A stretch of 64,000 nucleotides of DNA from Solirubrobacterales bacterium (lineage in GTDB: Bacteria > Actinomycetota > Thermoleophilia > Solirubrobacterales > Solirubrobacteraceae), in NCBI GenBank assembly GCA_027315115.1, contig DAHUYQ010000007.1, forward strand, positions 1 through 64,000, read 5' to 3'. The notes under the pieces are model-generated. The model was not told the origin of the DNA and ran no database searches. It was given only the letters and a program-made list of their open reading frames with translations. Position 1 is the first letter of the stretch. Each line of letters begins with the position of its first letter. This document shows, in pieces, positions 1 to 64,000 of the stretch. The position numbers and the translations under genes were made by a program.

Positions 1-93
1 GGCCTCCAGCGCCAGGTCCATCTGGCTCATCCGCCGCCGCCGGCGCCAGTCGCGCAGCAGCGGGCCGATCCGGTTCTCCGCGATCGCGGACAT
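1..93 (-). CDS. Helix-turn-helix (XRE/MmyB-type) regulator, N-terminal fragment
   Basis: The gene runs off the left edge, so only about 31 N-terminal residues are visible. The segment reads IGPLLRDWRRRRRMSQMDLA, the typical opening of actinobacterial XRE regulators of the MmyB type, where a basic stretch precedes the first helix of the DNA-binding domain. The ATG is at 93. It lies 65 bp downstream of the MFS exporter on the same strand, so it may regulate that exporter. The ligand-binding part is outside the window. Confidence 0.6.
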   Translation of the reverse strand, partial: MSAIAENRIGPLLRDWRRRRRMSQMDLALEA

Positions 94-158
94 CGCCGCG
101 AGCGTAGCCGCACCGTCTCGCGCCTGCCGCTGGCCGTGCGCATGCTTCCCGGCGACGC

Positions 159-1619
159 TCACGATGCAGCCCTCGCCGGTAGCAGCCGGGCAAGCGCGAC
201 GACGCCCGCGAGCGCCACCGCGAGGGCTCCGACGCCCAGCTCGAATGCCGGCGCGACACCGTCTGTCAGCTCGCCGTAGAACAGCGCCCCGACAACCGCC
301 ACGCCCACGGCTGCGCCGACGTTCTGCATCGTCGTCAGCGCCGCGGCCACGGCGCCCGCCTGCGCGGGTCCCGTGGACGCCATCACCAGCGTCGTCAGCG
401 GGGTGATTCCCAGTCCCATCCCCGCTCCGGCGAGCGCCAGCCCCGGGACCAGCGCCAGCGCCGACCCGCCGGTACCAACCGCCGCCACCGCGGCCACCAT
501 CGCCACGTGACCGGCCGCGAGCATGCCGGCGCCGAGCGCCAGGACCCGGCGGCCGTGGCGGATCGTGAGCTGCGGCGCCCGCAGCGACGTGGCGAGGTAG
601 CTGACCGCGAGGATCGTGAACACGAGGCCGGCATGCAGCGCGCTCCAACCGCGCCCCTGCTGGAGGTACAGCGACAGGATCAAAAAGTAGGACGCCTGCC
701 CGGCCCAGAACAGCAGCTGCGCCGCCAGTCCGACGGTGAACGCGCGGCTGCCAAACAGGGCCGGCGGGAGCAGTGGCGTGCCGCCGGTCCCCGCTAGCCG
801 GCGCTGCTGGACGACCAGCGCCGCCAGCAGCAGCGGAGCGCAGGCGAGCGACGCCCAGCTCCAGAGCGGCCAGCCGTGAGCGCGACCGTCGACGAGCGGC
901 AGCACCACCGCGGTGAGCGCCGCCGTCGCCAGCGCGGTCCCGCGCAGGTCAAGCGCCGCGCGGCCCGGTGCCCGCGACTCGGGCACGGTCCGTGGCGCGA
1001 GCGCCAGGGCCAGCGCGCCGATCGGGACGTTGATCGCAAAGCAGCTGCGCCAGCCGAGCCCGGCGATATCGGCCTGCACGAGCAGCCCGCCGATCAGCTG
1101 CCCCAAGACCGCTGCGATCCCCATCACCAGGCCATACGCCGCCAGCGCTCGCGGCCGGTCGTCGCCGTCGTAGAGCACGCCGATGATCGACAGCACGTTT
1201 GGCCCTACGAGGCCGGCCGAGCCACCCTGTACGAACCTTGCCGCGACCAGCACTTCGGGACCGCCGGCAAGCCCGCAGACCGCTGAACTCGCCGTGAACA
1301 GGGCCAGCCCGAGCGAGAGCACGCGCCGGCGCCCCCAGCGATCGCCGGCCCGAGCGCCGGCGATCAGCAGCATCGCCGTGGCGAGGCCGTAGCCGGCGAC
1401 GATCCACTCGACCGAGCCGCTCGACGCGTGCAAAGTGGCCTGCACCGACGGCAGCGCGACGTTGACGATGAAGAAGTCCAGCACCATCATGAACGTGCCG
1501 GCGAGGAGCACCGGCAGCGGCGCCCAGCGGGCGCGTGAGTTTGCGGTCGCGCGACGCACCGAGGCGGGCGCTGGGACCAGTGTCGTTTCGATTGCCATGC
1601 CGGCCACGGTCCCAGCCAC
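159..1619 (-). CDS. MFS drug exporter, DHA2 (EmrB/QacA) family
   Basis: A 486-residue integral membrane protein expected to extrude small toxic compounds using the proton gradient. The family signature after helix 2 is visible (GDRWGRRRVL, near residue 92), followed by a helix-4 segment RFVQGGSAGLVGP. Length and hydrophobic pattern fit the 14-helix DHA2 group. The first frame codon is a GTG at 1619; an ATG at 1598 (MAIETTLVP) is an equally good start. A 15-bp dyad lies just upstream (1635-1649). The substrate cannot be predicted. Confidence 0.88.
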   Translation of the reverse strand: MAGTVAGMAIETTLVPAPASVRRATANSRARWAPLPVLLAGTFMMVLDFFIVNVALPSVQATLHASSGSVEWIVAGYGLATAMLLIAGARAGDRWGRRRVLSLGLALFTASSAVCGLAGGPEVLVAARFVQGGSAGLVGPNVLSIIGVLYDGDDRPRALAAYGLVMGIAAVLGQLIGGLLVQADIAGLGWRSCFAINVPIGALALALAPRTVPESRAPGRAALDLRGTALATAALTAVVLPLVDGRAHGWPLWSWASLACAPLLLAALVVQQRRLAGTGGTPLLPPALFGSRAFTVGLAAQLLFWAGQASYFLILSLYLQQGRGWSALHAGLVFTILAVSYLATSLRAPQLTIRHGRRVLALGAGMLAAGHVAMVAAVAAVGTGGSALALVPGLALAGAGMGLGITPLTTLVMASTGPAQAGAVAAALTTMQNVGAAVGVAVVGALFYGELTDGVAPAFELGVGALAVALAGVVALARLLPARAAS

Positions 1620-1634
1620 CGCTCGCCGTGTCGA

Positions 1635-1649
1635 TTACCTCTCGGGTAA
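1635..1649. promoter_or_regulatory. Dyad operator upstream of the MFS exporter
   Basis: TTACC-N5-GGTAA is a perfect inverted repeat 16 bp upstream of the GTG start of the exporter. Its size and position fit a repressor operator. The adjacent XRE-type gene is a candidate ligand, but this is inference. Confidence 0.4.
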
Positions 1650-1719
1650 CGGCAACGATTGCGTCAGATGGCACAAAAGTACCGATGGCGCGGCCTTGAC
1701 TGACGAACGGGGGCGGAGG

Positions 1720-1977
1720 ATGATCACGAGGGCCGCCATGTTGGAAAACAACCGCTCCGGCCCGGTCGCCGCTGTCTCCGCGAGCGGCCGAGCCCCCAAG
1801 GTGCTGCGCTGTGCGGACGTTCACGGTGTTCGCTGCGACACCGAATGGACCGCGCCCACGGTCCGCGAACTTGTGGCGGCAGCCATGGACCACGGCATGG
1901 CCGAGCACGGATTCACGGCCGTCTACTACAACGGACCGCGGATGACCGCGATCAGGCACGCGGTCATCGACAGCTGA
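1720..1977 (+). CDS. Small DUF1059-like protein
   Basis: About 85 residues (79 if the ATG at 1738 is used). The core KVLRCADVHGVRCDTEW, followed by a helix rich in AAMDHGMAEHG, resembles DUF1059 proteins, which carry a CxxxxxC-like pair and an H..HG helix and are of unknown function. The long upstream open frame is antisense to the MFS gene and is not used. A GGAGG at 1716-1720 is too close to the first ATG and rather far from the second, so the start is uncertain. Confidence 0.5.
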   Translation: MITRAAMLENNRSGPVAAVSASGRAPKVLRCADVHGVRCDTEWTAPTVRELVAAAMDHGMAEHGFTAVYYNGPRMTAIRHAVIDS

Positions 1978-2117
1978 CGGGCCCCTCTGCACCCGCCGGG
2001 CGATGGACCTTTCGCATGACGCGAGGGGCCCGTCGTCTGCGACAACTCTTCACCTCCTCCTACTCGGTCCCGACGTCGGCGGCGCATGGTCAGGGTCGAC
2101 CGATGAAAGGAGGTGAC

Positions 2118-2357
2118 ATGTCCCGCAGGATCACGACGGCCCTGTCCGCGATCGCTGTGACCGCAGCACTCGCGGGCGGCGGCGCGGCGCTCGCGAGCGC
2201 CGCCACGTCGAGCTCGAGCACAAGCTCGACCGCATCGCCGACCACAACGGGCAGCTCCAGCTCTGGCTCGAGCTCGCACGCGTACCCGGGTCCCGGGCAC
2301 GCCGGTGGCTCACACCACTGCCCCGGCATGGGATCTGGCTCTAACCCGTCGGCGTGA
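2118..2357 (+). CDS. Small secreted Ser/Thr-rich protein
   Basis: A 79-residue protein with an Arg-Arg start, a hydrophobic signal segment ending near ASA at about residue 28, then a low-complexity Ser/Thr tract and a Gly/His/Pro-rich tail (PGPGHAGGSHHCPGMG). It is predicted to be exported. The ATG is preceded by AAAGGAGGTGA, a near-perfect anti-16S match, which implies strong translation and fixes the start. No family is recognised. The His and Cys in the tail could bind metal, which is speculative. Confidence 0.65.
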   Translation: MSRRITTALSAIAVTAALAGGGAALASAATSSSSTSSTASPTTTGSSSSGSSSHAYPGPGHAGGSHHCPGMGSGSNPSA

Positions 2358-2363
2358 GCGTCC

Positions 2364-2397
2364 CGGCGGCCGGCCCACCTGGACGGGCCGGCCGCCG
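2364..2397. terminator. Bidirectional terminator hairpin
   Basis: A 13-bp perfect GC stem (left arm begins CGGCGGCCGGCCC) with an 8-nt loop lies between the convergent secreted-protein gene and the alcohol dehydrogenase. There is no clear U tract, as is common in high-GC actinobacteria. Confidence 0.7.
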
Positions 2398-2406
2398 CGG
2401 GCCTGG

Positions 2407-3510
2407 CTACAGCTCGATCACGCTTCGGATCCCGTCCTGGTGCTCCATCAGCTCGAAGCCGTGATTCACGTCGTCGAGCCCGATCCGGTGCGAGATGAAC
2501 GCGTCCACGTCGACCTTGCCGTCGAGGTACAGCTGCACGAGCTCGGGCACCTGGTCGCGCCCCTTGACGCCACCGAACGAGGAGCCGCAGATCCGTCGGC
2601 CCGTGATCAGCCAGCGGGGGATCACGTCCAGCGTCTCGCCGCGACCGGCCACGCCGGCGATCGTGCACAGGCCCCAGCCCATCCTCGCCGCCTCGACCGC
2701 CTGGCGCATGACAGCGACGAGCCCGGTCGCCTCGAACGTGTAATCGGCGCCGAACCCGCCCGTCTCCTCGATCACCCGCGCGACGGTGTGATCGTCGGCG
2801 ACCCAGGTCTCGGTCGCGCCCTGGCCGCGCGCGAGTTCCAGCCGCTCGGGCGAGAGGTCCACGCACACGATCCGCTCGGCTCCCTGCAGCCTGCAACCCG
2901 CGACCGCGCCCAGCCCGACCATGCCGGCGCCGAACACAACGCACGTGCTCCCGGGCTTGACCTTGGCGGTGTTGATCGCTGCCCCGAGACCAGTTGACAG
3001 CCCGCACGCGAACAGGCAGGCCCGGTCGGGTGCAGCCTCGCTCGGCACCTTCGCGAGCGCGATCTCCGGCATCACCGTGTACTCCGCGAACGTGCTGCAG
3101 CCCATGAAGTGCCGGATCGGCTCGCCGTCGCGCGACAGCCGGGCGGTGCCATCGGGGAGGTAGCCGAGGTTCTGCTGCTCACGGATCGCCAGGCAGAGGT
3201 TGGTCTCGCTGCTGCGGCAGTGAATGCACTCGCGACACTGTGGCGAGAACAGGGTCACGACCAGGTCACCGGGTGAGACGCTCCTGACGCCCTCGCCGAC
3301 GCGCTCGACGTATCCGGCCCCCTCGTGGCCCAGAACGGTGGGGGCGTATCCGGACGGATCGGCCCCTGAGGCGGTGTACATGTCTGTATGGCAGACGCCG
3401 CACGCGGCCAGGCGGACGAGCACCTCGCCCGCCCGCGGCTCGGCCAGCTCGAGCTCGGTCACGTTCAGTGGCTGGCCGAACTCCTCCAATACTGCGGCGC
3501 GGATCCTCAA
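2407..3510 (-). CDS. Zinc-dependent alcohol dehydrogenase, class III-like
   Basis: A 367-residue medium-chain dehydrogenase that would oxidise an alcohol or thiol adduct with NAD. Catalytic zinc ligands are visible as C37 (ACGVCHTD), H62 (GHEGAG) and a Cys near residue 169. The structural zinc lobe has four Cys (C92, C95, C98, C106). The Rossmann motif GAGMVGLG follows. FMGCSTFAEYTV and the C-terminal SSFGGVKGRDQVP are typical of class III/S-(hydroxymethyl)thiol dehydrogenases, so an alcohol or formaldehyde-thiol substrate is plausible. It lies 33 bp downstream of the TetR regulator and may be co-transcribed with it. Confidence 0.87.
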   Translation of the reverse strand: MRIRAAVLEEFGQPLNVTELELAEPRAGEVLVRLAACGVCHTDMYTASGADPSGYAPTVLGHEGAGYVERVGEGVRSVSPGDLVVTLFSPQCRECIHCRSSETNLCLAIREQQNLGYLPDGTARLSRDGEPIRHFMGCSTFAEYTVMPEIALAKVPSEAAPDRACLFACGLSTGLGAAINTAKVKPGSTCVVFGAGMVGLGAVAGCRLQGAERIVCVDLSPERLELARGQGATETWVADDHTVARVIEETGGFGADYTFEATGLVAVMRQAVEAARMGWGLCTIAGVAGRGETLDVIPRWLITGRRICGSSFGGVKGRDQVPELVQLYLDGKVDVDAFISHRIGLDDVNHGFELMEHQDGIRSVIEL

Positions 3511-3543
3511 AAGACGTTCCTTTCCTCGCTTGGTGTGTGGAAG

Positions 3544-4125
3544 CTATCGGGCGCGCCCGGCATCGAGCCCGTCGATCATCAGCTCCACCATCCGGCGCCA
3601 ATGGCGCGGCTCGGATCGGCGCGCCGCCCGCGCGGCAATCAGCACGAGTCGCAGGTCCAGCGCGGTCGCGTCGCTTCGCAGGCGCCCTTCGTCGCGCGCC
3701 GCGGTGACCAGTCGCTCCAGCGAGCCCATCATCCGCCTGCGCGCGGCCAGCACCTCCGGGTGCTCTGCGAGCGTCACCCTCGCCTCACCCAGGTAGTCGG
3801 TGGCGGACTGCTGCTCGGCCAGCGCGAGGATCATCGCGCGCAGCGCGTGCCAGCGGTCGCCCGGCTGCTCCAGCGCGTCCTGCGCGGCCGCGGCGATCTG
3901 GTCGCGACGCTGCGCGAGCAGCGCGGCCAGCAGTTCCTCCTTGGATCCGAACAGGCGGTAGATGCTCGCCACGCCCGCGCCCGCCGCATCTGCGACCTCG
4001 GCCATCGGCGCCTGCATGCCGTCGCGGGCGAACACCTCGACCGCTGCGATGAGCAGCCGCTTGCGCTTTGCGGCCCGGTCCAGGGCCGCCCAGGCCGGCT
4101 CCGCCACCCCGACCGGAATCTTCAT
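3544..4125 (-). CDS. TetR-family transcriptional regulator
   Basis: A 193-residue repressor. The N-terminal helix-turn-helix reads AAVEVFARDGMQAPMAEVADAAGAGVASIYRLFGSKEELL (split: residues about 26-65), the standard TetR layout ending in YRLFGSKEEL. The C-terminal helical domain would bind an effector. It is transcribed divergently from an MFS exporter with only 19 bp between start codons, so it probably represses that exporter and itself. The alcohol dehydrogenase lies downstream. Confidence 0.88.
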   Translation of the reverse strand: MKIPVGVAEPAWAALDRAAKRKRLLIAAVEVFARDGMQAPMAEVADAAGAGVASIYRLFGSKEELLAALLAQRRDQIAAAAQDALEQPGDRWHALRAMILALAEQQSATDYLGEARVTLAEHPEVLAARRRMMGSLERLVTAARDEGRLRSDATALDLRLVLIAARAARRSEPRHWRRMVELMIDGLDAGRAR

Positions 4126-4144
4126 TCCGCTAGAGTAGCCACGC
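4126..4144. promoter_or_regulatory. Overlapping divergent leaderless promoters
   Basis: The 19 bp between the TetR and MFS start codons contain CTAGAGTAG. TAGAGT (4131-4136) is a -10 box for the MFS gene, 8 nt before its GTG. The opposite strand of 4132-4137 is TACTCT, a -10 box 6 nt before the tetR ATG. Both transcripts would start at or next to the initiation codon. Confidence 0.55.
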
Positions 4145-5617
4145 GTGACCGTCGAGCGCGCGCATCCGGAACGGATTCACCCGAATGCGATCCTGGCGGT
4201 GCTTTCGCTCGCGGGCGTCGCCTACGCGATGCTCAGCTCCGCGGTCATTCCCGCGCTGCCGACGATCCAGCACGCCCTGCACGCTTCCGAGACGGGGGTC
4301 ACCTGGCTGCTGACCGGCTATCTGCTGTCGGCCTCGGTCGGGACCTCGATCATCGGACGCCTCGGCGACATGTACGGCAAGGAACGGCTGCTGCTCGTGA
4401 CACTCGCGGTGCTGTCGCTGGGAACGCTGCTCGCCGCGGTCGCGCCATCGCTCGGGCTCGTGATCGCCGCACGGATCATTCAAGGCGTCGGCGGCGGTAT
4501 CTTCCCGCTGGCGTTCGCGATCATCCGCGACGAGTTCCCCGCCCGCCGCGTTCCGGGGTCGATCGGGTTGATGTCGTCGATTCTCGGCGTCGGCAGCGGG
4601 ATCGGGATCGTGCTCGGCGGGCTGATCGTGCAGAGCCTTGACTGGCACTGGCTGTTCTGGCTGCCGTTCGCGACGATGGTGATCGCCGCGGTCGCCACCT
4701 GGCGCTACATCCCGGAGTCTCCGATTCGCGTCCCAGGGCGGGTCAACTGGCCGGCGGCGACGCTGATGACCGTCGGCATGTGCCTGGTGCTGATCGCGAT
4801 CTCAGAGACGACGACCTGGGGCTGGGGCGCCGCCAGGACGCTCGCGATGCTCGGCGCGGGACTGGCGTGCACGCTCGCCTGGATCGTGGTGGAGGTCCGC
4901 AGCCGCGAGCCGCTGATCGACATGGCGATGATGCGGATCCGAGGGGTCTGGACGACGAACCTGGTCGCGTTTCTGCTCGGCGCGGGCATGTACGCATCGT
5001 TCCTGGTGTTGCCGCAGCTTGCGGAGTTGCCGCGCAGCACGGGCTTCGGGCTCGGCGCCTCGGTCGTGGTGGCCGGTCTGTACTTGCTGCCGTCGGCCCT
5101 TGGCATGGGGCTGCTCGGGGCGGTCGCCGGCCGGGTTGCGCGGCGCTACGGCTCGAAGCTGGCGCTGATCGTCGGCAGCGCGCTCACCGGCCTGGCATTC
5201 GCCTGGCTCGCCGTCGCGCACTCGCATCCCTACGACATGCTGATCAGCTCGGCCCTGCTGGGGGTGGGGATCGGATTCGCATTCTCGGCGCTGGGCAACC
5301 TGATCGTGCAGGCCGTCGAGCCCGGGCAGACGGGCGTCGCGAGCGGGATGAACACGGTCATGCGGACGCTCGGCGGCGCGCTCGGCGGCCAGATCGTGGC
5401 GACGTTTCTGGCCGACAACATCGTCCACGGGTATCCCGCGCAGTCGGCCTTCGTGAACGGATTCGTCCTTCAGGCGGCCTTCCTCGGCGTCGCCGTCGTC
5501 GCGGCGCTGCTCGTGCCGACACTGCGGGCCGCCCACCGGGCGGCGGCCGAGCCGCTCAGAAGCGATGAGCTCGGGCTGGACTCGGACGTCGCCATCGAAC
5601 CTCTGGGAGCCGGCTAG
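4145..5617 (+). CDS. MFS drug exporter, DHA2 family
   Basis: A 490-residue 14-helix transporter. [14 protein letters not shown] forms the loop 2-3 motif and ARIIQGVGGGIFPLAFAII the helix-4 motif C region characteristic of drug:H+ antiporters. It starts with GTG directly downstream of a -10 box and is probably translated from a leaderless message. It is divergent from TetR, the usual arrangement for an inducible efflux pump, and is followed after 32 bp by another MFS gene, so the two probably form an operon. Confidence 0.87.
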   Translation: MTVERAHPERIHPNAILAVLSLAGVAYAMLSSAVIPALPTIQHALHASETGVTWLLTGYLLSASVGTSIIGRLGDMYGKERLLLVTLAVLSLGTLLAAVAPSLGLVIAARIIQGVGGGIFPLAFAIIRDEFPARRVPGSIGLMSSILGVGSGIGIVLGGLIVQSLDWHWLFWLPFATMVIAAVATWRYIPESPIRVPGRVNWPAATLMTVGMCLVLIAISETTTWGWGAARTLAMLGAGLACTLAWIVVEVRSREPLIDMAMMRIRGVWTTNLVAFLLGAGMYASFLVLPQLAELPRSTGFGLGASVVVAGLYLLPSALGMGLLGAVAGRVARRYGSKLALIVGSALTGLAFAWLAVAHSHPYDMLISSALLGVGIGFAFSALGNLIVQAVEPGQTGVASGMNTVMRTLGGALGGQIVATFLADNIVHGYPAQSAFVNGFVLQAAFLGVAVVAALLVPTLRAAHRAAAEPLRSDELGLDSDVAIEPLGAG

Positions 5618-5649
5618 CTCTGTCGGGCACGCGTGACAACCACGGGGCG

Positions 5650-7404
5650 ATGAACCCCCCGAAGCAAACGGCCGCTGATCACCGGGGGGAGCGCTACAAG
5701 TGGATCGCGCTCTCCAACTGCACCCTCGGTGTCCTGCTGGCGACGCTCGACGCGTCGATCACGCTGATCGCGATGCCCGACATCTTCCGGGGCATCCACC
5801 TCGACCCGCTGGTGCCGTCCAACAGCTTCTACCTGCTGTGGATGATCCTCGGCTTCCTGGTCGTCTCCAGCGTGCTGATCGTGTCGCTGGGCCGGCTCGG
5901 GGACATGTACGGCCGGGTGCGGATCTACAACCTCGGGTTCGTGATCTACACGGCCGCCTCGCTGCTCTTGACCGTCGACTGGCTGTCGGGACGCGCGGGC
6001 GCGATGTACCTGATCGTGCTGCGCGTCGTTCAGGGGATCGGGGCAGCGTGCCTGCTGGCCAACTCCGCCGCGATCATCACGGACGCGTTCCCCGCCGACC
6101 AGCGGGGAATGGCGCTGGGGATCAACAACATCGTCGGCGTCAGCGGGATGTTCGTCGGACTCGTGCTGGGGGGCATCCTGGCCCCGGTCAGCTGGCGGCT
6201 GGTGTTCCTGATCTCGGTCCCGGTCGGCCTGTTCGGGACCGTGTGGGCGTATCTCAAGCTGCAGGAGGTCTCGACGCCCCGGCGCGCGCGAATCGACTGG
6301 GCCGGCAACCTGACGTTCGCGGTCGGCCTGATCCTGATCATGATCGCCGTCACCTACGGGATCCGGCCCTACGGCCGCTCGGCCACGGGGTGGGGGAGTC
6401 CGATGGCGCTCGGCCTGATCGCTGGCGGCGTCGCATCGCTGATCGCCTTCGCGCTGATCGAGCATCGCGTGCAGGACCCGATGTTCCGCCTGTCGCTGTT
6501 CCGGATTCGCGCGTTCACGTTCGGGACGCTGTCGACCTTCCTGTCGGCGGTTGCGCGCGGGGGGCTGATGTTCATGCTGATCATCTGGTTGCAGGGCATC
6601 TGGCTGCCGCAGCACGGGTTCGACTTCGCCGACACGCCGCTGTGGGCCGGGATCTACATGCTGCCGCTGACGATCGGGATGCTCGTGGCCGGGCCGACCT
6701 CGGGCTATCTGTCAGACCGTTTCGGCGCGCGCCCGTTCGCGACCGGCGGCATGGTCGTCGCGTGCGGCGCCTTCATCGGGCTGGAGCTGCTGCCCGTCGA
6801 CTTCTCCTACCCGGTGTTCGCGGGGCTGCTGTTCCTCAACGGGGCCGGGATGGGCCTGTTCGCCTCGCCGAACAGGACAGCGATCATGAACAGCCTGCCC
6901 GCGCGCCAGCGCGGCTCCGGCGCGGGCATGAGCACGACCTTCCAGAACTCCGCGATGGTGCTCTCGATCGGCATCTTCTTCTCGCTGATGATCATCGGCC
7001 TGGCCTCCGGTCTGCCCGGCGCGTTGCAGAGCGGCCTCACCGCCCATGGCGTGGGCGCCGCCACCGCCGCGAGGCTCTCGCACCTGCCGCCCGTGGCCAC
7101 GCTGTTCGCCGCCTTCCTCGGCTACAACCCGATCAGGTCGCTGCTCGGCGCCAAGGTGCTGAGCACCCTCCCGCACTCTCAGCAGGCGGCGCTCACGGGC
7201 CGCGGCTTCTTCCCGCACCTGATCACCGGCCCCTTCTCCTCCGCCCTGACCACGGCGTTCAGCTTCGCGGCGGCCGCCTGCCTGGTGGCCGCGGTCGCCT
7301 CGCTGCTGCGCGGCGGCAAGTACCACCACGTCGAGTCGGAGGCCGCCCCCGCCAAATCAGAGCCGGCGGCAGCGGAGCCCGAGTTGGCGGCCGTCCCGGA
7401 TTAG
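5650..7404 (+). CDS. MFS transporter, DHA2 family, long form
   Basis: A 584-residue transporter, longer than its neighbours because of an extended loop before the last helices (about residues 455-530) and a hydrophilic Ala/Glu/Pro tail. [17 protein letters not shown] is the loop 2-3 motif and [19 protein letters not shown] the helix-4 motif. Its stop codon overlaps the stop of the convergent sigma-factor gene. It likely forms an operon with the preceding exporter under the TetR regulator. Confidence 0.85.
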
Positions 7405-8582
7405 AGGCGCCGCAACGCCTCCAGCCGTCCGGCGAGGAAGCGCCGCTCCGAGTCGGTCTGCGCGAGTTCGAGCGCGCGCGTGTAGGCATCGCGGGCGTCG
7501 GCGTCGCGTCCCAGGCGCCGCAGCAGGTCGGCGCGCGTGGAGTGGAAGTAGCGGTAGTCCTGGAGCGGCAGCCCGTCCAGCGCAGCGAGGGCGGCGGCAG
7601 GGCCGGCCACCTCTGCCAGCGCGACCGCCCGGTTGAGCTCCACGATCGGGGAGCCGGTCAGGCGCGCGAGCACGCCGTAGAGCGCGGCGATCTGCTCCCA
7701 GTCACGCGGCTGCGCCAGATGGAGGTCGGCGATCGCCGCTTGGACCAGGTAGGGCCCCTGGCCGTGCAGCGCGACCGCGCGCTCCAGCAGTCGCCGCGCT
7801 TGCCCCATCTGCCGCTCGTCCCAGAGCGAGCGGTCCTGATCGTCGAGCAGGACGAGCTCTCCGTCGCGCACGCGGGCATGCCGGCGCGCGTCGCCCAGCA
7901 GCATCAGCGCCAGCAGCGCAAGCACCTCGGATTCGTCGGGCATCAGCGCGGCGAGCGCGCGCCCGAGCCGGATCGCCTCAGCCGCCAGGTCGACGCGTCC
8001 TCCACCCCATCCTTCGTTGAAGATCAGGTAGACGACGGCCAGGACGGCGTCGAGGCGCTCTGGTAGCTGGTGGTCGGCCGGCACCGCGAAAGGGATCGCC
8101 GCGTCGCGGATCTTGCGCTTGGCTCGCGTCAGCCGCTTGCTCATCGTCTCGAATGGGACCAGGAAGGCGCGGGCGATCTCCTCCGTGCTGAGCCCGCCGA
8201 GCGTGCGCAGCGTCAAGGCGACCTGAGCGTCCAGCGCGAGCGCCGGATGGCAGCAGGCGAAGACGAGCTCGAGCCGCTCGTCGGGAAACGCGGCCGTCTC
8301 GCTCACGACGTCCTCGCCGCTCTCGCTGAGCTCACGGCCGAGCTGCTCGGTCTTGCGCACGAGCACCCTCTGGCGTCTGATGCGGTCGATCGCACGGTTG
8401 CGAGCGGTCGCGATCAGCCATCCGGTCGGATTCGCCGGCTCGCCCTCGCGGGGCCAGCGTTCCGCTGCGACGGCGAACGCCTCCTGGGCGGCGTCTTCGG
8501 CAAGCTCGATGTCGCCGAGCAGCCCGACCAGGGTCGCCAGCACCCGGCCCCACTGCTCGCGGAAGACATCGTCGATCGCCAT
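7401..8582 (-). CDS. ECF sigma factor, ECF42 type with C-terminal helical extension
   Basis: A 393-residue sigma factor. Sigma-2 spans about residues 10-80 ([21 protein letters not shown]) and sigma-4 about 110-165 ([28 protein letters not shown], read in two parts). A long helical extension follows, opening with [11 protein letters not shown], the hallmark of the ECF42 group, and containing TPR-like repeats. ECF42 factors lack a classical anti-sigma factor and are genetically tied to DGPF (YCII-domain) proteins. Here the DGPF gene ends 4 bp upstream, so the pair is one operon. Confidence 0.9.
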
Positions 8583-8586
8583 GTCG

Positions 8587-8907
8587 CTACCCGGCTTCGA
8601 GCACCGGCCGCACCTCGATCACCACGTTAGGTCGCACCTCCTGCATATCCTCAACGATCGCAAGCGCCCCGTCGAGGTCCGGCGCGTCCACGGTCACCAG
8701 ACCTCCGAGGTACTCCTTGCTGTCGATGAAGGGACCGTCCGTCAGCAGCCTCTTGCCCTCCTGGCGTCTGACCGTCGTGGCTGACGCGAGGCCCTGCAGG
8801 CGCGTCCACTCCACGACGCTTGGATGCTCCAGCACCGCCGCGATCTTCGGATCGAGCTCGCTTTCCGGCTCGGCGCGCGCGCCGTAGATCAACAGTGCGT
8901 ACCTCAT
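8587..8907 (-). CDS. DGPF/YCII-domain protein, partner of ECF42 sigma factor
   Basis: A 106-residue protein opening MRYALLIYG and carrying [15 protein letters not shown], the DGPF motif that names these YCII-like proteins. They are the conserved genomic partners of ECF42 sigma factors; their biochemical role is not settled. The ATG at 8907 is chosen because GGAGGTGCAG precedes it; a GTG two codons upstream overlaps that ribosome binding site. A candidate ECF42 promoter lies at 8960-8986. It is the first gene of a two-gene operon with the sigma factor. Confidence 0.9.
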
Positions 8908-8959
8908 CTGCACCTCCGTCTCGTGTGGCCCGAGCTGTCTGCCCGGCTCTGAATTACTA

Positions 8960-8986
8960 GACGAACGGGAGGACTCGCAACGGACA
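8960..8986 (-). promoter_or_regulatory. Candidate ECF42-dependent promoter
   Basis: On the minus strand TGTCCG, 17 nt, then CGTC lies about 50 nt upstream of the DGPF start. It resembles the TGTCGA / CG(A/T)C promoter described for ECF42 factors and has the same spacing as the box upstream of the second DGPF gene (50059-50085). Confidence 0.55.
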
Positions 8987-9122
8987 TCGAGCCTTGCGCG
9001 GCTGCCCGCTCGCCGCTTCGCCTGCCGCCTGCCGCCTGCCGCCGCGGCGATGTCCGTCTGGCGCTCGCCCGTTCGTCATCCCGGCAGAACCGTCCTCGAG
9101 GCGGCATAGCGACGGAGGTCTC

Positions 9123-10586
9123 ATGACGGGCGCGCAGATCACATCAAAGACGGCACAGGTCTCGACCGCAAGACCCGGCGGCCGCGGCAGGCTGGACTGG
9201 GTTCTCGGCCTCACCTCGACGGCCTACTTCATGGTGGCGCTCGACGCGCTGGTGGTCGTCACCGCGCTGCCGCGGATGCAGCGGGACCTGCACGTCGGCC
9301 TCTCCTCCCTGCAATGGACGGTCAACTCCTACGGGATCGCGTTTGCCGCCGGCATCATCACGGCGGCGGCGCTGGGCGACCGCTTCGGACGCCGCCGCGT
9401 CTTCACCGCCGGCCTGGCGCTCTTCGCGGTGGCCTCGGCGGCGTGCGCGCTGGCGCCGAACGCGGGCGAGCTGATCGCCGCGCGCACGGTGCAGGGCCTC
9501 GGCGGCGCGATCGTGCTGCCGCTCAGCCTGACGATCCTCACGACGGCGTTTCCCGCCGAGCGTCGCGGGCTGCTCGTGGGCGTCTACGGCGGGCTCGCCG
9601 GCTTGGCCGTGGCGATCGGCCCGCTCGTGGGCGGCGCGGTCACGCAGGGCATCGACTGGCACTGGATCTTCTGGATCAACGTCCCGATCGGCCTGGTGGC
9701 CGCCGCGCTCGGCACGCGGCTGCTCCCCGAGAGCCGCGGCCCGGCCAAGCGCCTCGACATCTGCGGCGCGACGCTGGTGACGGTGGGGGTGCTCACGGTC
9801 GTGTGGGGGCTCGTGCGCGCGGGAGACGCCGGCTGGTCGAGCGGGGAGGTCGTCGGCACGCTCGCGGGAGGCGCGCTGCTGCTGGTCGCGTTCGTCGTAT
9901 GGGAGGGGCGCGCCCGCGAGCCGATGGTGCCTCTGCGGCTGTTCGCCAGCCGCGACTTCACGCTCGGCAACCTGACCACGTTCCTGATGTCCGGCGCGAC
10001 CTTCGCCGCCGCGTTCCTGCTCGCGCAGGACTTCCAGTTCGCGCGCGGCTACTCGCCGCTTTCGACCGGCCTGCGCCTGCTGCCGTTCTTCGCCACGCCG
10101 ATGTTCGTCGCTCCGATCGCCGGCGCCGTCTCCGACCGGGTCGGCCGCCGACCGCTGATCGTCGCCGGGCTCGCGCTGCAGACCGCCGGCTTCGCGTGGG
10201 TGGCGGCCCGTGGCTCGCTGGCCACGAGCTGGATCGAGATCGCCCTCGCGCTGCTGGTCGCCGGCGTCGGTATCTCGATGGCGCTGCCGACGGTGCCGAC
10301 GGCCGTCCTCGGCGCCGTCAGCGAAGCGGAGATGGGCACGGCCTCGGGCATCAACTACATGGCCCAGCGCTTCGGCGCCGTCTTCGCGATCGCGATCGCG
10401 ACTGCCGTCTTCTCCGCCTACGGGCACCTCGGCTCGCCGGGCGCCGTCACCGCCGGCTTCAGGCCCGCGCTGTGGGCATGTGCCGCGCTCGCGCTCGCGG
10501 CGACGATGAGCGGGCTGGGCATCGCCTCGCGCCCGCCCCGGATGGAGAGCGCGCCCGCCGCGACCGAGGATCTGATCGCCGCCTGA
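9123..10586 (+). CDS. MFS drug exporter, DHA2 family
   Basis: A 487-residue 14-helix transporter. LGDRFGRRRVFTAGLALF is the loop 2-3 motif and ARTVQGLGGAIVLPLSLTIL the helix-4 motif; ALDALVVVTALPRMQRDL matches the conserved helix 1 of the EmrB/QacA group. The ATG at 9123 follows GGAGG with good spacing; the longer upstream frame is not needed. It is divergent from the DGPF/sigma pair and is followed after 62 bp by an SRPBCC gene, perhaps in one transcript. Confidence 0.87.
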   Translation: MTGAQITSKTAQVSTARPGGRGRLDWVLGLTSTAYFMVALDALVVVTALPRMQRDLHVGLSSLQWTVNSYGIAFAAGIITAAALGDRFGRRRVFTAGLALFAVASAACALAPNAGELIAARTVQGLGGAIVLPLSLTILTTAFPAERRGLLVGVYGGLAGLAVAIGPLVGGAVTQGIDWHWIFWINVPIGLVAAALGTRLLPESRGPAKRLDICGATLVTVGVLTVVWGLVRAGDAGWSSGEVVGTLAGGALLLVAFVVWEGRAREPMVPLRLFASRDFTLGNLTTFLMSGATFAAAFLLAQDFQFARGYSPLSTGLRLLPFFATPMFVAPIAGAVSDRVGRRPLIVAGLALQTAGFAWVAARGSLATSWIEIALALLVAGVGISMALPTVPTAVLGAVSEAEMGTASGINYMAQRFGAVFAIAIATAVFSAYGHLGSPGAVTAGFRPALWACAALALAATMSGLGIASRPPRMESAPAATEDLIAA

Positions 10587-10648
10587 GCGCCCTACACGAC
10601 TTCACCCACCACGACAACCGTCAACACAAACAAGAGAGGAACGAGAAC

Positions 10649-11098
10649 ATGGCAGAGATCCTTCACCGCATCTCGATCGCGGCACCGCCCAGCGAGGTCC
10701 ACGACCTGATCGCCACCAAGCAGGGGATAGAGAGATGGTGGACCGGCCGCGCCGTCGACGGCGAGGCTACCGTCGGCGGCCAGATGGCGTTCCGCTTCAG
10801 GGCAGGCGGCACGCCGGCCGCCGTCGTGGAGGTGCTCGGCGACACGCCTGAGCAGATCGCCTGGCGCTGCGTCGAAGGCCCCGAGGACTGGCGCGATACG
10901 CGCATCACGTTCTCACTGAAGCCATCCGCCGACGGCGGCACGACGCTGCTGTTCGAGCACGCGGGATGGCGAGAGCCCAACGAGTTCATGGGCGGCTGCA
11001 CGACCAACTGGGGCGCCTACCTGACGAGCCTCAAGTCCGGCGCCGAGGGCCACGGCTTCGGCCCCTATCCGGCAGGCGAGATCAGCCGCTGGGGCTGA
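10649..11098 (+). CDS. SRPBCC (AHSA1-like) protein
   Basis: A 149-residue single-domain protein. The opening ILHRISIAAPPSEVHDLIAT, the motif GIERWWTGRAV and the C-terminal TNWGAYLTSLKS are characteristic of the AHSA1/START-like branch, which forms a hydrophobic ligand pocket. The ligand is unknown. GAGAGGA precedes the ATG. Genes of this kind are often linked to DGPF/sigma or efflux genes in actinobacteria, as here. Confidence 0.8.
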   Translation: MAEILHRISIAAPPSEVHDLIATKQGIERWWTGRAVDGEATVGGQMAFRFRAGGTPAAVVEVLGDTPEQIAWRCVEGPEDWRDTRITFSLKPSADGGTTLLFEHAGWREPNEFMGGCTTNWGAYLTSLKSGAEGHGFGPYPAGEISRWG

Positions 11099-11173
11099 TT
11101 CAGCAGACAGAGCACGCTGGGCGAGCGTCGGCGGGTCCTTGGCGAGCGCGGCGACCAGCACCGCGCCTGGCGG

Positions 11174-12052
<879 letters not shown>

Positions 12053-12149
12053 CGATGAATCTTACGGGCGACGGCGCTCGTCGAGCTCGCGCCGCGGAAG
12101 CGTGACGCATGCGGCCGAGGCCGCCCTGCCGTGAGGTAGCCTTCGCCCG

Positions 12150-12971
12150 GTGACCGCCACGAGCCGAGTCGCGTTGGTGACGGGAGCGTCCTCCGGGATC
12201 GGTCTGGCGACCGCGCGGCGGCTCGCGCGCGAACCGGGCACCGAACTGATCCTGGTGGCGCGTCGCGAGGAGCGCCTGCGCGAGCTTGCGGAGTCGCTGC
12301 CGTGTCCAGCCGGCTGGGTCGCGGTCGATCTCACCGCCGAGGACGCGCCGGCACGGGTGCGCGCCGCGGTGCAGGAGCGCGGCGACCGCCTGCATCTGCT
12401 GGTCAACAACGCCGGCGCCGCCTGGCGCGGCAGCTTCGCCGAGACCGGCTACGCCAATCTGCGCCGCCACATGGAGATCAACTTCGACGCTGTCGCGCGT
12501 CTCACGGAGGCGCTGCTGCCGACGCTGCGGCGCAGCGCCCCGAGCGCGATCGTGAACGTCGCGAGCACCGCGGGGCGCGTCTCGCGGGCCCGGTCGGGCG
12601 CCTACTCGGCCAGCAAGTTCGCCCTGATCGGCTGGAGCGACGCGCTGCACCTCGAGGAGGCGCCGCACGGCGTGCACGTGGGCGTCGTGCTGCCCGGCTT
12701 CGTCCCGACCGAGGGCTTCCCGGCGACCGAGCTGCGCGAGAAGGCGCTCACCCGCATGATGCTCTCCAGCCCCGAGCGTGTCGCCGAGGCGATCTGCCAG
12801 GCCGGGCCGGGCGGCCGAGCCGAACGCTACGTGCCGCGCGCCTACGCGCTCGCGGGCCTCTCACGGATGCTGCTGCCGGGAGTCGTGCGACGGGTGCTCG
12901 GCAGCGGCGCGGCCGGCTCGCTCACCACGAGCACCGCGGCTGAAGCGGCAGACAGCGACGACGGGCGCTGA
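12150..12971 (+). CDS. Short-chain dehydrogenase/reductase
   Basis: A 273-residue classical SDR. The cofactor motif TGASSGIG is at residues 11-18, NNAG near 92, and the catalytic Tyr152/Lys156 pair in YSASK. An Arg in VARREER after the second strand suggests NADPH preference. The C-terminal part (RAYALAGLSRMLLPGVVRRVLG) may touch the membrane, as in reductases of hydrophobic substrates. GTG start, with TAGCCT 7 nt upstream indicating a leaderless transcript. The substrate is unknown. Confidence 0.85.
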   Translation: MTATSRVALVTGASSGIGLATARRLAREPGTELILVARREERLRELAESLPCPAGWVAVDLTAEDAPARVRAAVQERGDRLHLLVNNAGAAWRGSFAETGYANLRRHMEINFDAVARLTEALLPTLRRSAPSAIVNVASTAGRVSRARSGAYSASKFALIGWSDALHLEEAPHGVHVGVVLPGFVPTEGFPATELREKALTRMMLSSPERVAEAICQAGPGGRAERYVPRAYALAGLSRMLLPGVVRRVLGSGAAGSLTTSTAAEAADSDDGR

Positions 12972-12979
12972 GGCCGTCA

Positions 12980-13110
12980 GCCGCGCGCGGCGGGCGTCAG
13001 GCGCGCCGGCAGGTCTCAGGCGGCTGCCGGCGCTCGGGGTCCCGGCCGCCGGCCCGCGCGGCGGGCGTCAGGCGCGCGGCGAGCACGGGGCTCAGGCGCC
13101 GCCGCAGGTC
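12980..13110. repeat. Imperfect GC-rich direct repeats
   Basis: The intergenic stretch repeats GGCGGGCGTCAGGCGCGC twice and CGCAGGTCTCAGGCG-like units twice, in the order A-B-A'-B'. It looks like a decayed tandem duplication between two convergent genes; no coding sense or terminator was clear. Confidence 0.5.
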
Positions 13111-13986
13111 TCAGGCGCCTGCGTGCGCCGTACCCGGCAGCACCGCATCCGCCTGAGCGCCGGAGTGCCCGAGGCTGCCCTCGACGTGCTCGACGATCAG
13201 CTTCGTCACCAGCTCGGCGTCATCCCACACCGGCACATGCCCGCAGCCGGGCAGCGCGACTGCCTTGACGCCCGGGATCTCGCGACGGTAGCGGGGAGCG
13301 TGACGGGGGCCGGGCAGCACCCGGTCGAACTGCGGCGTCGCCAACAGCACCGGACAGGCGATCCGGTCCAGGTCGCCGATCGTGAGCCCGGCCTCGTCGG
13401 CCGACAGCGCATTGATCGCCCGCCGGCTGATCGAGCAGCGCAAGGCCGCCTCCGAGATCGCCGCGGCGTCCGCCGGAGACACGAGCTCGCCGTGACGCAT
13501 GATTTCCCTGAAGGCCAGGCGGCGCGTCCCGGGACGTCTCATGATCCGCTCGCTCCACGCATGGGTGCGCTCGAGCATCTTGATCTGCCTGGCGAAGAAC
13601 CTTCCGATGCGCGGGCCCTCGCCGTCGCCACAGCTCCAGCCGCCCGCGGGCGCGAGCGCGACAACGGACCGCGCGCGGCCGCGCTTGGCCAGCTCGAGCG
13701 CCACGCCACCGCCCATCGAGTTCCCCACGAAGTGCGCCGTGCCGACGCCCAGATCGTCAAGGAAGCCTTCGATCGCGTCGGTAGCGTGCTCGAAGGTGAC
13801 CGGCTTCTCGCCGGGATAGGCAGGGCCGCCATGGTGCCCCGGCAGCGTCGGCGCGATCACTTCGTAGCGAGTGACCAGGTCGGCAAGGATCGGGCGCCAG
13901 AGCACCCATGACGCGGTGAAGCCGTGCAGGAGCACGACGGGCTCACCTGATCCAGCGGAGTACATCGCGGGCGATAGTTCGGACAT
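13111..13986 (-). CDS. Alpha/beta hydrolase
   Basis: A 291-residue hydrolase. VVLLHGFTASWVLW supplies the oxyanion region, FVGNSMGGGVAL gives the nucleophile Ser90, and GCGHVPVWDD the catalytic His near residue 255. This is the serine-hydrolase version, unlike the Asp-nucleophile neighbour at 11.2 kb. The open frame extends upstream to 14322, but the ATG at 13986 is preferred: it matches the family N-terminus and has a TAGACT box 7 nt upstream. The substrate is unknown. Confidence 0.83.
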   Translation of the reverse strand: MSELSPAMYSAGSGEPVVLLHGFTASWVLWRPILADLVTRYEVIAPTLPGHHGGPAYPGEKPVTFEHATDAIEGFLDDLGVGTAHFVGNSMGGGVALELAKRGRARSVVALAPAGGWSCGDGEGPRIGRFFARQIKMLERTHAWSERIMRRPGTRRLAFREIMRHGELVSPADAAAISEAALRCSISRRAINALSADEAGLTIGDLDRIACPVLLATPQFDRVLPGPRHAPRYRREIPGVKAVALPGCGHVPVWDDAELVTKLIVEHVEGSLGHSGAQADAVLPGTAHAGA

Positions 13987-14077
13987 GGGCGTGAGTCTAA
14001 CCGCGTCAGAGGCGGGGCGCCAGTCCCGATCGGCCGCACAGTGCATCTCGCCGCCTAGCAGGAGGCGTGAGGAAACC

Positions 14078-14452
14078 TCAAAGGCGCCACGGCGGATCGA
14101 GCCGGCTCTCGCCGGCGTGGTAGATGAAGACGCGATGCCCGTCAGGGTCGAGCAAGATCGCCTCGCGCCAGAGGTACGGCTGGTCCGTCGCGGGGCACGC
14201 GAGCTCAAAGCCGGCTCGTTCGAGTGCCTGCGCAGCACCATCGACTTCATCGACCTCGAAGTGGATGGACGCCGTGGGATCAACCGTCGATCGCTCGGCC
14301 CGCTGCAATGAGAGAGTCGCATCGCCCTCGGGCGATACGAAGCGCGCGTAGTCGGGGTAGTTGGCGACGATCTGCCTGAGCCCCAGCCGCGCGTAGAAGT
14401 CGGCCGAGGCTTCGACGTCGCTGACCCTGAGCGTCACGTGGTTCAGGCGCAA
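14078..14452 (-). CDS. VOC (glyoxalase/bleomycin-resistance) family protein
   Basis: A 124-residue metal-fold protein. LNHVTLRVSDVEASADFYARLG is the standard VOC opening (read in two parts), IHFEVDEVDGAAQALE begins the second half, and LLDPDGHRVFIY closes it. The best start is TTG at 14452, preceded by GGAG; the longer upstream frame overlaps the GST gene. It follows the GST by 13 bp, so the two form an operon that may handle electrophiles or antibiotics. Confidence 0.8.
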   Translation of the reverse strand: MRLNHVTLRVSDVEASADFYARLGLRQIVANYPDYARFVSPEGDATLSLQRAERSTVDPTASIHFEVDEVDGAAQALERAGFELACPATDQPYLWREAILLDPDGHRVFIYHAGESRLDPPWRL

Positions 14453-14465
14453 CTCATCGCTCCGC

Positions 14466-15062
14466 TCACGCCGTGATCGGCTTGTGCCCCGGTTGCGCCG
14501 CGACTCGATCGAGCCAACGGCCGATGGCCGGATAGCGGGACAGATCGAAACCGCCCTCTTCCGCCACGTGCGTGTAGGCGTAGAGCGCGATGTCGGCGAT
14601 CGTGTAGCGGCCGGCGACCAGAAACTCTCGGGTCGCAAGCTCTCGCTCCATCGCGTCGAGCGCCTCGTAGCCCGCCCGGCGCCGCGCTTCGACGACCGGC
14701 TCGGGTGGCGCGGCAGCGGCGATGGACAGCCAGTACCTGAGCACGGCGATGTTCGGCTCGTGGCTGTACTGCTCGAAGAACATCCACTGGAGCGCCTTGG
14801 CGCGCTCGAAGCTCTCGTCGGGCAGGTACCTCGTGCCGAGGCTCAGGAACCAAAGGATCGCGTTTGACTCTGCAAGCGCGCGGCCGTCGTCCAGCACCAG
14901 GGTGGGCACTCGAAGGGCGGGATTGATCTCGCCAAGCAACTCGGAGCGACCGGATCGGTCGACGACGTCGATCTCACGGCGCTCGCAGTCCAGGCCGAGC
15001 TGGGCCAAGAGCAGCCTGACCTTGTAGCAGTTGCCTGAGACCTGAGAGTCGTAGAGGAGCAA
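14466..15062 (-). CDS. Glutathione S-transferase-like protein
   Basis: A 198-residue two-domain protein. The thioredoxin-like domain (residues 1-80) has YDSQVSGNCYKVRLLLAQLG and the cis-Pro/Ser segment RVPTLVLDDGRALAESNAIL; the helical domain contains FLVAGRYTIADIALYAYTHV. Actinobacteria usually lack glutathione, so the thiol may differ or the role may be non-enzymatic. The start codon is TTG at 15062. It forms an operon with the downstream VOC gene. Confidence 0.83.
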   Translation of the reverse strand: MLLYDSQVSGNCYKVRLLLAQLGLDCERREIDVVDRSGRSELLGEINPALRVPTLVLDDGRALAESNAILWFLSLGTRYLPDESFERAKALQWMFFEQYSHEPNIAVLRYWLSIAAAAPPEPVVEARRRAGYEALDAMERELATREFLVAGRYTIADIALYAYTHVAEEGGFDLSRYPAIGRWLDRVAAQPGHKPITA

Positions 15063-15158
15063 TGGCTATGACACTCGCACAGCGGCTCGCTCGGGAGCGA
15101 CTTGATTTGGCCTTGGGACGGTATGGCATCCGGCGCGGCGTGTCAAGGTTTCAGACTG

Positions 15159-16193
15159 TTAGGAGCAGGGCTGCAATGGCGGTTTGGGCGCAGACGGGAC
15201 GCGTTTGCATTCTTCACGGATGCCTTCTTCGAGTTCTTCGGCTTCTCTAGCGTTTTCGCATGGAGGCAGAAGAACTTCGCTATAGGCGGCATTTTCTTCC
15301 TCTTCCGCTTCGCATGCTTCGCGTCTTTCCAAGGCGTGGGCACTCGCCTGTTCGTTCGCCTTCTCTTCGGCCTTTTCGGCGGCGTCCGCCGCCTTTTCTT
15401 TGGCATCCTCGATGTCGCTTTCGCTGTCTTCGCAATGCGCGCCGCAGTCGTGGCTCCACGCGATGGTTCCAATGAGCTTGGGGTGCTTGACCGGGGCCAG
15501 CACACGCATGCGTGTAAACCGCAGGGAACCGTCCCATGCGGTCCGGGGCCGGTAAGCGTCGAGGATCACGGCTTGCGCATGGTGTTCCACCACGCGGTAG
15601 GCCGCTCCCCATAGCGTCAATGTGGACCCGGTCCCGCGCACTTCGATCCATGTGGCTCCGTCAATCGTGAACTGTGGTGTTTCGTGCGGTTCCTGGTGTG
15701 GCCACGAGGTACCCACGAGAATGCCTGGCGGCGCGACGAGGGCGCCTGCGCCAGTTTGGATAGTCACGGAAGCGCAATGGTGAGAGGGGTTGAGCGTAGC
15801 GTCCCGTGCCCAACCGAGCTGACGGAGGACGGTGTACGGAACCAGGACACCGCAAGCGCTCCCGACGAACGGAAAAATCTCCGAGTGCATTGGCAGCACG
15901 ATCCAGCCGAGATAGTGTCGTGGCGCAATCTCTCCGCGTGTCAAGAGGAAAGCGGTGTCTTGGCAATGGCTTCCCCCCGCGACGCTCACGCTAGCCCAGC
16001 GTGCCTGGGGCGCTCGTGAGACACGTACCTGCGAGGCCGCGCAGCCCTCGCGGCGTAGCCACGGATTTTGAGCGAACACCGTGGCCGCAGCTTGGGTCTG
16101 TGTCGTTGAAGCCTTGGCGTTTGTCGTTGCCGCGCATCCCGCGATAGCGAAACCCATGATCGTGATCGCCGCAAACCTGCTGGTCCGCCTCAC
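15159..16193 (-). CDS. Unrecognised lipoprotein with charged C-terminal coiled coil
   Basis: About 344 residues. After VRRTSRF a hydrophobic segment ends in AIAGC, a lipobox, so the protein should be membrane-anchored outside the cell. The central part is rich in Trp and Cys (about eight Cys). Residues about 255-330 form a Glu/Lys/Ala-rich predicted coiled coil. I place the start at GTG 16193, because it aligns with the ATG of the next minus-strand gene (17740) across a shared upstream cassette; the frame also opens at TTG 16232. No family was recognised. Base composition is lower in GC than the flanks. Confidence 0.55.
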   Translation of the reverse strand: MRRTSRFAAITIMGFAIAGCAATTNAKASTTQTQAAATVFAQNPWLRREGCAASQVRVSRAPQARWASVSVAGGSHCQDTAFLLTRGEIAPRHYLGWIVLPMHSEIFPFVGSACGVLVPYTVLRQLGWARDATLNPSHHCASVTIQTGAGALVAPPGILVGTSWPHQEPHETPQFTIDGATWIEVRGTGSTLTLWGAAYRVVEHHAQAVILDAYRPRTAWDGSLRFTRMRVLAPVKHPKLIGTIAWSHDCGAHCEDSESDIEDAKEKAADAAEKAEEKANEQASAHALERREACEAEEEENAAYSEVLLPPCENAREAEELEEGIREECKRVPSAPKPPLQPCS

Positions 16194-16390
16194 TGCCCGC
16201 CCCGTTTCTCTAGCTCCTTGAGAGCCCCGCAACGTACCATCCTCTGGAAAGGATTGCCTTCCAATGATCGTAGCCGCCCCGAAGACTTCGGAGACGCGCT
16301 CCTAGACCTCCAAGCCGCGCTGCCCGCCTGGTGGCAGACCCGGAACCCGGACTCGGTGCTGTATGGGCTGCTCGTGTCGACGGCGGACGC
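16194..16390. repeat. Upstream cassette, copy A
   Basis: About 170-200 bp immediately upstream of the lipoprotein gene matches 17741-17943 upstream of the next minus-strand gene. Shared blocks include TTGAGAGCCC, CGTACCA, GCGCTCCTAGA and GACTCGGTGCTGTA. Similarity continues into the ribosome-binding region before each start codon. Confidence 0.6.
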
Positions 16391-16679
16391 CACGAACCGG
16401 CTCGCCCAGACCTGGTGGCACACGCTTCAGGATCAGAGCATCACGACCGTCTCCAAGCAAGGTCTGCCGGCGAACTTCGCATTCGCATGGGGGCTACAGG
16501 CCGAAGAAGACGCGCTCGGCGAAGACGGCCTACGCGCCTACATCGAAGCGTGCGCACAGGAGGACGGCAGCGTCCGTAGCCTGGAGAACACACACTTTGA
16601 CTATCGCGTGGATGCCGCCCAGGACCTCCGGCATACCAGACAGCCACACAACAGCGCGCGCGTTCGAGACGTCATATGA
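16218..16679 (+). pseudogene. Possible remnant of a phage-like or unknown gene
   Basis: An open frame of about 153 codons without a normal start (TTG only). The residues DALLDLQAALPAWWQTRNPD and ENTHFDYRV look protein-like, with a weak resemblance to phage tail modules. The same segment occurs at 17848-17943 with frameshifts, where the frame is not kept. It may be a decayed gene or a chance frame across a duplicated regulatory cassette. Confidence 0.3.
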
Positions 16680-16739
16680 GCCATCTCCCACGCGCCCAAC
16701 GCTGGTGACCAGGGATAGGCACGTCTCGAATCGAGCTAT

Positions 16740-16756
16740 CTCACCCTGTAGGTGAG
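16740..16756. terminator. Small hairpin
   Basis: CTCACC-CTGTA-GGTGAG is a perfect 6-bp stem in the gap between the remnant and the convergent membrane-protein gene. It may act as a terminator for either strand. The rest of 16680-16873 is AT-rich and holds nothing else I can support. Confidence 0.35.
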
Positions 16757-16873
16757 CTGCCCGCGCATCCGTGCGCAACTCTGAATCACAGATGCTTTAT
16801 AATATCTACTCGTCGCCGGGTGAGTCGCACGACCAACAGTCCCCAACAACATGCAGCCGTATCAGGCGTGCCT

Positions 16874-17317
16874 CTACATCATCAAGGCGTAATGCACTAC
16901 AAGCGCGATCACGGTAGCGACGACGAAGGCGAGTAGGATAAGCCCTCCCACGGAGAAGATGACCGTTGCGCCGCGCGTGACGATCGGTGTTCCCTTGATG
17001 GCTACCGGTTTTTGTCGAGCTGTTTCTGCTCGATGCAGGTTTGGTGGCGTGATGATGCCGGCGTCGCGTCCTTCCCGAATGAGCTGATTGCGGTGTTTGA
17101 TCGCGTCACGGTAGTTCTCTTCGGCCTCGATCATCGCTACCTTTGCGTCGGCCGCCTTGCGTCTATCCCTGTCGGCAAGCTTCGCGAGAAGGAGCGCCCC
17201 GCCGAACCCGAACAACACACCCCAAAGGGTGCCGCGCACCGGGTGGGCGCTGAAGGCATCCAGCAGTGAAAAGACGCCTATCAGTCCACACACCCAGGCC
17301 ATCAAGCGATTAAACAT
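16874..17317 (-). CDS. Unrecognised small membrane protein
   Basis: A 147-residue protein. Two hydrophobic segments at residues about 5-45, a charged cytoplasmic-type helical linker at 47-95 (DRDRRKAADAKVAMIEAEEN), then a hydrophobic C-terminal segment at about 115-147. No family was recognised. It lies 27 bp downstream of the single-pass protein at 17345 and probably shares its transcript. The low-GC composition suggests horizontal acquisition with its neighbours. Confidence 0.55.
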   Translation of the reverse strand: MFNRLMAWVCGLIGVFSLLDAFSAHPVRGTLWGVLFGFGGALLLAKLADRDRRKAADAKVAMIEAEENYRDAIKHRNQLIREGRDAGIITPPNLHRAETARQKPVAIKGTPIVTRGATVIFSVGGLILLAFVVATVIALVVHYALMM

Positions 17318-17344
17318 AATGGTGCTTCCATTTCCATCGACTCA

Positions 17345-17740
17345 TCATTCTTTGGTGCCGTAAAGCGCGTTATCGCAGTTGGATGAGATCTGTTGGTTGT
17401 TGGTGATCGCAAAGTAGGGTTTGCGTTCGGAGTAGCTCCCCGGCAGTTCCCAACTGATGGAGAGGCCATCGACCTCGCTCTGAAGCTCCGGCACACAGAC
17501 GAAAAGCGCACCGATCTTGGGGCCGATTTCGTCCAACTTGCCCGTGATCGTATGGACTTCGCGCGCCGTTTCGGCGACTTCGGTGTTGTCGCTGATCGCG
17601 TGTAGCTGGCCGTCTGCATGGCGAAGCTCCCTCGCGAGCGTTTCTGCTCGCCCGAGCGCCACGAGCGCGATCGTGAGCGCCGCGACCGTCAGGACCCCTC
17701 CCAAACCTGCTGCCACGCGCGTCAACCATCGTCGTTCCAT
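17345..17740 (-). CDS. Unrecognised single-pass membrane-anchored protein
   Basis: A 131-residue protein. One transmembrane segment (residues about 8-28, AAGLGGVLTVAALTIALVAL) is followed by a helical stretch containing ATAR-type heptads and then an extracytoplasmic tail with two Cys (C79 region and near the C-terminus). The ATG at 17740 follows a purine-rich GGGGGA site. It is the first gene of a two-gene operon and shares its upstream cassette with the lipoprotein gene at 15159. The function is unknown. Confidence 0.55.
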   Translation of the reverse strand: MERRWLTRVAAGLGGVLTVAALTIALVALGRAETLARELRHADGQLHAISDNTEVAETAREVHTITGKLDEIGPKIGALFVCVPELQSEVDGLSISWELPGSYSERKPYFAITNNQQISSNCDNALYGTKE

Positions 17741-17943
17741 GCCTGTGATCCCCCTTCTCGTCTCCTGTTTGAGAGCCCTGCACCGTACCACCGCATGGAA
17801 TGGACTGCCTTCCGATGCCCGTAGCTGTCGATGATCCTCACCCTTCGGCGGCGCGCTCCTAGATCTTCAGGCGGCGGTCCCCGCCTGTTGGCAGACTCGG
17901 ACCCCCGACTCGGTGCTGTACGGGCTACTGGCGTCGGCAGATG
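17741..17943. repeat. Upstream cassette, copy B
   Basis: Homologous to copy A at 16194-16390. The same coding-like string (ALLDLQAAVPACWQTRTPDS) is still visible at 17851-17910 but is broken upstream by a stop and frame changes. Confidence 0.6.
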
Positions 17944-18011
17944 ACCAGCCGGTCACCGACGCGATCATACGCCGGCGAACGTGCCCGACCGAGATAGTGG
18001 CGATACGCGCG

Positions 18012-18029
18012 ATCCGTGATATATCGGAT
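18012..18029. promoter_or_regulatory. Dyad over the oxidoreductase start
   Basis: ATCCG-N8-CGGAT surrounds GATATATC directly at the 5' end of the oxidoreductase gene. TATATC lies 8 nt before the ATG at 18034 and could be a -10 box inside an operator. Confidence 0.35.
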
Positions 18030-18033
18030 GCCC

Positions 18034-20322
18034 ATGGCCGAACGGGAGAGAGCCGGCGTAGACGAGGACATCGGTCTGTCGATCGATCGGCCGGAGGACG
18101 TCGCCGCCGGGCCGGCCGCCGTGGCGTGGGCGATGCGTCACGCGCTTGGAGCGATGGGGCCGGTGCGAACGGCACGGACGCTTTCGCGGGTGAACCAGGT
18201 GTCGGGGTTCGACTGCCCGGGCTGCGCGTGGCCGGACCCCGAGCATCGCCATCACGCCGAGTTCTGCGAGAACGGCGCGAAGGCGGTCGCGGAGGAGGCG
18301 ACTCGCGAGCAGGTGGACAGGGCGTTCTTCGAGCGGCACTCGGTCACAAGCCTGTGCGAGCAGACCGACTACTGGCTTGGCCGGCAGGGCAGGCTGACCG
18401 AGCCGATGCTCCTGGACGCTGACGCGACCCATTACACGCCGATCGCCTGGGACGACGCCTTCGGCTTGATCGCGGAGGAGCTGCTTGCGCTCCAGTCGCC
18501 CGACGAAGCGGCCTTCTACACCTCGGGTCGCACCAGCAACGAGGCCGCGTTCGCCTACCAGCTCCTGGCCAGGGCGTTCGGCACGAACAATCTCCCTGAC
18601 TGCTCGAACATGTGCCATGAGTCCTCAGGCGTCGCACTCACGGAGACGATCGGGATCGGCAAGGGCAGCGTCTCGCTGCAGGACTTCGACGAAGCGGAGC
18701 TGATCGTGATCGTGGGACAGAACCCGGGCACGAACCATCCGCGGATGCTCAGCGCGCTGGAACAGGCCAAGCGGCGCGGGGCGCGGATCGTCGCCGTCAA
18801 CCCGCTGCCCGAGGCAGGGCTGATGCGGTTCCGCAACCCGCAGCGCCCAAGCGGGATGCTCGGACGTGGCACGCCGCTGGCCGACTCCTTCCTGCAGATC
18901 AGGCTCGGGGGCGACCTCGCGCTGTTCAAGGCGATCAACCGCCGCCTGTTCGAGCTCGACTCGCAACGTGGAGGCGTCATCGACCACCAGTTCCTGGCCG
19001 AACGCTGCGAAGGCGCGGAGCAGCTCCGCGACGAGCTTGCGGACCTGCGGTGGGCTCAGGTGCTGGAGGCCACAGGGCTGCCCCGCGAGCAGATCGAGCA
19101 CCTTGCGGATCAGATCGCGGGCAGCGAGCGGATCATCGTCTGCTGGGCGATGGGACTGACGCAGCACCGGGACTCGGTGGCGAGCATCAGGGAGATCGTC
19201 AACACGCTGCTGCTGCGCGGCGCGATCGGCAAGCCCGGCGCCGGCGCCTGCCCGGTGCGCGGCCACTCCAACGTCCAGGGCGACCGCACGATGGGCATCT
19301 TCGAGAAGCCCACGGACGAGTTCCTGGACGGGCTCGGGCTGGCGTTCGGCTTCGCCCCGCCCAGACACCACGGCCACGACGTCGTGGACAGCATCCAGGC
19401 GATGGCCAGAGGCGAGGTCAAGGCTTTCTTGGCGATGGGCGGCAACTTCCTTTCGGCCAGCCCGGACACCGCGGCGACCGCGGCCGCGCTGCGGCGCCTG
19501 CGCCTCACGGTCCACGTCTCCACGAAGCTGAACCGCTCGCACCTGATCACCGGCCTGCGCGCGCTGATCCTCCCGACCCTTGGACGCACCGAGATCGACA
19601 TGCAGGCAAGCGGCGCCCAGCAGGTGACCGTCGAGGACTCGATGAGCGTCGTTCACGCCTCCCAAGGCCGGCTGAAGCCCGCTTCGCGGATGCTGCTCTC
19701 GGAGGTCTCGATCGTGTGCCGCCTGGCCCGCGCGTTGCTCGGCGAGCGCCACCAGATCCCCTGGCAGGCGTTCGAGAACGACTACGCGACGATCCGTGAG
19801 CGAATCGCGGAGGTGATCCCCGGCTTCGAGGACTTCAACGTCCGCATCGCCGCCCCCGGCGGCTTCGTCCTGCCCCACCCGCCGCGCGACGAGCGTAGCT
19901 TCCCGACCGCCACCGGCAAGGCGCGCCTGAGCGTCAACCCACTGCAGGTCCTGCGCGTGCCGCAGGGGCGTCTGCTGCTGCAGACGATGCGCTCGCACGA
20001 CCAGTACAACACCACGATCTACGGCCTCAACGACCGCTACCGCGGCATCAAAGCCGGCCGGCGCGTGATCCTCGTGCATCCGAACGACCTTCGAGAGCTC
20101 GGCCTCGCCGACGGCGACATCGTCGACATCACCAGCGAGTGGGAGGACGGCGATCGCATGGTGCAGCGCTTCCGGGCGACCTCATATCCCACCGCAAGAG
20201 GGTGCGCCGCCGCCTACTACCCCGAGACCAACCCCCTCGTCCCGCTCGGGGCACGCGCGGAGGGATCGGGGACCCCCGCCTCGAAGTCGATCGTCGTCCG
20301 GCTCGAGCCTGCGCGGGCGTAG
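18034..20322 (+). CDS. FdhF/YdeP-family molybdopterin oxidoreductase
   Basis: About 762 residues. The N-terminal FDCPGCAWPDPEHR and CENGAKAVAEEAT are hallmarks of the YdeP/FdhF-like branch of molybdopterin oxidoreductases. Mo-bis-MGD binding segments follow: FYTSGRTSNEAAF, CSNMCHESSG, VIVGQNPGTNHPR and the C-terminal MRSHDQYNTTIYGLNDRYRG (read in part). In E. coli YdeP contributes to acid resistance; the physiological substrate of the family is unsettled. The start could be GTG 18016 or ATG 18028 or 18034. Convergent with the histidine kinase, with a 7-bp gap. Confidence 0.87.
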   Translation: MAERERAGVDEDIGLSIDRPEDVAAGPAAVAWAMRHALGAMGPVRTARTLSRVNQVSGFDCPGCAWPDPEHRHHAEFCENGAKAVAEEATREQVDRAFFERHSVTSLCEQTDYWLGRQGRLTEPMLLDADATHYTPIAWDDAFGLIAEELLALQSPDEAAFYTSGRTSNEAAFAYQLLARAFGTNNLPDCSNMCHESSGVALTETIGIGKGSVSLQDFDEAELIVIVGQNPGTNHPRMLSALEQAKRRGARIVAVNPLPEAGLMRFRNPQRPSGMLGRGTPLADSFLQIRLGGDLALFKAINRRLFELDSQRGGVIDHQFLAERCEGAEQLRDELADLRWAQVLEATGLPREQIEHLADQIAGSERIIVCWAMGLTQHRDSVASIREIVNTLLLRGAIGKPGAGACPVRGHSNVQGDRTMGIFEKPTDEFLDGLGLAFGFAPPRHHGHDVVDSIQAMARGEVKAFLAMGGNFLSASPDTAATAAALRRLRLTVHVSTKLNRSHLITGLRALILPTLGRTEIDMQASGAQQVTVEDSMSVVHASQGRLKPASRMLLSEVSIVCRLARALLGERHQIPWQAFENDYATIRERIAEVIPGFEDFNVRIAAPGGFVLPHPPRDERSFPTATGKARLSVNPLQVLRVPQGRLLLQTMRSHDQYNTTIYGLNDRYRGIKAGRRVILVHPNDLRELGLADGDIVDITSEWEDGDRMVQRFRATSYPTARGCAAAYYPETNPLVPLGARAEGSGTPASKSIVVRLEPARA

Positions 20323-20329
20323 GCCCGGC

Positions 20330-21496
20330 TCACCCGCCTGTCGCGGCGACGGGCGCAGCCGGCGCAGCCGGGAAGCTGACGCTCACAGTCAGCCCTCCCC
20401 CCTCGCGAGGCCGCGCGTCGACCCGCCCGCCGTGGGCGGCGGCGATCGCTCGCACGATCGACAGACCGAGGCCGTGATGGCCGTCGTCTCCCGTGGTGGC
20501 ACGCCCGCCGAGGCGCTGGAACGGCTCGAACAGGCGTTGCAGCGCCTCCGCGGGGACGACCGGTCCCGTGTTTGAGACCGTCAGGCGAGCTACGTCCCCG
20601 TCGTCGTCGGCGGTGGCGAGCTCGACCAGCCCGCGCGCGTCGTTGTAGAGAACGGCGTTGTCGAGCAGATTGGCGATCATGCGCTCGATCAGAGCCGGCT
20701 CGCCGGTCATCGGCGCGGCCGCGAGGGAGGTCCAGATCTGGTGCCCGCTCATCGCCGCCGCGACCCGGCCGGCGATCGCGGCAAGATCGAGGGGCTCACG
20801 GTGCTCCAGTCCGCCTTCGCTGGAGGCGAGGGTGAGCAGCGCGTCCAGCAGCCGCTCCTGCTCGCGGCCGGACGCGAGCAGCTCCTCGCAGGCTGCGCGC
20901 AGCTTGGCGGCACTCGCGTGCGGGTCCGCGAGCGCCACCTGCAGCAGAGTCCGGTCGAGAGTCAGCGGCGTGCGAAGCTCGTGCGCGGCGTTGGCGACGA
21001 AGCGGCGCTGGGACTCGAAGGACTCCTGCAATCGCGCGAGGAGATCGTCGAGGGTGTCGCCGAGGCGCTTGAACTCGTCGTCGGGTCCGCTCAGCGCGAG
21101 GCGGTCGCCGAGGTTGCCGGCGGAGATCGTCTTGGCGGTGAGCGTCATCTCGTGCAGCGGGCGCAGCACGCGGCCGGCGATGAACCAGCCAAGCACGGTC
21201 GAGGCGCCGGCGGTGAGCAGCAGGACAAGCCACGAGGCGGTCAGGAGCCGGGCGAAGTCGGAGGACTGCTGCTGACTGGCGACTTCCGAGAGCGCATGCG
21301 CGCCGGCGGATTCGGCCGCGCCGGCCGACGCGGGCATGGCGCGGCTCACGCTGACGTGAGAGCCGACCGAGGTGAAGACGAAGACGATCACCACGACCGC
21401 CGTTCCAAGCAGCAGGAACATGCCGCTGTAGAGCAGGGTGAGCCGCAGCCGTGCCGTGCCGCGCGCGTTCATCGACGTCCGGGTGCGCAAGGCCAT
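20330..21496 (-). CDS. Sensor histidine kinase
   Basis: A 388-residue membrane kinase. Two transmembrane helices (residues about 20-42 and 85-108) flank a short sensor loop. HAMP spans about 109-160, the phospho-acceptor His172 is in NAAHELRTPL, and the ATPase has N and G boxes (NLLDNAVLYND, GHHGLGLSIV). The start overlaps the end of the response regulator gene, so they form a co-translated two-component system. The sensor loop of only about 40 residues suggests membrane or exporter-coupled sensing. It probably controls the divergent lipoprotein/ABC operon. Confidence 0.9.
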   Translation of the reverse strand: MALRTRTSMNARGTARLRLTLLYSGMFLLLGTAVVVIVFVFTSVGSHVSVSRAMPASAGAAESAGAHALSEVASQQQSSDFARLLTASWLVLLLTAGASTVLGWFIAGRVLRPLHEMTLTAKTISAGNLGDRLALSGPDDEFKRLGDTLDDLLARLQESFESQRRFVANAAHELRTPLTLDRTLLQVALADPHASAAKLRAACEELLASGREQERLLDALLTLASSEGGLEHREPLDLAAIAGRVAAAMSGHQIWTSLAAAPMTGEPALIERMIANLLDNAVLYNDARGLVELATADDDGDVARLTVSNTGPVVPAEALQRLFEPFQRLGGRATTGDDGHHGLGLSIVRAIAAAHGGRVDARPREGGGLTVSVSFPAAPAAPVAATGG

Positions 21497-22149
21497 CAGA
21501 TCCGGTAGCCGCCCTCGCGGACGGTCTCGATCAGCGGCGGGTCTCCGAGCTTGCCTCTCAGCCTTCCCATCGTCGTCTTCACAGTCGTCGTGAACGGGTT
21601 CATCTGCTCATCCCACACCCGTTCGAGCAGCTCCTCGGCCGAGAGCACACGCCCATCTGCCACCAGCAGGCATTCGAGCACCGCGAACTCCTTCGGACTG
21701 AGCTCCAGCCTGCGCGGGCCGCGGAAGGCGACGCGGCGAGAGGGATCGAGGCTCACGTCCCCGCGCACGAGCACCGGCGCGATCGGCGTGACCGCTCGCC
21801 GGGCGAGCGCCCTGACGCGGGCGACGAGCTCGATGAGCTCGAACGGCTTGCCGAGATAGTCGTCGGCCCCGAGGTCCAGGCCCTCCACGCGGTCGCGGAT
21901 CGTGCTCGCGGCGGTGAGCATCAGCACGCGGGTCAGGACGCCGTCGGCGAGAAGCGATCGGCACACCTGGTCGCCGTGTACGCCGGGGAGGTCGCGGTCG
22001 AGCACGACCACGTCGTAGCGGTTGATCGCGACCTGCCGCAGCGCGGCGGCGCCGTCGAAGGCGAGGTCGACCGCCATCCCCTCGCGGCGCAGCCCCTCGG
22101 CCAGCGCCGTGGCCAGCCGCCTGTGGTCCTCGACGACGAGCACTCTCAT
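21496..22149 (-). CDS. OmpR-family response regulator
   Basis: A 217-residue regulator. The receiver domain has acidic residues E7/D8, phosphorylated Asp51 (VVLDRDLPG) and a Lys near 100 (DYLGKPFEL). The winged-helix domain ends in TVKTTMGRLRGKLGDPPLIETVREGGYRI (the DNA-recognition helix and wing). It is divergent from the lipoprotein/ABC operon; the gap contains phased direct repeats suited to an OmpR-type dimer. Confidence 0.92.
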   Translation of the reverse strand: MRVLVVEDHRRLATALAEGLRREGMAVDLAFDGAAALRQVAINRYDVVVLDRDLPGVHGDQVCRSLLADGVLTRVLMLTAASTIRDRVEGLDLGADDYLGKPFELIELVARVRALARRAVTPIAPVLVRGDVSLDPSRRVAFRGPRRLELSPKEFAVLECLLVADGRVLSAEELLERVWDEQMNPFTTTVKTTMGRLRGKLGDPPLIETVREGGYRI

Positions 22150-22176
22150 CTCACCGGAAAGGATGGCTGACCTGCG

Positions 22177-22216
22177 GTGACAGCGAGGTCACAACGCCTG
22201 GCACCGTCCTGGCACC
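22177..22216. promoter_or_regulatory. Phased direct-repeat operator for the response regulator
   Basis: GTGAC (22177), GTCAC (22188), GGCAC (22200) and GGCAC (22211) occur on one face with 11-12 bp steps. The first pair fits the GTnAC-n6-GTnAC box known for AfsQ1-type regulators. The second pair lies in a CCTGGCACC direct repeat. Confidence 0.5.
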
Positions 22217-22257
22217 ACCCGGTCTCTAGAACTGCCGCCGAGCAAAGGAGGCAGCAC

Positions 22258-22860
22258 ATGAAGACCGTCACAGTGGTCCTGGCGGCCGCGAGCATCGCGA
22301 TGCTCGCCGCAGGCTGCGGATCGTCCAAAGAAAAACCGAACAGCAGCGAAACGTCCCAGTCACAGTCCGGCCAGAGCTTCGCCTCGGCCGCCTACAAGTA
22401 TGCGGCCTGCATCCGCAGCCACGGGGTGCCCAACTTCCCCAACCCGCAGGTGCATAACAGTCCGGGCAGTCACGGCATCAGTCAGGCCGTGCCCGCCGGG
22501 GTCGGCACCTCACCCAAGTTCGCGGCCGCCCAGAAGGCCTGCAAGGGGCTGATGCCAGGGCCCGAAGGCGAAAGCGCGGCGCAGCGCGGCGCCCAGCAGC
22601 ACGCGCGTGCCAACGCCATGCTGGCGTTCGCGCAGTGCCTGCGCGCGCACGGCCTGCCGAGCTTCCCGGATCCGACCGCCCAGGGGCAGATCTCGCCGAC
22701 GACGATCCGGGCCGCGGGCGTGGATCTGCGGGCGCCCTCCTTCCTGACGGCGGCCAAGGCGTGCGTAGGCGCCACGCACGGGGTGATCACGCTCGCCGAC
22801 GTGCAGGAAGCGATCCACAGGCTGGGCGACACGCACGCGCCGGCTGGCTCCGGCGGGTGA
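22258..22860 (+). CDS. Lipoprotein with duplicated Cys-rich repeat
   Basis: A 200-residue lipoprotein (signal ending LAAGC, Cys20). Two internal repeats are clear: CIRSHGVPNFPNP (C51) and CLRAHGLPSFPDP (C127), each followed about 42-44 residues later by a Cys in AQKAC (C95) or AAKAC (C169). Each repeat may be a disulfide-closed unit. AAAGGAGG precedes the ATG. It opens the operon lipoprotein, fusion protein, ABC ATPase, permease, divergent from the two-component genes, so it may capture or sense the exported compound. Confidence 0.75.
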   Translation: MKTVTVVLAAASIAMLAAGCGSSKEKPNSSETSQSQSGQSFASAAYKYAACIRSHGVPNFPNPQVHNSPGSHGISQAVPAGVGTSPKFAAAQKACKGLMPGPEGESAAQRGAQQHARANAMLAFAQCLRAHGLPSFPDPTAQGQISPTTIRAAGVDLRAPSFLTAAKACVGATHGVITLADVQEAIHRLGDTHAPAGSGG

Positions 22861-22867
22861 GCGCTCG

Positions 22868-24334
22868 ATGAGCGGCCGCAGCCTGATCGCCGCGCTCGCG
22901 CTGCTCCTCGCGGCCGGCGGGGTCGCCGCCGTGCTGGCCGACACTTCCTCGCCCTCCGCGGCCGGCAAGAAAGACGGCGGCGGCGAAGCCATCGTCGTGC
23001 AGCGCCGCGACCTGGTGCAGACCGACACCGAGTCCGGGACGCTCAGCTACGCCGACCCGCGGACGGTCTACGACAGGCTGGCCGGGACGATCACCTGGCT
23101 GCCGAGCGCCGGACGGGTGATCCGCCCCGGCGGCACGCTGTTCGCGGTGGACGGCCGGCCCGTGATCCTCCTCGACGGGAGCACGCCCGCATACCGAGAC
23201 CTGGCGCCCGGCGACAGTGACGGCCCGGACATCCTACAACTGAACCGCAACCTCGTCGCGCTCGGCTTCGACCCGGTGGGGATCGTGCTCGACCAGGAAT
23301 GGCAGGCGGCCACGACCGCGGGCGTCGAGCAGTTGCAGACCTCGCTCGGCGAGAGCCCGACCGGGAGCTTCTCGCTCGGCCAGGTCGTCTTCCTGCCCGG
23401 AGATCAGATCGTCGCCGGCGTGGAGGCGACCCTCGGCAGCGGCGGTGGCGGGAGCTCGGGGTCGGGCAGCCCGGCGAGCGCGGGCAGCCCGGCGGCGACG
23501 GGCGCGAGCGACCCGCGCGCGGCGCCGACGGTGGCGGCAGCGGCATCCGCGAGCGACCGGCCGCCAGCGGTGGCGGCAATGTACGACGTGGCCTTGGCGG
23601 CGGCGAGCGGAACGGGTGCCGCCAAGCCAAATCCGAGCAGCCCGCCGGCTGGCCCCAAGCCGAGCGGCATCCGGCGCCTCGAAGCGCTCGTCGCCCGCCT
23701 GCAGGCCGAGATCGCCAAGCTCGCGGCGCAGGGCAAGAGCCCCGGCGCGGGCAGTCCGCAGAGCCCGGGCGGCAATCAGCCATCCGGCTCCGGGAGTCCC
23801 TCGGGCAGCCCGGAAGGCGGAGCCAGTCCCACCCCGATCCTGCAGACGACCTCCACGCGTCTGGTGGTGACCGTGAACCTGGAAGCGGGCAAGCAGAGCG
23901 AGGCGAGGGTCGGCGGGCGGGTGAGCGTCGAACTGCCAGGCGGCGTCACGGTGAACGGCAGGGTCACAGACGTGGGCCGGGTCGCGCAGCAGAGCACGGC
24001 CGCCAACGGCGGAGGCGAACCGCGCGGCGGCGCAGGCTCCGGCGGCTCCGGCTCGACCGTTCCCGTGACGATCACACTCGCCGGCCGTGGCGCGGGCGCC
24101 AACCTTGACCAGGCCGGCGTCAGCGTCAATTTCACGCAGGAGATCGCAAGGCATGTGCTGTGCGTGCCGGTGACGGCCCTGCTCGCCACGCCCGGAGCGG
24201 GCTACGCGGTGCAGGAGGCAGCCCAGCCACAAAGGCTGATCCCGGTCAGCACAGGGCTGTTCGCGGCCGGCTTCGTGCAGATCTCCGGCGCCGGCGTCCA
24301 CCCCGGCCTGCGCGTCACCAACTCGCAGGGATGA
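22868..24334 (+). CDS. Membrane-fusion (HlyD-like) protein with peptidoglycan-binding-like domain
   Basis: A 488-residue exported protein with an N-terminal signal/anchor (ALALLLAAGGVAAVLA). Residues about 40-110 form a biotinyl-lipoyl-like half (GTITWLPSAGRVIRPGGTLF), about 115-175 resemble a peptidoglycan-binding repeat (LQLNRNLVALGFD), and a Gly/Ser/Pro-rich linker with a helical segment precedes a C-terminal beta domain (GRVSVELPGGVTVNG). Its stop overlaps the ATG of the ABC ATPase. It would connect the MacB-like exporter to the cell envelope. Confidence 0.8.
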   Translation: MSGRSLIAALALLLAAGGVAAVLADTSSPSAAGKKDGGGEAIVVQRRDLVQTDTESGTLSYADPRTVYDRLAGTITWLPSAGRVIRPGGTLFAVDGRPVILLDGSTPAYRDLAPGDSDGPDILQLNRNLVALGFDPVGIVLDQEWQAATTAGVEQLQTSLGESPTGSFSLGQVVFLPGDQIVAGVEATLGSGGGGSSGSGSPASAGSPAATGASDPRAAPTVAAAASASDRPPAVAAMYDVALAAASGTGAAKPNPSSPPAGPKPSGIRRLEALVARLQAEIAKLAAQGKSPGAGSPQSPGGNQPSGSGSPSGSPEGGASPTPILQTTSTRLVVTVNLEAGKQSEARVGGRVSVELPGGVTVNGRVTDVGRVAQQSTAANGGGEPRGGAGSGGSGSTVPVTITLAGRGAGANLDQAGVSVNFTQEIARHVLCVPVTALLATPGAGYAVQEAAQPQRLIPVSTGLFAAGFVQISGAGVHPGLRVTNSQG

Positions 24335-25002
24335 GCTCGATCCATCTCCAAGACGTGAGCAGGCGGTACCCGGGCGGCGTGATCGCGCTCGACCGGGTCA
24401 GCGTCGAGATCGCAACGGGAGAGCGCGTCGCGATCGTCGGGCCGTCCGGCTCGGGCAAGACGACGATGCTCACCATCATGGGCACGCTGGAGCGGCCGAG
24501 CAGCGGCCAGGTCCGCATCGCAGGGCGCGATCTGGCGGGCGTCCCCGACGCCGAGCTCTCGGCGCTGCGAGCGCACCGGCTCGGCTTCGTCTTCCAGTCC
24601 TTTCATCTCCAGGAGCGGACGAGCGCTCTGAAGAACGTCGCCGGCGGGATGCTCTACACGGGCGCCGCTCGCGGCGAGCGGCGCGAAGCGGCGCTGCGGG
24701 CGCTGGAGCGCGTCGGACTCTCCCACCGGGTAGGACACCTGCCGAGCGCCCTCTCCGGCGGCGAGCGCCAGCGCGTCGCGATCGCGCGCGCGATCGTCAA
24801 GCGTCCGCCGATCCTGCTCGCCGACGAGCCGACCGGCAATCTCGACTCCGCCGCCGGCGGCGCGGTGATCGAGCTTCTGCACCGGCTGGCGGCGGACGGC
24901 GCGACGCTCGTGCTGATCACCCACGACGCGCAGGTCGCGGCATCCTTCCCACGGCGGCTGCACATGCGCGATGGCCACATCGTCGCTGACGAACGAGCAT
25001 GA
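24331..25002 (+). CDS. ABC exporter ATP-binding protein, MacB/LolD type
   Basis: A 223-residue ATPase. Walker A is GPSGSGKT, the Q-loop VFQSFHLQ, the signature LSGGERQRVAIARA and Walker B ILLADEPTGNLD. The length and ADEPTGNLDSAAG fit the LolD/MacB group that works with one FtsX-like permease. The ATG at 24331 overlaps the preceding stop (ATGA), and the stop overlaps the permease start in the same way; the longer upstream frame is a shadow. Confidence 0.92.
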   Translation: MSSIHLQDVSRRYPGGVIALDRVSVEIATGERVAIVGPSGSGKTTMLTIMGTLERPSSGQVRIAGRDLAGVPDAELSALRAHRLGFVFQSFHLQERTSALKNVAGGMLYTGAARGERREAALRALERVGLSHRVGHLPSALSGGERQRVAIARAIVKRPPILLADEPTGNLDSAAGGAVIELLHRLAADGATLVLITHDAQVAASFPRRLHMRDGHIVADERA

Positions 25003-26231
25003 GCGGCTCCGAGGTCGCTCCCCAAGGCGGCTCCGAGGTCGCTCCGCGAGCCGTCCGCCTGCCGCTGTGGGAGCTGCTCGACGTGGCGCTGGAGGGCGTG
25101 CGCGCCCGGCGGCTGCGCGCCGCGCTCTCCGCGCTCGGGATCGCGATCGGCATCGGGGCGATGGTCGCCGTGCTCAGCGTCTCCGCCTCGGCCCAGGCGA
25201 ATCTGCTCGCCGAGATCGATGCGCTCGGGACCAACCTGCTGACGGTCACCCCGGGACAGACCTTCACCGGCCAGAACGCGGCGCTGCCCAGCACCTCGGC
25301 GGCCGCGATCGATCACATGCCGGAGGTCGAGAGCGACGTGGCCGTCTACCAGGTTCCGAACGTGAACGTCTACCGCACGCGGCTCGTGCCCGCGGCCGAG
25401 TCGGGAGCGATCGGCGTGGACGCCGCCGGCGAGAGCCTGCCGCGGGTGCTCCAGACGAGCCTGTCCTCCGGGCACTTCCTCGGCGCCGTCGCGCAGCGCT
25501 TCCCCGAGGTCGTGCTGGGTGCGCAGGCGGCAAGCGTGCTGCAGATCACCCACGCGGGCGAGCACGTCCTCGTCTATCTGGGCGACACCTGGTTCAGCGT
25601 CGTCGGAGTGCTGCGGCCGGCGCTGCTCGACCCCGGCCTCGACTCGGACGTCTTCATCTCCCTGCCCGTCGCCGAGCGCGCCTTCCACCTGCGGCCGAAC
25701 CCCTCCGAGATCTACGTTCGCGCCGACGTCAGCGCGGTGAACGAGGTCGCGAAGCTGATCGCGCCGACCGCCAACCCGCAGAGCGCCGAAGCGGTGCAGG
25801 TCGGCCGTCCCTCCGACGCGTTGCAGGCGCGCGCCGCGGCGAAGGGGCAACTCACGAGCCTGCTGCTCGGGCTCGGCGCCGTCGCGCTGCTGGTCGGCAC
25901 GATCGGCATCGCCAACATCATGGTGCTCTCCGTCCTGGAGCGCCGCGGCGAGATCGGGCTGCGGCGGGCGCTCGGCGCGACCAGGCGCCACATCGCCGCC
26001 CAGTTCCTGACCGAGTCGGCGCTGCTGGCCCTGATAGGCGGCCTCGGCGGGCTGGCGCTCGGGGCCGGCGGCACGCTGATCTACGCGCAGATCAAGCACG
26101 AGCCCTTCGTCCTACCCGCCTACGCGCTCCTCGCCGCGCCCGCCGCCGGCTTCGCGATCGGCACGATCGCGGGCCTCTACCCCGCGATCAGAGCGGCACG
26201 GCTCAGCCCGACCGAGGCGCTGCGGGCGTAG
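24999..26231 (+). CDS. ABC exporter permease, MacB-like (FtsX domain)
   Basis: A 410-residue permease. One N-terminal helix (ALSALGIAIGIGAMVAVLSV) leads into a large extracytoplasmic domain (about residues 50-265), then a three-helix FtsX domain including VLERRGEIGLRRALGATRRHI. This is the MacB topology, where the periplasmic-type domain couples mechanically to the fusion protein. Likely cargo is a peptide, lipid or antibiotic, but the sequence does not say which. Confidence 0.88.
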   Translation: MSGSEVAPQGGSEVAPRAVRLPLWELLDVALEGVRARRLRAALSALGIAIGIGAMVAVLSVSASAQANLLAEIDALGTNLLTVTPGQTFTGQNAALPSTSAAAIDHMPEVESDVAVYQVPNVNVYRTRLVPAAESGAIGVDAAGESLPRVLQTSLSSGHFLGAVAQRFPEVVLGAQAASVLQITHAGEHVLVYLGDTWFSVVGVLRPALLDPGLDSDVFISLPVAERAFHLRPNPSEIYVRADVSAVNEVAKLIAPTANPQSAEAVQVGRPSDALQARAAAKGQLTSLLLGLGAVALLVGTIGIANIMVLSVLERRGEIGLRRALGATRRHIAAQFLTESALLALIGGLGGLALGAGGTLIYAQIKHEPFVLPAYALLAAPAAGFAIGTIAGLYPAIRAARLSPTEALRA

Positions 26232-26408
26232 CGGCGGGCCGACCGGCGCTCGGCAGCCAGCCAGCGCAGCCGACAAAGGGCTGACCAGCGGTTCGCGCGC
26301 GGATCGTTGGCGGGCGCACAGCAAGCCCACGCTGGCGCCTCGCGTGGCTCCGCCCGCGGGCGATCCATACCCCGTCGCGGAGCGCCGAGCCACGCCATCG
26401 GATGCGTG

Positions 26409-26425
26409 TCCCGGCATGTCCGGGA
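26409..26425. promoter_or_regulatory. Operator dyad before the HTH/PIN pair
   Basis: TCCCGG-CATGT-CCGGGA is a perfect 6-bp dyad 15 bp upstream of a TATTTT -10 box (26440-26445). It covers the expected -35 region and is a candidate site for autorepression by the HTH protein. ATGTCC also occurs as a direct repeat. The remaining gap from 26232 holds nothing I could recognise. Confidence 0.5.
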
Positions 26426-26453
26426 TGTCCGTTCTGTGCTATTTTGAGCATCG

Positions 26454-26732
26454 ATGACACTAACCGCCTCCAGGCCGCAGTTCCTGACCGTCGCCGAGGC
26501 TGCGACGCTGCTCAACGTCAGCGACCGCACGATCAGGCGCTGGATCGAGGCGGGGAAGGTCCCTTACCTGAAGCTCCCAGGCGGCGGCTACCGCATCCCC
26601 CAGGCGCAGCTTCTCGCCTCGTTGAGCGGCACCTACGACCTGCGCCGCGAGATGGAAGCGCTCGACGAGCGCTTCGCCGACGTGACCGAGAACCAGGTCC
26701 GCGCCGCCCTCGCCGCCGCAGACAATAAGTAG
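26454..26732 (+). CDS. Excisionase-type HTH protein, probable antitoxin
   Basis: A 92-residue protein. FLTVAEAATLLNVSDRTIRRW is the HTH_17/MerR-like DNA-binding motif (read in two parts), followed by GKVPYLKLPGGGYRIPQAQL. The C-terminal 40 residues are helical and charged, fit for binding a partner. It lies 36 bp before a PIN-domain gene, the usual antitoxin-toxin order. A -10 box 8 nt before the ATG suggests a leaderless message. Confidence 0.75.
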   Translation: MTLTASRPQFLTVAEAATLLNVSDRTIRRWIEAGKVPYLKLPGGGYRIPQAQLLASLSGTYDLRREMEALDERFADVTENQVRAALAAADNK

Positions 26733-26768
26733 CACCTGCCGTCGGGGGCAGTAGTTACGCTGCCATCC

Positions 26769-27470
26769 GTGCCGCGCATCGTGCTCGACACCAGCATCTC
26801 GCTTCCCGCGACCCTCAGCCCCCGCGGGCTCACCCGCAAGCTCTTGGTGTTGCTCGCCTACGGGACGCTGAACCATCGAGCCGAACAGCGCCGCATCGAC
26901 CTTGCCGCACTGCACCATGAGGAAGAGGAAAGTGGCGCCGCGATTGCCGGCGCCGATCGCAGCGACGCAGCCGCTGACGCTCTCGGATGGCGAATAGCCG
27001 CGCTTCGCGACATGTTGCCCGCTGACGCACCCTCGGACTGGCTGGCTGTCGGGTCCGCCTCGATCTTCGACGAGTATGAGCACAAGGTGCGCCAGATCGG
27101 CACGCGCCTCAACCCGGCGATCCGCGAGAGCGACGTCGGGCCGCTACGCCGCCAGATGGAGGCCATATGTGCCATCGGCCCGCAACCGTTCAACGTTGCA
27201 CACACCCCCACCCTCACTCGAGATCGCAAAGACGACCCGATCGTCTACACCGCCCTGATGGCCGACGCCGACTACCTCGTCAGCGACGATCGAGACATCG
27301 TGCCCGACGGAAGTGAGCACCATTACGAGCATGACGGACATAACGTGCTCGCGGTCACGTTCAATCGTCTCATGGCCGGCCACTTCGAGCCAGCGGACCT
27401 GAACTGGGGCGAGATAGACGGACGCTGGCTCGCATACGCCTACCCTCTGTTCCCGGTCAAGGTCGCCTAA
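26769..27470 (+). CDS. PIN-domain protein, probable toxin ribonuclease
   Basis: A 233-residue protein. The opening PRIVLDTSISL holds the first acidic residue (Asp7), FDEYEHKV a middle one and ADYLVSDDRDIV the final acidic cluster of PIN nucleases, which cleave RNA with Mg or Mn. At 233 residues it is longer than VapC (about 130), with an extra helical insert at about 35-85 and a tail, so it is a variant branch. GTG start with TACGCT 7 nt upstream. It is paired with the preceding HTH gene. Confidence 0.7.
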   Translation: MPRIVLDTSISLPATLSPRGLTRKLLVLLAYGTLNHRAEQRRIDLAALHHEEEESGAAIAGADRSDAAADALGWRIAALRDMLPADAPSDWLAVGSASIFDEYEHKVRQIGTRLNPAIRESDVGPLRRQMEAICAIGPQPFNVAHTPTLTRDRKDDPIVYTALMADADYLVSDDRDIVPDGSEHHYEHDGHNVLAVTFNRLMAGHFEPADLNWGEIDGRWLAYAYPLFPVKVA

Positions 27471-27526
27471 CCCCGCCGCCAAGGCCAAGTCCCGCCGCTC
27501 CAGCACCTCTCAGCGCTCAGCAAGAA

Positions 27527-28575
27527 CTAACCGAAGCTCAGCCCCCAGATGATCGTGAGCGCGATCCCGAATTCGAAGCGCCGGTTCTCGGGCCGGTCGC
27601 GCTCTTCCTGCTCTCGCATGTATTTCAAGAGCTCTTCCTGCTTGAAGCGCGCTTCCGCTTCTTTGCTCTGGATTTCGCGGAGGTAGTCCGGCATGCCCGG
27701 CACCCAGATCACGGCCGGCTCGGGAGAATGGAAGCCGTGCCCGGGCGCGGCGAAGTGCGGGCCGGGGGCGCAGGGGTCACGAGGGGCCGCGGCACTCGCG
27801 CGAGCGGGACCCGACCCGCCGCCGGCGTACTGCATGGCGACCGGGAAGCGCTTGCCGTTGAGCGTGGCGTGCACCGAGCGCACGTGAACGCTGCCGGCGT
27901 CGCCGCCGAAGAAATAGGTGAAGGTCAGCGACGGCCCGTAGGCGTCGGGCGCCACTCCCATCACCGGCTCGCTCTCCTGGTTCTGCTCGCTCGCGGCGAC
28001 AGTGCTCCCCGACCGGGGATAGGAGTACACGCGGAGCTTGCGCGGCTGTTTGCGCCACGGCCCAGCGAATGTGTTCAGGCACTCGAGCCTCACCCACTCG
28101 CCGTTTGAGAGCTGCGCGGTGCGCTCGTCGGCGCCGCTGACCGACAGCGCCGGATTCATCATCTGGTAGAGGTGAAACGGAGCGTTGTCCCACGGGTCGC
28201 CCTGGCTCCAGCTAAACGAGAACACCGGTCCGACGGTTTCGCCGAACGCCGAGTACGTGGTCCCTATGGAGGAGGGAGCACGCTGGTGCGCGCGGCATGG
28301 TCGCCGGCGGCCGTGTATCCGGGCTTGCCTCGGACCTCGAAGTTCTGGTCGGCGACCGACATCCCGTTGCGAATCACGTAGCGGTCATACGCGGCGCAGC
28401 CGGCCGCCATGCTCGCGCTGTTGCGCACGGGCGGGATGCCGTTCGCCGCACGCTGCCCGTTGAGCGCGGCGATGATCTGCGCGGAGTCGTAGTCCGCGCG
28501 AGCCGCCGCGGCGTCGGTGGCCGCGCCGGCGGCAAGCAGCGACGCGACCGCCGCCGCGACGCGCAGGAGGCGCAT
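27527..28575 (-). pseudogene. CAP-domain (SCP/PR-1) secreted protein, frameshifted
   Basis: The 5' part (28264-28575) encodes a signal peptide and a CAP-like start (IIAALNGQRAANGIPPVRNS ... GCAAYDRYVIRNGM) and stops at VLPPP. The protein continues in another frame from about 28255 (TTYSAFGETVGPVFSFSWSQ, DPWDNAPFHLYQMMNPAL) to 27527, ending in a charged helix and a hydrophobic tail. CAP proteins are extracellular and bind lipids or the cell wall. One shift within a CTCCCTCCTCC run near 28255-28265 would restore about 349 codons. A sequencing error in this run cannot be excluded. Confidence 0.7.
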
Positions 28576-28593
28576 GGCCGACGGACGCGCGTC

Positions 28594-28606
28594 ACCTGGC
28601 CCAGGT
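28594..28606. promoter_or_regulatory. Dyad upstream of the CAP gene
   Basis: ACCTGG-C-CCAGGT is a perfect dyad 19 bp upstream of the CAP-gene ATG, placed like an operator or promoter-overlapping site. Confidence 0.3.
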
Positions 28607-28710
28607 CATACTGCGCTGTTCCGCGATCCCGACCCATCATCGACATGGTCGGCTCGACATCACCTGGAGGGGAGGGTACTCCAGGCGTGCCCCGCGCAGC
28701 CGCCGGGGCT

Positions 28711-29256
28711 TCAGCTCGCGGCGGGCTCGCCCGCGAGCCGGAGAAGCTGCGCCGCATAGCCGAGCGCGACGAGACGCTCATCGGCGATCCCCAGCGCGTC
28801 GCGCAGCTCGGCGATGAGCTTGTGCTCGTGGGCGAGATCGGAGTCGGGCGGCGCGACGGCCTCGAGCTCGACGAAGCTCCCAAGCTGCTCGACCTCGTCG
28901 AGATGGATGCGCACGCTCTGCCACAGCAGCAGGCGACGGCGCTTGAGCACGACTGCGCGTATGCCGATTGTCGCGTCGAGCGCCGCGCACAGCGCCGGAC
29001 CGTCGCCGACCTCGATGATCCGATAGCGGCTCTCGCGCTGCCGCGGCTCGTCGGCGCGCTCGAACTGGATCAGGTGCGGACGACCGGGCTTCTCCTCACG
29101 GAGCTTCAGCCCGCCGCGCGCAACCGCGAAATAGGTGTCGCGCTGCACGATCGTGCCGCGGTCATCGGCTCCAAGCGCCCGACACACCTCCAGCGAGGCA
29201 CGCGGGTCCGGGTCGATCGCCTTCAGCTCGACGTTTCTCCGCGGCAATGGCATCAC
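28711..29256 (-). CDS. CYTH-domain protein (CyaB/thiamine-triphosphatase-like)
   Basis: A 181-residue protein. The opening RRNVELKAIDPDP matches the N-x-E-x-K signature of the class IV adenylate cyclase-like branch. Later acidic/basic strands such as LKLREEKPGRPHLIQFERAD and VRIHLDEVEQLGSFVELEAV (read in parts) fit the triphosphate tunnel. CYTH enzymes hydrolyse or cyclise triphosphorylated substrates with Mg or Mn. Which reaction applies here is not evident. Confidence 0.82.
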   Translation of the reverse strand: MMPLPRRNVELKAIDPDPRASLEVCRALGADDRGTIVQRDTYFAVARGGLKLREEKPGRPHLIQFERADEPRQRESRYRIIEVGDGPALCAALDATIGIRAVVLKRRRLLLWQSVRIHLDEVEQLGSFVELEAVAPPDSDLAHEHKLIAELRDALGIADERLVALGYAAQLLRLAGEPAAS

Positions 29257-29343
29257 GGTCGCTTGCGAGCTATGCCGCTCGGCCCGCGGCGTTCGCGCCG
29301 AGCATGTGCAGCACGTGCAGCACGTGCGTGTGCACGCCCACGC

Positions 29344-29712
29344 TCACGCGGTTGCGCCCGAGCGCCCGTAGCGATCCTGGACGCGCACAACGTCATGCAG
29401 CTCCGGCGTCGACACCTCGAGGATCACCGCGTCCTCCAAGGCCTCGATCGTGTGGACGACCCCAGGCGCATTGCGCCAGACCGCGCCCGGATCGAGCTCG
29501 CGCCGTCGCATCGTCTCGGCGCTCTCGCCCTGTTCGAGCACCAGGCGGCCGGACAGCAGATAGCTCGTCTCGTCCTTCTCTACGTGGTACTGAACCGACA
29601 GCTTGTGGCCGGCGTTCACGCGCAGGATCTTGCCGGCGTAGCGATCGGTGTGCGCGTACCAAAGCTCGCTGCCCCAGGGCTTTTCGACCTCGCGCGGCAG
29701 ATCCCCCTCCAT
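29344..29712 (-). CDS. Cupin, phosphomannose isomerase type II-like
   Basis: A 122-residue single cupin. EKPWGSELWYAHTDRYAGKI is typical of the C-terminal cupin of GDP-mannose pyrophosphorylase/phosphomannose isomerase. Metal-binding motif 1 is SVQYHVEKDETSYLLSGR (H..x..E pattern) and motif 2 is NAPGVVHTIEA. It may act on a sugar phosphate. TAGGCT 6 nt before the ATG suggests a leaderless message. Confidence 0.78.
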   Translation of the reverse strand: MEGDLPREVEKPWGSELWYAHTDRYAGKILRVNAGHKLSVQYHVEKDETSYLLSGRLVLEQGESAETMRRRELDPGAVWRNAPGVVHTIEALEDAVILEVSTPELHDVVRVQDRYGRSGATA

Positions 29713-29765
29713 GCCCGTAGCCTACACAGCCGGCTCACGACGGCGGCGGCAGATATGGTTGCCGC

Positions 29766-30434
29766 ATGCCGGGTGGCTGGAGCGACCCAGGACGTGTCGC
29801 GGAGTACCTCTCGCGCGGGATTCCCAATCGCGAGATCGCCGAGACGCTGCTGCTCGACGCGCTGCCGGCGAGCGTCGATCGGTTCCTGGATCTGGGGTGT
29901 GGAGATGGTCGCCTGTTGAGCCTTGTGCGCAGCCGGCATCCAGACGCGCGGGGGCTCGGAGTCGACAGCTCGGAGCCGATGCTCAGCCGTGCCGAGGCAC
30001 GGTTCACAGATCAGCAGCAGAGCGTCGAACTGTGCAACCACGACCTGTCCCGGCCTTTGACGGACAACGACGTGGTCGCCGCGAACGCCCCGTTCGAGGC
30101 GATCGTCTCGGCGCTCGCGATCCACCATCTCACCGACGAGCGCAAGCGGACGCTGCTCGCCGAAGCGCACGAGCTGCTCTTCCCCGGCGGCATGTTCGTC
30201 AACCTCGATCTGGTGTGCTCCGCAAGCCAGGTGCTGCATGAGCGGTTCCGCCAGGCGATCGGCCGACCCGAAGATGACCCGTCCGACCGGCTGGCGCCAC
30301 TCTGCGACCAGCTCGGCTGGATGAGAGATGCCGGCTTCGCCGAGATCGACTGCCGCTTCAAGTGGCTGGAGATGGCGCTCATGACCGGCAGGCGAGCGCC
30401 CTCCGGTGCTCTGCCGCCCAGGAGCACGGCATGA
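29766..30434 (+). CDS. SAM-dependent methyltransferase
   Basis: A 222-residue class I methyltransferase. Motif I is FLDLGCGDGRLL (about residues 40-51), an acidic Asp follows in GLGVDSSEPM, and IVSALAIHHLTDERK is the motif IV region. The stop overlaps the ATG of the downstream FAD monooxygenase (ATGA), which implies a shared pathway, possibly modification of an aromatic or polyketide-like compound. A TATGGT box lies 6 nt before the ATG. Confidence 0.85.
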   Translation: MPGGWSDPGRVAEYLSRGIPNREIAETLLLDALPASVDRFLDLGCGDGRLLSLVRSRHPDARGLGVDSSEPMLSRAEARFTDQQQSVELCNHDLSRPLTDNDVVAANAPFEAIVSALAIHHLTDERKRTLLAEAHELLFPGGMFVNLDLVCSASQVLHERFRQAIGRPEDDPSDRLAPLCDQLGWMRDAGFAEIDCRFKWLEMALMTGRRAPSGALPPRSTA

Positions 30435-31543
30435 GACCGCGCCGGTTCGTGATCGTCGGCGGCGGAATCGGCGGCCTGTGCGCGGCCCGAGCAGTCGCGC
30501 TGGCCGGCCACGAGGCGGTCGTGCTGGAGCGCTCCCCGTCGGGCGCCACGCTCGGCGCGGGCCTGCTGCTCTGGCCCAACGCCGTGCGCGCGTTGGATGC
30601 GCTGGGCCTCGGCGCACCGCTGCGCGCGATCGCCGCGCCCGCCCGGCGCGGCACGTTCCGCGACAGCACGGGGCGCACGCTGTCGAGCGTCGATCTCGAC
30701 GCGATCGGGAGCCGCGCCGGGGCGCCGATGCTCGTCGTCGAGCGGCCCGCTCTGCACGAGATCCTCGCCGAGGGCTTGACGGTGCGATACGACGCCGCGG
30801 TGAGCGCTGTGGATCAGCAGGGCGTGATCCTCGCCGACGGCGAGCGGGTGCAGGGCGACGCGGTGATCGGGGCCGACGGCATCGGCTCGGTCGTGCGGGA
30901 GCACGTCTGTCCCGGCGCCCGTCCGATCGACAGCGGCCACACGGTGATCAGAGGCATCGCCGCGCACGACATCGGCGCCGGAGACACATTCGAGGCGTGG
31001 GGCCGAGGCGAGATCGTCGGCGGGGCGGCGCTGCCCGGCGCGCGCTCCTACTGGTTCTACGAGGCTCGCAGCGAGCACGTGGACGGACGCGACCCGCTCG
31101 CCGCGGTGGGCGCGGAGCGCTGGCCGGCGCCGATGCCCGCCCAGCTCGCCGCCACGCCACCCGAGAACGTGCTCGTCAACCGCATCCTGCGCCTGGGCCC
31201 GCTGCCCGCATGGACGCGCGGAACGGTGGCCCTGCTCGGCGACGCCGCGCACGCGATGGAGCCCAACCTCGGCCAGGGCGCGGCCCAGAGCATCGAGGAC
31301 GCCGACGCGCTGCTGCTGGCACTGCGCGCAGACGGAGACCTGGCCGGCGCGCTCGCGGCCTACGCGGCCGCTCGGCGCCGCAGGGCGCAGATGTTCCAGC
31401 GCGAGTCATCGCGCTTCGCCCGCCTCGCGCTCTCGACCCACACCGGCCCACGGAACCTGACGATGCGGATGACCCCCGAGGCGGTTCGCCGGCGCGTGAT
31501 GGAGCGTCTGCTGCGGCGCCACGCGCCTCGCCCCGGCGCCTGA
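30431..31543 (+). CDS. FAD-dependent monooxygenase (PHBH-type)
   Basis: A 370-residue flavoprotein hydroxylase. The dinucleotide motif is VIVGGGIGGLCAARAV (residues 7-22), the DG motif is VIGADGIGSVVRE, and the GD motif is LLGDAAHAMEPNLGQGAAQS. These three motifs define the group A aromatic hydroxylases, which use NAD(P)H and O2. It is translationally coupled to the upstream methyltransferase. The substrate is unknown. Confidence 0.9.
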   Translation: MRPRRFVIVGGGIGGLCAARAVALAGHEAVVLERSPSGATLGAGLLLWPNAVRALDALGLGAPLRAIAAPARRGTFRDSTGRTLSSVDLDAIGSRAGAPMLVVERPALHEILAEGLTVRYDAAVSAVDQQGVILADGERVQGDAVIGADGIGSVVREHVCPGARPIDSGHTVIRGIAAHDIGAGDTFEAWGRGEIVGGAALPGARSYWFYEARSEHVDGRDPLAAVGAERWPAPMPAQLAATPPENVLVNRILRLGPLPAWTRGTVALLGDAAHAMEPNLGQGAAQSIEDADALLLALRADGDLAGALAAYAAARRRRAQMFQRESSRFARLALSTHTGPRNLTMRMTPEAVRRRVMERLLRRHAPRPGA

Positions 31544-31742
31544 GACCCAGCCCGACAATCGCGCCCGCGCGCGGAAAGGCGGAGCCCGCCCACCCGCGCT
31601 TCATAGCCGCGCGGCGTTTGGCTCTTGCGCGCGCGGGTATCGGCAACTTGGTGGCAGATGCCGACGGCGTGATCGACCAGCGACGACAGCACGGGAGCTG
31701 TTGGTGAGCCTGCAAGCGGAGGCCACATCGCGAGGAGGTTCC

Positions 31743-33149
31743 ATGGAAAGCGACAGGACGCTCGCGGGCCGCTACCAGCTCGGCTCGGTGATCGGCCGCG
31801 GTGGGATGGGCACCGTCTATCGCGGGAGCGATCTGGTGCTCGAACGCACGGTCGCGGTCAAGGTGATCTCGGGTCCATTGGCGGCGGAGGAGCCGGCGCG
31901 GATCGCGCGCATGGAGCGCGAGGCGAAGGCCACAGCCGCGCTGGCTCACCCTGCGGTGGTCACCGTCTACGACGCCGGAGTCGACGGGGTCACGCCATTC
32001 ATCGTCATGGAGCACCTCGTCGGCCGCGATCTGGCGGCCGAGCTGCGCGAGCGCGCGCCGTTGCCGGCGCGGGAGACGATGCGGATCGCCGAGCAGGTCG
32101 CCTCGGCGCTGGCCGCGGCACACGCCGCCGGGTTGATCCACCGCGACATCAAGCCGGCCAACGTGCTCATCACGAACACCGGAGCGGTGAAGGTCCTCGA
32201 CTTCGGCATCGCGCGCGCTCGCGACGGCACCGTTCTCACCCAGGCCGGCGGAGTCGCGGGCACCGCCGCGTACATGGCGCCGGAGCTGGCGATGGGCGGA
32301 GAGGCGGACGAGCGCTCGGACGTCTATTCGCTTGGCTGCCTCATCTACGCGATGCTCTCCGGCGCGCCGCCGTTCAGCGGTCAGACGGACGCCGCGATCC
32401 TGCACCAGCACGTCAACGCCAGGCCCAGATCGCTGCAGGCGAGCAGCCTGCGGCTGCCAGAAGGGCTGGCGGAGATGGTCGAGGAGATGCTCTCCAAGTC
32501 ACCCGACGCACGCCCGCAGAACGCCGGCGACGTCGCCGAGCGGCTGCGCCGGATGGCGCTCGCCTCGCCGCCCACGGTCGCGACGCAGACGCGCCCCGAT
32601 CGGCCCACCGCCGAGATGCCGCCGATCGTCCGCTCCAAGCCGTCCACTTCGCGCACCCGCGCGATGGCGCTCGCGCTGCTCGCCGCGGCGTTCGCGGCGG
32701 TGCTGATCACCCTCAGCACCGCGGGCTCGCCCGGACCGGCGCAGGCATCGCACAGCCATCGCGGCGCCGGGTCCGCGGCAGCCCTGCAAACCGCGCGCAC
32801 ACGCCAAAAGGCGTCGGCCCAGAGATCGTCCTCGCCTGTGAGCCATTCGCGGCGGAGCTCCGGCCCGCAGGGCGCACATGGAGGCGCGCAGGCCGGCACG
32901 GTGGTCGAACAGGGCCCTCAAGAGGACCCCGCTGAAGCGCAGCTCCAGGGACAGGATCGACCGGCTGGAGCGCCGACCGCTCAAGGGCCGCCCTCCGCGC
33001 AGCCCCAGGGGCCACCGGGGCACGACGGCGCGCCGCCAGGTCATGGCGGAGTTCCACCCGGGCACGGCGGCGTGCCGCCCAGCCAAGCGGGAGCGCCACC
33101 CGGCCAGCGCGGCGGCTTCGACGGTGGACCCGACGGCGGCGGCCACTGA
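31743..33149 (+). CDS. Membrane Ser/Thr protein kinase (PknB-like)
   Basis: A 468-residue Hanks-type kinase. The glycine loop is IGRGGMGTVYRG, Lys40 is in VAVKV, the catalytic loop HRDIKPANVL is near residue 133 and DFGIAR and GTAAYMAPE follow. A single transmembrane helix is at about 305-325. The external region has no PASTA domain; it is a Gln/Gly/Pro-rich tail with PPGHGGVPPGHGG repeats. GAGGAGGT gives a strong ribosome binding site before the ATG at 31743; the frame opens earlier without support. Confidence 0.9.
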   Translation: MESDRTLAGRYQLGSVIGRGGMGTVYRGSDLVLERTVAVKVISGPLAAEEPARIARMEREAKATAALAHPAVVTVYDAGVDGVTPFIVMEHLVGRDLAAELRERAPLPARETMRIAEQVASALAAAHAAGLIHRDIKPANVLITNTGAVKVLDFGIARARDGTVLTQAGGVAGTAAYMAPELAMGGEADERSDVYSLGCLIYAMLSGAPPFSGQTDAAILHQHVNARPRSLQASSLRLPEGLAEMVEEMLSKSPDARPQNAGDVAERLRRMALASPPTVATQTRPDRPTAEMPPIVRSKPSTSRTRAMALALLAAAFAAVLITLSTAGSPGPAQASHSHRGAGSAAALQTARTRQKASAQRSSSPVSHSRRSSGPQGAHGGAQAGTVVEQGPQEDPAEAQLQGQDRPAGAPTAQGPPSAQPQGPPGHDGAPPGHGGVPPGHGGVPPSQAGAPPGQRGGFDGGPDGGGH

Positions 33150-33209
33150 GGAAGCGCTCGCGTCAGCGCGGGCTCACGCGCGCGCGGGCACTCACATCCG
33201 CGCAGGCGC

Positions 33210-33917
33210 TCAGGTCCGCGTGGGAGCCGTGGCGAGCACAGCACCCTCCGCCCGCCCCACGGTCGCGAAGACGTTGAGCTCGAACCAGCGCGGGAGGGCG
33301 CGGCACATCTCGGCCGTGCCCGTCAGGGCGAGCTTGCCGGCGTGGATCGCGGCGCCCCAGGTGGTGTTGCCCATCCAGATGTCGGTGAGGGTGCGGACGT
33401 CGCTCCTGAGGTAGACGTCGACGTCGCCACCGGGATGCGTCGTGCAGACCTCCGCGCGCTCCGCGGCGAGCAGCAGCCAGAAGACGCTGTGCTCGGCCGG
33501 CGCGTCTGAGAAGTGAAGCTGGACGATCGTGCGCCGCGGGACCTGGTCGAGGCGCACGCAGCGGTGCATGTCCCACACGAGCAGGCGCGGATCGAGATCC
33601 TGCTCGCGGTATTCGGCTGGGAGCCACCGCTTGCCCCAGACGCCGAGCTGCTCCACCACGGGGCGAAGCTCCTCGCCGGCGGGGGTGAGCGCATACACGG
33701 CGCCGCGCTCGGTCTCGCGCCGTTCGATCACTCCCGCGGCCAGCAGCTCCGCGAGCCGGCGGGAGAGCACGCTCGTGGAGATCGCGGGCATGCCGCGGCG
33801 CAGGTCGTTGAAGCCCGCGCCGCCGGACAGGAGCTCGCGGACGATCAGGGGCGTCCAGCGCTGGGCGAAGATCTCCGCCGCCAGCGAGACGGGGCAGAAC
33901 TGGCCGTATCCGTCCAC
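33210..33917 (-). CDS. HxlR-family regulator with C-terminal ligand-like domain
   Basis: A 235-residue protein. FCPVSLAAEIFAQRWTPLIV and ELLSGGAGFNDLRRGMPAIS form the HxlR winged helix, but the protein is about twice the usual length. The C-terminal half (about residues 120-225, HPGGDVDVYLRSDVRTLTDI) resembles an SCP2/sterol-carrier-like domain, a known fusion that could bind a hydrophobic effector. GTG start with TACGCT 6 nt upstream. It is divergent from a methyltransferase gene that it may control. Confidence 0.82.
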   Translation of the reverse strand: MDGYGQFCPVSLAAEIFAQRWTPLIVRELLSGGAGFNDLRRGMPAISTSVLSRRLAELLAAGVIERRETERGAVYALTPAGEELRPVVEQLGVWGKRWLPAEYREQDLDPRLLVWDMHRCVRLDQVPRRTIVQLHFSDAPAEHSVFWLLLAAERAEVCTTHPGGDVDVYLRSDVRTLTDIWMGNTTWGAAIHAGKLALTGTAEMCRALPRWFELNVFATVGRAEGAVLATAPTRT

Positions 33918-33987
33918 AGCTCAAGCGTACCGACGCGCTTCTGATTTGCCACTTGAAGGCGCCGCCGCCGGAGGCGAGGCTGCGCTC

Positions 33988-34824
33988 ATGAGCACTCCAG
34001 CCAGCCAGAGCCCGCCGGCGCCTTCGATGGTGTGGTCGAGCGGGGACTATGCCGACGTCGCCGATCGCATGATCCCCGCGCTCGGGGCGCGCCTGGTCGA
34101 GATCGCGGGCGTGGGCGCGGGGCAGCGCGTCCTCGACGTCGCCGCCGGGACCGGCAACGCGGCGCTGCCGGCTGCTCGCGCGGGCGCGCGCGTGACGGCG
34201 CTCGACATCACGCCGGAGCTGCTGCAGGCGGGCGCCCAGCGCGCCGGCGACGCGGGCCTCGAGATCGCGTGGATCCACGGCGACGCGCAGGCCCTCCCCT
34301 TCGCCGACGCCGGCTTCGACCGCGTGCTCTCCTGCGTCGGCGTGCAGTTCTGCGCCGATCACCGCGCCGCCGCCACCGAGCTTCTGCGGGTCTGCCGTCC
34401 CGGGGGAAGGATCGCGCTGATCGCGTGGACCCCGGAGGGCTTCATCGGACAGGTGCTCCGCACGATCTCGGCGGCGACCGGCGCGAGCGGCGGGCCGGGC
34501 GGGCCCGGCGGGCCGGGCGCGACATTGTCACCGCTGAGCTGGGGCTCCGAGTCGGGGCTGAGCGAGCTCTTCGGCAGCGAGCGCGCGGCTCGAGCGGTCG
34601 TCTGCCGGGAGCACGTCGAGATGCCCGCGGCCTCGGCGGAGGCCTGGGTCGACTACATGGCGGCGGCCTACGGGCCGATGGTCAGAGCGCGAGCGGCGCT
34701 GCACCCGAGCGGAGCCTGGGAGCCCCTGCGCGAGTGCCTGATCGAGATCGCCGCCGCGCATGACAGCGGCAACGGCGAAGCGTTCGCGGCACGCGCCGAG
34801 TATCTGGGCGCCGTGATCGACTGA
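33988..34824 (+). CDS. SAM-dependent methyltransferase (UbiE/MenG-like)
   Basis: A 278-residue class I methyltransferase. Motif I is VLDVAAGTGNAALPAARAGA, motif II DITPELLQ, and GDAQALPFADAGFDRVLSCV the post-I region typical of UbiE-like enzymes. It has a Gly/Pro-rich insert (about residues 165-178). ATG 33988 is chosen because the preceding 460-bp open frame is antisense to the HxlR gene. The substrate is not known. Confidence 0.83.
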   Translation: MSTPASQSPPAPSMVWSSGDYADVADRMIPALGARLVEIAGVGAGQRVLDVAAGTGNAALPAARAGARVTALDITPELLQAGAQRAGDAGLEIAWIHGDAQALPFADAGFDRVLSCVGVQFCADHRAAATELLRVCRPGGRIALIAWTPEGFIGQVLRTISAATGASGGPGGPGGPGATLSPLSWGSESGLSELFGSERAARAVVCREHVEMPAASAEAWVDYMAAAYGPMVRARAALHPSGAWEPLRECLIEIAAAHDSGNGEAFAARAEYLGAVID

Positions 34825-34840
34825 GCCGGGCCCCGAGCGC

Positions 34841-35518
34841 TCACCGCCGTCCCGCCAGCAGATGCTCGGCGACGTCGGCGATCATGTGGCCCCACTGGGG
34901 GATCGCGAGCTGTTCGACCTGGGGCAGGGCGACCCAGCGCCAGCGTCCCTGCGGGTCGAGGAAGTACATCGGCGCGCTGTGGACAAGTTCGCCGGCGTGG
35001 TTGATCTCGACCGAGATCATGTAGGCGCGCCACAGGGACTGCAGCGTCGCGGTCGGCCCCGTGAGGAAGTGCCAGGTGGCGAGCCGGTCGAGTCCGTGCT
35101 CGCGCGAGAAGGCGTTCACGTTCGCGATCCGCTCGCGGCGTGCGTTGACGTTGAGGCCCAGGAAGGCGACCCTGGATGCGTTTGGGCCGAGATCGCGGGC
35201 GGCGTCGACGAGCTCCTGGGAGACCAGGGGGCAGATGTCGACGCATTCGGGGTCCATCGGCTGCATCACCACGACCTTGCCGCGCAGCGAGGCAAGCGAC
35301 ACGCGCCGGCCGCGCTGGTCTGTGAGCGTGAACGCCGGCGCCGGATTCGAGGGCATCGGCGAGAGGTGCGTCATCTGGCGCAGTGCCGGCGGCAGCCACG
35401 GCGCCGCGCCGCCTCTCTCCTCTCCCTTCCCACCCAAGCCAACCACCAAGACCACCGCGGCGACGATCGCCGCCATCGAGAAGGCGGACCCTGCAATTCG
35501 TCCCGTCGAGAGTCTCAT
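34841..35518 (-). CDS. SCO1/SenC-like copper metallochaperone
   Basis: A 225-residue membrane-anchored thioredoxin-fold protein. An N-terminal helix (residues 10-28) is followed by FTLTDQRGRRVSLASLRGKV and the copper motif C92-VDI-C96 in DPECVDICP, with His180 in LVHSAPMYFLDPQG as the distal ligand. SCO proteins deliver copper to, or reduce, the CuA site of cytochrome oxidase subunit II. AAGGAG precedes the ATG at 35518. It is divergent from a cupredoxin with CuA-like ligands. Confidence 0.85.
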   Translation of the reverse strand: MRLSTGRIAGSAFSMAAIVAAVVLVVGLGGKGEERGGAAPWLPPALRQMTHLSPMPSNPAPAFTLTDQRGRRVSLASLRGKVVVMQPMDPECVDICPLVSQELVDAARDLGPNASRVAFLGLNVNARRERIANVNAFSREHGLDRLATWHFLTGPTATLQSLWRAYMISVEINHAGELVHSAPMYFLDPQGRWRWVALPQVEQLAIPQWGHMIADVAEHLLAGRR

Positions 35519-35812
35519 CACGCGCTCCTTTTGGTCCCTTGCCGCTGTCGAGCAAGATCCATTCTGCTGCTCGCATGACGGGTCGGCTAGCCCCCGGATG
35601 ACTATCCCGCTCATAACGGATGGCTATGGCTGCGGCTTTTCCGCAGGCGCGCGCTGTGGTAATCCGCAGCGCGAACCGCCGTGAGTACTCATGCCTGCCA
35701 GTTATCGCCGCTCTGCCGATCTGACCTCTACTCAAAGTCGCCTCGTCGCCCCATGCTGTTCCACGAGCCCGCACATACGCGGACCAGGCAAAGGGACCGA
35801 AAGGAGAACGTG
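35519..35812. promoter_or_regulatory. Divergent promoter region of the SCO/cupredoxin pair
   Basis: This 294-bp gap must hold both promoters. It includes ribosome binding sites at each end (AAGGAG on both sides). I saw no convincing copper-box dyad and no other gene. Confidence 0.4.
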
Positions 35813-36322
35813 ATGAGGCCCTCGAGATTGAGTTTCGGACTGATCGGGCTTGCTGCGATCACGGCGAGCGTGGCGATCTCGGCATGCGGCAGCTCGGCGA
35901 CCGACCCGGCGCTGGTCGGCGCGCCGTCACAGACCCAGAGCACCCCGGTGAAGTCAGCCGCGAAGGCTCCTGCGCCGAAGACGATCACTCTGGTCGTCAA
36001 GGCCGACGAAGAGAACGCGCGGAAGGGACCGGAAGGCACCTGGCACGACGCCTACCTGCCCGCCAACATCGCGGTCCGCAACGGCCAGAAGGTGACGCTT
36101 CACATCTACAACTACGACGAAGGCGAACACTCCTTCGCGGCGCCGGCGCTCGGCTTGAACGTGAGCGTTGCCGGCGGCTCCGAAAAGGCGCCGAAGGAGA
36201 CCACCGTCACCTTCACGGTCTCTTCGCAGCCCGGGCATTACATGTGGTACTGCGCCGACCCCTGCGACCCGTGGGCGATGGCGCACAAGGGATTCATGGA
36301 GGGAGATGTGACGGTCTCCTGA
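35813..36322 (+). CDS. Lipoprotein cupredoxin with CuA-like ligand set
   Basis: A 169-residue protein with a lipoprotein signal (AISAC, Cys25), a Ser/Pro/Ala linker to about residue 57 and a cupredoxin domain. Potential ligands are H106 (GEHSF), C147, C151, H158 and M162 in YCADPCDPWAMAHKGFM. Blue copper proteins use one Cys; two Cys spaced CxxxC plus His and Met resemble the binuclear CuA site, but the C-to-H loop is longer (x6, not x3). Probably an extracytoplasmic electron carrier or copper store matured by the divergent SCO protein. AAAGGAG precedes the ATG. Confidence 0.8.
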   Translation: MRPSRLSFGLIGLAAITASVAISACGSSATDPALVGAPSQTQSTPVKSAAKAPAPKTITLVVKADEENARKGPEGTWHDAYLPANIAVRNGQKVTLHIYNYDEGEHSFAAPALGLNVSVAGGSEKAPKETTVTFTVSSQPGHYMWYCADPCDPWAMAHKGFMEGDVTVS

Positions 36323-36380
36323 GGCGGACCGCCGCATCCACGTTCTGAGGACACATCACGCCTCAGGTCCCGGTCCTGCG

Positions 36381-36406
36381 GGGCCCCGGGCTGCAGCCCG
36401 GGGCCC
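36381..36406. terminator. Bidirectional terminator hairpin
   Basis: A perfect 26-bp palindrome (arm GGGCCCCGGGCTG) lies between the convergent cupredoxin and LysR genes and can fold in either transcript. Confidence 0.65.
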
Positions 36407-36413
36407 GCGGGAC

Positions 36414-37424
36414 TCAGTTGCGTTGAAGCTGTGGCCTGAACGCGAGCAGGACGGCCAGCAGCTCGCGCGCGGCGGACCTCAGGTTCTCCTCGCCGGTGTG
36501 CAGGATCACGAACAGCCGCTCGAAGCGCGGCCCCTCCGCTCGGCGCATCACCAGGCCGTCGCCCGGGCTCAGGGCCAGGCGGGAGACCAGCAGCGGCGCC
36601 TGCTCGGAGATCGCCGCCGCCTTGGCGGCCGCGGTGCTGCCGATCTCCGCAAGCGGCGCTGCGAGGGAGAGACCTTCCCGCTCGAGCACGAGATCGACGG
36701 TGCGGCGGCTGTTGGCGTTCGGGTCGCGCATGATCATCGGGGTGGCGACGAGCTCCTGCATCGGCACCTCCTCGAGCTTGGCCCAGGCGTGCCCCTCCGG
36801 CACCGCGATCACGATCTCGCTCTCCGCGAACGGGATCTCGGTCAGCTCGGTGGACTCGGCGTCGGCTTCCCTGGCCGCGATCGCAAGCTCGACGCGGCCG
36901 TCTCGCACGAGCGCCCGCGCGACGCTGGAGTTCACGACGGTGAGCTCGACCGAGAGATGGCGCTGATGGCGGTGCTGGAGCTCGACCAGCGGCTTGGCGA
37001 GCAGGAACTCCGCGACGGTGTGGCTCGCCGCGAGCCTGATCGGCGCGTCTTCGCGGTGCAGCCCGCCCAGCAGCCCTTCGACCACCTCCGCCTCGGCGAG
37101 CAGCTTGCGCGCCACCCCGTACAGGCGCGTGCCTGCCGCGGTCGGCCGCACTCCCCTGGTGGATCGTTCCAGGAGCTGCGCGCCCGCCAACGCCTCCAGC
37201 GCCCGCAGCCGCTTGGAGAGGGCCGGCTGGCTCACCTGCAGAAGACGCGCCGCCCGGCCCAGGCTGCCGAGGTCCACGGCCGCGCAGAACGCTCTCAGCT
37301 CGCCGATGTCCGGCGGCCTTACCGTCCTGCCCGCCACAGCGGCACCCCGGGAAGTCGCGACCGTCGGCTCATGGGAGACAGCGTAAAGCGCGGTGGGGTC
37401 GTGGGGATTGGGCGGCGCAGACAT
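36414..37424 (-). CDS. LysR-family transcriptional regulator
   Basis: A 336-residue regulator with an N-terminal extension of about 35 residues before the HTH (LRAFCAAVDLGSLGRAARLL, VSQPALSKRLRALEALAG), then the substrate-binding domain (about 125-330). A shorter start inside the extension is possible. It is divergent from the R2-like diiron gene with a 49-bp gap, so that gene is its likely target. Confidence 0.85.
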   Translation of the reverse strand: MSAPPNPHDPTALYAVSHEPTVATSRGAAVAGRTVRPPDIGELRAFCAAVDLGSLGRAARLLQVSQPALSKRLRALEALAGAQLLERSTRGVRPTAAGTRLYGVARKLLAEAEVVEGLLGGLHREDAPIRLAASHTVAEFLLAKPLVELQHRHQRHLSVELTVVNSSVARALVRDGRVELAIAAREADAESTELTEIPFAESEIVIAVPEGHAWAKLEEVPMQELVATPMIMRDPNANSRRTVDLVLEREGLSLAAPLAEIGSTAAAKAAAISEQAPLLVSRLALSPGDGLVMRRAEGPRFERLFVILHTGEENLRSAARELLAVLLAFRPQLQRN

Positions 37425-37473
37425 CGTGGCTGCGCCCGGCCGCGCCGCCGGGAGGGGAATATAGGATCGAGGC

Positions 37474-38298
37474 GTGAGCGCGCAAACCCACCTGCACGAT
37501 CCGCAGACGCTCTACCGCCACTGGGAGGAGAGCCAGTGGAGCCCGTGGGAGATCGACCTCACCGCCGATCGCGAACAGTGGGAGGCGATGGAGGACCGTT
37601 CGCTGATCATGTTCGTGCTCAGCTCCCTGATGGTCGCCGAGGAGCGGATCACGACGAAGTTCTCCGGGCTGCTCGGCGCGCACGGCAGCGAGGAGGAGGC
37701 TACGTTCCTCGCCACCCAGCAGGTCGACGAGGCCAGGCACATGCAGTTCTACGCCCGCTTCCAGAACGAGGTGGTCGCGGAGCCGGCGCTGATCGTCGAG
37801 CACGTGCAGCGGGCCCGCGCACAGGTCTCCGCCGCGTTTGCCACGATCTTCGACGAGCAGCTCGTGGCAGCCCACGATCGCCTGCTCGCCAACCCCGCCG
37901 ACGCGGCGGCCAAGGTCGCCTTCGTGACGATCTACCACCAGATCCTCGAGGGCACGCTCGGGCTGACGACGTTCGAGTTCGCAACCCGCTTCCTGCGGCG
38001 CGAAGGCCAGCTTCCCGGATTCGTCGCCGGCTACGGCAAGATCCACCACGACGAGCACCGCCACATCGCCTACGGCACCTGGTTCCTGCGCGAGGCCGTC
38101 GCCAGGGACGGCGCGCTCGGCGACGTCGTGCGGCAGACGCTGCGCGAGCTTCTGCCAGCCGTCGCGGAGTCGCTGACGCCGCCGGCCGGCACCGACTCAT
38201 CCGTGCTCGGCGCTTCGGCGGACGAGCTGCGCGCGTTCGCGCTCGACGGGCTCAGCCGCAGGCTGAACATCATCGGCGTTCCGCTCACGACGCTCTGA
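37474..38298 (+). CDS. R2-like ferritin-fold diiron/MnFe oxidase
   Basis: A 274-residue helical protein. Carboxylate-bridge ligands are visible: E56/E57 in MVAEERI, E86 and H89 in VDEARHMQFY, a second-half Glu in ILEGTLGLTTFEF and E/H in HHDEHRHIAYG. This two-fold E/EXXH pattern fits ribonucleotide reductase R2 and, given its length and isolation from a large subunit, R2-like ligand-binding oxidases. GTG start with TAGGAT 6 nt upstream. Probably controlled by the divergent LysR protein. Confidence 0.78.
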   Translation: MSAQTHLHDPQTLYRHWEESQWSPWEIDLTADREQWEAMEDRSLIMFVLSSLMVAEERITTKFSGLLGAHGSEEEATFLATQQVDEARHMQFYARFQNEVVAEPALIVEHVQRARAQVSAAFATIFDEQLVAAHDRLLANPADAAAKVAFVTIYHQILEGTLGLTTFEFATRFLRREGQLPGFVAGYGKIHHDEHRHIAYGTWFLREAVARDGALGDVVRQTLRELLPAVAESLTPPAGTDSSVLGASADELRAFALDGLSRRLNIIGVPLTTL

Positions 38299-38380
38299 GG
38301 CCGCGGGCGTCGCTCGTCCCGGCGCAGACCGAGCAGGATTCGAGAAATCGCGGCGCGGCACGTCGGCTAGCCTCGCCGTC

Positions 38381-38456
38381 ATGCACATCGCCATCGGTGC
38401 GCAGCGCCGCGGGGCAGTTCAGCGACCCGGACGGGTTCGCTTGGGAGGCGGCGTAG
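38381..38456 (+). pseudogene. Remnant of a VOC/glyoxalase gene
   Basis: An ATG with a leaderless-type TAGCCT box is followed after a few codons by a different frame reading GQFSDPDGFAWEAA and a stop. That is the standard C-terminus of VOC proteins (DPDG..WE). Promoter, start and terminal codons survive, while about 100 codons between them are deleted. Confidence 0.6.
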
Positions 38457-38476
38457 GCATCCGCCCGTCGAGGACA

Positions 38477-38604
38477 GCTTTCCAATCGGAAAGCGCGAGC
38501 TTGCGCATCAGAAAGCCCGCAGCTCGGCTGTGCTGCGGGCAGCTCTCAGAGCTGGCGCGGAATGATCGATGCAGACCGTCTGCCGGCCGCGCCGGCCGGC
38601 AGAC
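38477..38604. terminator. Array of stem-loops downstream of the cold-shock gene
   Basis: Five consecutive hairpins occur in 128 bp: GCTTTCC-AATC-GGAAAGC (38477), GCGC-GAGCTT-GCGC (38493), a 9-bp stem with arm GCCCGCAGC (38515-38540), AGCTCT-C-AGAGCT (38541) and an 11-bp stem with arm GTCTGCCGGCC (38578-38604). The last one lies 15 bp past the cold-shock stop and is its probable terminator. The others may form a structured 3' RNA. Confidence 0.6.
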
Positions 38605-38618
38605 GCGCACAACTACTC

Positions 38619-38822
38619 TCAGATGACCTGGACGTTGACCGCCTTGGGGCCCTTGTCGCCGTTCTCCGAGTCGTAGCTGACCTTTGCGCCCTCGGCGAGC
38701 GAGCGGTAGCCCTCGCCGACGATCGCGGTGTGATGGACGAAGAGGTCCTTGGACTGGTCGTCGGGGGTGATGAACCCGAAGCCCTTGTCGTCGCTGAACC
38801 ACTTCACGGTTCCTGTAGCCAT
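38619..38822 (-). CDS. Cold-shock protein (CspA family)
   Basis: A 67-residue single OB-fold RNA chaperone. [18 protein letters not shown] holds RNP1 (KGFGFI) and DLFVHHTAI holds RNP2, so nucleic-acid binding residues are intact. GGAGG precedes the ATG at 38822; the longer upstream frame is not used. The upstream region has a 20-bp dyad and the 3' flank a stem-loop array. Confidence 0.95.
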
Positions 38823-38897
38823 TGTTACCTCCGGTATCGATAGTGCTGCGAACGCGGAGATGCTGTGAGCAAAGCTACGGGCCGCGGGCACCGCTTC

Positions 38898-38917
38898 GTT
38901 GGGTCGAACGACCCAAC
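38898..38917. promoter_or_regulatory. 20-bp dyad upstream of the cold-shock gene
   Basis: GTTGGGTCGAACGACCCAAC has two perfect 9-bp arms with a 2-nt centre, 76 bp upstream of the ATG. It could be an operator in the promoter or a hairpin at the 5' end of the leader. Confidence 0.5.
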
Positions 38918-39114
38918 CTGATCGCCCCTTAAGGTAGCAGGACCGGCCGGCCCGTGATTCCTGAATCACCGAGAGCCATCACGCACGGGCCGACGCCGGG
39001 AATCGAGGGGGCCTCGCGATACGCTGCCCGCGTGGCTGCCGCGCGCCGCCGCCCACATCCGCCTCCCGTGAGGCGATCCCCGCCGCCCATGCGGACGCTC
39101 GCTGCGATTCGCCC

Positions 39115-39397
39115 GCGCGCGAGCTCAGGCAGGCCATCTGGATCGCAGTCGGAGCCGCGAAGAAGACGACCACGCGGAGGGTGATGGTCGCCGGCGCGCA
39201 GGCGACCGTGCCGGGCGGGCAGAGCAAGACGTTGACGCTCCATTCTCAACGCGGCCAGCCGGAAGCTGCTCCGCAGCCGACATGCGCTGAAAGTGTCTCT
39301 GACGGTGACCCAGCTCGGGGTCGCCGGGCACGCGGCCACGGTGAGGACCCTGAAGCTGACGCTGACAGCGGCCAAGTCGGGGCGGCACGGGCGATGA
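39115..39397 (+). pseudogene. Remnant of a secreted beta-rich protein C-terminus
   Basis: The frame AAKKTTTRRVMVAGAQATVP shifts near 39238 and continues as LNAASRKLLRSRHALKVSLT, TVRTLKLTLTAAKSGRHGR and stop. Such 'RKLLRRxHxLKVxLTVT' tails occur at the ends of cell-surface propeller or Ig-like proteins in this bacterial group (recalled, not searched). There is no start codon or upstream domain. Confidence 0.5.
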
Positions 39398-39524
39398 GCC
39401 CGCCGCCCGCCGGGTCCAGCGTCTGATCGCCTCACCTGCCTGAGCGGCGCCTCCGCCCAAACCCGCGCGCGCAAGCGCAGCTTTCGCGGATGTCCCGCGG
39501 CGCCGGCGGGCCTACGGTCGCGAC

Positions 39525-40301
39525 ATGAGCTCGGCAGAGACGGTCCCGGCCCTGGAGGCGCAGGGCCTGTGCAGGTCCTTCGGAGAAGGCGTCAGCGCCG
39601 TGAACGCTCTGCGCGGCGTGGACCTGCGGGTGGCCGACCGCGAGTTCCTGGCGATCATGGGCCCGTCGGGCTCGGGCAAGAGCACGCTGCTGCACATCCT
39701 CGGGGCGCTCGATCGTCCCAGTGCCGGCTCGACCTCGATTCACGGCCGGCGCTATGACGATCTCGACGACCGGGCGCTGACGAGGCTGCGCGGCGAGGTG
39801 TTCGGCTTCATCTTCCAGTTCTTCAACCTTCTGCCCACGCTCACGGCCGCCGAGAACGTGCTGCTGCCAGCGCTGGTGGCGGGCGAGCCGCCGAGCCGCT
39901 ACGCGCAGCGCACCGACGAGCTGCTCTCGCTGGTCGGCCTCTCCGACCGCGCCGCGCATCTGCCCAGCGAGATGTCGGGCGGGGAGCAGCAGCGCGTCGC
40001 GATCGCGCGCGCCCTGCTGCGCCGGCCCGAGGTGCTGCTCGCCGACGAGCCGACCGGGAACCTCGACTCGGCGGCGGGCGCGAACGTGCTCGGCCTGCTG
40101 CGCAAGCTCGTCGACGACGGACAGACGGCGGTGATGGTCACTCACGACGGCGCCGCCGCGGCGCTGGCCGACCGCGTGGTGTTCCTGCGCGACGGGAAGA
40201 TATTCAGCGAGATCCCCGGCGGGGACGGCGCCCGCATCAGCAGGGAGCTCTCGCGCCCGCCCGCCGCACCGATCGGGGTGACCGCCAGGGAGGCGGCGTG
40301 A
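39525..40301 (+). CDS. ABC exporter ATP-binding protein, LolD/MacB type
   Basis: A 258-residue ATPase. Walker A is GPSGSGKS, the Q-loop IFQFFNLLPTLTA, the signature MSGGEQQRVAIARA and Walker B VLLADEPTGNLD. TACGGT 6 nt before the ATG suggests a leaderless message. The stop overlaps the start of the 865-residue permease, so they are one exporter. No local regulator was seen. Confidence 0.92.
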   Translation: MSSAETVPALEAQGLCRSFGEGVSAVNALRGVDLRVADREFLAIMGPSGSGKSTLLHILGALDRPSAGSTSIHGRRYDDLDDRALTRLRGEVFGFIFQFFNLLPTLTAAENVLLPALVAGEPPSRYAQRTDELLSLVGLSDRAAHLPSEMSGGEQQRVAIARALLRRPEVLLADEPTGNLDSAAGANVLGLLRKLVDDGQTAVMVTHDGAAAALADRVVFLRDGKIFSEIPGGDGARISRELSRPPAAPIGVTAREAA

Positions 40302-42895
40302 GCGGACGCCGGCGTCCAGCCGGCGCGCGGGTCAGCTCGCTGACCGGGCTCAGCCTGCGCTCGCTGCGCGCACGACCGCTGCGCTCGGTCCTGACGGCGG
40401 GCGCGATCGTGCTCGGCGTGGGGATGATGTTCGGGGTGCTGCTGCTGGTCGGCACGATCCACTCCACGTTCGGCCAGCTCTTCGACTCGATCTACGGCAA
40501 GACGGACGTCGTCGTCTCCGGCCGGCAGTCCGCCGGCGCGCTGCCCGCCTCCACGATCCAGCGCGTGCGCGCGGTGCCCGGGGTGAAGGCCGCCTCGGGC
40601 AGCATCGCCTCGATCTTCCGCATCCTCGACAGCAGCGGCAAGGCGGGCCGCACCGCCTCGGCCCAGGTGTACGTCGTCGGCGTCGACGTCAGCCAGCCGG
40701 AGATGAGCAGCGCCGAAAACGTGGCCGGGCACGCGCCGGTCGAAGGCACCGACGAGATCAGGCTCGACAGGGACTGGGCGGCCGAACATAACCTCTCGGT
40801 CGGCAGCAGCCTGCGCGTCTCGACCCCCACCGGCGTGCGCGCGCTGCGCGTCTCCGGCCTGTACACGTTCCCCGGCGGCCTGAACCTCGGCGGCTACGGC
40901 ACGGGCGAGATGGCGATCGGCGACGCGCGCCGCATCATGGACAAGCCGGCCACGTGGGATGAAATCTCCGTGCAGGCGAACGCCGGGGTGAGACCCGAAA
41001 CGCTGCGCAGTCGCATCAGCGCGGCGCTGGGACGCGGCGTGGAGGTCGCGACGCCTGCGACCAAGAGCCAGGAGAGCCAGGAACAGCTCGCGTCGCTGGA
41101 CGTGATCCTCTACTTCTTCTCCGGCATCGCGCTGTTCGTCGGCGGCTTCCTGATCCTCAACTCCTTCAACATGACGGTGCTGCAGCGCATGCGCGAGATC
41201 GGCACGCTGCGCGCGCTGGGCGCTCCGCCCCGGCGCGTCGCGCGCACGATCCTCATCGAGGGAGTGCTGCTGGCGCTCGTGGGCTCGGTTTTCGGTCTGG
41301 CGCTCGGCGCGGGGCTCGCCTCGCTGCTGCTACGCGCGATGAAGAGCTTCGGCATGCCGGTGGCGGGCGTGCACTACTCGCTCGGCGCCGGGATCGCGGC
41401 GGTGGCCGCCGGAGTCCTCGCAACGCTCCTCGGCGCCGCCTGGCCGGCGTTCAAGGCCGGACGCGTGGCGCCCGTGCGGGCGCTGATCGGCGGCGGCGAG
41501 AAGCCGCACGTGACGAGCGCGCGCCGCGCGATCGTGGGGCTGGTCCTGTTCGTGCCCTCGATGGCCGCCGGCGGACTGCTGTGGTTCGGCAACCAGTCCA
41601 ACGATCCGCTGGTCGGCATCGGCGCCACCGCCTCGACGATGGTGATGTTCGTCGGCATGGTGCTGCTCGCGCCGTTCGTGGTCCTCCCGCTGGTGCGGCT
41701 GATGGCAGCTCCGCTGCAGCGGGCGATGCCGGCCGAGGGCCGGCTTGCGGCCGACGCGGCGCGCACCAGCCCCGGACGCACCGCGGCGACCGCGGCCACG
41801 CTGCTCATCTCTCTTTCGGTGGTCGTCGTCAACGCCACCGTCGCCTCCAGCTTCGTCGGGTCGGTCGAACGCGAGATCGACAGCGCGTTCTCGCGCGATC
41901 TGACGGTGCAGCCGATCGGCTACCAGGAAGCCGGCGGGCCACAGCCCGGGCTCTCCACGCGCCTGCGCGACCAGATCGCGGCGCTGCCGCAGACCGGAGT
42001 GGTGGCCAGCCGCCGCTCGCTGTTCGTGCACAACCTGCCCGGCGGCGGCTCGCAGGGCGTGCTCGTCGGCTACGACCCCTACCAGTACCGGCGCGTGGAC
42101 AAGGTGCAGTACACCGGCGCCCCGCTGCAGGAGGTGCTGCGCGGGCTGGCACAGGGTGGCGTGGTGCCCGCCAAGTCCTACGCGCAGCAGCGCAACCTGC
42201 ACGTCGGCGGACGCCTGCGCCTGGAAGGCCCGAGCGGCGTGCGCAGCGCGCCGATCGTGGGGATCGCGGAAACGCTCGAACTCGGCGGGCAGGTCGTGCA
42301 GATGTCGCTGGGGACGATCGCCTCCGTCTACGGCATGCACACGGACTCTCAGCTCGTCGTCAAGGCATCCTCCCCTGCGGCGCGCGGCGCGCTCACGCAG
42401 CGCGTGAATGCGCTGCTTGAAAAGGAATACCCGGGCCTGGAAGCGCTATCGCAGGCCGAATTCAAGAAACACACGACCGACCTGATCAACCAGCAGTTCT
42501 CCTTCTTCAACGCGATCGTCGGCATCGCCGTGCTGGTCGGCGTGCTCGGGATCATCAACACGCTCAGCATGTCCGTGCTGGAGCGCACCCGCGAGATCGG
42601 CGTGCTGCGCGCGCTCGGCGCCTCACGCTGGCGCATCCGGCGCACGATGGCCAACGAGAGCCTGCTGATCTCGCTCGCCGGCACCCTCTCCGGCATCATC
42701 GCCGGGCTCGCCATAGCCGTGGTGTGGATCCTGGGCATGCGGGCCACCTCGTTCCCCGAAATGTCGATGTACCTGCCCGTCTCGCTGCTCGTCACGATCG
42801 CCGTGCTGGGCGTCGTGATCGGCGTGCTCGCCGCGATCCTTCCCGCTCGCCGCGCGGCCAAGCTTCAGCCGCTGGCGGCGCTGCGGTACGAGTGA
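40298..42895 (+). CDS. ABC exporter permease with two FtsX domains
   Basis: An 865-residue permease with the LolC/E-like duplicated layout. An N-terminal helix is followed by an external domain, a first FtsX domain (about residues 265-385, RMREIGTLRALGAPPRR), a central helix pair (about 410-475), a second external domain and a last FtsX domain (about 740-860, ERTREIGVLRALGASRWRI). It exports lipid-linked or hydrophobic cargo, or modulates the envelope. The next gene starts 1 bp after its stop. Confidence 0.9.
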   Translation: MSGRRRPAGARVSSLTGLSLRSLRARPLRSVLTAGAIVLGVGMMFGVLLLVGTIHSTFGQLFDSIYGKTDVVVSGRQSAGALPASTIQRVRAVPGVKAASGSIASIFRILDSSGKAGRTASAQVYVVGVDVSQPEMSSAENVAGHAPVEGTDEIRLDRDWAAEHNLSVGSSLRVSTPTGVRALRVSGLYTFPGGLNLGGYGTGEMAIGDARRIMDKPATWDEISVQANAGVRPETLRSRISAALGRGVEVATPATKSQESQEQLASLDVILYFFSGIALFVGGFLILNSFNMTVLQRMREIGTLRALGAPPRRVARTILIEGVLLALVGSVFGLALGAGLASLLLRAMKSFGMPVAGVHYSLGAGIAAVAAGVLATLLGAAWPAFKAGRVAPVRALIGGGEKPHVTSARRAIVGLVLFVPSMAAGGLLWFGNQSNDPLVGIGATASTMVMFVGMVLLAPFVVLPLVRLMAAPLQRAMPAEGRLAADAARTSPGRTAATAATLLISLSVVVVNATVASSFVGSVEREIDSAFSRDLTVQPIGYQEAGGPQPGLSTRLRDQIAALPQTGVVASRRSLFVHNLPGGGSQGVLVGYDPYQYRRVDKVQYTGAPLQEVLRGLAQGGVVPAKSYAQQRNLHVGGRLRLEGPSGVRSAPIVGIAETLELGGQVVQMSLGTIASVYGMHTDSQLVVKASSPAARGALTQRVNALLEKEYPGLEALSQAEFKKHTTDLINQQFSFFNAIVGIAVLVGVLGIINTLSMSVLERTREIGVLRALGASRWRIRRTMANESLLISLAGTLSGIIAGLAIAVVWILGMRATSFPEMSMYLPVSLLVTIAVLGVVIGVLAAILPARRAAKLQPLAALRYE

Positions 42896-42896
42896 G

Positions 42897-43505
42897 ATGC
42901 CGGTGTTCGCCGACCAGTTCCTGCCCGTCTTCGACATCTCGACCGAGCTGGCCGTGCCCGTCGAAGCCGACAGCGCGACCACATGGAGCACGCTGATGGC
43001 GGCCGACCTCATGGAAATGGGCCGGCGCCGGCCGATGCTCGGGCTGCTCGGCGCCGTGCGCGCTCTGCCCGAGCTCGCAACCCACGTGCTGCGCGGCCAG
43101 CGTCCGCCCCGCGCGCCCAGCCACATGACGCTGCGTGACACGACCGAGCTGCCGGCCGGCTCGGGGAGCTGGACGCTGCTCGGCGAACGGCCCGGGCGGG
43201 AGATTGCGCTCGGCCTGGTCGGCAGGTTCTGGCGGCCGGCGATCTCCTACGCCGACGTGCCGGCGGAGGCGTTCAAGGACTTCGCCGAGCCCGGCTACGC
43301 GAAGACCGTCTATGCGCTCGGCGTCCAAGCGCTCGCCGGCGAGCGCACGCTCCTGTGGGCTCAGATGCGCACGACGAGCACCGACGAGCACGCGAGACGC
43401 TGGTTTCGCCGCTACTGGACCTTCGGCGTCGGCTCCGGCGCGCAGCTGCTCGTGGGCGGGCTGCTTGAGATCGTGCGGGATGACGCCGAGAGCGGCGGGG
43501 CTTGA
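42897..43505 (+). CDS. Uncharacterised SRPBCC-like protein
   Basis: A 202-residue soluble protein. It opens FDISTELAVPVEADSATTWS, a typical helix-grip start (a strand followed by DSATTW), and ends RYWTFGVGSGAQLLVGGLLE. The overall pattern fits the START/SRPBCC fold but I cannot name a subfamily. It lies 1 bp after the ABC permease stop, so it is translationally coupled and may bind or modify the exported compound. Confidence 0.6.
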   Translation: MPVFADQFLPVFDISTELAVPVEADSATTWSTLMAADLMEMGRRRPMLGLLGAVRALPELATHVLRGQRPPRAPSHMTLRDTTELPAGSGSWTLLGERPGREIALGLVGRFWRPAISYADVPAEAFKDFAEPGYAKTVYALGVQALAGERTLLWAQMRTTSTDEHARRWFRRYWTFGVGSGAQLLVGGLLEIVRDDAESGGA

Positions 43506-43599
43506 ATGGGACTACGCGTCCTCGACAAGCTGGGCGACAGCATTGACCGCGCGGCGGTGGCGACTTGCGGTAGCCCGCCAGCCGCCTGGCCCAAGCGAC

Positions 43600-44634
43600 C
43601 TAGCTGACGCGCCCGGCGCCACCGGCCGCATACAGAAACCGTGGGCCCGCGGTTCCGTCACGCCCCGGGACCTCCATGGGCATCAGCCGCGCCGCGGTGA
43701 TGCGCAGCGCGTGCATCTGTGCCATCGCCGGCCCGAGCGCGGCGGGCTCGCCGCCGAACGTGCGCTGAAGCTCGTCGATCAGCAGCGTGAACGTGCCGTC
43801 GAGCTGATCGGAGACCCGCGCGACTTCCGAGTCCGGCGGCAGGGGGATCTCGGGCGGGTTTTCGATCATCGGCCAGACGCCGGCATCGTCGAGTCCGATC
43901 GTCGGTGGTCCCCACTCGTAGCCCTCCGGCGCCGCCGGATCGCGGTTGAGGGTCTCGTGGCGCTGGATCTGCTCGAAGCGGTAGTAGTGGGCCAGCTCGT
44001 CGTCCGGGTCCTCCGGGCTCTGTGCTGTGCCCTCCCCCTGCTCCACGATCAGCTCGATCGCCTTCAGCGCGCCTTCGAGGTTCAGCACCGCATGTAGCTG
44101 GCTCTGGTCGATCCAGCCCGTCACCTGCCGCGACACGTCGCCGGTGAAGACGCCCTCGCCGAGCTCTCTCATCAGGTTCCCGACCGCTTCGTAGAACTCT
44201 CCGATGGTGTGGTATCCGGCCTGTCCGCGAATGCGGTCTTCCGGGAAGTCCAGCGGGTGCTCGGGCTCCTCGATCGTCATGAACGTCTTGATGCTGGCCT
44301 GCGAGAGCCGCGCCAGCGGCACGATGAATTCAGGGCCGCCGGGCTCGTCGCCGATTTCCATCGGCAGCGGGGCCGGATAGCGCAGCACCGCCGCCGCCAG
44401 ATTCGGCGTGCCGCCGACGGCATTGAGCATGTTGCAGGCCAGCGAGAGGTGCAGCATCTCCTCGATCACGACGCTGCGGACGATCGCGCCGGCGGCGGCG
44501 TTGGCCCCAGGCTTGATGGAGAACAGCGCTGTCAGATACGGCGGGATCGTCCCCATCTCCAGCGCGATCGCGTTGCCGAGCGCGGTGCGCAGATCTTCGA
44601 CCGTCTCAAGCGGCTGTCGTGGCAGGAACAGCAT
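43600..44634 (-). CDS. VioB-type ferritin-like protein
   Basis: A 344-residue protein. The ferritin-like domain (residues 10-190) has IALEMGTIPPYLTALFSI with Glu26, VVIEEMLHLSLACNMLNAVG with E58/E59 and His62, and later LAHYYRFEQIQRHETL as the second Glu/His helix. This EEMLH pattern is that of the ferritin-like domain in VioB (iminophenylpyruvate dimer synthase). VioB itself is much larger; here only the ferritin part is present. It is the last gene of a four-gene operon. It may oxidise a small molecule or a metal. Confidence 0.8.
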   Translation of the reverse strand: MLFLPRQPLETVEDLRTALGNAIALEMGTIPPYLTALFSIKPGANAAAGAIVRSVVIEEMLHLSLACNMLNAVGGTPNLAAAVLRYPAPLPMEIGDEPGGPEFIVPLARLSQASIKTFMTIEEPEHPLDFPEDRIRGQAGYHTIGEFYEAVGNLMRELGEGVFTGDVSRQVTGWIDQSQLHAVLNLEGALKAIELIVEQGEGTAQSPEDPDDELAHYYRFEQIQRHETLNRDPAAPEGYEWGPPTIGLDDAGVWPMIENPPEIPLPPDSEVARVSDQLDGTFTLLIDELQRTFGGEPAALGPAMAQMHALRITAARLMPMEVPGRDGTAGPRFLYAAGGAGRVS

Positions 44635-44670
44635 CTGGCGGCTCTCCTTCCGCCGGGCCCGCGCGCCCGG

Positions 44671-44907
44671 CTACGGGGGACACTGGTGCTCCATCCAGGA
44701 CTTGAACGTCGCGATGTCCGCGCCGCTGAGGGCGGGCAGCGGCGGCGGCGGCATCGGCCCGGCCGACCCTTCCCCGGTCAGGGCTTCATAGATGATCTGC
44801 GCGTTGGCCTTGACCGCCGCGTATTCGCCAAGGTCGAATCGCCAGAGCATGTTTTCGCGGTACGGCACCAGCATCGGCGCGATGTCGGCGGCGAACGACG
44901 GGCTCAT
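44671..44907 (-). CDS. Short cytochrome-domain-like protein without heme motif
   Basis: A 78-residue protein reading SFAADIAPMLVPYRENMLWR, FDLGEYAAVKANAQIIYEAL and a C-terminal FKSWMEHQCPP. The layout (FxxDIxPML, DLxxYxxVKxxA, MPPPPL) resembles a degenerate c-type cytochrome domain, but there is no CxxCH, so no heme c can be attached. The ATG overlaps the preceding stop (ATGA) and the ferritin-like gene follows after 36 bp. It may be a partner subunit of that protein. Confidence 0.6.
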   Translation of the reverse strand: MSPSFAADIAPMLVPYRENMLWRFDLGEYAAVKANAQIIYEALTGEGSAGPMPPPPLPALSGADIATFKSWMEHQCPP

Positions 44908-46583
44908 GGCTTCCCGGGCAGCGAGTAGACGTTGAGCATCCCGCCGCTGCGGCCCGCCACGAGCGCCCCGGCCACCACGTATTCGCCGGCGAGCGCCGGC
45001 CCCATGCAGTAGCCGTAGCCGCCGCTCATGCCGCCGGTCTGCGGACCGAAGCTCTCGGTGTCGGCCCACAGCAGCTTTCCGTCCGTCGCCGAGAAGGCGT
45101 AGAGCGCGACCCGCGTGGTCGCCATGAAGACGACGTCGTTGGCGACCGCGGGGACGCTGAGGCCGCTCTCGCCGCCCATCTTGTAGAGCGGGTTGTCCTC
45201 CTGCGCCGCGATCGCGTAGCGCTGCGGGTCGCCATCGTCGAGCGGCCAGGCATCCTGGAGCGAGGCCCAATCCAGCGCCCGGATGAACGGGGTGGTTGGC
45301 GCGTCGATGCCAGGGCTAAGGTAGTGGTAGTTGTTGCCGCCGAGCCCGATGAACAGCTTGCCCTGAGCGCCGCAGACCGCGGCCGTGCTGTAGGTGCCCA
45401 TGTAGTTCTCGCCCTGGACCTGGTTGGACTTCTCGTTGGGGATCACGGGCGCGGGCGCGGTCGGTTCGTCGGGCCCGTGGGGGTCGACGGTCGCGACCTG
45501 CGTGCCGTCACGGTGCAGCGGCAGAAGCTGGCGCACTCCGACGATCTCGAAGGTGCGGGCGTCGAAGACGACGTAGGCGCCGTTCTTGCAGCCGATTCCC
45601 AAGAGCTTGCGGCCGTCGAGCTCGTAGAGCGTCGGCGAGCCGCCGATGTCGACGTCGATGTCCGACGGGCGATAGCTCGAGGAGGCGGGAATCTGCACGC
45701 TGGCCACGAACTGGCCCGTCGAGCCCTTCAGGACGAGGACGCTGTTGGTGTATCCCGGCGTCGGCAGCGGGCCGTCGGGCTGGGGGTTGCCCGTGGCGCA
45801 GTAGAGCTGGTCCAGCTCGGGATCGAAGGCGATCGACGACCAGACCGAGGCGCCCTTCACCTTCACAGTTCCGGTGAACGTCGTGAACCCCTTCGGCGGC
45901 GGCGAGACGACAGTGTTCGACGGCAGCTCGTTCGGGAGGTTGTGGCGGCCGGCTTCGTACTGACATGTGCAGAAGATCCAGCTCACGTCGCCCGTCGCGG
46001 CGTCGAGGCAGTAGACGAATCCGTAGAGCGAGGGGTTCTCCCCCTCTCCCATGCCCACGTACACGCGACCGTCGCAGAGCACCGGCGAGGACCACCCGGC
46101 GGCCTTCGGCGCGTCGCCCGAGTCGTTGGTGACCGGCTGGTTGTGCGCAAGGTCGGCGTGGCGCAGATCGGTCACCCACCGCAGCGACAGATCCTCTTCG
46201 GAGAGGCAGTAGAGCTTGCCGTTGAACGCGCTGAACACGACGCAGCCGTCGGCTACCGCGGGCGTGCACCCCATGCCGCAGAACCCGTGCGAGTCGCGTT
46301 CGTCGATCGGGATCTCCCACGTGTAGCGGGCCACGATCTCCCCGCTTGCGAGGTCGATCTTCAGCATCTGCCCCCCGATCTGCGTGGCGACCTCGAGCGC
46401 GTTCGCCAGTCCCACGTAGGCGTATGCGCCCACCACCGCGGGCGTGGAGAGGACCGAGCCGGGCACCTCGATCGAGTGCAGCAAAGCAAGCGCCGGGACG
46501 GTCTCGGCGGTGATGCGGGTGTCGGTCACCTCGCCGCTGTGGGCGAGGTCGCCATGGAACATCCACCAGCCGGCAGACATCAT
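44904..46583 (-). CDS. PQQ-type beta-propeller protein
   Basis: A 559-residue propeller. It opens WWMFHGDLAHSGEV, like the start of quinoprotein dehydrogenases, and repeats GxxYCLxxxxGxxxW blades (KLYCLSEEDLSLRWVTDLRH, VYCLDAATGDVSWIFCTC). No signal peptide is visible from the ATG at 46583, which overlaps the upstream stop (ATGA). Several Cys occur in pairs (CGMGC, CTC). Whether it binds PQQ is unknown; it may be a structural propeller. It is gene 2 of the operon. Confidence 0.75.
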   Translation of the reverse strand: MMSAGWWMFHGDLAHSGEVTDTRITAETVPALALLHSIEVPGSVLSTPAVVGAYAYVGLANALEVATQIGGQMLKIDLASGEIVARYTWEIPIDERDSHGFCGMGCTPAVADGCVVFSAFNGKLYCLSEEDLSLRWVTDLRHADLAHNQPVTNDSGDAPKAAGWSSPVLCDGRVYVGMGEGENPSLYGFVYCLDAATGDVSWIFCTCQYEAGRHNLPNELPSNTVVSPPPKGFTTFTGTVKVKGASVWSSIAFDPELDQLYCATGNPQPDGPLPTPGYTNSVLVLKGSTGQFVASVQIPASSSYRPSDIDVDIGGSPTLYELDGRKLLGIGCKNGAYVVFDARTFEIVGVRQLLPLHRDGTQVATVDPHGPDEPTAPAPVIPNEKSNQVQGENYMGTYSTAAVCGAQGKLFIGLGGNNYHYLSPGIDAPTTPFIRALDWASLQDAWPLDDGDPQRYAIAAQEDNPLYKMGGESGLSVPAVANDVVFMATTRVALYAFSATDGKLLWADTESFGPQTGGMSGGYGYCMGPALAGEYVVAGALVAGRSGGMLNVYSLPGKP

Positions 46584-47056
46584 CTCGCGAGAGGCAGGTA
46601 GGTGGCAGCGAGCAGTCCGGCGGCGACCCATGCGACGCGCGCACGGCTTCCCAGGCCGCGCGCCAGGCGCGCGCCGACGGCGAGGCCGAGCAGCGCCAGC
46701 ACGGCGCTCGCGACACCGGCCGGCGCCGGGGCGGCCGGCGAAAGCAGGTTGTCGAGCGAGAGCGCGACGGCGACGGTGGCCACGACCGCCCAGGCCGACC
46801 AGCGGCGGCTCGATGCAGCGAACGCGCTCGCCGCCACGACCACTGTGAGCGCGTATGCGCAATAGAGGACGGCCATGCCGGCCAGCACCGCCAAGTGTGT
46901 CCCGGAAAGCGTCGCGTACAGCGAGGCGAGCCCGTCAGCCAAGCCGAAGAGCACGGACGCCGCGACCCGTTCCGGCGCACGCGGCAGCAGCGACGCGAGC
47001 GCGAGACCGGCCACGAGGCTATCCAGGCTCAGCCAACCGGCGTGGAAGAAGGGCAT
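46580..47056 (-). CDS. MntP/LysE-superfamily-like membrane protein
   Basis: A 158-residue, roughly six-helix protein made of two similar halves. LSLDSLVAGLALASL near the start and VALSLDNLLSP in the middle match the pattern of MntP manganese exporters (SMDAFAAS and TSLDAMAVG), where the Asp residues bind the metal. It is a little shorter than MntP (about 190). As first gene of the operon and divergent from a CDF transporter, it probably moves a divalent metal, but this is inference. Confidence 0.55.
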   Translation of the reverse strand: MPFFHAGWLSLDSLVAGLALASLLPRAPERVAASVLFGLADGLASLYATLSGTHLAVLAGMAVLYCAYALTVVVAASAFAASSRRWSAWAVVATVAVALSLDNLLSPAAPAPAGVASAVLALLGLAVGARLARGLGSRARVAWVAAGLLAATYLPLAR

Positions 47057-47362
47057 ATGCGGCCGCTATCCGATGCGGGCGAGCGTTGGTCTGGAAGTCA
47101 GCGAGGCGCCGCGGTCCTGGGCTGGCCCGGGCCGCGTCGAGCCAAGCCGCGACGAGCCCCTGCGATCAGCCTCTCCTGGCTGGAGATCGACACGGGTGGT
47201 GTGGTCATGATCGAGGAGCAAGCTGGTCCACCTGCAACGGATCCGCGGCGTGCATACTAACGGACTTCGCAACGTAACTGGGATCTCAGGTGGAGGCCCC
47301 GCCCGTCTCGATCGCATACGCCGCGCACACGTCCGAGGGCCGCTCCCGTAGCCTTATCCGAC
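47057..47362. promoter_or_regulatory. Divergent control region of the metal/redox operon and CDF gene
   Basis: This 306-bp gap carries the promoters of two divergent transcripts. TAGCCT (47349-47354) lies 8 nt before the CDF ATG. I looked for a manganese-responsive (yybP-ykoY) riboswitch on the minus strand and did not recognise one. No gene is evident. Confidence 0.4.
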
Positions 47363-48034
47363 ATGCCCGAGATAGCAGCGCCTCATCACCATCACGACCA
47401 TGACCAAGAGCATGGGCACGGGCATTCGCATGGCCTGATCGACCCGAGCATCAAGCGCTCGCGTGATGGGATCAGAGCGGTCTCGCTGTCGCTGGCGGTG
47501 CTCGGTCTCGCCGCGCTCGCCCAGACAGCGGTCTTCGTTCTCAGCGGCAGCATCGCGCTGCTGGCCGACCTGATCCACAACTTCGGCGACGCGCTCACCG
47601 CGATCCCGCTGGGGATCGCCTTCGCGCTGCGCTCGCAGCTTGCCGAGCGGCGCGCCGGACTGGCCGTCGTCGCCGCGATCTTCATCAGCGCCTGCGTCGC
47701 CGGAGTCGAGGCCGTGCGGCGACTCGTCCATCCAAGCGCGCCCACGCACCTGCTGGTGCTCGCGCTCGCGGGCGCGATCGGGTTCGCCGGCAACTTCCTC
47801 GCCGCACAGGTCCGCACGCGGGCCGGACGCCGTCTGGCAAGCGCGGCTTTGATCGCCGACGGCGACCACGCACGCGCGGACGCCTACGTCAGCCTCGCCG
47901 TGATCGCCTCGGCGCTGGTCGTCGCCGCCGGCGTGCCCATCGCGGACCCGATCATCGGCCTTGTGATCTGCGTGGTGATCCTGCGCATCACCTGGCAGTC
48001 CTGGCTGACCATCCGCGGTCACCACACGCACTGA
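47363..48034 (+). CDS. Cation diffusion facilitator, short form
   Basis: A 223-residue transporter of divalent metal (Zn, Co, Fe or Mn). The N-terminus is a His-rich tract (HHHHDHDQEHGHGHSHG). Metal-site motifs are HNFGD in helix 2 and HARAD in helix 5. The usual cytoplasmic C-terminal domain is missing: the protein ends directly after helix 6 with RGHHTH. C-terminal-less CDFs are known but rare. Leaderless-type promoter. It is divergent from the MntP-like/PQQ operon. Confidence 0.83.
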   Translation: MPEIAAPHHHHDHDQEHGHGHSHGLIDPSIKRSRDGIRAVSLSLAVLGLAALAQTAVFVLSGSIALLADLIHNFGDALTAIPLGIAFALRSQLAERRAGLAVVAAIFISACVAGVEAVRRLVHPSAPTHLLVLALAGAIGFAGNFLAAQVRTRAGRRLASAALIADGDHARADAYVSLAVIASALVVAAGVPIADPIIGLVICVVILRITWQSWLTIRGHHTH

Positions 48035-48255
48035 GCCGAGGGGGCCATGCCGCGGCTCCCGGGCGCCGCAGATGCCAGGCGCCGTAGACCGTAGAGACCC
48101 CGCAGCGCCGCTGCGGCGAGACGCGGACGATCATGCGGTCGCCGCCGCCTATCGTCCACTGGGATGTCCGATCCGATCACGCGCCGCAGCCTGATAGGCA
48201 AGGGGCTGATAGCGGAACGGGCAGCCACAGGCACCCGGCGCAATCCTCGGTGCTG

Positions 48256-49422
48256 ATGCCATCCCGGCCGGGCACCTGGCGTCAGCGTACGCTCAGGCGG
48301 GGCCGGGCAGTGGCGCTCGCCGCGCTGACAGCGGCGGCAGCGATGATCGTGCTGCTGGTGGCCAGCGGCGGCCAGGGCAAGCATCGCGGACTCAGGAGCG
48401 CACGCGCGAAGCACGGCGCGCATGCCGTCGTCCCACGACAAGGCGGCGGCCCCGCGATCAGCGCCAACCTGAGGCCCGGGTCGAGCCCGAACGTGCTGCC
48501 GGGGCCCATCTTGATCGCCGACCGCGACAACAACCGCCTGCTCGAGATCAGCCCCCAGGGGCGTGTGCTCTGGCGCTTTCCCCGCCCAGGCGATCTGGCC
48601 CCGGGGCAGAGCTTCCTCTCGCCCGACGATGCATTCTTCTCACCCGGTGGAGGCAAGATCGTCGCCACGCAAGAGGACGATTTCGCGATCAGCGTCATCA
48701 GCCTCGCCAAGAGCCGCATCATCTACCGCTACGGCCATCCCGGTCAACCGGGCTCGGCGCCGGGCTACGTGTACAACCCCGACGACGCGATGCTCCTGCC
48801 GTCCGGGAAGCTGCTCGCGGCGGACATCATGAACTGCCGCCTGCTAGTGATCCGGCCACCGGCGCATCATCCGCTCCACCAACTGGGCGTGACCGGCGAC
48901 TGCGAACACCGACCCGGCCTCAGCTATGGCAGCCCGAACGGGGCCTTTCCGATGGCAAACGGCGACACCGCGGTCACCGAGATCAACGGAGACTGGCTGG
49001 ACGTCCTCTCGCCCGACGGCCGCGCTGTTGCCGTGACGCATCCGCCGGGCTTCACCTACCCGTCAGACACCAACGAGCTACGGCCAGGGATCTTCCTCTC
49101 AGCCGACTACACCGACCCGGGCGCGCTCGAGGCGTTCACGGCCGGCGGCCGACTGCTGTGGCGCTACGAACCCAAAGGCAGACGGGCGCTCGACCGGCCC
49201 TCACTCGCGTTGCCGCTGCCAAACGGAGACGTCCTCGCCAACGACGACGGGAACGACCGCGTGATCGTCGTCGACCCGCACACCGACAAGATCGTCTGGC
49301 AGTACGGGCATACACACGTGCCCGGCTCCGGCGAAGGCTTCCTGAGCAATCCAGACGGGGTTGACCTCGCTCCCCCGGACTCGCTCACACAGCGCTTCGC
49401 CGCCGGCATGCGCGCGCCGTGA
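48256..49422 (+). CDS. Membrane-anchored beta-propeller (NHL/arylsulfotransferase-like)
   Basis: A 388-residue exported protein. The N-terminal anchor (AVALAALTAAAAMIVLLVAS) follows a basic start; the rest forms propeller blades with repeats of DRDNNRLLEISPQGRVLWRF and NDRVIVVDPHTDKIVWQYGH type. Similar proteins with HH and DxDN motifs are often labelled arylsulfotransferase-like or NHL proteins in actinobacteria. The ATG at 48256 suits the signal anchor; the frame is open from 48133. Confidence 0.7.
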   Translation: MPSRPGTWRQRTLRRGRAVALAALTAAAAMIVLLVASGGQGKHRGLRSARAKHGAHAVVPRQGGGPAISANLRPGSSPNVLPGPILIADRDNNRLLEISPQGRVLWRFPRPGDLAPGQSFLSPDDAFFSPGGGKIVATQEDDFAISVISLAKSRIIYRYGHPGQPGSAPGYVYNPDDAMLLPSGKLLAADIMNCRLLVIRPPAHHPLHQLGVTGDCEHRPGLSYGSPNGAFPMANGDTAVTEINGDWLDVLSPDGRAVAVTHPPGFTYPSDTNELRPGIFLSADYTDPGALEAFTAGGRLLWRYEPKGRRALDRPSLALPLPNGDVLANDDGNDRVIVVDPHTDKIVWQYGHTHVPGSGEGFLSNPDGVDLAPPDSLTQRFAAGMRAP

Positions 49423-49635
49423 CAAGGAGCTCCGGGATCGCCTCGCGTGGCGGCTGAGCGGCTGAGAGACCTGGATGTCGCTGGGCGATTGCACCCTCAG
49501 CTCGAGCGGCCCGCTCCAGTCGCTGACCGACTGGAGGCGGCCGTCCGGGTGATGAACGGTCGCGATCAGCCCGAAGGCGAACGGCGATTCCGGGTTGGTG
49601 CAGGTCCACCAGTTGCTCCGCCATATGATCGCTTC
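49423..49635. other. Gap with no supported gene
   Basis: Both strands have open frames here, and the minus frame FGLIATVHHPDGRLQSVSDW looks protein-like, but none has a start, ribosome site or recognisable family. It may be a decayed gene. Confidence 0.3.
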
Positions 49636-50040
49636 ATGCCCTTCACGCACAGGAACATCAAGGCGGATCTGGAGGACATCGGCTTCAAGTTCGACGGCGC
49701 GCCGGACCTGGAGTTCCGCACGGCGACCGCGGCGCTCGCGCTCGAGCAGTCCGCCCTGAGCTATCAGCGCGTCCCGCCCGGCTATCGCTTTCCCTACGGC
49801 CACACGCACAAGACGCAGGAGGAGGTGTATGTGGTCGTGCGCGGGAGCGGGCGGATGAAGGTCGACGAGGAGATCGTCGAGCTTGCGGAATGGGACGCGG
49901 TGCGCGTCCCACCCGGCTCGTGGCGAGGCTACGAGGCCGGCCCGGAGGGCCTTGAGATCCTCGTCGTCGGCGCGCCCAACCTCGGCGAGGGTACGCGCGA
50001 GGACGTCGAAGGCCGGCGCGACTGGTGGGCTGCCCAGTAG
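49636..50040 (+). CDS. Cupin-domain protein
   Basis: A 134-residue single-domain cupin. Metal motif 1 is FPYGHTHKTQEEVYVVVRGS (GHxH...E pattern) and motif 2 is VRVPPGSWRGYEAG, where the usual His is replaced by Trp-Arg. The altered motif 2 may mean weak or no metal binding. The frame is open further upstream but the ATG at 49636 gives the family N-terminus. The DGPF gene follows after 85 bp with its own promoter. Confidence 0.78.
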   Translation: MPFTHRNIKADLEDIGFKFDGAPDLEFRTATAALALEQSALSYQRVPPGYRFPYGHTHKTQEEVYVVVRGSGRMKVDEEIVELAEWDAVRVPPGSWRGYEAGPEGLEILVVGAPNLGEGTREDVEGRRDWWAAQ

Positions 50041-50058
50041 AGCCGGATCTCCGAGCGA

Positions 50059-50085
50059 TGTCGATTTCGGCCTGCCTCGTTCGAC
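50059..50085 (+). promoter_or_regulatory. Candidate ECF42-dependent promoter
   Basis: TGTCGA, 17 nt, then CGAC lies 40 nt upstream of the second DGPF gene. It matches the TGTCGA / CG(A/T)C pattern described for ECF42 targets and mirrors the site at 8960-8986. Confidence 0.6.
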
Positions 50086-50125
50086 GTGCGGGTAGAACCA
50101 CCCCACCGACCACAAGGAGACTGAG

Positions 50126-50542
50126 ATGCGTTTTATGGTTCTGGTTCCCGGGAGCCCCGAGTCCGAGGCGGGCGAGATGCCCAGCACGGAGATCCTGGAG
50201 GAGATGACGAAGTACAACGAAGAGCTCGTCAAGGCAGGCGTGATGCTCGCCGGCGAGGGGCTGCACCCGACATCCAGGGGCGCAAAGGTCCGCTTCGACG
50301 GCGGCGAGCGCACGGTGATCGACGGCCCGTTCACCGAGGCCAAGGAGATCGTCGCGGGCTACTGGGTCTGGGAGTGCTCCTCGCGCGAGGAGGCGATCGA
50401 GTGGCTCAAGCGAGCGCCGTTCGGCGGAGGTGTGGAGATCGAGCTGCGCCAGATCTTCGAGAACGAGGACTTCGGCGAGCAGCTCACGCCCGAGCTGCGC
50501 GAGGCAAACGAGCGCCTGCGCGAGCAGACCGCCCGGAATTAG
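50126..50542 (+). CDS. DGPF/YCII-domain protein
   Basis: A 138-residue protein starting MRFMVLVPGSPESEAGEMPS, with TVIDGPFTEAKEIVAGYWVW as the DGPF motif. This is the longer DGPF subtype that usually precedes an ECF42 sigma gene. The gene after it is a deleted sigma factor, so this copy may now depend on the intact ECF42 at 7.4 kb, as both have similar promoters. AAGGAG precedes the ATG. Confidence 0.9.
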   Translation: MRFMVLVPGSPESEAGEMPSTEILEEMTKYNEELVKAGVMLAGEGLHPTSRGAKVRFDGGERTVIDGPFTEAKEIVAGYWVWECSSREEAIEWLKRAPFGGGVEIELRQIFENEDFGEQLTPELREANERLREQTARN

Positions 50543-50546
50543 GCGC

Positions 50547-50792
50547 ATGAGATCGTCCGCCACCCATCGTGCGGTCGAAGCGGTGTGGCGGATCGAGTCG
50601 GCCCGGCTGATCGCCGGGCCGACTCGCATCGTGCGCGACCTGTCGGTGGCCGAGGATCTGGCGCAAGACGCGCTGCTCGCCGGGCAGGTCGAAGACGTGC
50701 AGGACGATGTGCTGCGCCTGATCTTCATGGCCTGCCGGGACGCCGAGGACCCCAACGGCGCCGGATCGCAAGCATCAATAATGATGTCTTAG
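50547..50792 (+). pseudogene. Internally deleted ECF42 sigma factor
   Basis: The first 44 codons read HRAVEAVWRIESARLIAGPT and VRDLSVAEDLAQDALLAG, the normal sigma-2 start. The next codons jump to VEDVQDDVLRLIFMACRDAE, which in intact proteins lies about 80-100 residues later, just before sigma-4. The frame then ends at SIMMS. The promoter-binding and helical extension parts are missing, so it cannot act as a sigma factor. It lies 4 bp after the DGPF stop. Confidence 0.75.
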
Positions 50793-50804
50793 GGGCGAAA
50801 ATCG

Positions 50805-50879
50805 CGATAACGCATCGCAACTGATCGCTCATCGCGGGAGAACGCTGCTAAGCTAGGCATCTTAGTTGATGCGTTAACG
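50805..50879. promoter_or_regulatory. hip operator/promoter region
   Basis: An AT-richer gap with inverted arms CGATAACGCATCGCAAC (50805-50821) and GTTGATGCGTTAACG (50865-50879). They bracket the likely promoter of hipBA and are candidate HipB sites, which could loop. Confidence 0.45.
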
Positions 50880-50908
50880 TCGTTTATCGTCTTAACCGAT
50901 CAGAACTG

Positions 50909-51277
50909 ATGCGCCTTTCCGACGCCCACACGGATGCTGCGGTGCTCGCCGAGCTCGGCGGCAGGATCGCCCACCATCGCCTGCAGCGCAACTGGACCCA
51001 GGCCGACCTGGCGCGCGAGGCCGGGCTCGGCCAAGCGACCGTGCAGCGCGTCGAGAACGGCAGGTCGGTGCAGATGACATCGATGGTCAGACTGCTGCGA
51101 ACGCTCGGGCTGCTGGAAGCGCTCGACGCCGCGATCCCCGAGTCGGTGCGACTGCCGATCGCAGAGCTCGAACGCGAGCAGCGCAGAACGCGCCGCCGAG
51201 CCCGCGCGCGGCGCGAGCCGACGCAGGAGCCGCGCGAGCGGTGGACCTGGGACGACGAGCCCCGAGCGGGGCAATGA
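50909..51277 (+). CDS. hipB: HipB-like XRE antitoxin
   Basis: A 122-residue protein. RIAHHRLQRNWTQADLAREA and GLGQATVQRVENGRS form the XRE helix-turn-helix at residues about 15-60. The C-terminus is very Arg/Glu-rich. It would bind and inhibit the downstream HipA-like kinase and repress its own operon. The stop overlaps the hipA start (ATGA). The length is typical. Confidence 0.85.
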   Translation: MRLSDAHTDAAVLAELGGRIAHHRLQRNWTQADLAREAGLGQATVQRVENGRSVQMTSMVRLLRTLGLLEALDAAIPESVRLPIAELEREQRRTRRRARARREPTQEPRERWTWDDEPRAGQ

Positions 51278-52581
51278 CCGTCTCCGAAGTCACGCTGTGG
51301 GGAACGCGGATCGCCGCGGTCTCGATCGATCAGGGCGAGCGCTACGCGACCTTCCAGTACGACCCGGCCTTCGCGCGCAGTGGCATCGAAATCTCGCCGA
51401 TCCGAATGCCGCTGCGCGAGCAGCCCTACCGCTTTGCCGGGCTGCCGCAGGACGCCTTCGGCGGACTGCCGGGCCTGCTGGCAGACTCCCTGCCCGACCG
51501 CTGGGGCACCGCGCTTGTCAACGCATGGCTCGCCTCCCAGGGCCGCGATGAGTCGAGCTTCGACGTCGTGGAGCGCCTCTGCTACGTCGGCACGCGCGGA
51601 GCGGGAGCGCTGGAGCTCCAGCCGGCGCGCGAGCCGGCCTCCGCCGTCGCCGCCGAGCTCCAGGTGCGGGAGCTCGTGCGGCTTGCCAGCGAGGTGCTCG
51701 CCGACCGCGCGGAGTTCGTGACCGAGCTTCGCCAGAACCCCGACGAGGAGGCGATGAAGGCGATCCTCGCCGTCGGCAGCTCAGCCGGCGGCGCTCGCCC
51801 GAAGGCGTTCATCGCCTACAACGAGGTGAGCGGCCAGGTTCGCTCTGGCCAGCTCGACGCGGGCGAGGGCTTCCGCCAATGGGTGCTCAAGTTCGACGGC
51901 GTGCGGCAGGCCGGCGACCACGGCCTGACCGACCCGCAGGGATGGGGAGCGGTGGAGTACGCCTACTCGAAGCTCGCGCGCGCCTCAGGGATCGAGATGA
52001 CCGACTGCCGGCTGCTGGAGGAGAACGGCCGGCGCCACTTCATGACGCGGCGCTTCGATCGCCCCGACGGCGGCGGCAAGCTTCACATGCAGACGGTGGG
52101 CGCGTTGGAGCACGTCAGCTACAACGAGCCGGGCAGCTACAGCTACGAGCAGCTCATGCTGCTGATCCGCCGCCTCGGGCTTGGCACGCCGGTCGTGCAG
52201 CAGCAGTTTCGCCGCATGGTCTTCAACGTCGTGGCACGCAACCAGGACGACCACGTCAAGAACACCGCGTTCCTGATGGACCGCGACGGCGGCTGGCGGC
52301 TGGCGCCGGCCTACGACCTGACCTGGGCCTTCAGCCCTGGCAACCGCTGGCTCGACACTCACCAGATGACGATCAACGGCAAGCGCGACGGCTTCACCGT
52401 CGCCGACCTGCGCGCGGTCGCACAGCACGCGGGCCTGCCACGCGGACGCGCCGAGCGCATCCTCGGCGAGATCACCGACGTGGTCGCCGGCTGGCCGGCG
52501 GTGGCGCAGGAGGTCGGCGTCGAGGAGCGGCTTGCGCAGCGGATCGCCGACGCGCACCGGCTGGCGCTGCCGCGGGGCTGA
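51274..52581 (+). CDS. hipA: HipA-like Ser/Thr kinase toxin
   Basis: A 435-residue kinase. The N-terminal subdomain includes FGGLPGLLADSLPDRWGTAL. The Gly-rich loop SSAGGARPKAF is near residues 168-178, the catalytic NQDDHVKNTAFLMD near 322-335 and the metal-binding LAPAYDLTWAF near 344. E. coli HipA phosphorylates glutamyl-tRNA synthetase and induces persistence; the target here may be the same or another aminoacyl-tRNA synthetase. All key residues look intact. It is coupled to hipB. Confidence 0.9.
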   Translation: MTVSEVTLWGTRIAAVSIDQGERYATFQYDPAFARSGIEISPIRMPLREQPYRFAGLPQDAFGGLPGLLADSLPDRWGTALVNAWLASQGRDESSFDVVERLCYVGTRGAGALELQPAREPASAVAAELQVRELVRLASEVLADRAEFVTELRQNPDEEAMKAILAVGSSAGGARPKAFIAYNEVSGQVRSGQLDAGEGFRQWVLKFDGVRQAGDHGLTDPQGWGAVEYAYSKLARASGIEMTDCRLLEENGRRHFMTRRFDRPDGGGKLHMQTVGALEHVSYNEPGSYSYEQLMLLIRRLGLGTPVVQQQFRRMVFNVVARNQDDHVKNTAFLMDRDGGWRLAPAYDLTWAFSPGNRWLDTHQMTINGKRDGFTVADLRAVAQHAGLPRGRAERILGEITDVVAGWPAVAQEVGVEERLAQRIADAHRLALPRG

Positions 52582-52684
52582 GCCCGGCCGGCTGGCCAGG
52601 CCAGAACCTGGCCGGCCGCGCGCCGCGCGTACCGCCACTCGCGTGCCGTTCGGCGCCCGGATCGCCACCCGGTAGGCTGCCGGC

Positions 52685-53407
52685 ATGGCGCCCAAGCTCG
52701 TCCTGCACGTCCTGCCGCCGTCGCATCCCTGCATGACGGCGACGGCCGCGCTGCGCCTGAAGGGCCTGGAGCACGAGCGCGTCGAGCTCGCGCCGGGCCC
52801 GCACGTCGAGCAGATGCGCGCGATCTACGGAGAGGAGCGCCACACCGTCCCGGGCATGCTGGTCGACGGCGAGCCGGTCCACGGCTCGCGGGCGATCCTC
52901 GCGCGGCTGGAGGAACTGGCACCCGAGCCGGTGCTCTACCCGAGCGACACGGTTCGCGAGGCCGAGCGCTGGGGCGAGCAGGAGCTGCAGGACCTCGGCC
53001 GGCGGCTGCCGTGGGGAGCCCTGCACTTCCGCCCGGAGGCGGTGGGCACCTTCGGGGGCGTCGGCCCGCTCGACGGCGCGGGCACCGATTTCGCTATCCG
53101 CCTGGTCCGCGGAACCTGGAAGTACCACGGCATCACGGCGGCGCGACTGCAAGAGGACCTCGCGGGCCTCCCGGACAAGCTCGCGCACGTGCAGAAGCTC
53201 GCCGACGAGGGCGTCATCGGCGGCGAGCAGCCCAACGCGGCCGACCTGCAGATCGGCGCGACGTTGCGCGTGCTGCTGACGCTCGGCGACCTGCGCCCGC
53301 TGCTGAGCGACAGTGCCGGCGAACGAATCGCGCTGAAGTGCTTCCCGGAGTACCAGGGGGACGTGCCGGCCGGCGCCTTCCCCGCCGGCTGGACGCCGAC
53401 GGCCTGA
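52685..53407 (+). CDS. Glutathione S-transferase-like protein
   Basis: A 240-residue two-domain protein. The N-terminal thioredoxin-like part has LHVLPPSHPCMTATAALRLK, with a Cys in the CxxS-like position, and TVPGMLVDGEPVHGSRAILA as the cis-Pro/Ser region. The helical domain includes GEQPNAADLQIGATLRVLL. The overall pattern suggests an Omega- or Mu-like GST. TAGGCT 6 nt before the ATG indicates a leaderless transcript. It stands alone. Confidence 0.78.
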   Translation: MAPKLVLHVLPPSHPCMTATAALRLKGLEHERVELAPGPHVEQMRAIYGEERHTVPGMLVDGEPVHGSRAILARLEELAPEPVLYPSDTVREAERWGEQELQDLGRRLPWGALHFRPEAVGTFGGVGPLDGAGTDFAIRLVRGTWKYHGITAARLQEDLAGLPDKLAHVQKLADEGVIGGEQPNAADLQIGATLRVLLTLGDLRPLLSDSAGERIALKCFPEYQGDVPAGAFPAGWTPTA

Positions 53408-53422
53408 GGGCCGGCGCGGGCT

Positions 53423-53510
53423 GAACACCATCCCGGCCTGAACACCGTCCCGGCCTACGACTCGCGCCCGCAGCCCGAGTACCGTCGCGGCCTGCGACTC
53501 GCGTCGCCAC
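53423..53510. repeat. Degenerate tandem repeats
   Basis: Units of the form ACACCGTCCCGGCCT(G/A) and CGACTCGCG(C/T)C recur three and two times. They occupy most of the gap after the GST gene. Function unknown. Confidence 0.5.
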
Positions 53511-53546
53511 ACCTTCGCTCACGCCCGGTCGAGCGCTCGCCGGTTG

Positions 53547-54042
53547 TCAGCCGGCCGCGGCTCCGACTTCCTGCGTGGCGAGGAATGCGCTGAGTGGCAG
53601 CAGATCGACCTCGACCTGGCGCATGCGCATGAGGAGATCCTCAGCCGGGATGGCGTCGAGTGTGGTGGCAAACGCGTTCACACGAAGTTCCCTGTTCGAT
53701 CGGGAGATCGCTTTCGCGGCCGCTGTGGTCAGCCAGCGCGCGGATCTCGAGCGCCAACTCACCCTCGTCGGGCGCCGCGAAGTTCACCCGCGGGCCGCCG
53801 CGCAGCTTCTCGATGTCCGCTGGACGGCCGACCGAAAGCCGCCTGCCATGAGATCGCAGCTCGCTGCGATCGATGGTCACCCGCGCATCGAGCGCCGCCC
53901 GGACCACATCGAGATCGAAGCGTCGGCGTCCGCTTGGCGTCGTCTCAGAAAGGATTAGGCCACTGCGCGCATACGCTCGCACCGTCCCAGGGCTCACGTG
54001 CAAGGCTTCGGCGACCTTCTTGGTGCTGATCAAGCCGCTCAT
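53547..54042 (-). pseudogene. MerR-like/HTH_17 regulator with a frameshift
   Basis: The N-terminal half (54042 down to about 53723) encodes ISTKKVAEALHVSPGTVRAY and RSGLILSETTPSGRRRF, a MerR-like recognition domain. Near 53723 one extra base changes the frame; dropping it would continue as AAAKAISRSNRELRVNAFAT, EDLLMRMRQVEVDLLPL to the stop at 53547. As written, the regulator is truncated and reads through a wrong tail. A sequencing error is possible. Confidence 0.65.
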
Positions 54043-54111
54043 CGCAACACAGCTACCACATTCCTCGACGGCTTTCCGCGGTTTCTGCTGTTCCCGGAAA
54101 ACGACCCGGCC

Positions 54112-54398
54112 ACGTCAGGGCGGCGTCAGCCGCCGGTCAGCTCAAGAAGCTCGTCGAGCGACTGCACACGGGCTTGAGCGCCGCGCTGCGCCGCTTCGCG
54201 GATGCCGGGGAGCTGCCACCCTCAGCCACCACGCGCCTCGCCAACGCCCTGCGCGCGGGAGTGCTGGGCATCCAGGCACGCGCACGAGCCGGCGAGACCG
54301 GCGACGCGATCACGATGCTCGACGGCTTTCAAGCGCTGCTACCGCAAGCTCGTCGGCGGGCACGTTCTCATCAGGCACAGGCGGACCTGTCGGCATAG
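54112..54398 (+). pseudogene. C-terminal fragment of a helical-repeat protein
   Basis: The frame GQLKKLVERLHTGLSAALRR, ADAGELPPSATTRLANALRA and GFQALLPQARRR has no start upstream. Its pattern resembles FIMAH-like helical C-terminal domains of secreted proteins. An ATG-less fragment with no promoter is best read as a gene remnant. Confidence 0.4.
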
Positions 54399-54515
54399 GG
54401 ATCCTGCGTGCAGCGCCTCGTCAGGTCTGCGCCAGCGGGTAGCGGCGAACGAGAACTGGACGCTGCCGCGGCGCTCACGCCGATCTTCCGACTATTCAAT
54501 TATCTAAATGCGTGA

Positions 54516-54535
54516 GCATATAAACGCATATAAAC
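54516..54535. repeat. AT-rich tandem decamer
   Basis: GCATATAAAC occurs twice in tandem inside an AT-rich patch (54490-54560) unlike the surrounding GC-rich DNA. It may be part of the promoter for the VOC gene at 54639 or a foreign-DNA scar. Confidence 0.4.
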
Positions 54536-54638
54536 GCTTAGAATCGCCTAGAAACTCGTAGACCACCTTCTGGGCGGGACGAACCAGCGTAGGCGATGGC
54601 CCTGGAGCACGACGCGCGCGAAGGAAGGAGCGCCACCA

Positions 54639-55079
54639 GTGACGATCCAGCGGATGGACAACGTCGGCATCGTGGTCGAGGACCTGGACGCCGCCATCGC
54701 TTTCTTCACCGAGCTCGGCATGGAGCTGGAGGGCAGAGCGCAGATCGAGGGCCTCTGGGCGGACCGCACCGTCGGAATCGACGGCGTCCGCAGTGAGATC
54801 GCGATGATGCGCGTCCCGGACGGCCACGGCAGGCTGGAGTTGGCGACGTACCACGCCCCCGCGGCGATCCGCGCCAACCCGGAGAGCCCGCCGCCCAACA
54901 TGCTGGGCCTGCACCGCGTCATGTTCGCCGTCGAGGACGTGGATGACACCGTCGCCCGCCTGCGCGGACATGGCGCCGAGCTCCTCGGTGAGGTGGCGCG
55001 ATACGAGGACCGCTACCGGCTCTGCTACCTCCGCGGCCCCGCCGGCATCATCGTCGCCCTGGCTGAAGAGATCGGCTGA
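54639..55079 (+). CDS. VOC-family protein
   Basis: A 146-residue protein. MDNVGIVVEDLDAAIAFFTE begins the first module and LHRVMFAVEDVDDTVARLRG the second, ending in YLRGPAGIIVALAEE. His in LHRVM and the C-terminal Glu are potential metal ligands. VOC proteins include glyoxalases, dioxygenases and antibiotic-binding proteins; this length is typical. GTG start with GGAG upstream. Confidence 0.83.
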   Translation: MTIQRMDNVGIVVEDLDAAIAFFTELGMELEGRAQIEGLWADRTVGIDGVRSEIAMMRVPDGHGRLELATYHAPAAIRANPESPPPNMLGLHRVMFAVEDVDDTVARLRGHGAELLGEVARYEDRYRLCYLRGPAGIIVALAEEIG

Positions 55080-55175
55080 CGTCAGCGGGCAGGCCGGCGT
55101 CGCCCGCGCGTCCTGCGACTCGACATCGCCGCCACCGTCAGAGCACGCCTCATCGGACGAAGCCGACAACCGGCG

Positions 55176-55856
55176 TCAGGGACGCGCGGTCGGGGCGGTC
55201 GAATCCCTGCCCCCGCGACGAAGCCTGGGCAAAGCGAGCGCGAGCGCGCCGCCGACCAAGAGCGCTCCGAGCACAGCGACTGCGACGATCGCCGCCGTGG
55301 GCCAGCCGCCGCCGGCGTCGCCCGCCGCCCCGTATGGGCCATCGTCATTCCCGTACATCATTCCGGGTCCCATGTCGTGCCCACCGCCGGCCGCCGCGCC
55401 ATCGTGGTCGCGCAGGTAGCGGCTCATCCTTTCGGCAAGACCCGGGCCGCCGTAGCCGCCCATCATCGCGCCCATCCACCCGTAGAGCGATCCGTAGCGG
55501 CGCTCGGTCGCCACGCCTCCGCCGAGGTAGCGCTCGCCGAGATAGACGTGCATCGCCTCGGCGCCTCCGGAGCCCATCATCTGCTCCCACAGCGAGTCGG
55601 CTTCTTCGTGTGCCCGCGTGGAGCCGAGCGCTCGGCCCATCGCGTACTCGCCGACGAGCTCGTACCGCGAGCGGCTCAGGTGCGCGCGGCCCAGCTTGCC
55701 CGCGGCAACCTCGCTGACGATCTGGGCGCCTTGGCGTTCTTGCTGGCGCTCACTCGCGCCGGAGGAGGCGGCGGCGGTGCCCGCCACCGCGCACAGCAGG
55801 CCCAGCGTCAGCGCCGAGGCTGCGATCGTGCTGTGCAGGAGGCGTCTGCCGGTCAT
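55176..55856 (-). CDS. Exported protein with C-terminal membrane anchor
   Basis: A 226-residue protein. The signal peptide ends near GTAAAS; a helical middle (about 30-110) is followed by a Gly/Met-rich segment (GWMGAMMGGYGGPG, HDMGPGMMYG) and a C-terminal anchor (IVAVAVLGALLVGGALALAL) with a basic tail. The Met/His-rich stretch could bind copper, but I do not recognise the family. The ATG at 55856 has GGAG upstream; the frame opens 30 bp earlier. Confidence 0.6.
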   Translation of the reverse strand: MTGRRLLHSTIAASALTLGLLCAVAGTAAASSGASERQQERQGAQIVSEVAAGKLGRAHLSRSRYELVGEYAMGRALGSTRAHEEADSLWEQMMGSGGAEAMHVYLGERYLGGGVATERRYGSLYGWMGAMMGGYGGPGLAERMSRYLRDHDGAAAGGGHDMGPGMMYGNDDGPYGAAGDAGGGWPTAAIVAVAVLGALLVGGALALALPRLRRGGRDSTAPTARP

Positions 55857-55980
55857 CGCGGGGCTCCGTGTTCGGCGTGCGCGCAAGCCTTGGCTGCGAG
55901 CGGTATGCGCTCATCATCGCCTCCCAAGCGATGCTCGCCAATGTCGGAACGCCCCGATTCGGCTACGTAATAAGCGGCGC

Positions 55981-56388
<408 letters not shown>

Positions 56389-56581
56389 GGCTGCTCCTTT
56401 CAACGCCGGCGTTGTCGGTTACCGCGTCCAGCCCATCGTAGGCCGCGCCGCGCAAATCATCGGCTGATCCCACACCGTCCCAGGATTGGTCCCCATGGCT
56501 CGGCTTGCTCATGGCGGCCGACACCCATGCCGAGGGAGGCACTTGTGGTTGGCTCTCAGCGCCCCTATCGTCGTGATCGCG

Positions 56582-56788
56582 ATGACTGCCAAGGACACGT
56601 TGCTGGAGCGAGTGCCTCTGTTCACAGAGGCGCAGGCGACCGTGGCGTTGCGTGCCGTGGAAACCCAGGCCGAACTCACTGATTATCTTGATCAGGAGGC
56701 CAAGCTCTCAGACGAGGAGATCAAGGCGCGCGAAAGCGCCTGGGCCCAGACCAACGCTCGCGAGGCAGTCCGCGAAGAGCCTTGGTAG
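56582..56788 (+). CDS. Small acidic helical protein
   Basis: A 68-residue protein, almost entirely helical, reading LLERVPLFTEAQATVALRAV, then KLSDEEIKARESAWAQTNAR and EEPW. It looks like a small soluble conserved protein with antitoxin-like size and charge, but no toxin gene is adjacent. The ATG at 56582 is chosen; the frame is open to 56489. The function is unknown. Confidence 0.5.
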   Translation: MTAKDTLLERVPLFTEAQATVALRAVETQAELTDYLDQEAKLSDEEIKARESAWAQTNAREAVREEPW

Positions 56789-56888
56789 CCCGCGGAAGCG
56801 TCATCTGGCTGGAGCGCGAGGTGGAGGGACGTGCCCGGCGAACAGCCGGCGAGCGGTGTCCGTCACCGCTCCAGCCGCACTGTGCCCC

Positions 56889-57275
56889 CTACGCGACCCG
56901 AGGGTCAAGAGCGCCAGCTCGCCGGGCCCGCCGGCGCTCCGGGGCGCGAGCGCCGGAGGGATCCTCGGCGGCCGGCTCGGCTGCGGCGGCGATCGCCCGC
57001 AGGGCCGCCAGGTGCCCGCGCAGGGCCGTGCGTCCCAGCTCGGTGAGCGCGACCTGCCGCCGGGACCGGGCATCCACCCGCACGCGGGAGACCTCAACGT
57101 ACCCGGCTTCGGCGAGCGCCGAGAGATGCTTGCTCAGAACCGAATCGGAGATCTCCAGGCCGTCGCGGATGTCGGAGAAGGGCAGGCGCCGGACGGGCGA
57201 GAGCATCGCGCATATCTGCAGGCGCAAGGGCGCGTGGATCAGCTCGTCGAACGCCGCATGGCTCACTTCTGCCAC
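56889..57275 (-). CDS. Winged-helix (ArsR/MarR-like, HTH_34) regulator
   Basis: A 128-residue regulator. LIHAPLRLQICAMLSPVRRL, FSDIRDGLEISDSVLSKHLS and GYVEVSRVRVDARSRRQVAL form the winged helix. This is the transcriptional-regulator group that pairs with small membrane proteins in actinobacteria. Its start overlaps the end of the membrane-protein gene by 13 bp. Two similar dyads in front of the operon suggest autoregulation. Confidence 0.82.
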   Translation of the reverse strand: MAEVSHAAFDELIHAPLRLQICAMLSPVRRLPFSDIRDGLEISDSVLSKHLSALAEAGYVEVSRVRVDARSRRQVALTELGRTALRGHLAALRAIAAAAEPAAEDPSGARAPERRRARRAGALDPRVA

Positions 57276-57742
57276 ATCCGAGAAGCACGGCGCCGATAGG
57301 AAGCCTTCGCGGCCAACAGGCAGACCGCGACGATCACCGTGACGGCCGCGCCAAACTCCCAGCTCGCCAGCGCGGAGTTGCCGTCGCCGGCAAGCAGATG
57401 GGGGCCGATCACGCCGCCGACGAGCACCGCGACAGCGATGAGCGCCACTTCAGCGACACCCCACCTGGGCTTCGGCAGCGAACGCAACGGACGCCACCGG
57501 TTGGCAGCGGACATCCTCAGAAGCTCGGCAACGAGCCACACGACCGCGACGATGCTCACGACGTCTCCCGGGCCCTTGTGCGCGGGCGCAACCGTCTGCG
57601 CTCCGCAGAAGACGCTCAACGCGAGGATGAGCCCCACCGGCGGCGTAGCACGACGGGTCGATGCGTCGTGCGCCCGGCGGGCGGCCCGCAACTGCTCTCG
57701 AGCCGCGCTGGGAGGGGTAGGACGCGACGGCTGGCTTTCCAT
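57263..57742 (-). CDS. Four-helix membrane protein co-transcribed with regulator
   Basis: A 159-residue protein. After a basic N-terminal tail it has hydrophobic segments at about 37-52, 58-75, 92-112 and 127-145. Proteins of this kind precede HTH_34 regulators and may act as membrane sensors or partners; no enzymatic motif is visible. The start codon overlaps one operator dyad, and TAACTT 6 nt upstream suggests a leaderless message. Confidence 0.65.
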   Translation of the reverse strand: MESQPSRPTPPSAAREQLRAARRAHDASTRRATPPVGLILALSVFCGAQTVAPAHKGPGDVVSIVAVVWLVAELLRMSAANRWRPLRSLPKPRWGVAEVALIAVAVLVGGVIGPHLLAGDGNSALASWEFGAAVTVIVAVCLLAAKASYRRRASRMWQK

Positions 57743-57781
57743 ACCGGAAAGTTAGCACACGACTTGCCGGTGCGGAAAGTC
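57735..57781. promoter_or_regulatory. Two operator dyads of the winged-helix operon
   Basis: CTTTCC-ATACC-GGAAAG (57735-57751) covers the start codon and -10 box. GACTTGCCG-GTG-CGGAAAGTC (57761-57781, one mismatch) lies upstream. They share an ACTTTCCG..CGG.AAGT consensus with centres 28 bp apart, fitting autorepression. Confidence 0.55.
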
Positions 57782-57891
57782 GCGAGCGGGGAGCGCGGCG
57801 CGAGCTCCGCGTGCTGAGCGATGGCGATCTGCGCGTGCCGCGTCCGCAGGGCCGCAGCACGCGATCTCGGGGCCCAGCCGTGGCGGGCCGC

Positions 57892-58533
57892 TCAGGCGAC
57901 CCGGTACTTGATGTGCGTCACGCCCGGGGCATCCACAGCGCGGACCTGCTCGAGCTTCAGAGAGTCTCGCGCGAGCCCCTCGAACAGCCGCTCGCCGGCG
58001 CCGAGGATCACCGGCGCGATCGAGAGATCGACCTCGTCGACGAGACCCGCCGCCAGGTACTGGTTGGCTGCCGACGCGCCTCCGGCAAGCCAGACGTCGC
58101 GTCCCTGCGCGGCGGCTTTCGCCTGCCTGAGCGCAGACTCGATGCCGTCGGTGACGAAATGGAACGTCGTGCCCCCCTGCATCTCCAGAGGCCTGCGCTC
58201 GTGGTGCGTGAGCACGAAGACCGGATGGTGGTAGGGCGGGTCCTCGCCCCACCAACCTCGCCAGGACTCATCGGGCCACGGTCCGCGAATCGGGCCGAAC
58301 ATGTTGCGACCCATAATCGTCGCGCCGATGTTCGCCCGACGCTCCTCCACGACCTCCGAGCTGGCATTGATCTCGCCGCCCTGCTCGCCATGCATCTCCC
58401 GAAACGCCTTGAGCGGGAAGAACCACTCGTGCAGCGCCATCGCGCCCTCGCCAAGCGGGTGCTCCTCGCTCTGGCGCGGCCCGGCGACGTAGCCGTCGAG
58501 GGACATCGTGATCGTGAGTCTCAGCTTGCTCAT
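57892..58533 (-). CDS. Dihydrofolate-reductase/RibD C-terminal family protein
   Basis: A 213-residue NADPH-dependent reductase-like protein. LRLTITMSLDGYVAGP is the typical start, IGATIMGRNMFGPIRGPW the cofactor-contact helix, and DVWLAGGASAANQYLAAGLV with VDEVDLSIAPVILGAGERLF the C-terminal signature (DExxxxxxPVxLGxGxxLF). The group includes stress-linked reductases of unknown substrate. GGAG precedes the ATG. Confidence 0.87.
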   Translation of the reverse strand: MSKLRLTITMSLDGYVAGPRQSEEHPLGEGAMALHEWFFPLKAFREMHGEQGGEINASSEVVEERRANIGATIMGRNMFGPIRGPWPDESWRGWWGEDPPYHHPVFVLTHHERRPLEMQGGTTFHFVTDGIESALRQAKAAAQGRDVWLAGGASAANQYLAAGLVDEVDLSIAPVILGAGERLFEGLARDSLKLEQVRAVDAPGVTHIKYRVA

Positions 58534-58742
58534 CCCGCTCCATCGTATCTACGAGCAGTGCAGCGATCTCACGGCCGGAACCTGATCGAGCTCGCGGCGG
58601 GATGCTCGTTGGGCGCGATCGCCGACGCGCCGACGCATGCCGTGCCTGCCGTTTGCATGTTGACGTAGCCGAGCGGACATGCGCGCCAAATCGCCGCCAC
58701 TGATGTCGCTACAATGTCCCACAGCCGAGACAGTGAGGGGAT

Positions 58743-59432
58743 ATGGCGGCCGCACAGACATACGAGCAGAGGCTTGGAGCGCTCGACAGAACGGTCGAAG
58801 ATCTGCAGGACGGGTTCCTGCAGGCCATCGAGCACCTACGTCGAACACCCGAGGCCGGCTTTTCCTTCGAAGACCACTGGGAGGACATCGCGCGAAGGAT
58901 GAAGGGGCTTCGCGACGAGATCGATGCCGAGGACTTCGACAAGGACCAGCTCGCGACGCTCGCGACGGCGCTCTTGGACATACGGGATCTACTCGAGGAA
59001 GACCCTCGCAACAACCTTGACATCTGCGATCAGCTCATGATCGTGCTCGAGCGCATCCGCCACGTAGTGCGAGACGCGCTCGACGAGCACGTGACAGGCG
59101 TGCCGGATGATGTCGGAATGGTGATGAGCGACCTGCGCACGTGGCTACAGCGCGTGCCGGATCAGGCGATCGCAGACGTCCTCGGCGTGGACAGACGCAC
59201 ACTGTCGCGCTGGCGAGGTCAGGCTACCCGGCCCCGGCGCGAGCTTCGCGTCTTTGCCCGCCTCGTCGCGATCCTTCGGCATAACTGGGATGCCGATGGC
59301 GTCATGGCGTGGTTCAACAGGCCGCGCCGCGACCTTGATGGCCGCAGACCAGCATCCGTGTTGAATGACCCCAATTGGGAGGATGCGCTGATCAGCGCGG
59401 CGCGCTCTGGGCGCAGCCAATATGCCACGTAG
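58743..59432 (+). CDS. Xre/MbcA-type antitoxin of a RES system
   Basis: A 229-residue protein. Residues about 1-125 are helical and acidic; PDQAIADVLGVDRRTLSRWR is an Xre-type HTH near residues 140-165, and the last part (AWFNRPRRDLDGRRPASVLN) is the toxin-neutralising tail, similar to DUF2384. It overlaps the RES gene by 11 bp. The N-terminal extension is unusual, as MbcA-type antitoxins are about 110-150 residues. A TACAAT -10 box lies at 58708-58713. Confidence 0.78.
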   Translation: MAAAQTYEQRLGALDRTVEDLQDGFLQAIEHLRRTPEAGFSFEDHWEDIARRMKGLRDEIDAEDFDKDQLATLATALLDIRDLLEEDPRNNLDICDQLMIVLERIRHVVRDALDEHVTGVPDDVGMVMSDLRTWLQRVPDQAIADVLGVDRRTLSRWRGQATRPRRELRVFARLVAILRHNWDADGVMAWFNRPRRDLDGRRPASVLNDPNWEDALISAARSGRSQYAT

Positions 59433-60048
59433 GCAGCCCACCTTCATAGATCAACTCGTGATCGCCTATCGCGCCACGTCATACGACGTGCCCGTCTGGG
59501 TCAGCCCGAACCGACGCGAGGGACGATGGAACATCGCCAACCAAGAGCCCATCGCGCAGTACATGTCGCTCGACGCGGAAGCGCCCTTCGCGGAGATCCT
59601 CCGTCACGAGGATCTACGATCCGAGTCAGAGGTCGCCCACTACAAGACCACCATGTGGCAGTTGCAGGTGGACTCGGGCGCAATCGTCGACTACAGCACG
59701 TTCGAGCTGGCGAAGGCGGCCGGCTTCGATCCCGCGGCGCTTGTCAGTGACGATTACGAGCGCTGCCAGGCCGAGGCCCGGTGGCTCGTCAGCCACAACG
59801 CGCGAGGCGTCCTCGCGCCTTCGGCTGCGCTACCGGGCAGTACGAACCTGACGCTGTTCGGGCCACGCGTTCGTGTCCGGTGGGGCACGCCCGTGCAGCT
59901 CGCGTCGTCGGTTCCCGCACAGCCAATCAGCACCGGTGCGCCGCCGCCCGGATTGACCGAGCGAGTCCGTTACTACGGTCAGCGCGAACCGATGCTCGAG
60001 GAGTATCTGCGGAGATCCAGTCAACGCGGAATCAGGGGCACCGACTGA
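59422..60048 (+). CDS. RES-domain toxin (NAD-degrading type)
   Basis: A 208-residue protein. The family residues are visible: Arg in IAYRATSYDVPVW, the GRWN step in RREGRWNIANQEPI, Glu in APFAEILRHEDLR and Ser in LPGSTNLTLFGPRV. MbcT, a RES toxin of Mycobacterium tuberculosis, is an NAD phosphorylase; the same activity is plausible here. Downstream of and overlapping its antitoxin gene, in the normal order. Confidence 0.85.
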   Translation: MPRRQPTFIDQLVIAYRATSYDVPVWVSPNRREGRWNIANQEPIAQYMSLDAEAPFAEILRHEDLRSESEVAHYKTTMWQLQVDSGAIVDYSTFELAKAAGFDPAALVSDDYERCQAEARWLVSHNARGVLAPSAALPGSTNLTLFGPRVRVRWGTPVQLASSVPAQPISTGAPPPGLTERVRYYGQREPMLEEYLRRSSQRGIRGTD

Positions 60049-60318
60049 TCACGAGCAGCCAAGCGATGCGAAGCCGTCGCCGTTGAGCGTGAGCAGCAGA
60101 GCGAGACTGCCGTGGGGCAAGCCCCTTCACGAGCAACGAAGGTCGTTGGGGGGCTGCGGTAGGCCCGCGCGCGACACAAGCCGCGCGCTGCGCCAGCTCG
60201 CCTATCACGGCGCAGCTGATGCACGCCTTCGCGACGAGGCAAGGCCCGACTGGGCTTGTCTTTGAGCTCATACAAGTCTCGGTAAGACCTGCGGCCCCTG
60301 CGCTTTAGACTACGGCCG

Positions 60319-62673
60319 GTGAACAACGCCGCCCGCGATCGTCTAGCCGAGATGCTGGCGCGAATGGCCGGGCCACAGGCTTTCAGCGCGTCGACGACCG
60401 CGCCGCCCGGCGGCCTGCCGCTCGAGGTGCGCGGTGTGGGGCCGATCAAGCTTCCCGTCTCGCAGGCACAGGCGAGGCAGCTTTGCCTGCTGGGCCGGCC
60501 GGCACGGTATGGGCAGGGAGAGCGAACCTTGCTGGACCGCGATGTGCGAGACACGTGGGAGATCCCGAAGAGCCGTATCAAGATCGACAAGCGTCGCTGG
60601 AATGAGACGCTGCTGCCAGTCCTTGGGCGGCTGGGGCGCGAGTTGGGTGTTCCGGCTGGACGCGCGCTGCGGGCGGAGCTGCACTCGATGCTGGTGTATG
60701 CGCCGGGGCAGTTCTTCCTCGAGCACCAGGACTCCGAGAAGGATGACGCGATGGTCGCCTCGCTCGTGGTCGGCCTGCCCTCGACGTTCAACGGCGGCGC
60801 GCTCGAGGTTCACCACGGCGGCCAGACCGCGACGTATCGGGGATCGAAGAAGGCTTTGTCGTTCGTCGCCTTCTACAGCGACTGCCGCCACCAGGTCAAG
60901 CCGGTCGCCTCTGGGTACCGGGTCGTGCTCACCTACAACCTGCTGCTCGACGAGGCGAAATCCGGATCGGCGATCGACCCCGACCCCGAGCTCGTCACAG
61001 ATCTCGCCCGCTGCCTGCAGGAGCACTTCGCCGCCGTCGATGGCCCGAATCGTCTGGTGTACCTGCTAGACCATGAGTACACGCCGCGCGGCCTGGGATT
61101 CTCGAGCCTGAAGGGCGTCGACGCCCGGCGTGTGCCTGCGCTCCGAGCGGCCGCGGACCGCGCCGACTGCGAGGTCGCGCTCGCGCTGGTGAGCGTGAAG
61201 GAAACCTGGAGCGCCTACGATGCGAGCGAGGTCCATTCCTGGGGCCGACGTTCAGGCTATAGAAACTGGGGTGGCTGGGACGACGAGAACGAGGACGATT
61301 CGTTCGACCAGGGCGCGAATGGGGACGGCGACTATGAGCTCGAGGAGCTGATCGACTCCGAGATCACGCTGGAGAGCTGGACCGGCGGGAGCAGCGGTCG
61401 CCTGGAGACCGTGAACCTCCCCGTCGGCGACGATGCGGTCTGCGAAAGCACCCCGTCAGGCGATCTGGAACCCTACGCGTCCGAGTACGAAGGGTATATG
61501 GGCAACTGGGGCAACACCCTCGACCGCTGGTACCGGCGCGGCGCGGTTGCGCTTTGGCCCGCGAGCCGCGCATTCATCGTGCGGGGGCAGGCATCCCCCT
61601 CTTGGGCGCTGCAGGAGCTGAGCGCCCGCGCAAAGAAGGGCGATCTGGCCGGCGCCCGCGAGGCGGCCACAACGCTCGCCCCGTTCTGGGAAGCGGCTGC
61701 CGCGCGCGTGGAGGGGCGAGCGCTCTTCGCCAAGGCGCTGCGTGCCGCGAGGCAGCTCGATGAGCCAGATCTAGCGATGATGCTGCTGGCGCCGTTTCAA
61801 CTGGAGACACTCACCAGCAGCGACGCCAAGACTCTGAGCGCGCTCGTCGACTCCTATGGCAGCAGATGGGCGCAAGAGCTCGTGACCGCATGGTCACAGC
61901 AGCGGTGGTTCCATCACCGAAACGGTGGAGGCCGTGGCGAATGGATCGCTTCTCTGCCGAAGCTCTGTCTCGCGCTGCTTCAGACCGGGCAGGCGGGGAC
62001 CGCTGCGGCGATGCCGCTACTCGCGGAGTCCTGGCGGTGGGCGAAGAGCTCCATCGAAGAAGGCCTGGCGCTGTCCGCGCCGAGCGCGCGCGAGCAGACG
62101 CTGTCCAAGCTCGTGCGCCCGATCGCCGCAGTGCTGGAGGGCGCCTCGACGATCCAGGCGTCAGATATTCGCGACGAGGCGATCACCGTGCTGCAGAGCA
62201 GCGAGGAACTGCTTGGCTGCGCGATCCCGGTGCTCAGGGCGACATCCAAGCCGCAATGGAGCGCGACGGGCCTCAACCCGCTCGCAGCGCACTGCGCTGC
62301 TGCCGTGCAGGCTCGCCTCACCCGTCCCCCACGTGCCGACGACGACTGGTCGATCGGGCTGCCCAACGGATGTGAATGCGAGCTGTGCCAAGAGCTGCGT
62401 GCCTTCCTCGAAGACCCGAACCGGACAAGCTTCGAGTGGCCGCTGGCCAAGGACAGGCGCGCCCACGTGCATCGATGCATCGACGCCTCCGAGCTTCCGG
62501 TGGCCCACCAGACCCGGCGGACAGGACGACCGTACACCCTCGTTCTGAGAAAGACCGACGCGCTCTTCGAGCGCGAACGCATGCAGCGTCGCCGCGATGA
62601 GAAGGACCTCGCATGGCTGCAACGGCAGGCACCCGCCAAGGCCCGCCGGTCGCGCGTCGTGGGCTCCTCGTAG
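60319..62673 (+). CDS. Large 2-oxoglutarate/Fe(II) oxygenase with C-terminal Cys/His domain
   Basis: A 784-residue protein. Residues about 115-210 form a prolyl-hydroxylase-type domain with H136 and D138 (FFLEHQDSEK), H191 (CRHQVKP) and R201 as iron and 2-oxoglutarate ligands. About 340-660 is an acidic and then helical region, and CECELCQELRAFLEDP with AKDRRAHVHRCID (about 685-725) forms a conserved tail with possible zinc ligands. This layout is commoner in fungal and other multidomain oxygenases. The substrate is unknown. GTG start with TAGACT 7 nt upstream. It stands alone after the RES/Xre pair. Confidence 0.83.
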   Translation: MNNAARDRLAEMLARMAGPQAFSASTTAPPGGLPLEVRGVGPIKLPVSQAQARQLCLLGRPARYGQGERTLLDRDVRDTWEIPKSRIKIDKRRWNETLLPVLGRLGRELGVPAGRALRAELHSMLVYAPGQFFLEHQDSEKDDAMVASLVVGLPSTFNGGALEVHHGGQTATYRGSKKALSFVAFYSDCRHQVKPVASGYRVVLTYNLLLDEAKSGSAIDPDPELVTDLARCLQEHFAAVDGPNRLVYLLDHEYTPRGLGFSSLKGVDARRVPALRAAADRADCEVALALVSVKETWSAYDASEVHSWGRRSGYRNWGGWDDENEDDSFDQGANGDGDYELEELIDSEITLESWTGGSSGRLETVNLPVGDDAVCESTPSGDLEPYASEYEGYMGNWGNTLDRWYRRGAVALWPASRAFIVRGQASPSWALQELSARAKKGDLAGAREAATTLAPFWEAAAARVEGRALFAKALRAARQLDEPDLAMMLLAPFQLETLTSSDAKTLSALVDSYGSRWAQELVTAWSQQRWFHHRNGGGRGEWIASLPKLCLALLQTGQAGTAAAMPLLAESWRWAKSSIEEGLALSAPSAREQTLSKLVRPIAAVLEGASTIQASDIRDEAITVLQSSEELLGCAIPVLRATSKPQWSATGLNPLAAHCAAAVQARLTRPPRADDDWSIGLPNGCECELCQELRAFLEDPNRTSFEWPLAKDRRAHVHRCIDASELPVAHQTRRTGRPYTLVLRKTDALFERERMQRRRDEKDLAWLQRQAPAKARRSRVVGSS

Positions 62674-62784
62674 CCGCCCCGCCCGGCCGCAACCGAAAAG
62701 GGTACGTCATGTGCGTTGGGTGTCAGAGTCCGCGCATGATGCTTGCGGCTCTGAAATTTGCAGAGCTCCGCGATAATCCGCGCG

Positions 62785-63309
62785 ATGCTTGTCCGCCACA
62801 CCGACTCCGGCTCGTGCCCGTGCGGCGATCGGCGCGCGTCAACGCGCGTCATGGAGGCATCCGACCTCGACGGAGCGGTGCGGGTGTGGCGGGCGGCGAA
62901 CATCGCGCGGGGAAAGCGCCCCGGTCTCGAGCGCATCGCCAGAGTCGCCGAGAAGCTGCAAGAGCCGACAGCAGCACCCTACGTCGCGGCCAGCACGGCG
63001 AGCATCGTGGGAATGGCTCTGCTGGAGTCTTACCGTGCCGCGGATGGCGCGGGAGCCATCGTTCAAGACGCGCTCCACATCTCGATGGTCTTCGTCGACC
63101 CGGCATGGCAACGACAGGGCGTCGGCAGGTGCCTCATGCGCTATGCGCTCGACACCGCGCGCGTGTCCGGCGCATCAAGCGTCTCGCTCTGGACCGGCCG
63201 CGAGAACACGGCCGCTCACAAGCTCTACGCATCCCTCGACATGAAGCCGACCAGCACTCGACAGGTGAGCGACGCCGTCGAATGGGTGCGCTACGAGCTG
63301 AACCTGTGA
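62785..63309 (+). CDS. GNAT acetyltransferase
   Basis: A 174-residue N-acetyltransferase. The acetyl-CoA motif is VDPAWQRQGVGRCLMRYALD (Q/RxxGxG/A), followed by VSLWTGRENTAAHKLYASLD. The first 25 residues contain CPCGDRR and may be outside the domain; the start could also be an internal GTG or ATG. The acceptor substrate is unknown. A broken acetyltransferase gene of another subfamily follows 29 bp later. Confidence 0.83.
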   Translation: MLVRHTDSGSCPCGDRRASTRVMEASDLDGAVRVWRAANIARGKRPGLERIARVAEKLQEPTAAPYVAASTASIVGMALLESYRAADGAGAIVQDALHISMVFVDPAWQRQGVGRCLMRYALDTARVSGASSVSLWTGRENTAAHKLYASLDMKPTSTRQVSDAVEWVRYELNL

Positions 63310-63338
63310 ACCCACCGCGCTTGCGGCCAGGAGACCGT

Positions 63339-63881
63339 ATGCTGCCGCTGAAGGTGTCCCGCGTGACGGTAAGAGACGCAAGCGAGAGCGACGCGCCGTG
63401 GTGCGCGGCGATCTACGCGCCATACGTGCGCGAGACGGCCATCAGCTTCGAGAGTGAGCCGCCAACGGCCGCGCGGATGGCCGAACGCATCGCGACGGCA
63501 ACGCGCACGCACGGGTGGGTCGTGCTCGAAGACGGCGATCGCGTCGTCGGCTACGCCTACGGCGGCCCGCACCAGCAGCGAGCGGCGTACCGTTTCTCGT
63601 GCGAGGTCAGCGTCTAGGTCGAGCAGGGCCGGAGACGCACCGGCTCGGGCCGCGCCCTGTACGAGGCGCTGTTCGAGCGGCTCGCGGCGCGCGGCTACCT
63701 GATGGCGGTCGCGGGCATGACGCTGCCGAATGAGGCGAGCGCGAGCCTGCACCGGACGATGGGCTTCGAGCCGGTCGGCGTCTACCGGAGAATCGGCTGG
63801 AAGTTCGGCAGATGGCACGACGTCGCCTGGGTGCAGAGGGCGCTCAGCGTCGCGCAGGATCCTCCCGCCGAGCCGCGCTGA
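63339..63881 (+). pseudogene. Phosphinothricin-type acetyltransferase interrupted by one amber codon
   Basis: Codons 1-92 read VRDASESDAPWCAAIYAPYV, FESEPPTAARMAERI and YGGPHQQRAAYRFSCEVSV, then TAG at 63615-63617. The same frame continues VEQGRRRTGSGRALYEALFE, NEASASLHRTMGFEPVGVYR and IGWKFGRWHDVAWVQRAL to a TGA at 63879. In Pat/Bar-like proteins this position is normally Tyr (VY), so a single TAC/TAT to TAG change explains the break. The other 179 codons look intact. The enzyme acetylates phosphinothricin or methionine sulfone-like amines. Confidence 0.85.
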
Positions 63882-63957
63882 GGCAACCGGGCTCATCTTC
63901 AGAATACGGGGGCAGCTGCTTCATTGCCCGACGGCTCAACTCGTTGCCGCTCTGCGA

Positions 63958-63975
63958 AACCCCCGCCAGGGGGTT
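63958..63975. terminator. Terminator-like hairpin
   Basis: AACCCCC-GCCA-GGGGGTT forms a perfect 7-bp stem with a 4-nt loop downstream of the acetyltransferase pseudogene. It may end the transcript. The last 25 bases of the window show no gene. Confidence 0.45.
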
Positions 63976-64000
63976 CGAGCGCGACATGGCGTGCATGTCG

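Follow-up and report, generated by a model that had tools for sequence, protein, structure and literature searches.

The four genes described here, which lie in a 64,000-nucleotide stretch of a Solirubrobacterales contig (the window), form an operon. It can be read with moderate confidence as encoding a VioB-like oxidative enzyme of the cytoplasm that is divided among several proteins, accompanied by a divergent membrane protein of MntP-like type. The genes are as follows:

46580..47056, minus strand, MntP-like membrane protein (158 aa), divergent and short
44904..46583, minus strand, quinoprotein-like beta-propeller (559 aa)
44671..44907, minus strand, stand-alone helical, heme-less cytochrome-like domain (78 aa)
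43600..44634, minus strand, ferritin-like protein (344 aa) of the PF12902 (VioB) type

Their successive junctions are a 4-bp overlap, a second 4-bp overlap and a 36-bp gap, and a ribosome-site-like stretch, GGAAGGAGAG, is found upstream of the ferritin-like start. An earlier note on this DNA had described a four-gene operon with two stop/start overlaps and a 36-bp gap, and its coordinates and junctions were confirmed, as were its labels of a VioB-type ferritin-like protein (PF12902, E 3.6e-60) and a PQQ-type propeller (PF01011, E 9.1e-14). Inspection by eye of the ORFs listed at 41-50 kb revealed no VioA-like oxidase, and no description of the cassette was found among the titles and abstracts of an open literature library.

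The key oxidative coupling in the violacein and indolocarbazole pathways is the work of VioB-type enzymes: VioB, RebD and StaD are iminophenyl-pyruvate dimer and chromopyrrolic acid synthases, and VioB forms the core of violacein, a purple pigment. The 344-aa protein shares with VioB a PF12902-type ferritin-like domain (204 bits vs. a curated Pfam cut-off of 22.3) and carries an invariant set of four Glu and two His suited to a two-metal site, residues E26, E59-x2-H62, E122, E201 and H216 being identical in 90 of 90 aligned family members. It is also matched by PDB 3hl1 (E 6.6e-15), while its score against TIGR04492, the VioB family, is 13.6 bits vs. an equivalog cut-off of 1250.

Concerning the 78-aa protein, no Pfam or NCBIfam family was found at E 1. 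As judged from sequence profiles, it is the small helical domain found ahead of the ferritin-like domain in VioB-type proteins, here encoded as a protein of its own. The hhalign probability between its family and the VioB-type middle domain is 96.6-97.2% (97.2% for an alignment spanning 69 columns), vs. at most 4.4 in 30 controls with shuffled columns. In the reverse direction, a 12-sequence profile built without middle-domain members matches exactly the C-terminal segment in eight VioB-N-like loci, with whole-protein E-values of 4.5e-5 to 5.5e-3. Since a HMMER profile of 83 middle domains gave no match to the 78-aa protein at E 10, the homology rests on the profile-profile comparison and these modest reverse-direction matches. 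The spacing of the four helices in its structure model (5-17, 29-34, 36-44 and 62-73; pLDDT 81) agrees with that of helices 503-516, 530-535, 537-545 and 562-572 in the VioB-N model. The earlier label of a heme-less cytochrome-like protein is supported indirectly: the 78-aa protein lacks CxxCH, and none was seen by eye in its three cassette homologs, but its family profile also reaches four proteins with CxxCH in the matched region (domain E 8e-6 to 5e-5). In a Foldseek search with the model, the cytochromes 1cch and 3dp5 were listed only at E 5.8 and 8.4. The small domain was also observed to accompany tyrosinase and multicopper oxidase genes (L016). As for AsqI (5yy2/5yy3), a hemocyanin-like zinc cyclopenase with a different catalytic domain, the match covers residues 659-745 at its C-terminus and nearly the full length of the 78-aa family profile, but is borderline (E 0.013, domain E 0.057), and AsqI was not listed with the A8 profile.

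The arrangement of these domains was compared in the best 80 PF12902 loci of 429 relatives. In 76 of these 80, the ferritin-like gene comes after, or is joined in one chain with, a VioB-N-like protein that has the small helical domain at its end, the middle domain beside PF12902 belonging to a separate gene in 69 loci and to a fused one in seven; three of the four exceptions are propeller loci. In split pairs, the small helical domain corresponds to VioB model positions 513-594, ahead of the ferritin-like part, VioB being the member of the VioB/RebD/StaD group used for comparison. Of four upstream partners tested against the VioB model, those of L008 (Azospirillum), L011 (Gloeothece) and L014 (Aureibacter) match positions 455-594 (E 2e-5), 515-586 (E 0.016) and 513-583 (E 2.4e-7), respectively, and that of L010 has no match. 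The three matching loci have the ferritin-like gene directly after the gene ending in the middle domain and, unlike the window, no propeller or free 78-aa protein was found there. VioB itself is one chain of ca. 1000 aa (VioB-N, middle and ferritin-like parts), whereas the cassette here has three genes, with the propeller replacing the N-terminal part. The propeller and the 78-aa protein thus occupy the place of the VioB-N-like protein of other loci and, given the free middle domain and the VioB-N-like partner in 76 of 80 loci, would stand in for the N-terminal part of VioB. In L019, one of the propeller loci, the start of VioB-N survives as a 52-residue stub just before the ferritin gene (E 9.7e-21 to L037). 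Since the VioB-N model is no propeller (there are Ig-type matches at 360-495, and the remainder was barely tested), a same role for the propeller is an analogy.

The propeller shares its PQQ-type fold with TIGR04528, an empty-quinoprotein subfamily (53.1 bits, below the family cut-off), and with the quinohemoprotein alcohol dehydrogenases 8gy2, 1yiq, 1kb0 and 1kv9, PDB entries of this kind being its best solved matches (E 1e-17). For TIGR03075, PQQ-dependent alcohol dehydrogenase, it reaches 65.4 bits vs. a cut-off of 480.05. Residues E182, W248, N266 and K333 align with E185, W245, N263 and K335 of 1kb0, so that four of ten positions that function in PQQ/calcium binding and catalysis are kept, which leaves a partial PQQ/calcium site. 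Missing are the vicinal cysteines, E70, R122, T167 and the position of the catalytic D308. Unlike these quinohemoproteins, the window propeller appears intracellular by sequence, no signal peptide being seen by eye, and seven of its cysteines are invariant in four of four sequences.

Full-length propeller homologs, with 55-56% identity, were found in three of the best 80 PF12902 loci (L019, L034 and L091), hosted by two MAGs of the Bryobacterales, an order of Acidobacteriota, and one Undibacterium. All three also carry the 78-aa protein (42-45% identity), and two have an adjoining MntP-like gene. The four families therefore recur in L034 and L091, while L019 has no MntP gene inside its cassette, its MntP gene being 9 kb away. 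A propeller-MntP-NHL triad was also found in L104. The propeller family is very rare, being present in at least 1 of 396, at least 2 of 396 and at least 1 of 300 genomes; these counts are lower bounds that include the genome at the search centre, with the first few candidates of each genome scored. Only four full-length cassettes are known here, window included, and the cassette is rare and scattered across at least two phyla. That three other genomes also have the propeller and 78-aa families next to PF12902 is more than chance, and the earlier claim that the genes form one system gains from their recurring together. Conservation of gene order, on which that claim had been made to depend, holds in part: L034 and L091 have all four families, but the order is not fully retained. 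Within the window's own group, where the earlier note had proposed to look for it, co-occurrence was not borne out, as only three matches to the 78-aa protein, weak and short (E 9e-4 to 6e-3) and read as chance, were obtained in 60 relatives, and the ferritin-like gene is present in just 2 of 298 other genomes of the class.

The 158-aa membrane protein looks like a divergent MntP relative. Like the MntP manganese exporters it keeps the two Asp-containing repeat motifs, and D12, D102 and N103 are invariant with L034 and L091. Its relatedness to MntP, also named beforehand as decisive, stood in the profile comparison (hhalign 81%, E 1.2e-5) but not in the family assignment, the PF02659 match (E 0.06, 13.6 bits) falling below the cut-off of 24.4; the HMMER score of 15.0 bits comes with a bias term of 14.7 and is therefore weak, being mostly composition bias. 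The cassette relatives L034 (33.6 bits) and L091 (63 bits) exceed that cut-off.

As for catalysis, complex formation and metal identity, we infer that a predicted two-metal centre would activate O2 or H2O2 and oxidise or couple a small molecule. By analogy with the VioB chain, the 78-aa protein may dock on the ferritin-like subunit as an obligate helper, and the propeller may take the VioB-N role (scaffold, substrate or cofactor pocket) without the VioB-N fold, while the MntP-like protein would secure the supply of a metal (Mn or Fe) to the enzyme or keep the level of that metal around it in balance. A broader and tentative proposal, well short of an even chance, is a new cytoplasmic oxidase class in which a di-metal ferritin-like enzyme is assembled in trans from separate chains, one a helper domain derived from a cytochrome but lacking heme attachment, another a quinoprotein propeller that is half retained. 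The helper would be a general partner domain of VioB-type, hemocyanin/tyrosinase-type and perhaps LodA-type oxidases, residues 291-423 of the lysine epsilon-oxidase LodA being the stretch that may resemble the 78-aa protein in fold. A 2021 review describes VioB as having heme b and catalase activity, a structure being lacking and its catalytic properties largely unknown (PMC9705886). Under the broader proposal, the non-covalent heme b of VioB, RebD and StaD may sit in the helper domain, with Met20 and Met52 of the 78-aa protein as candidate ligands.

Looking like a taken-apart and re-partnered VioB, the cassette could help show how the VioB family works: the natural split puts the catalytic ferritin-like protein, the small helper and the large partner in separately testable proteins, and what the middle domain does can be tested directly on the free 78-aa protein. 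The links of the helper domain to tyrosinase-type and AsqI-like enzymes suggest one helper common to several oxidase families.

Other readings were also weighed. Metal handling, with the ferritin-like protein oxidising or storing a metal and the MntP-like and CDF transporters moving it, would fit the MntP-like gene that in the window, L034, L091 and L104 lies next to the propeller gene, and the invariant metal-ligand-type residues. It is nonetheless unlikely: PF12902 groups with VioB-type enzymes and not with iron stores, and neither the propeller nor the 78-aa domain has an evident metal-storage role. The CDF gene, said earlier to strengthen the metal link, has no counterpart, no CDF homolog other than the window's own being found at E 1e-5 in the 97 loci and window scanned. 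The plain reading of metal supply and oxidation in the earlier note is likewise unsupported, because the closest architecture is that of VioB, which acts oxidatively on small molecules. The propeller could instead be a true dehydrogenase that uses PQQ, or some other small cofactor and a metal, and supplies the ferritin-like enzyme with oxidised substrate, electrons or H2O2. The four residues lining up with the 1kb0 site, the quinohemoprotein matches, a PqqC homolog in the genome of L019 and a Streptomyces gene set (L015), pqqB-E-like by eye, with an MntP-like gene beside it, all point that way. The lost site residues make this quite unlikely, as do the lack of a visible signal peptide, known PQQ dehydrogenases being periplasmic, and the failure to find a PqqC homolog in genomes G000, G680 and G681, where the positive control worked.

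A membrane metal protein and a small helper beside an enzyme could also suggest maturation, the propeller, 78-aa and MntP-like proteins serving to assemble the ferritin-like enzyme by loading its metal from outside the active complex; the company of the small domain in L016 and its weak match to the AsqI C-terminus would agree. This is improbable, as seven fused VioB-type ORFs, and AsqI too if its match is real, carry the small domain as a fixed part of the enzyme chain. Compared with the split VioB-like enzyme favoured here, mere chance neighbours without joint function are very improbable: the cassettes are few and their gene order varies, but four genomes, from at least two phyla, share this combination of rare families, with 55-56% propeller identity and with ferritins of two lineages. 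The cassette ferritins are also separated in a quick tree with all 90 rows, whose starred branches do not force two origins, and in the careful tree (44 rows chosen by the analyst) they do not form one clade (AU p 8e-5), which suggests that ferritins joined the cassette in two lineages, i.e. that it was assembled twice.

The four genes proposed as one operon in the earlier note were confirmed as such, all on the minus strand and with junctions of 4 bp, 4 bp and 36 bp. The features considered in this region are:

43600-47056, minus strand: genes for an MntP-like membrane protein, a 559-aa propeller, a 78-aa protein and a 344-aa ferritin-like protein
47363-48034: divergent CDF-family gene, 223 aa, matching model positions 3-189 of 285
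48133-49422, plus strand: 429-aa ORF with NHL/PQQ-like propeller repeats recognised by eye

The ferritin-like product matches PF12902 (Pfam, E 3.6e-60) and the propeller PF01011 (PQQ-type; Pfam, E 9.1e-14), and zero Pfam matches were obtained for the 78-aa protein. The window lies on contig 59 of a 65-contig genome (3.33 Mb, 90.65% complete), in which the ferritin-like gene is present as a single copy. Since the GC content of the four genes (0.675-0.736) is close to that of the window (0.698), composition marks no recent foreign origin. The CDF-family protein, which the earlier note took as strengthening a link to metals, does lack its C-terminal domain, as its match covers only part of the model, but the gene was not found in the other cassette loci scanned.

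Genome contigs were scanned for PF12902 with a nine-sequence alignment and one peptide pattern, and the best 80 of 429 relatives were used, a choice that favours close relatives. Full-length propeller homologs (674-687 bits) were found in three of these 80 loci, all three with a homolog of the 78-aa protein (E 9e-17 to 7e-14); identities to the window are 55-56% for the propeller and 42-45% for the 78-aa protein. These loci are:

L019, Bryobacterales MAG (Acidobacteriota): ferritin, propeller, 78-aa domain, with an MntP-like gene ~9 kb upstream
L034, Bryobacterales MAG (Acidobacteriota): ferritin, propeller, MntP-like, NHL propeller, 78-aa protein
L091, Undibacterium sp. TS12 (Pseudomonadota): ferritin, propeller, MntP-like, NHL propeller fused with the 78-aa domain

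On the 4.9-kb contig of genome G691 (L104), a longer propeller is followed by MntP-like and NHL propeller genes, the contig stopping short of where a ferritin gene could be seen. In the window's genome, a homolog of the L034/L091 type of NHL propeller (550 bits) lies on another contig (G000:C7:18220-19434; L107 9203-10483), unlinked to the operon and adjoining an FAD monooxygenase-like gene (by eye). As this is the profile's only match in that genome at E 1e-3, the 429-aa ORF of the window is not close to these NHL propellers. The L019 genome has a further propeller homolog, a divergent one (L105, about 10141-12524), which is readable only in two overlapping frames and possibly broken. Some 2 kb separate it from an MntP-like gene, and a gene that by eye resembles a TonB receptor lies in that interval.

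The propeller is rare and scattered across the genomes searched. Scoring the first few candidates per genome, which makes all taxon-wide counts lower bounds, it was found at E 1e-20 in at least one of 396 genomes of the window's phylum, namely the window's own. With a four-sequence profile (E 1e-80), the phylum to which L019 belongs gave at least two positive genomes out of 396, G679 (the source of L019) and a divergent one, G691, and the Undibacterium order gave at least one out of 300, the genome from which the Undibacterium locus came. The ferritin-like gene occurs in at least two of 298 other genomes of the window's class. Co-occurrence in relatives, which the earlier note suggested looking for, was not supported: in a set of 60 relatives that included 23 from the window's genus, the 78-aa protein gave just three short, weak matches (E 9e-4 to 6e-3), which we read as chance, judging by the ORFs there.

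Concerning the usual partners of PF12902 genes, the small heme-less cytochrome-like domain, of which the 78-aa protein is a free copy, lies directly upstream (within 1.5 kb of the ferritin-like ORF start) in 76 of the best 80 of 429 loci, as a separate ORF in 69 and in the same ORF in seven; this count comes from a model rebuilt from the finds of an initial eight-sequence model. The four loci without it are the cassette loci L019, L034 and L091, together with L079. The upstream proteins resembling the N-terminal part of VioB (VioB-N) begin MSYLN..RL.FSG.FQADVSTVNND; when four of them were compared with the VioB model, three matched it around positions 455-594 (E 2e-5, a weak 0.016, and 2.4e-7). 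Just before the L019 ferritin gene lies the remnant of a VioB-N gene, an 80-codon ORF: its final 52 residues resemble the beginnings of VioB-N proteins (E 9.7e-21 to L037), and at E 1e-3 this segment matched 84 ORFs, one of them its own. Thus a VioB-N gene and the propeller cassette alternate as neighbours of the same kind of ferritin-like gene. Locus L088 has a short propeller-like fragment (91 bits) along with a normal VioB-N gene. L083 and L055 each carry a pair of VioB-N-like genes that include the middle domain. On an Aureibacter plasmid (L014, 9302-15643), the VioB-N/PF12902 pair directly precedes an ebo-type set annotated as EboA, TatD, EboC, 3-dehydroquinate synthase and EboE.

Residues E26, E59, H62, E122, E201 and H216 are invariant in all 90 aligned PF12902 members; four Glu and two His are the usual composition of a two-metal ferritin-like site. 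One convincing solved relative was found (3hl1). For a more careful tree, 44 ferritins were hand-picked out of the 90; in it, L019, L034 and L091 group together (support 100/99) and the window ferritin pairs with that of Pyxidicoccus (L018; 99/91). A constraint to a single clade of the four cassette ferritins is rejected, with a log-likelihood difference of 46 and p-AU 7.9e-5. A quick tree of all 90, in which the window row is long-branched, sets the cassette members apart as well, but two origins are not required by its starred branches. If the ferritin tree is right, the same partners were joined by ferritins of two lineages, and a functional link would thereby be strongly supported.

Most simply, the operon would encode a VioB-like oxidative enzyme divided among separate proteins. 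The ferritin-like subunit would be catalytic and di-metal, the 78-aa protein would be a helper domain supplied to it in trans, the propeller would occupy the place of the VioB-N part, and the MntP-like protein may serve the metal of the enzyme. The anatomy, recurrence and alternation were observed directly; we infer the complex, catalysis, metal and cellular location of this split enzyme. PMC9705886 describes VioB as a catalase-active heme b protein for which no structure has been solved, and PMC10784701 cites a work whose title calls StaD a novel hemoprotein. As candidate heme holders in VioB, our guess is the Met residues conserved in the small domain. The PF12902/VioB-type family is already known, and PMC4417212 reports PF12902 genes beside fungal lodA-like genes. 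In the split VioB-like pairs consulted, the existing annotation gives a hypothetical protein and a ferritin-like protein. No description of the propeller cassette was found in the open literature searched.

As for the propeller itself, quinohemoprotein alcohol dehydrogenases are its top matches among solved structures (E 1e-17). Of the functional positions mapped onto 1kb0, E185, W245, N263 and K335 are retained (window E182, W248, N266 and K333), and E70, C116, C117, R122, T167 and D308 are not. Seven cysteines, including C205-x-C207, are unchanged across four propeller sequences, and no signal peptide was seen by eye. A PqqC homolog was detected in genome G679 and the positive control, and none in the window's genome or genomes G680 and G681, the absence from the window's genome being uncertain because of its 90.65% completeness. 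The propeller is unlikely to be a classical PQQ dehydrogenase; it may possess a site for a cofactor or a metal.

The MntP-like assignment of the membrane protein held in part: its MntP match (E 0.06) is under the Pfam cut-off, but it shares D12, D102 and N103 with the cassette relatives that pass it. Its HMMER score of 15.0 bits (bias term 14.7) is weak alone; hhalign gives 81%. MntP-like and propeller genes are direct neighbours in the window and in L034, L091 and L104. On a plasmid of Streptomyces sp. NBC_01483 (L015, 12663-13253), an MntP-like gene that scores 96 bits against the MntP profile of the cassette is convergent to the last gene of an apparent pqqB-pqqC-pqqD-pqqE set (names by eye), upstream of which lies a PQQ-type dehydrogenase, an arrangement that possibly links MntP-like proteins to quinoproteins.

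The small domain was also seen in other settings. Three free copies (L123 of G758, a genome of the phylum of L019; 7365-7616, 8071-8367 and 10331-10582) span 3.3 kb near a metallophosphoesterase gene. On a plasmid of Mesorhizobium sp. AR10 (L016), two proteins carry it (3085-3633 and 5575-6225), and the annotation of their operon lists a multicopper oxidase, a tyrosinase, a cytochrome P460 and a YCF48-related protein.
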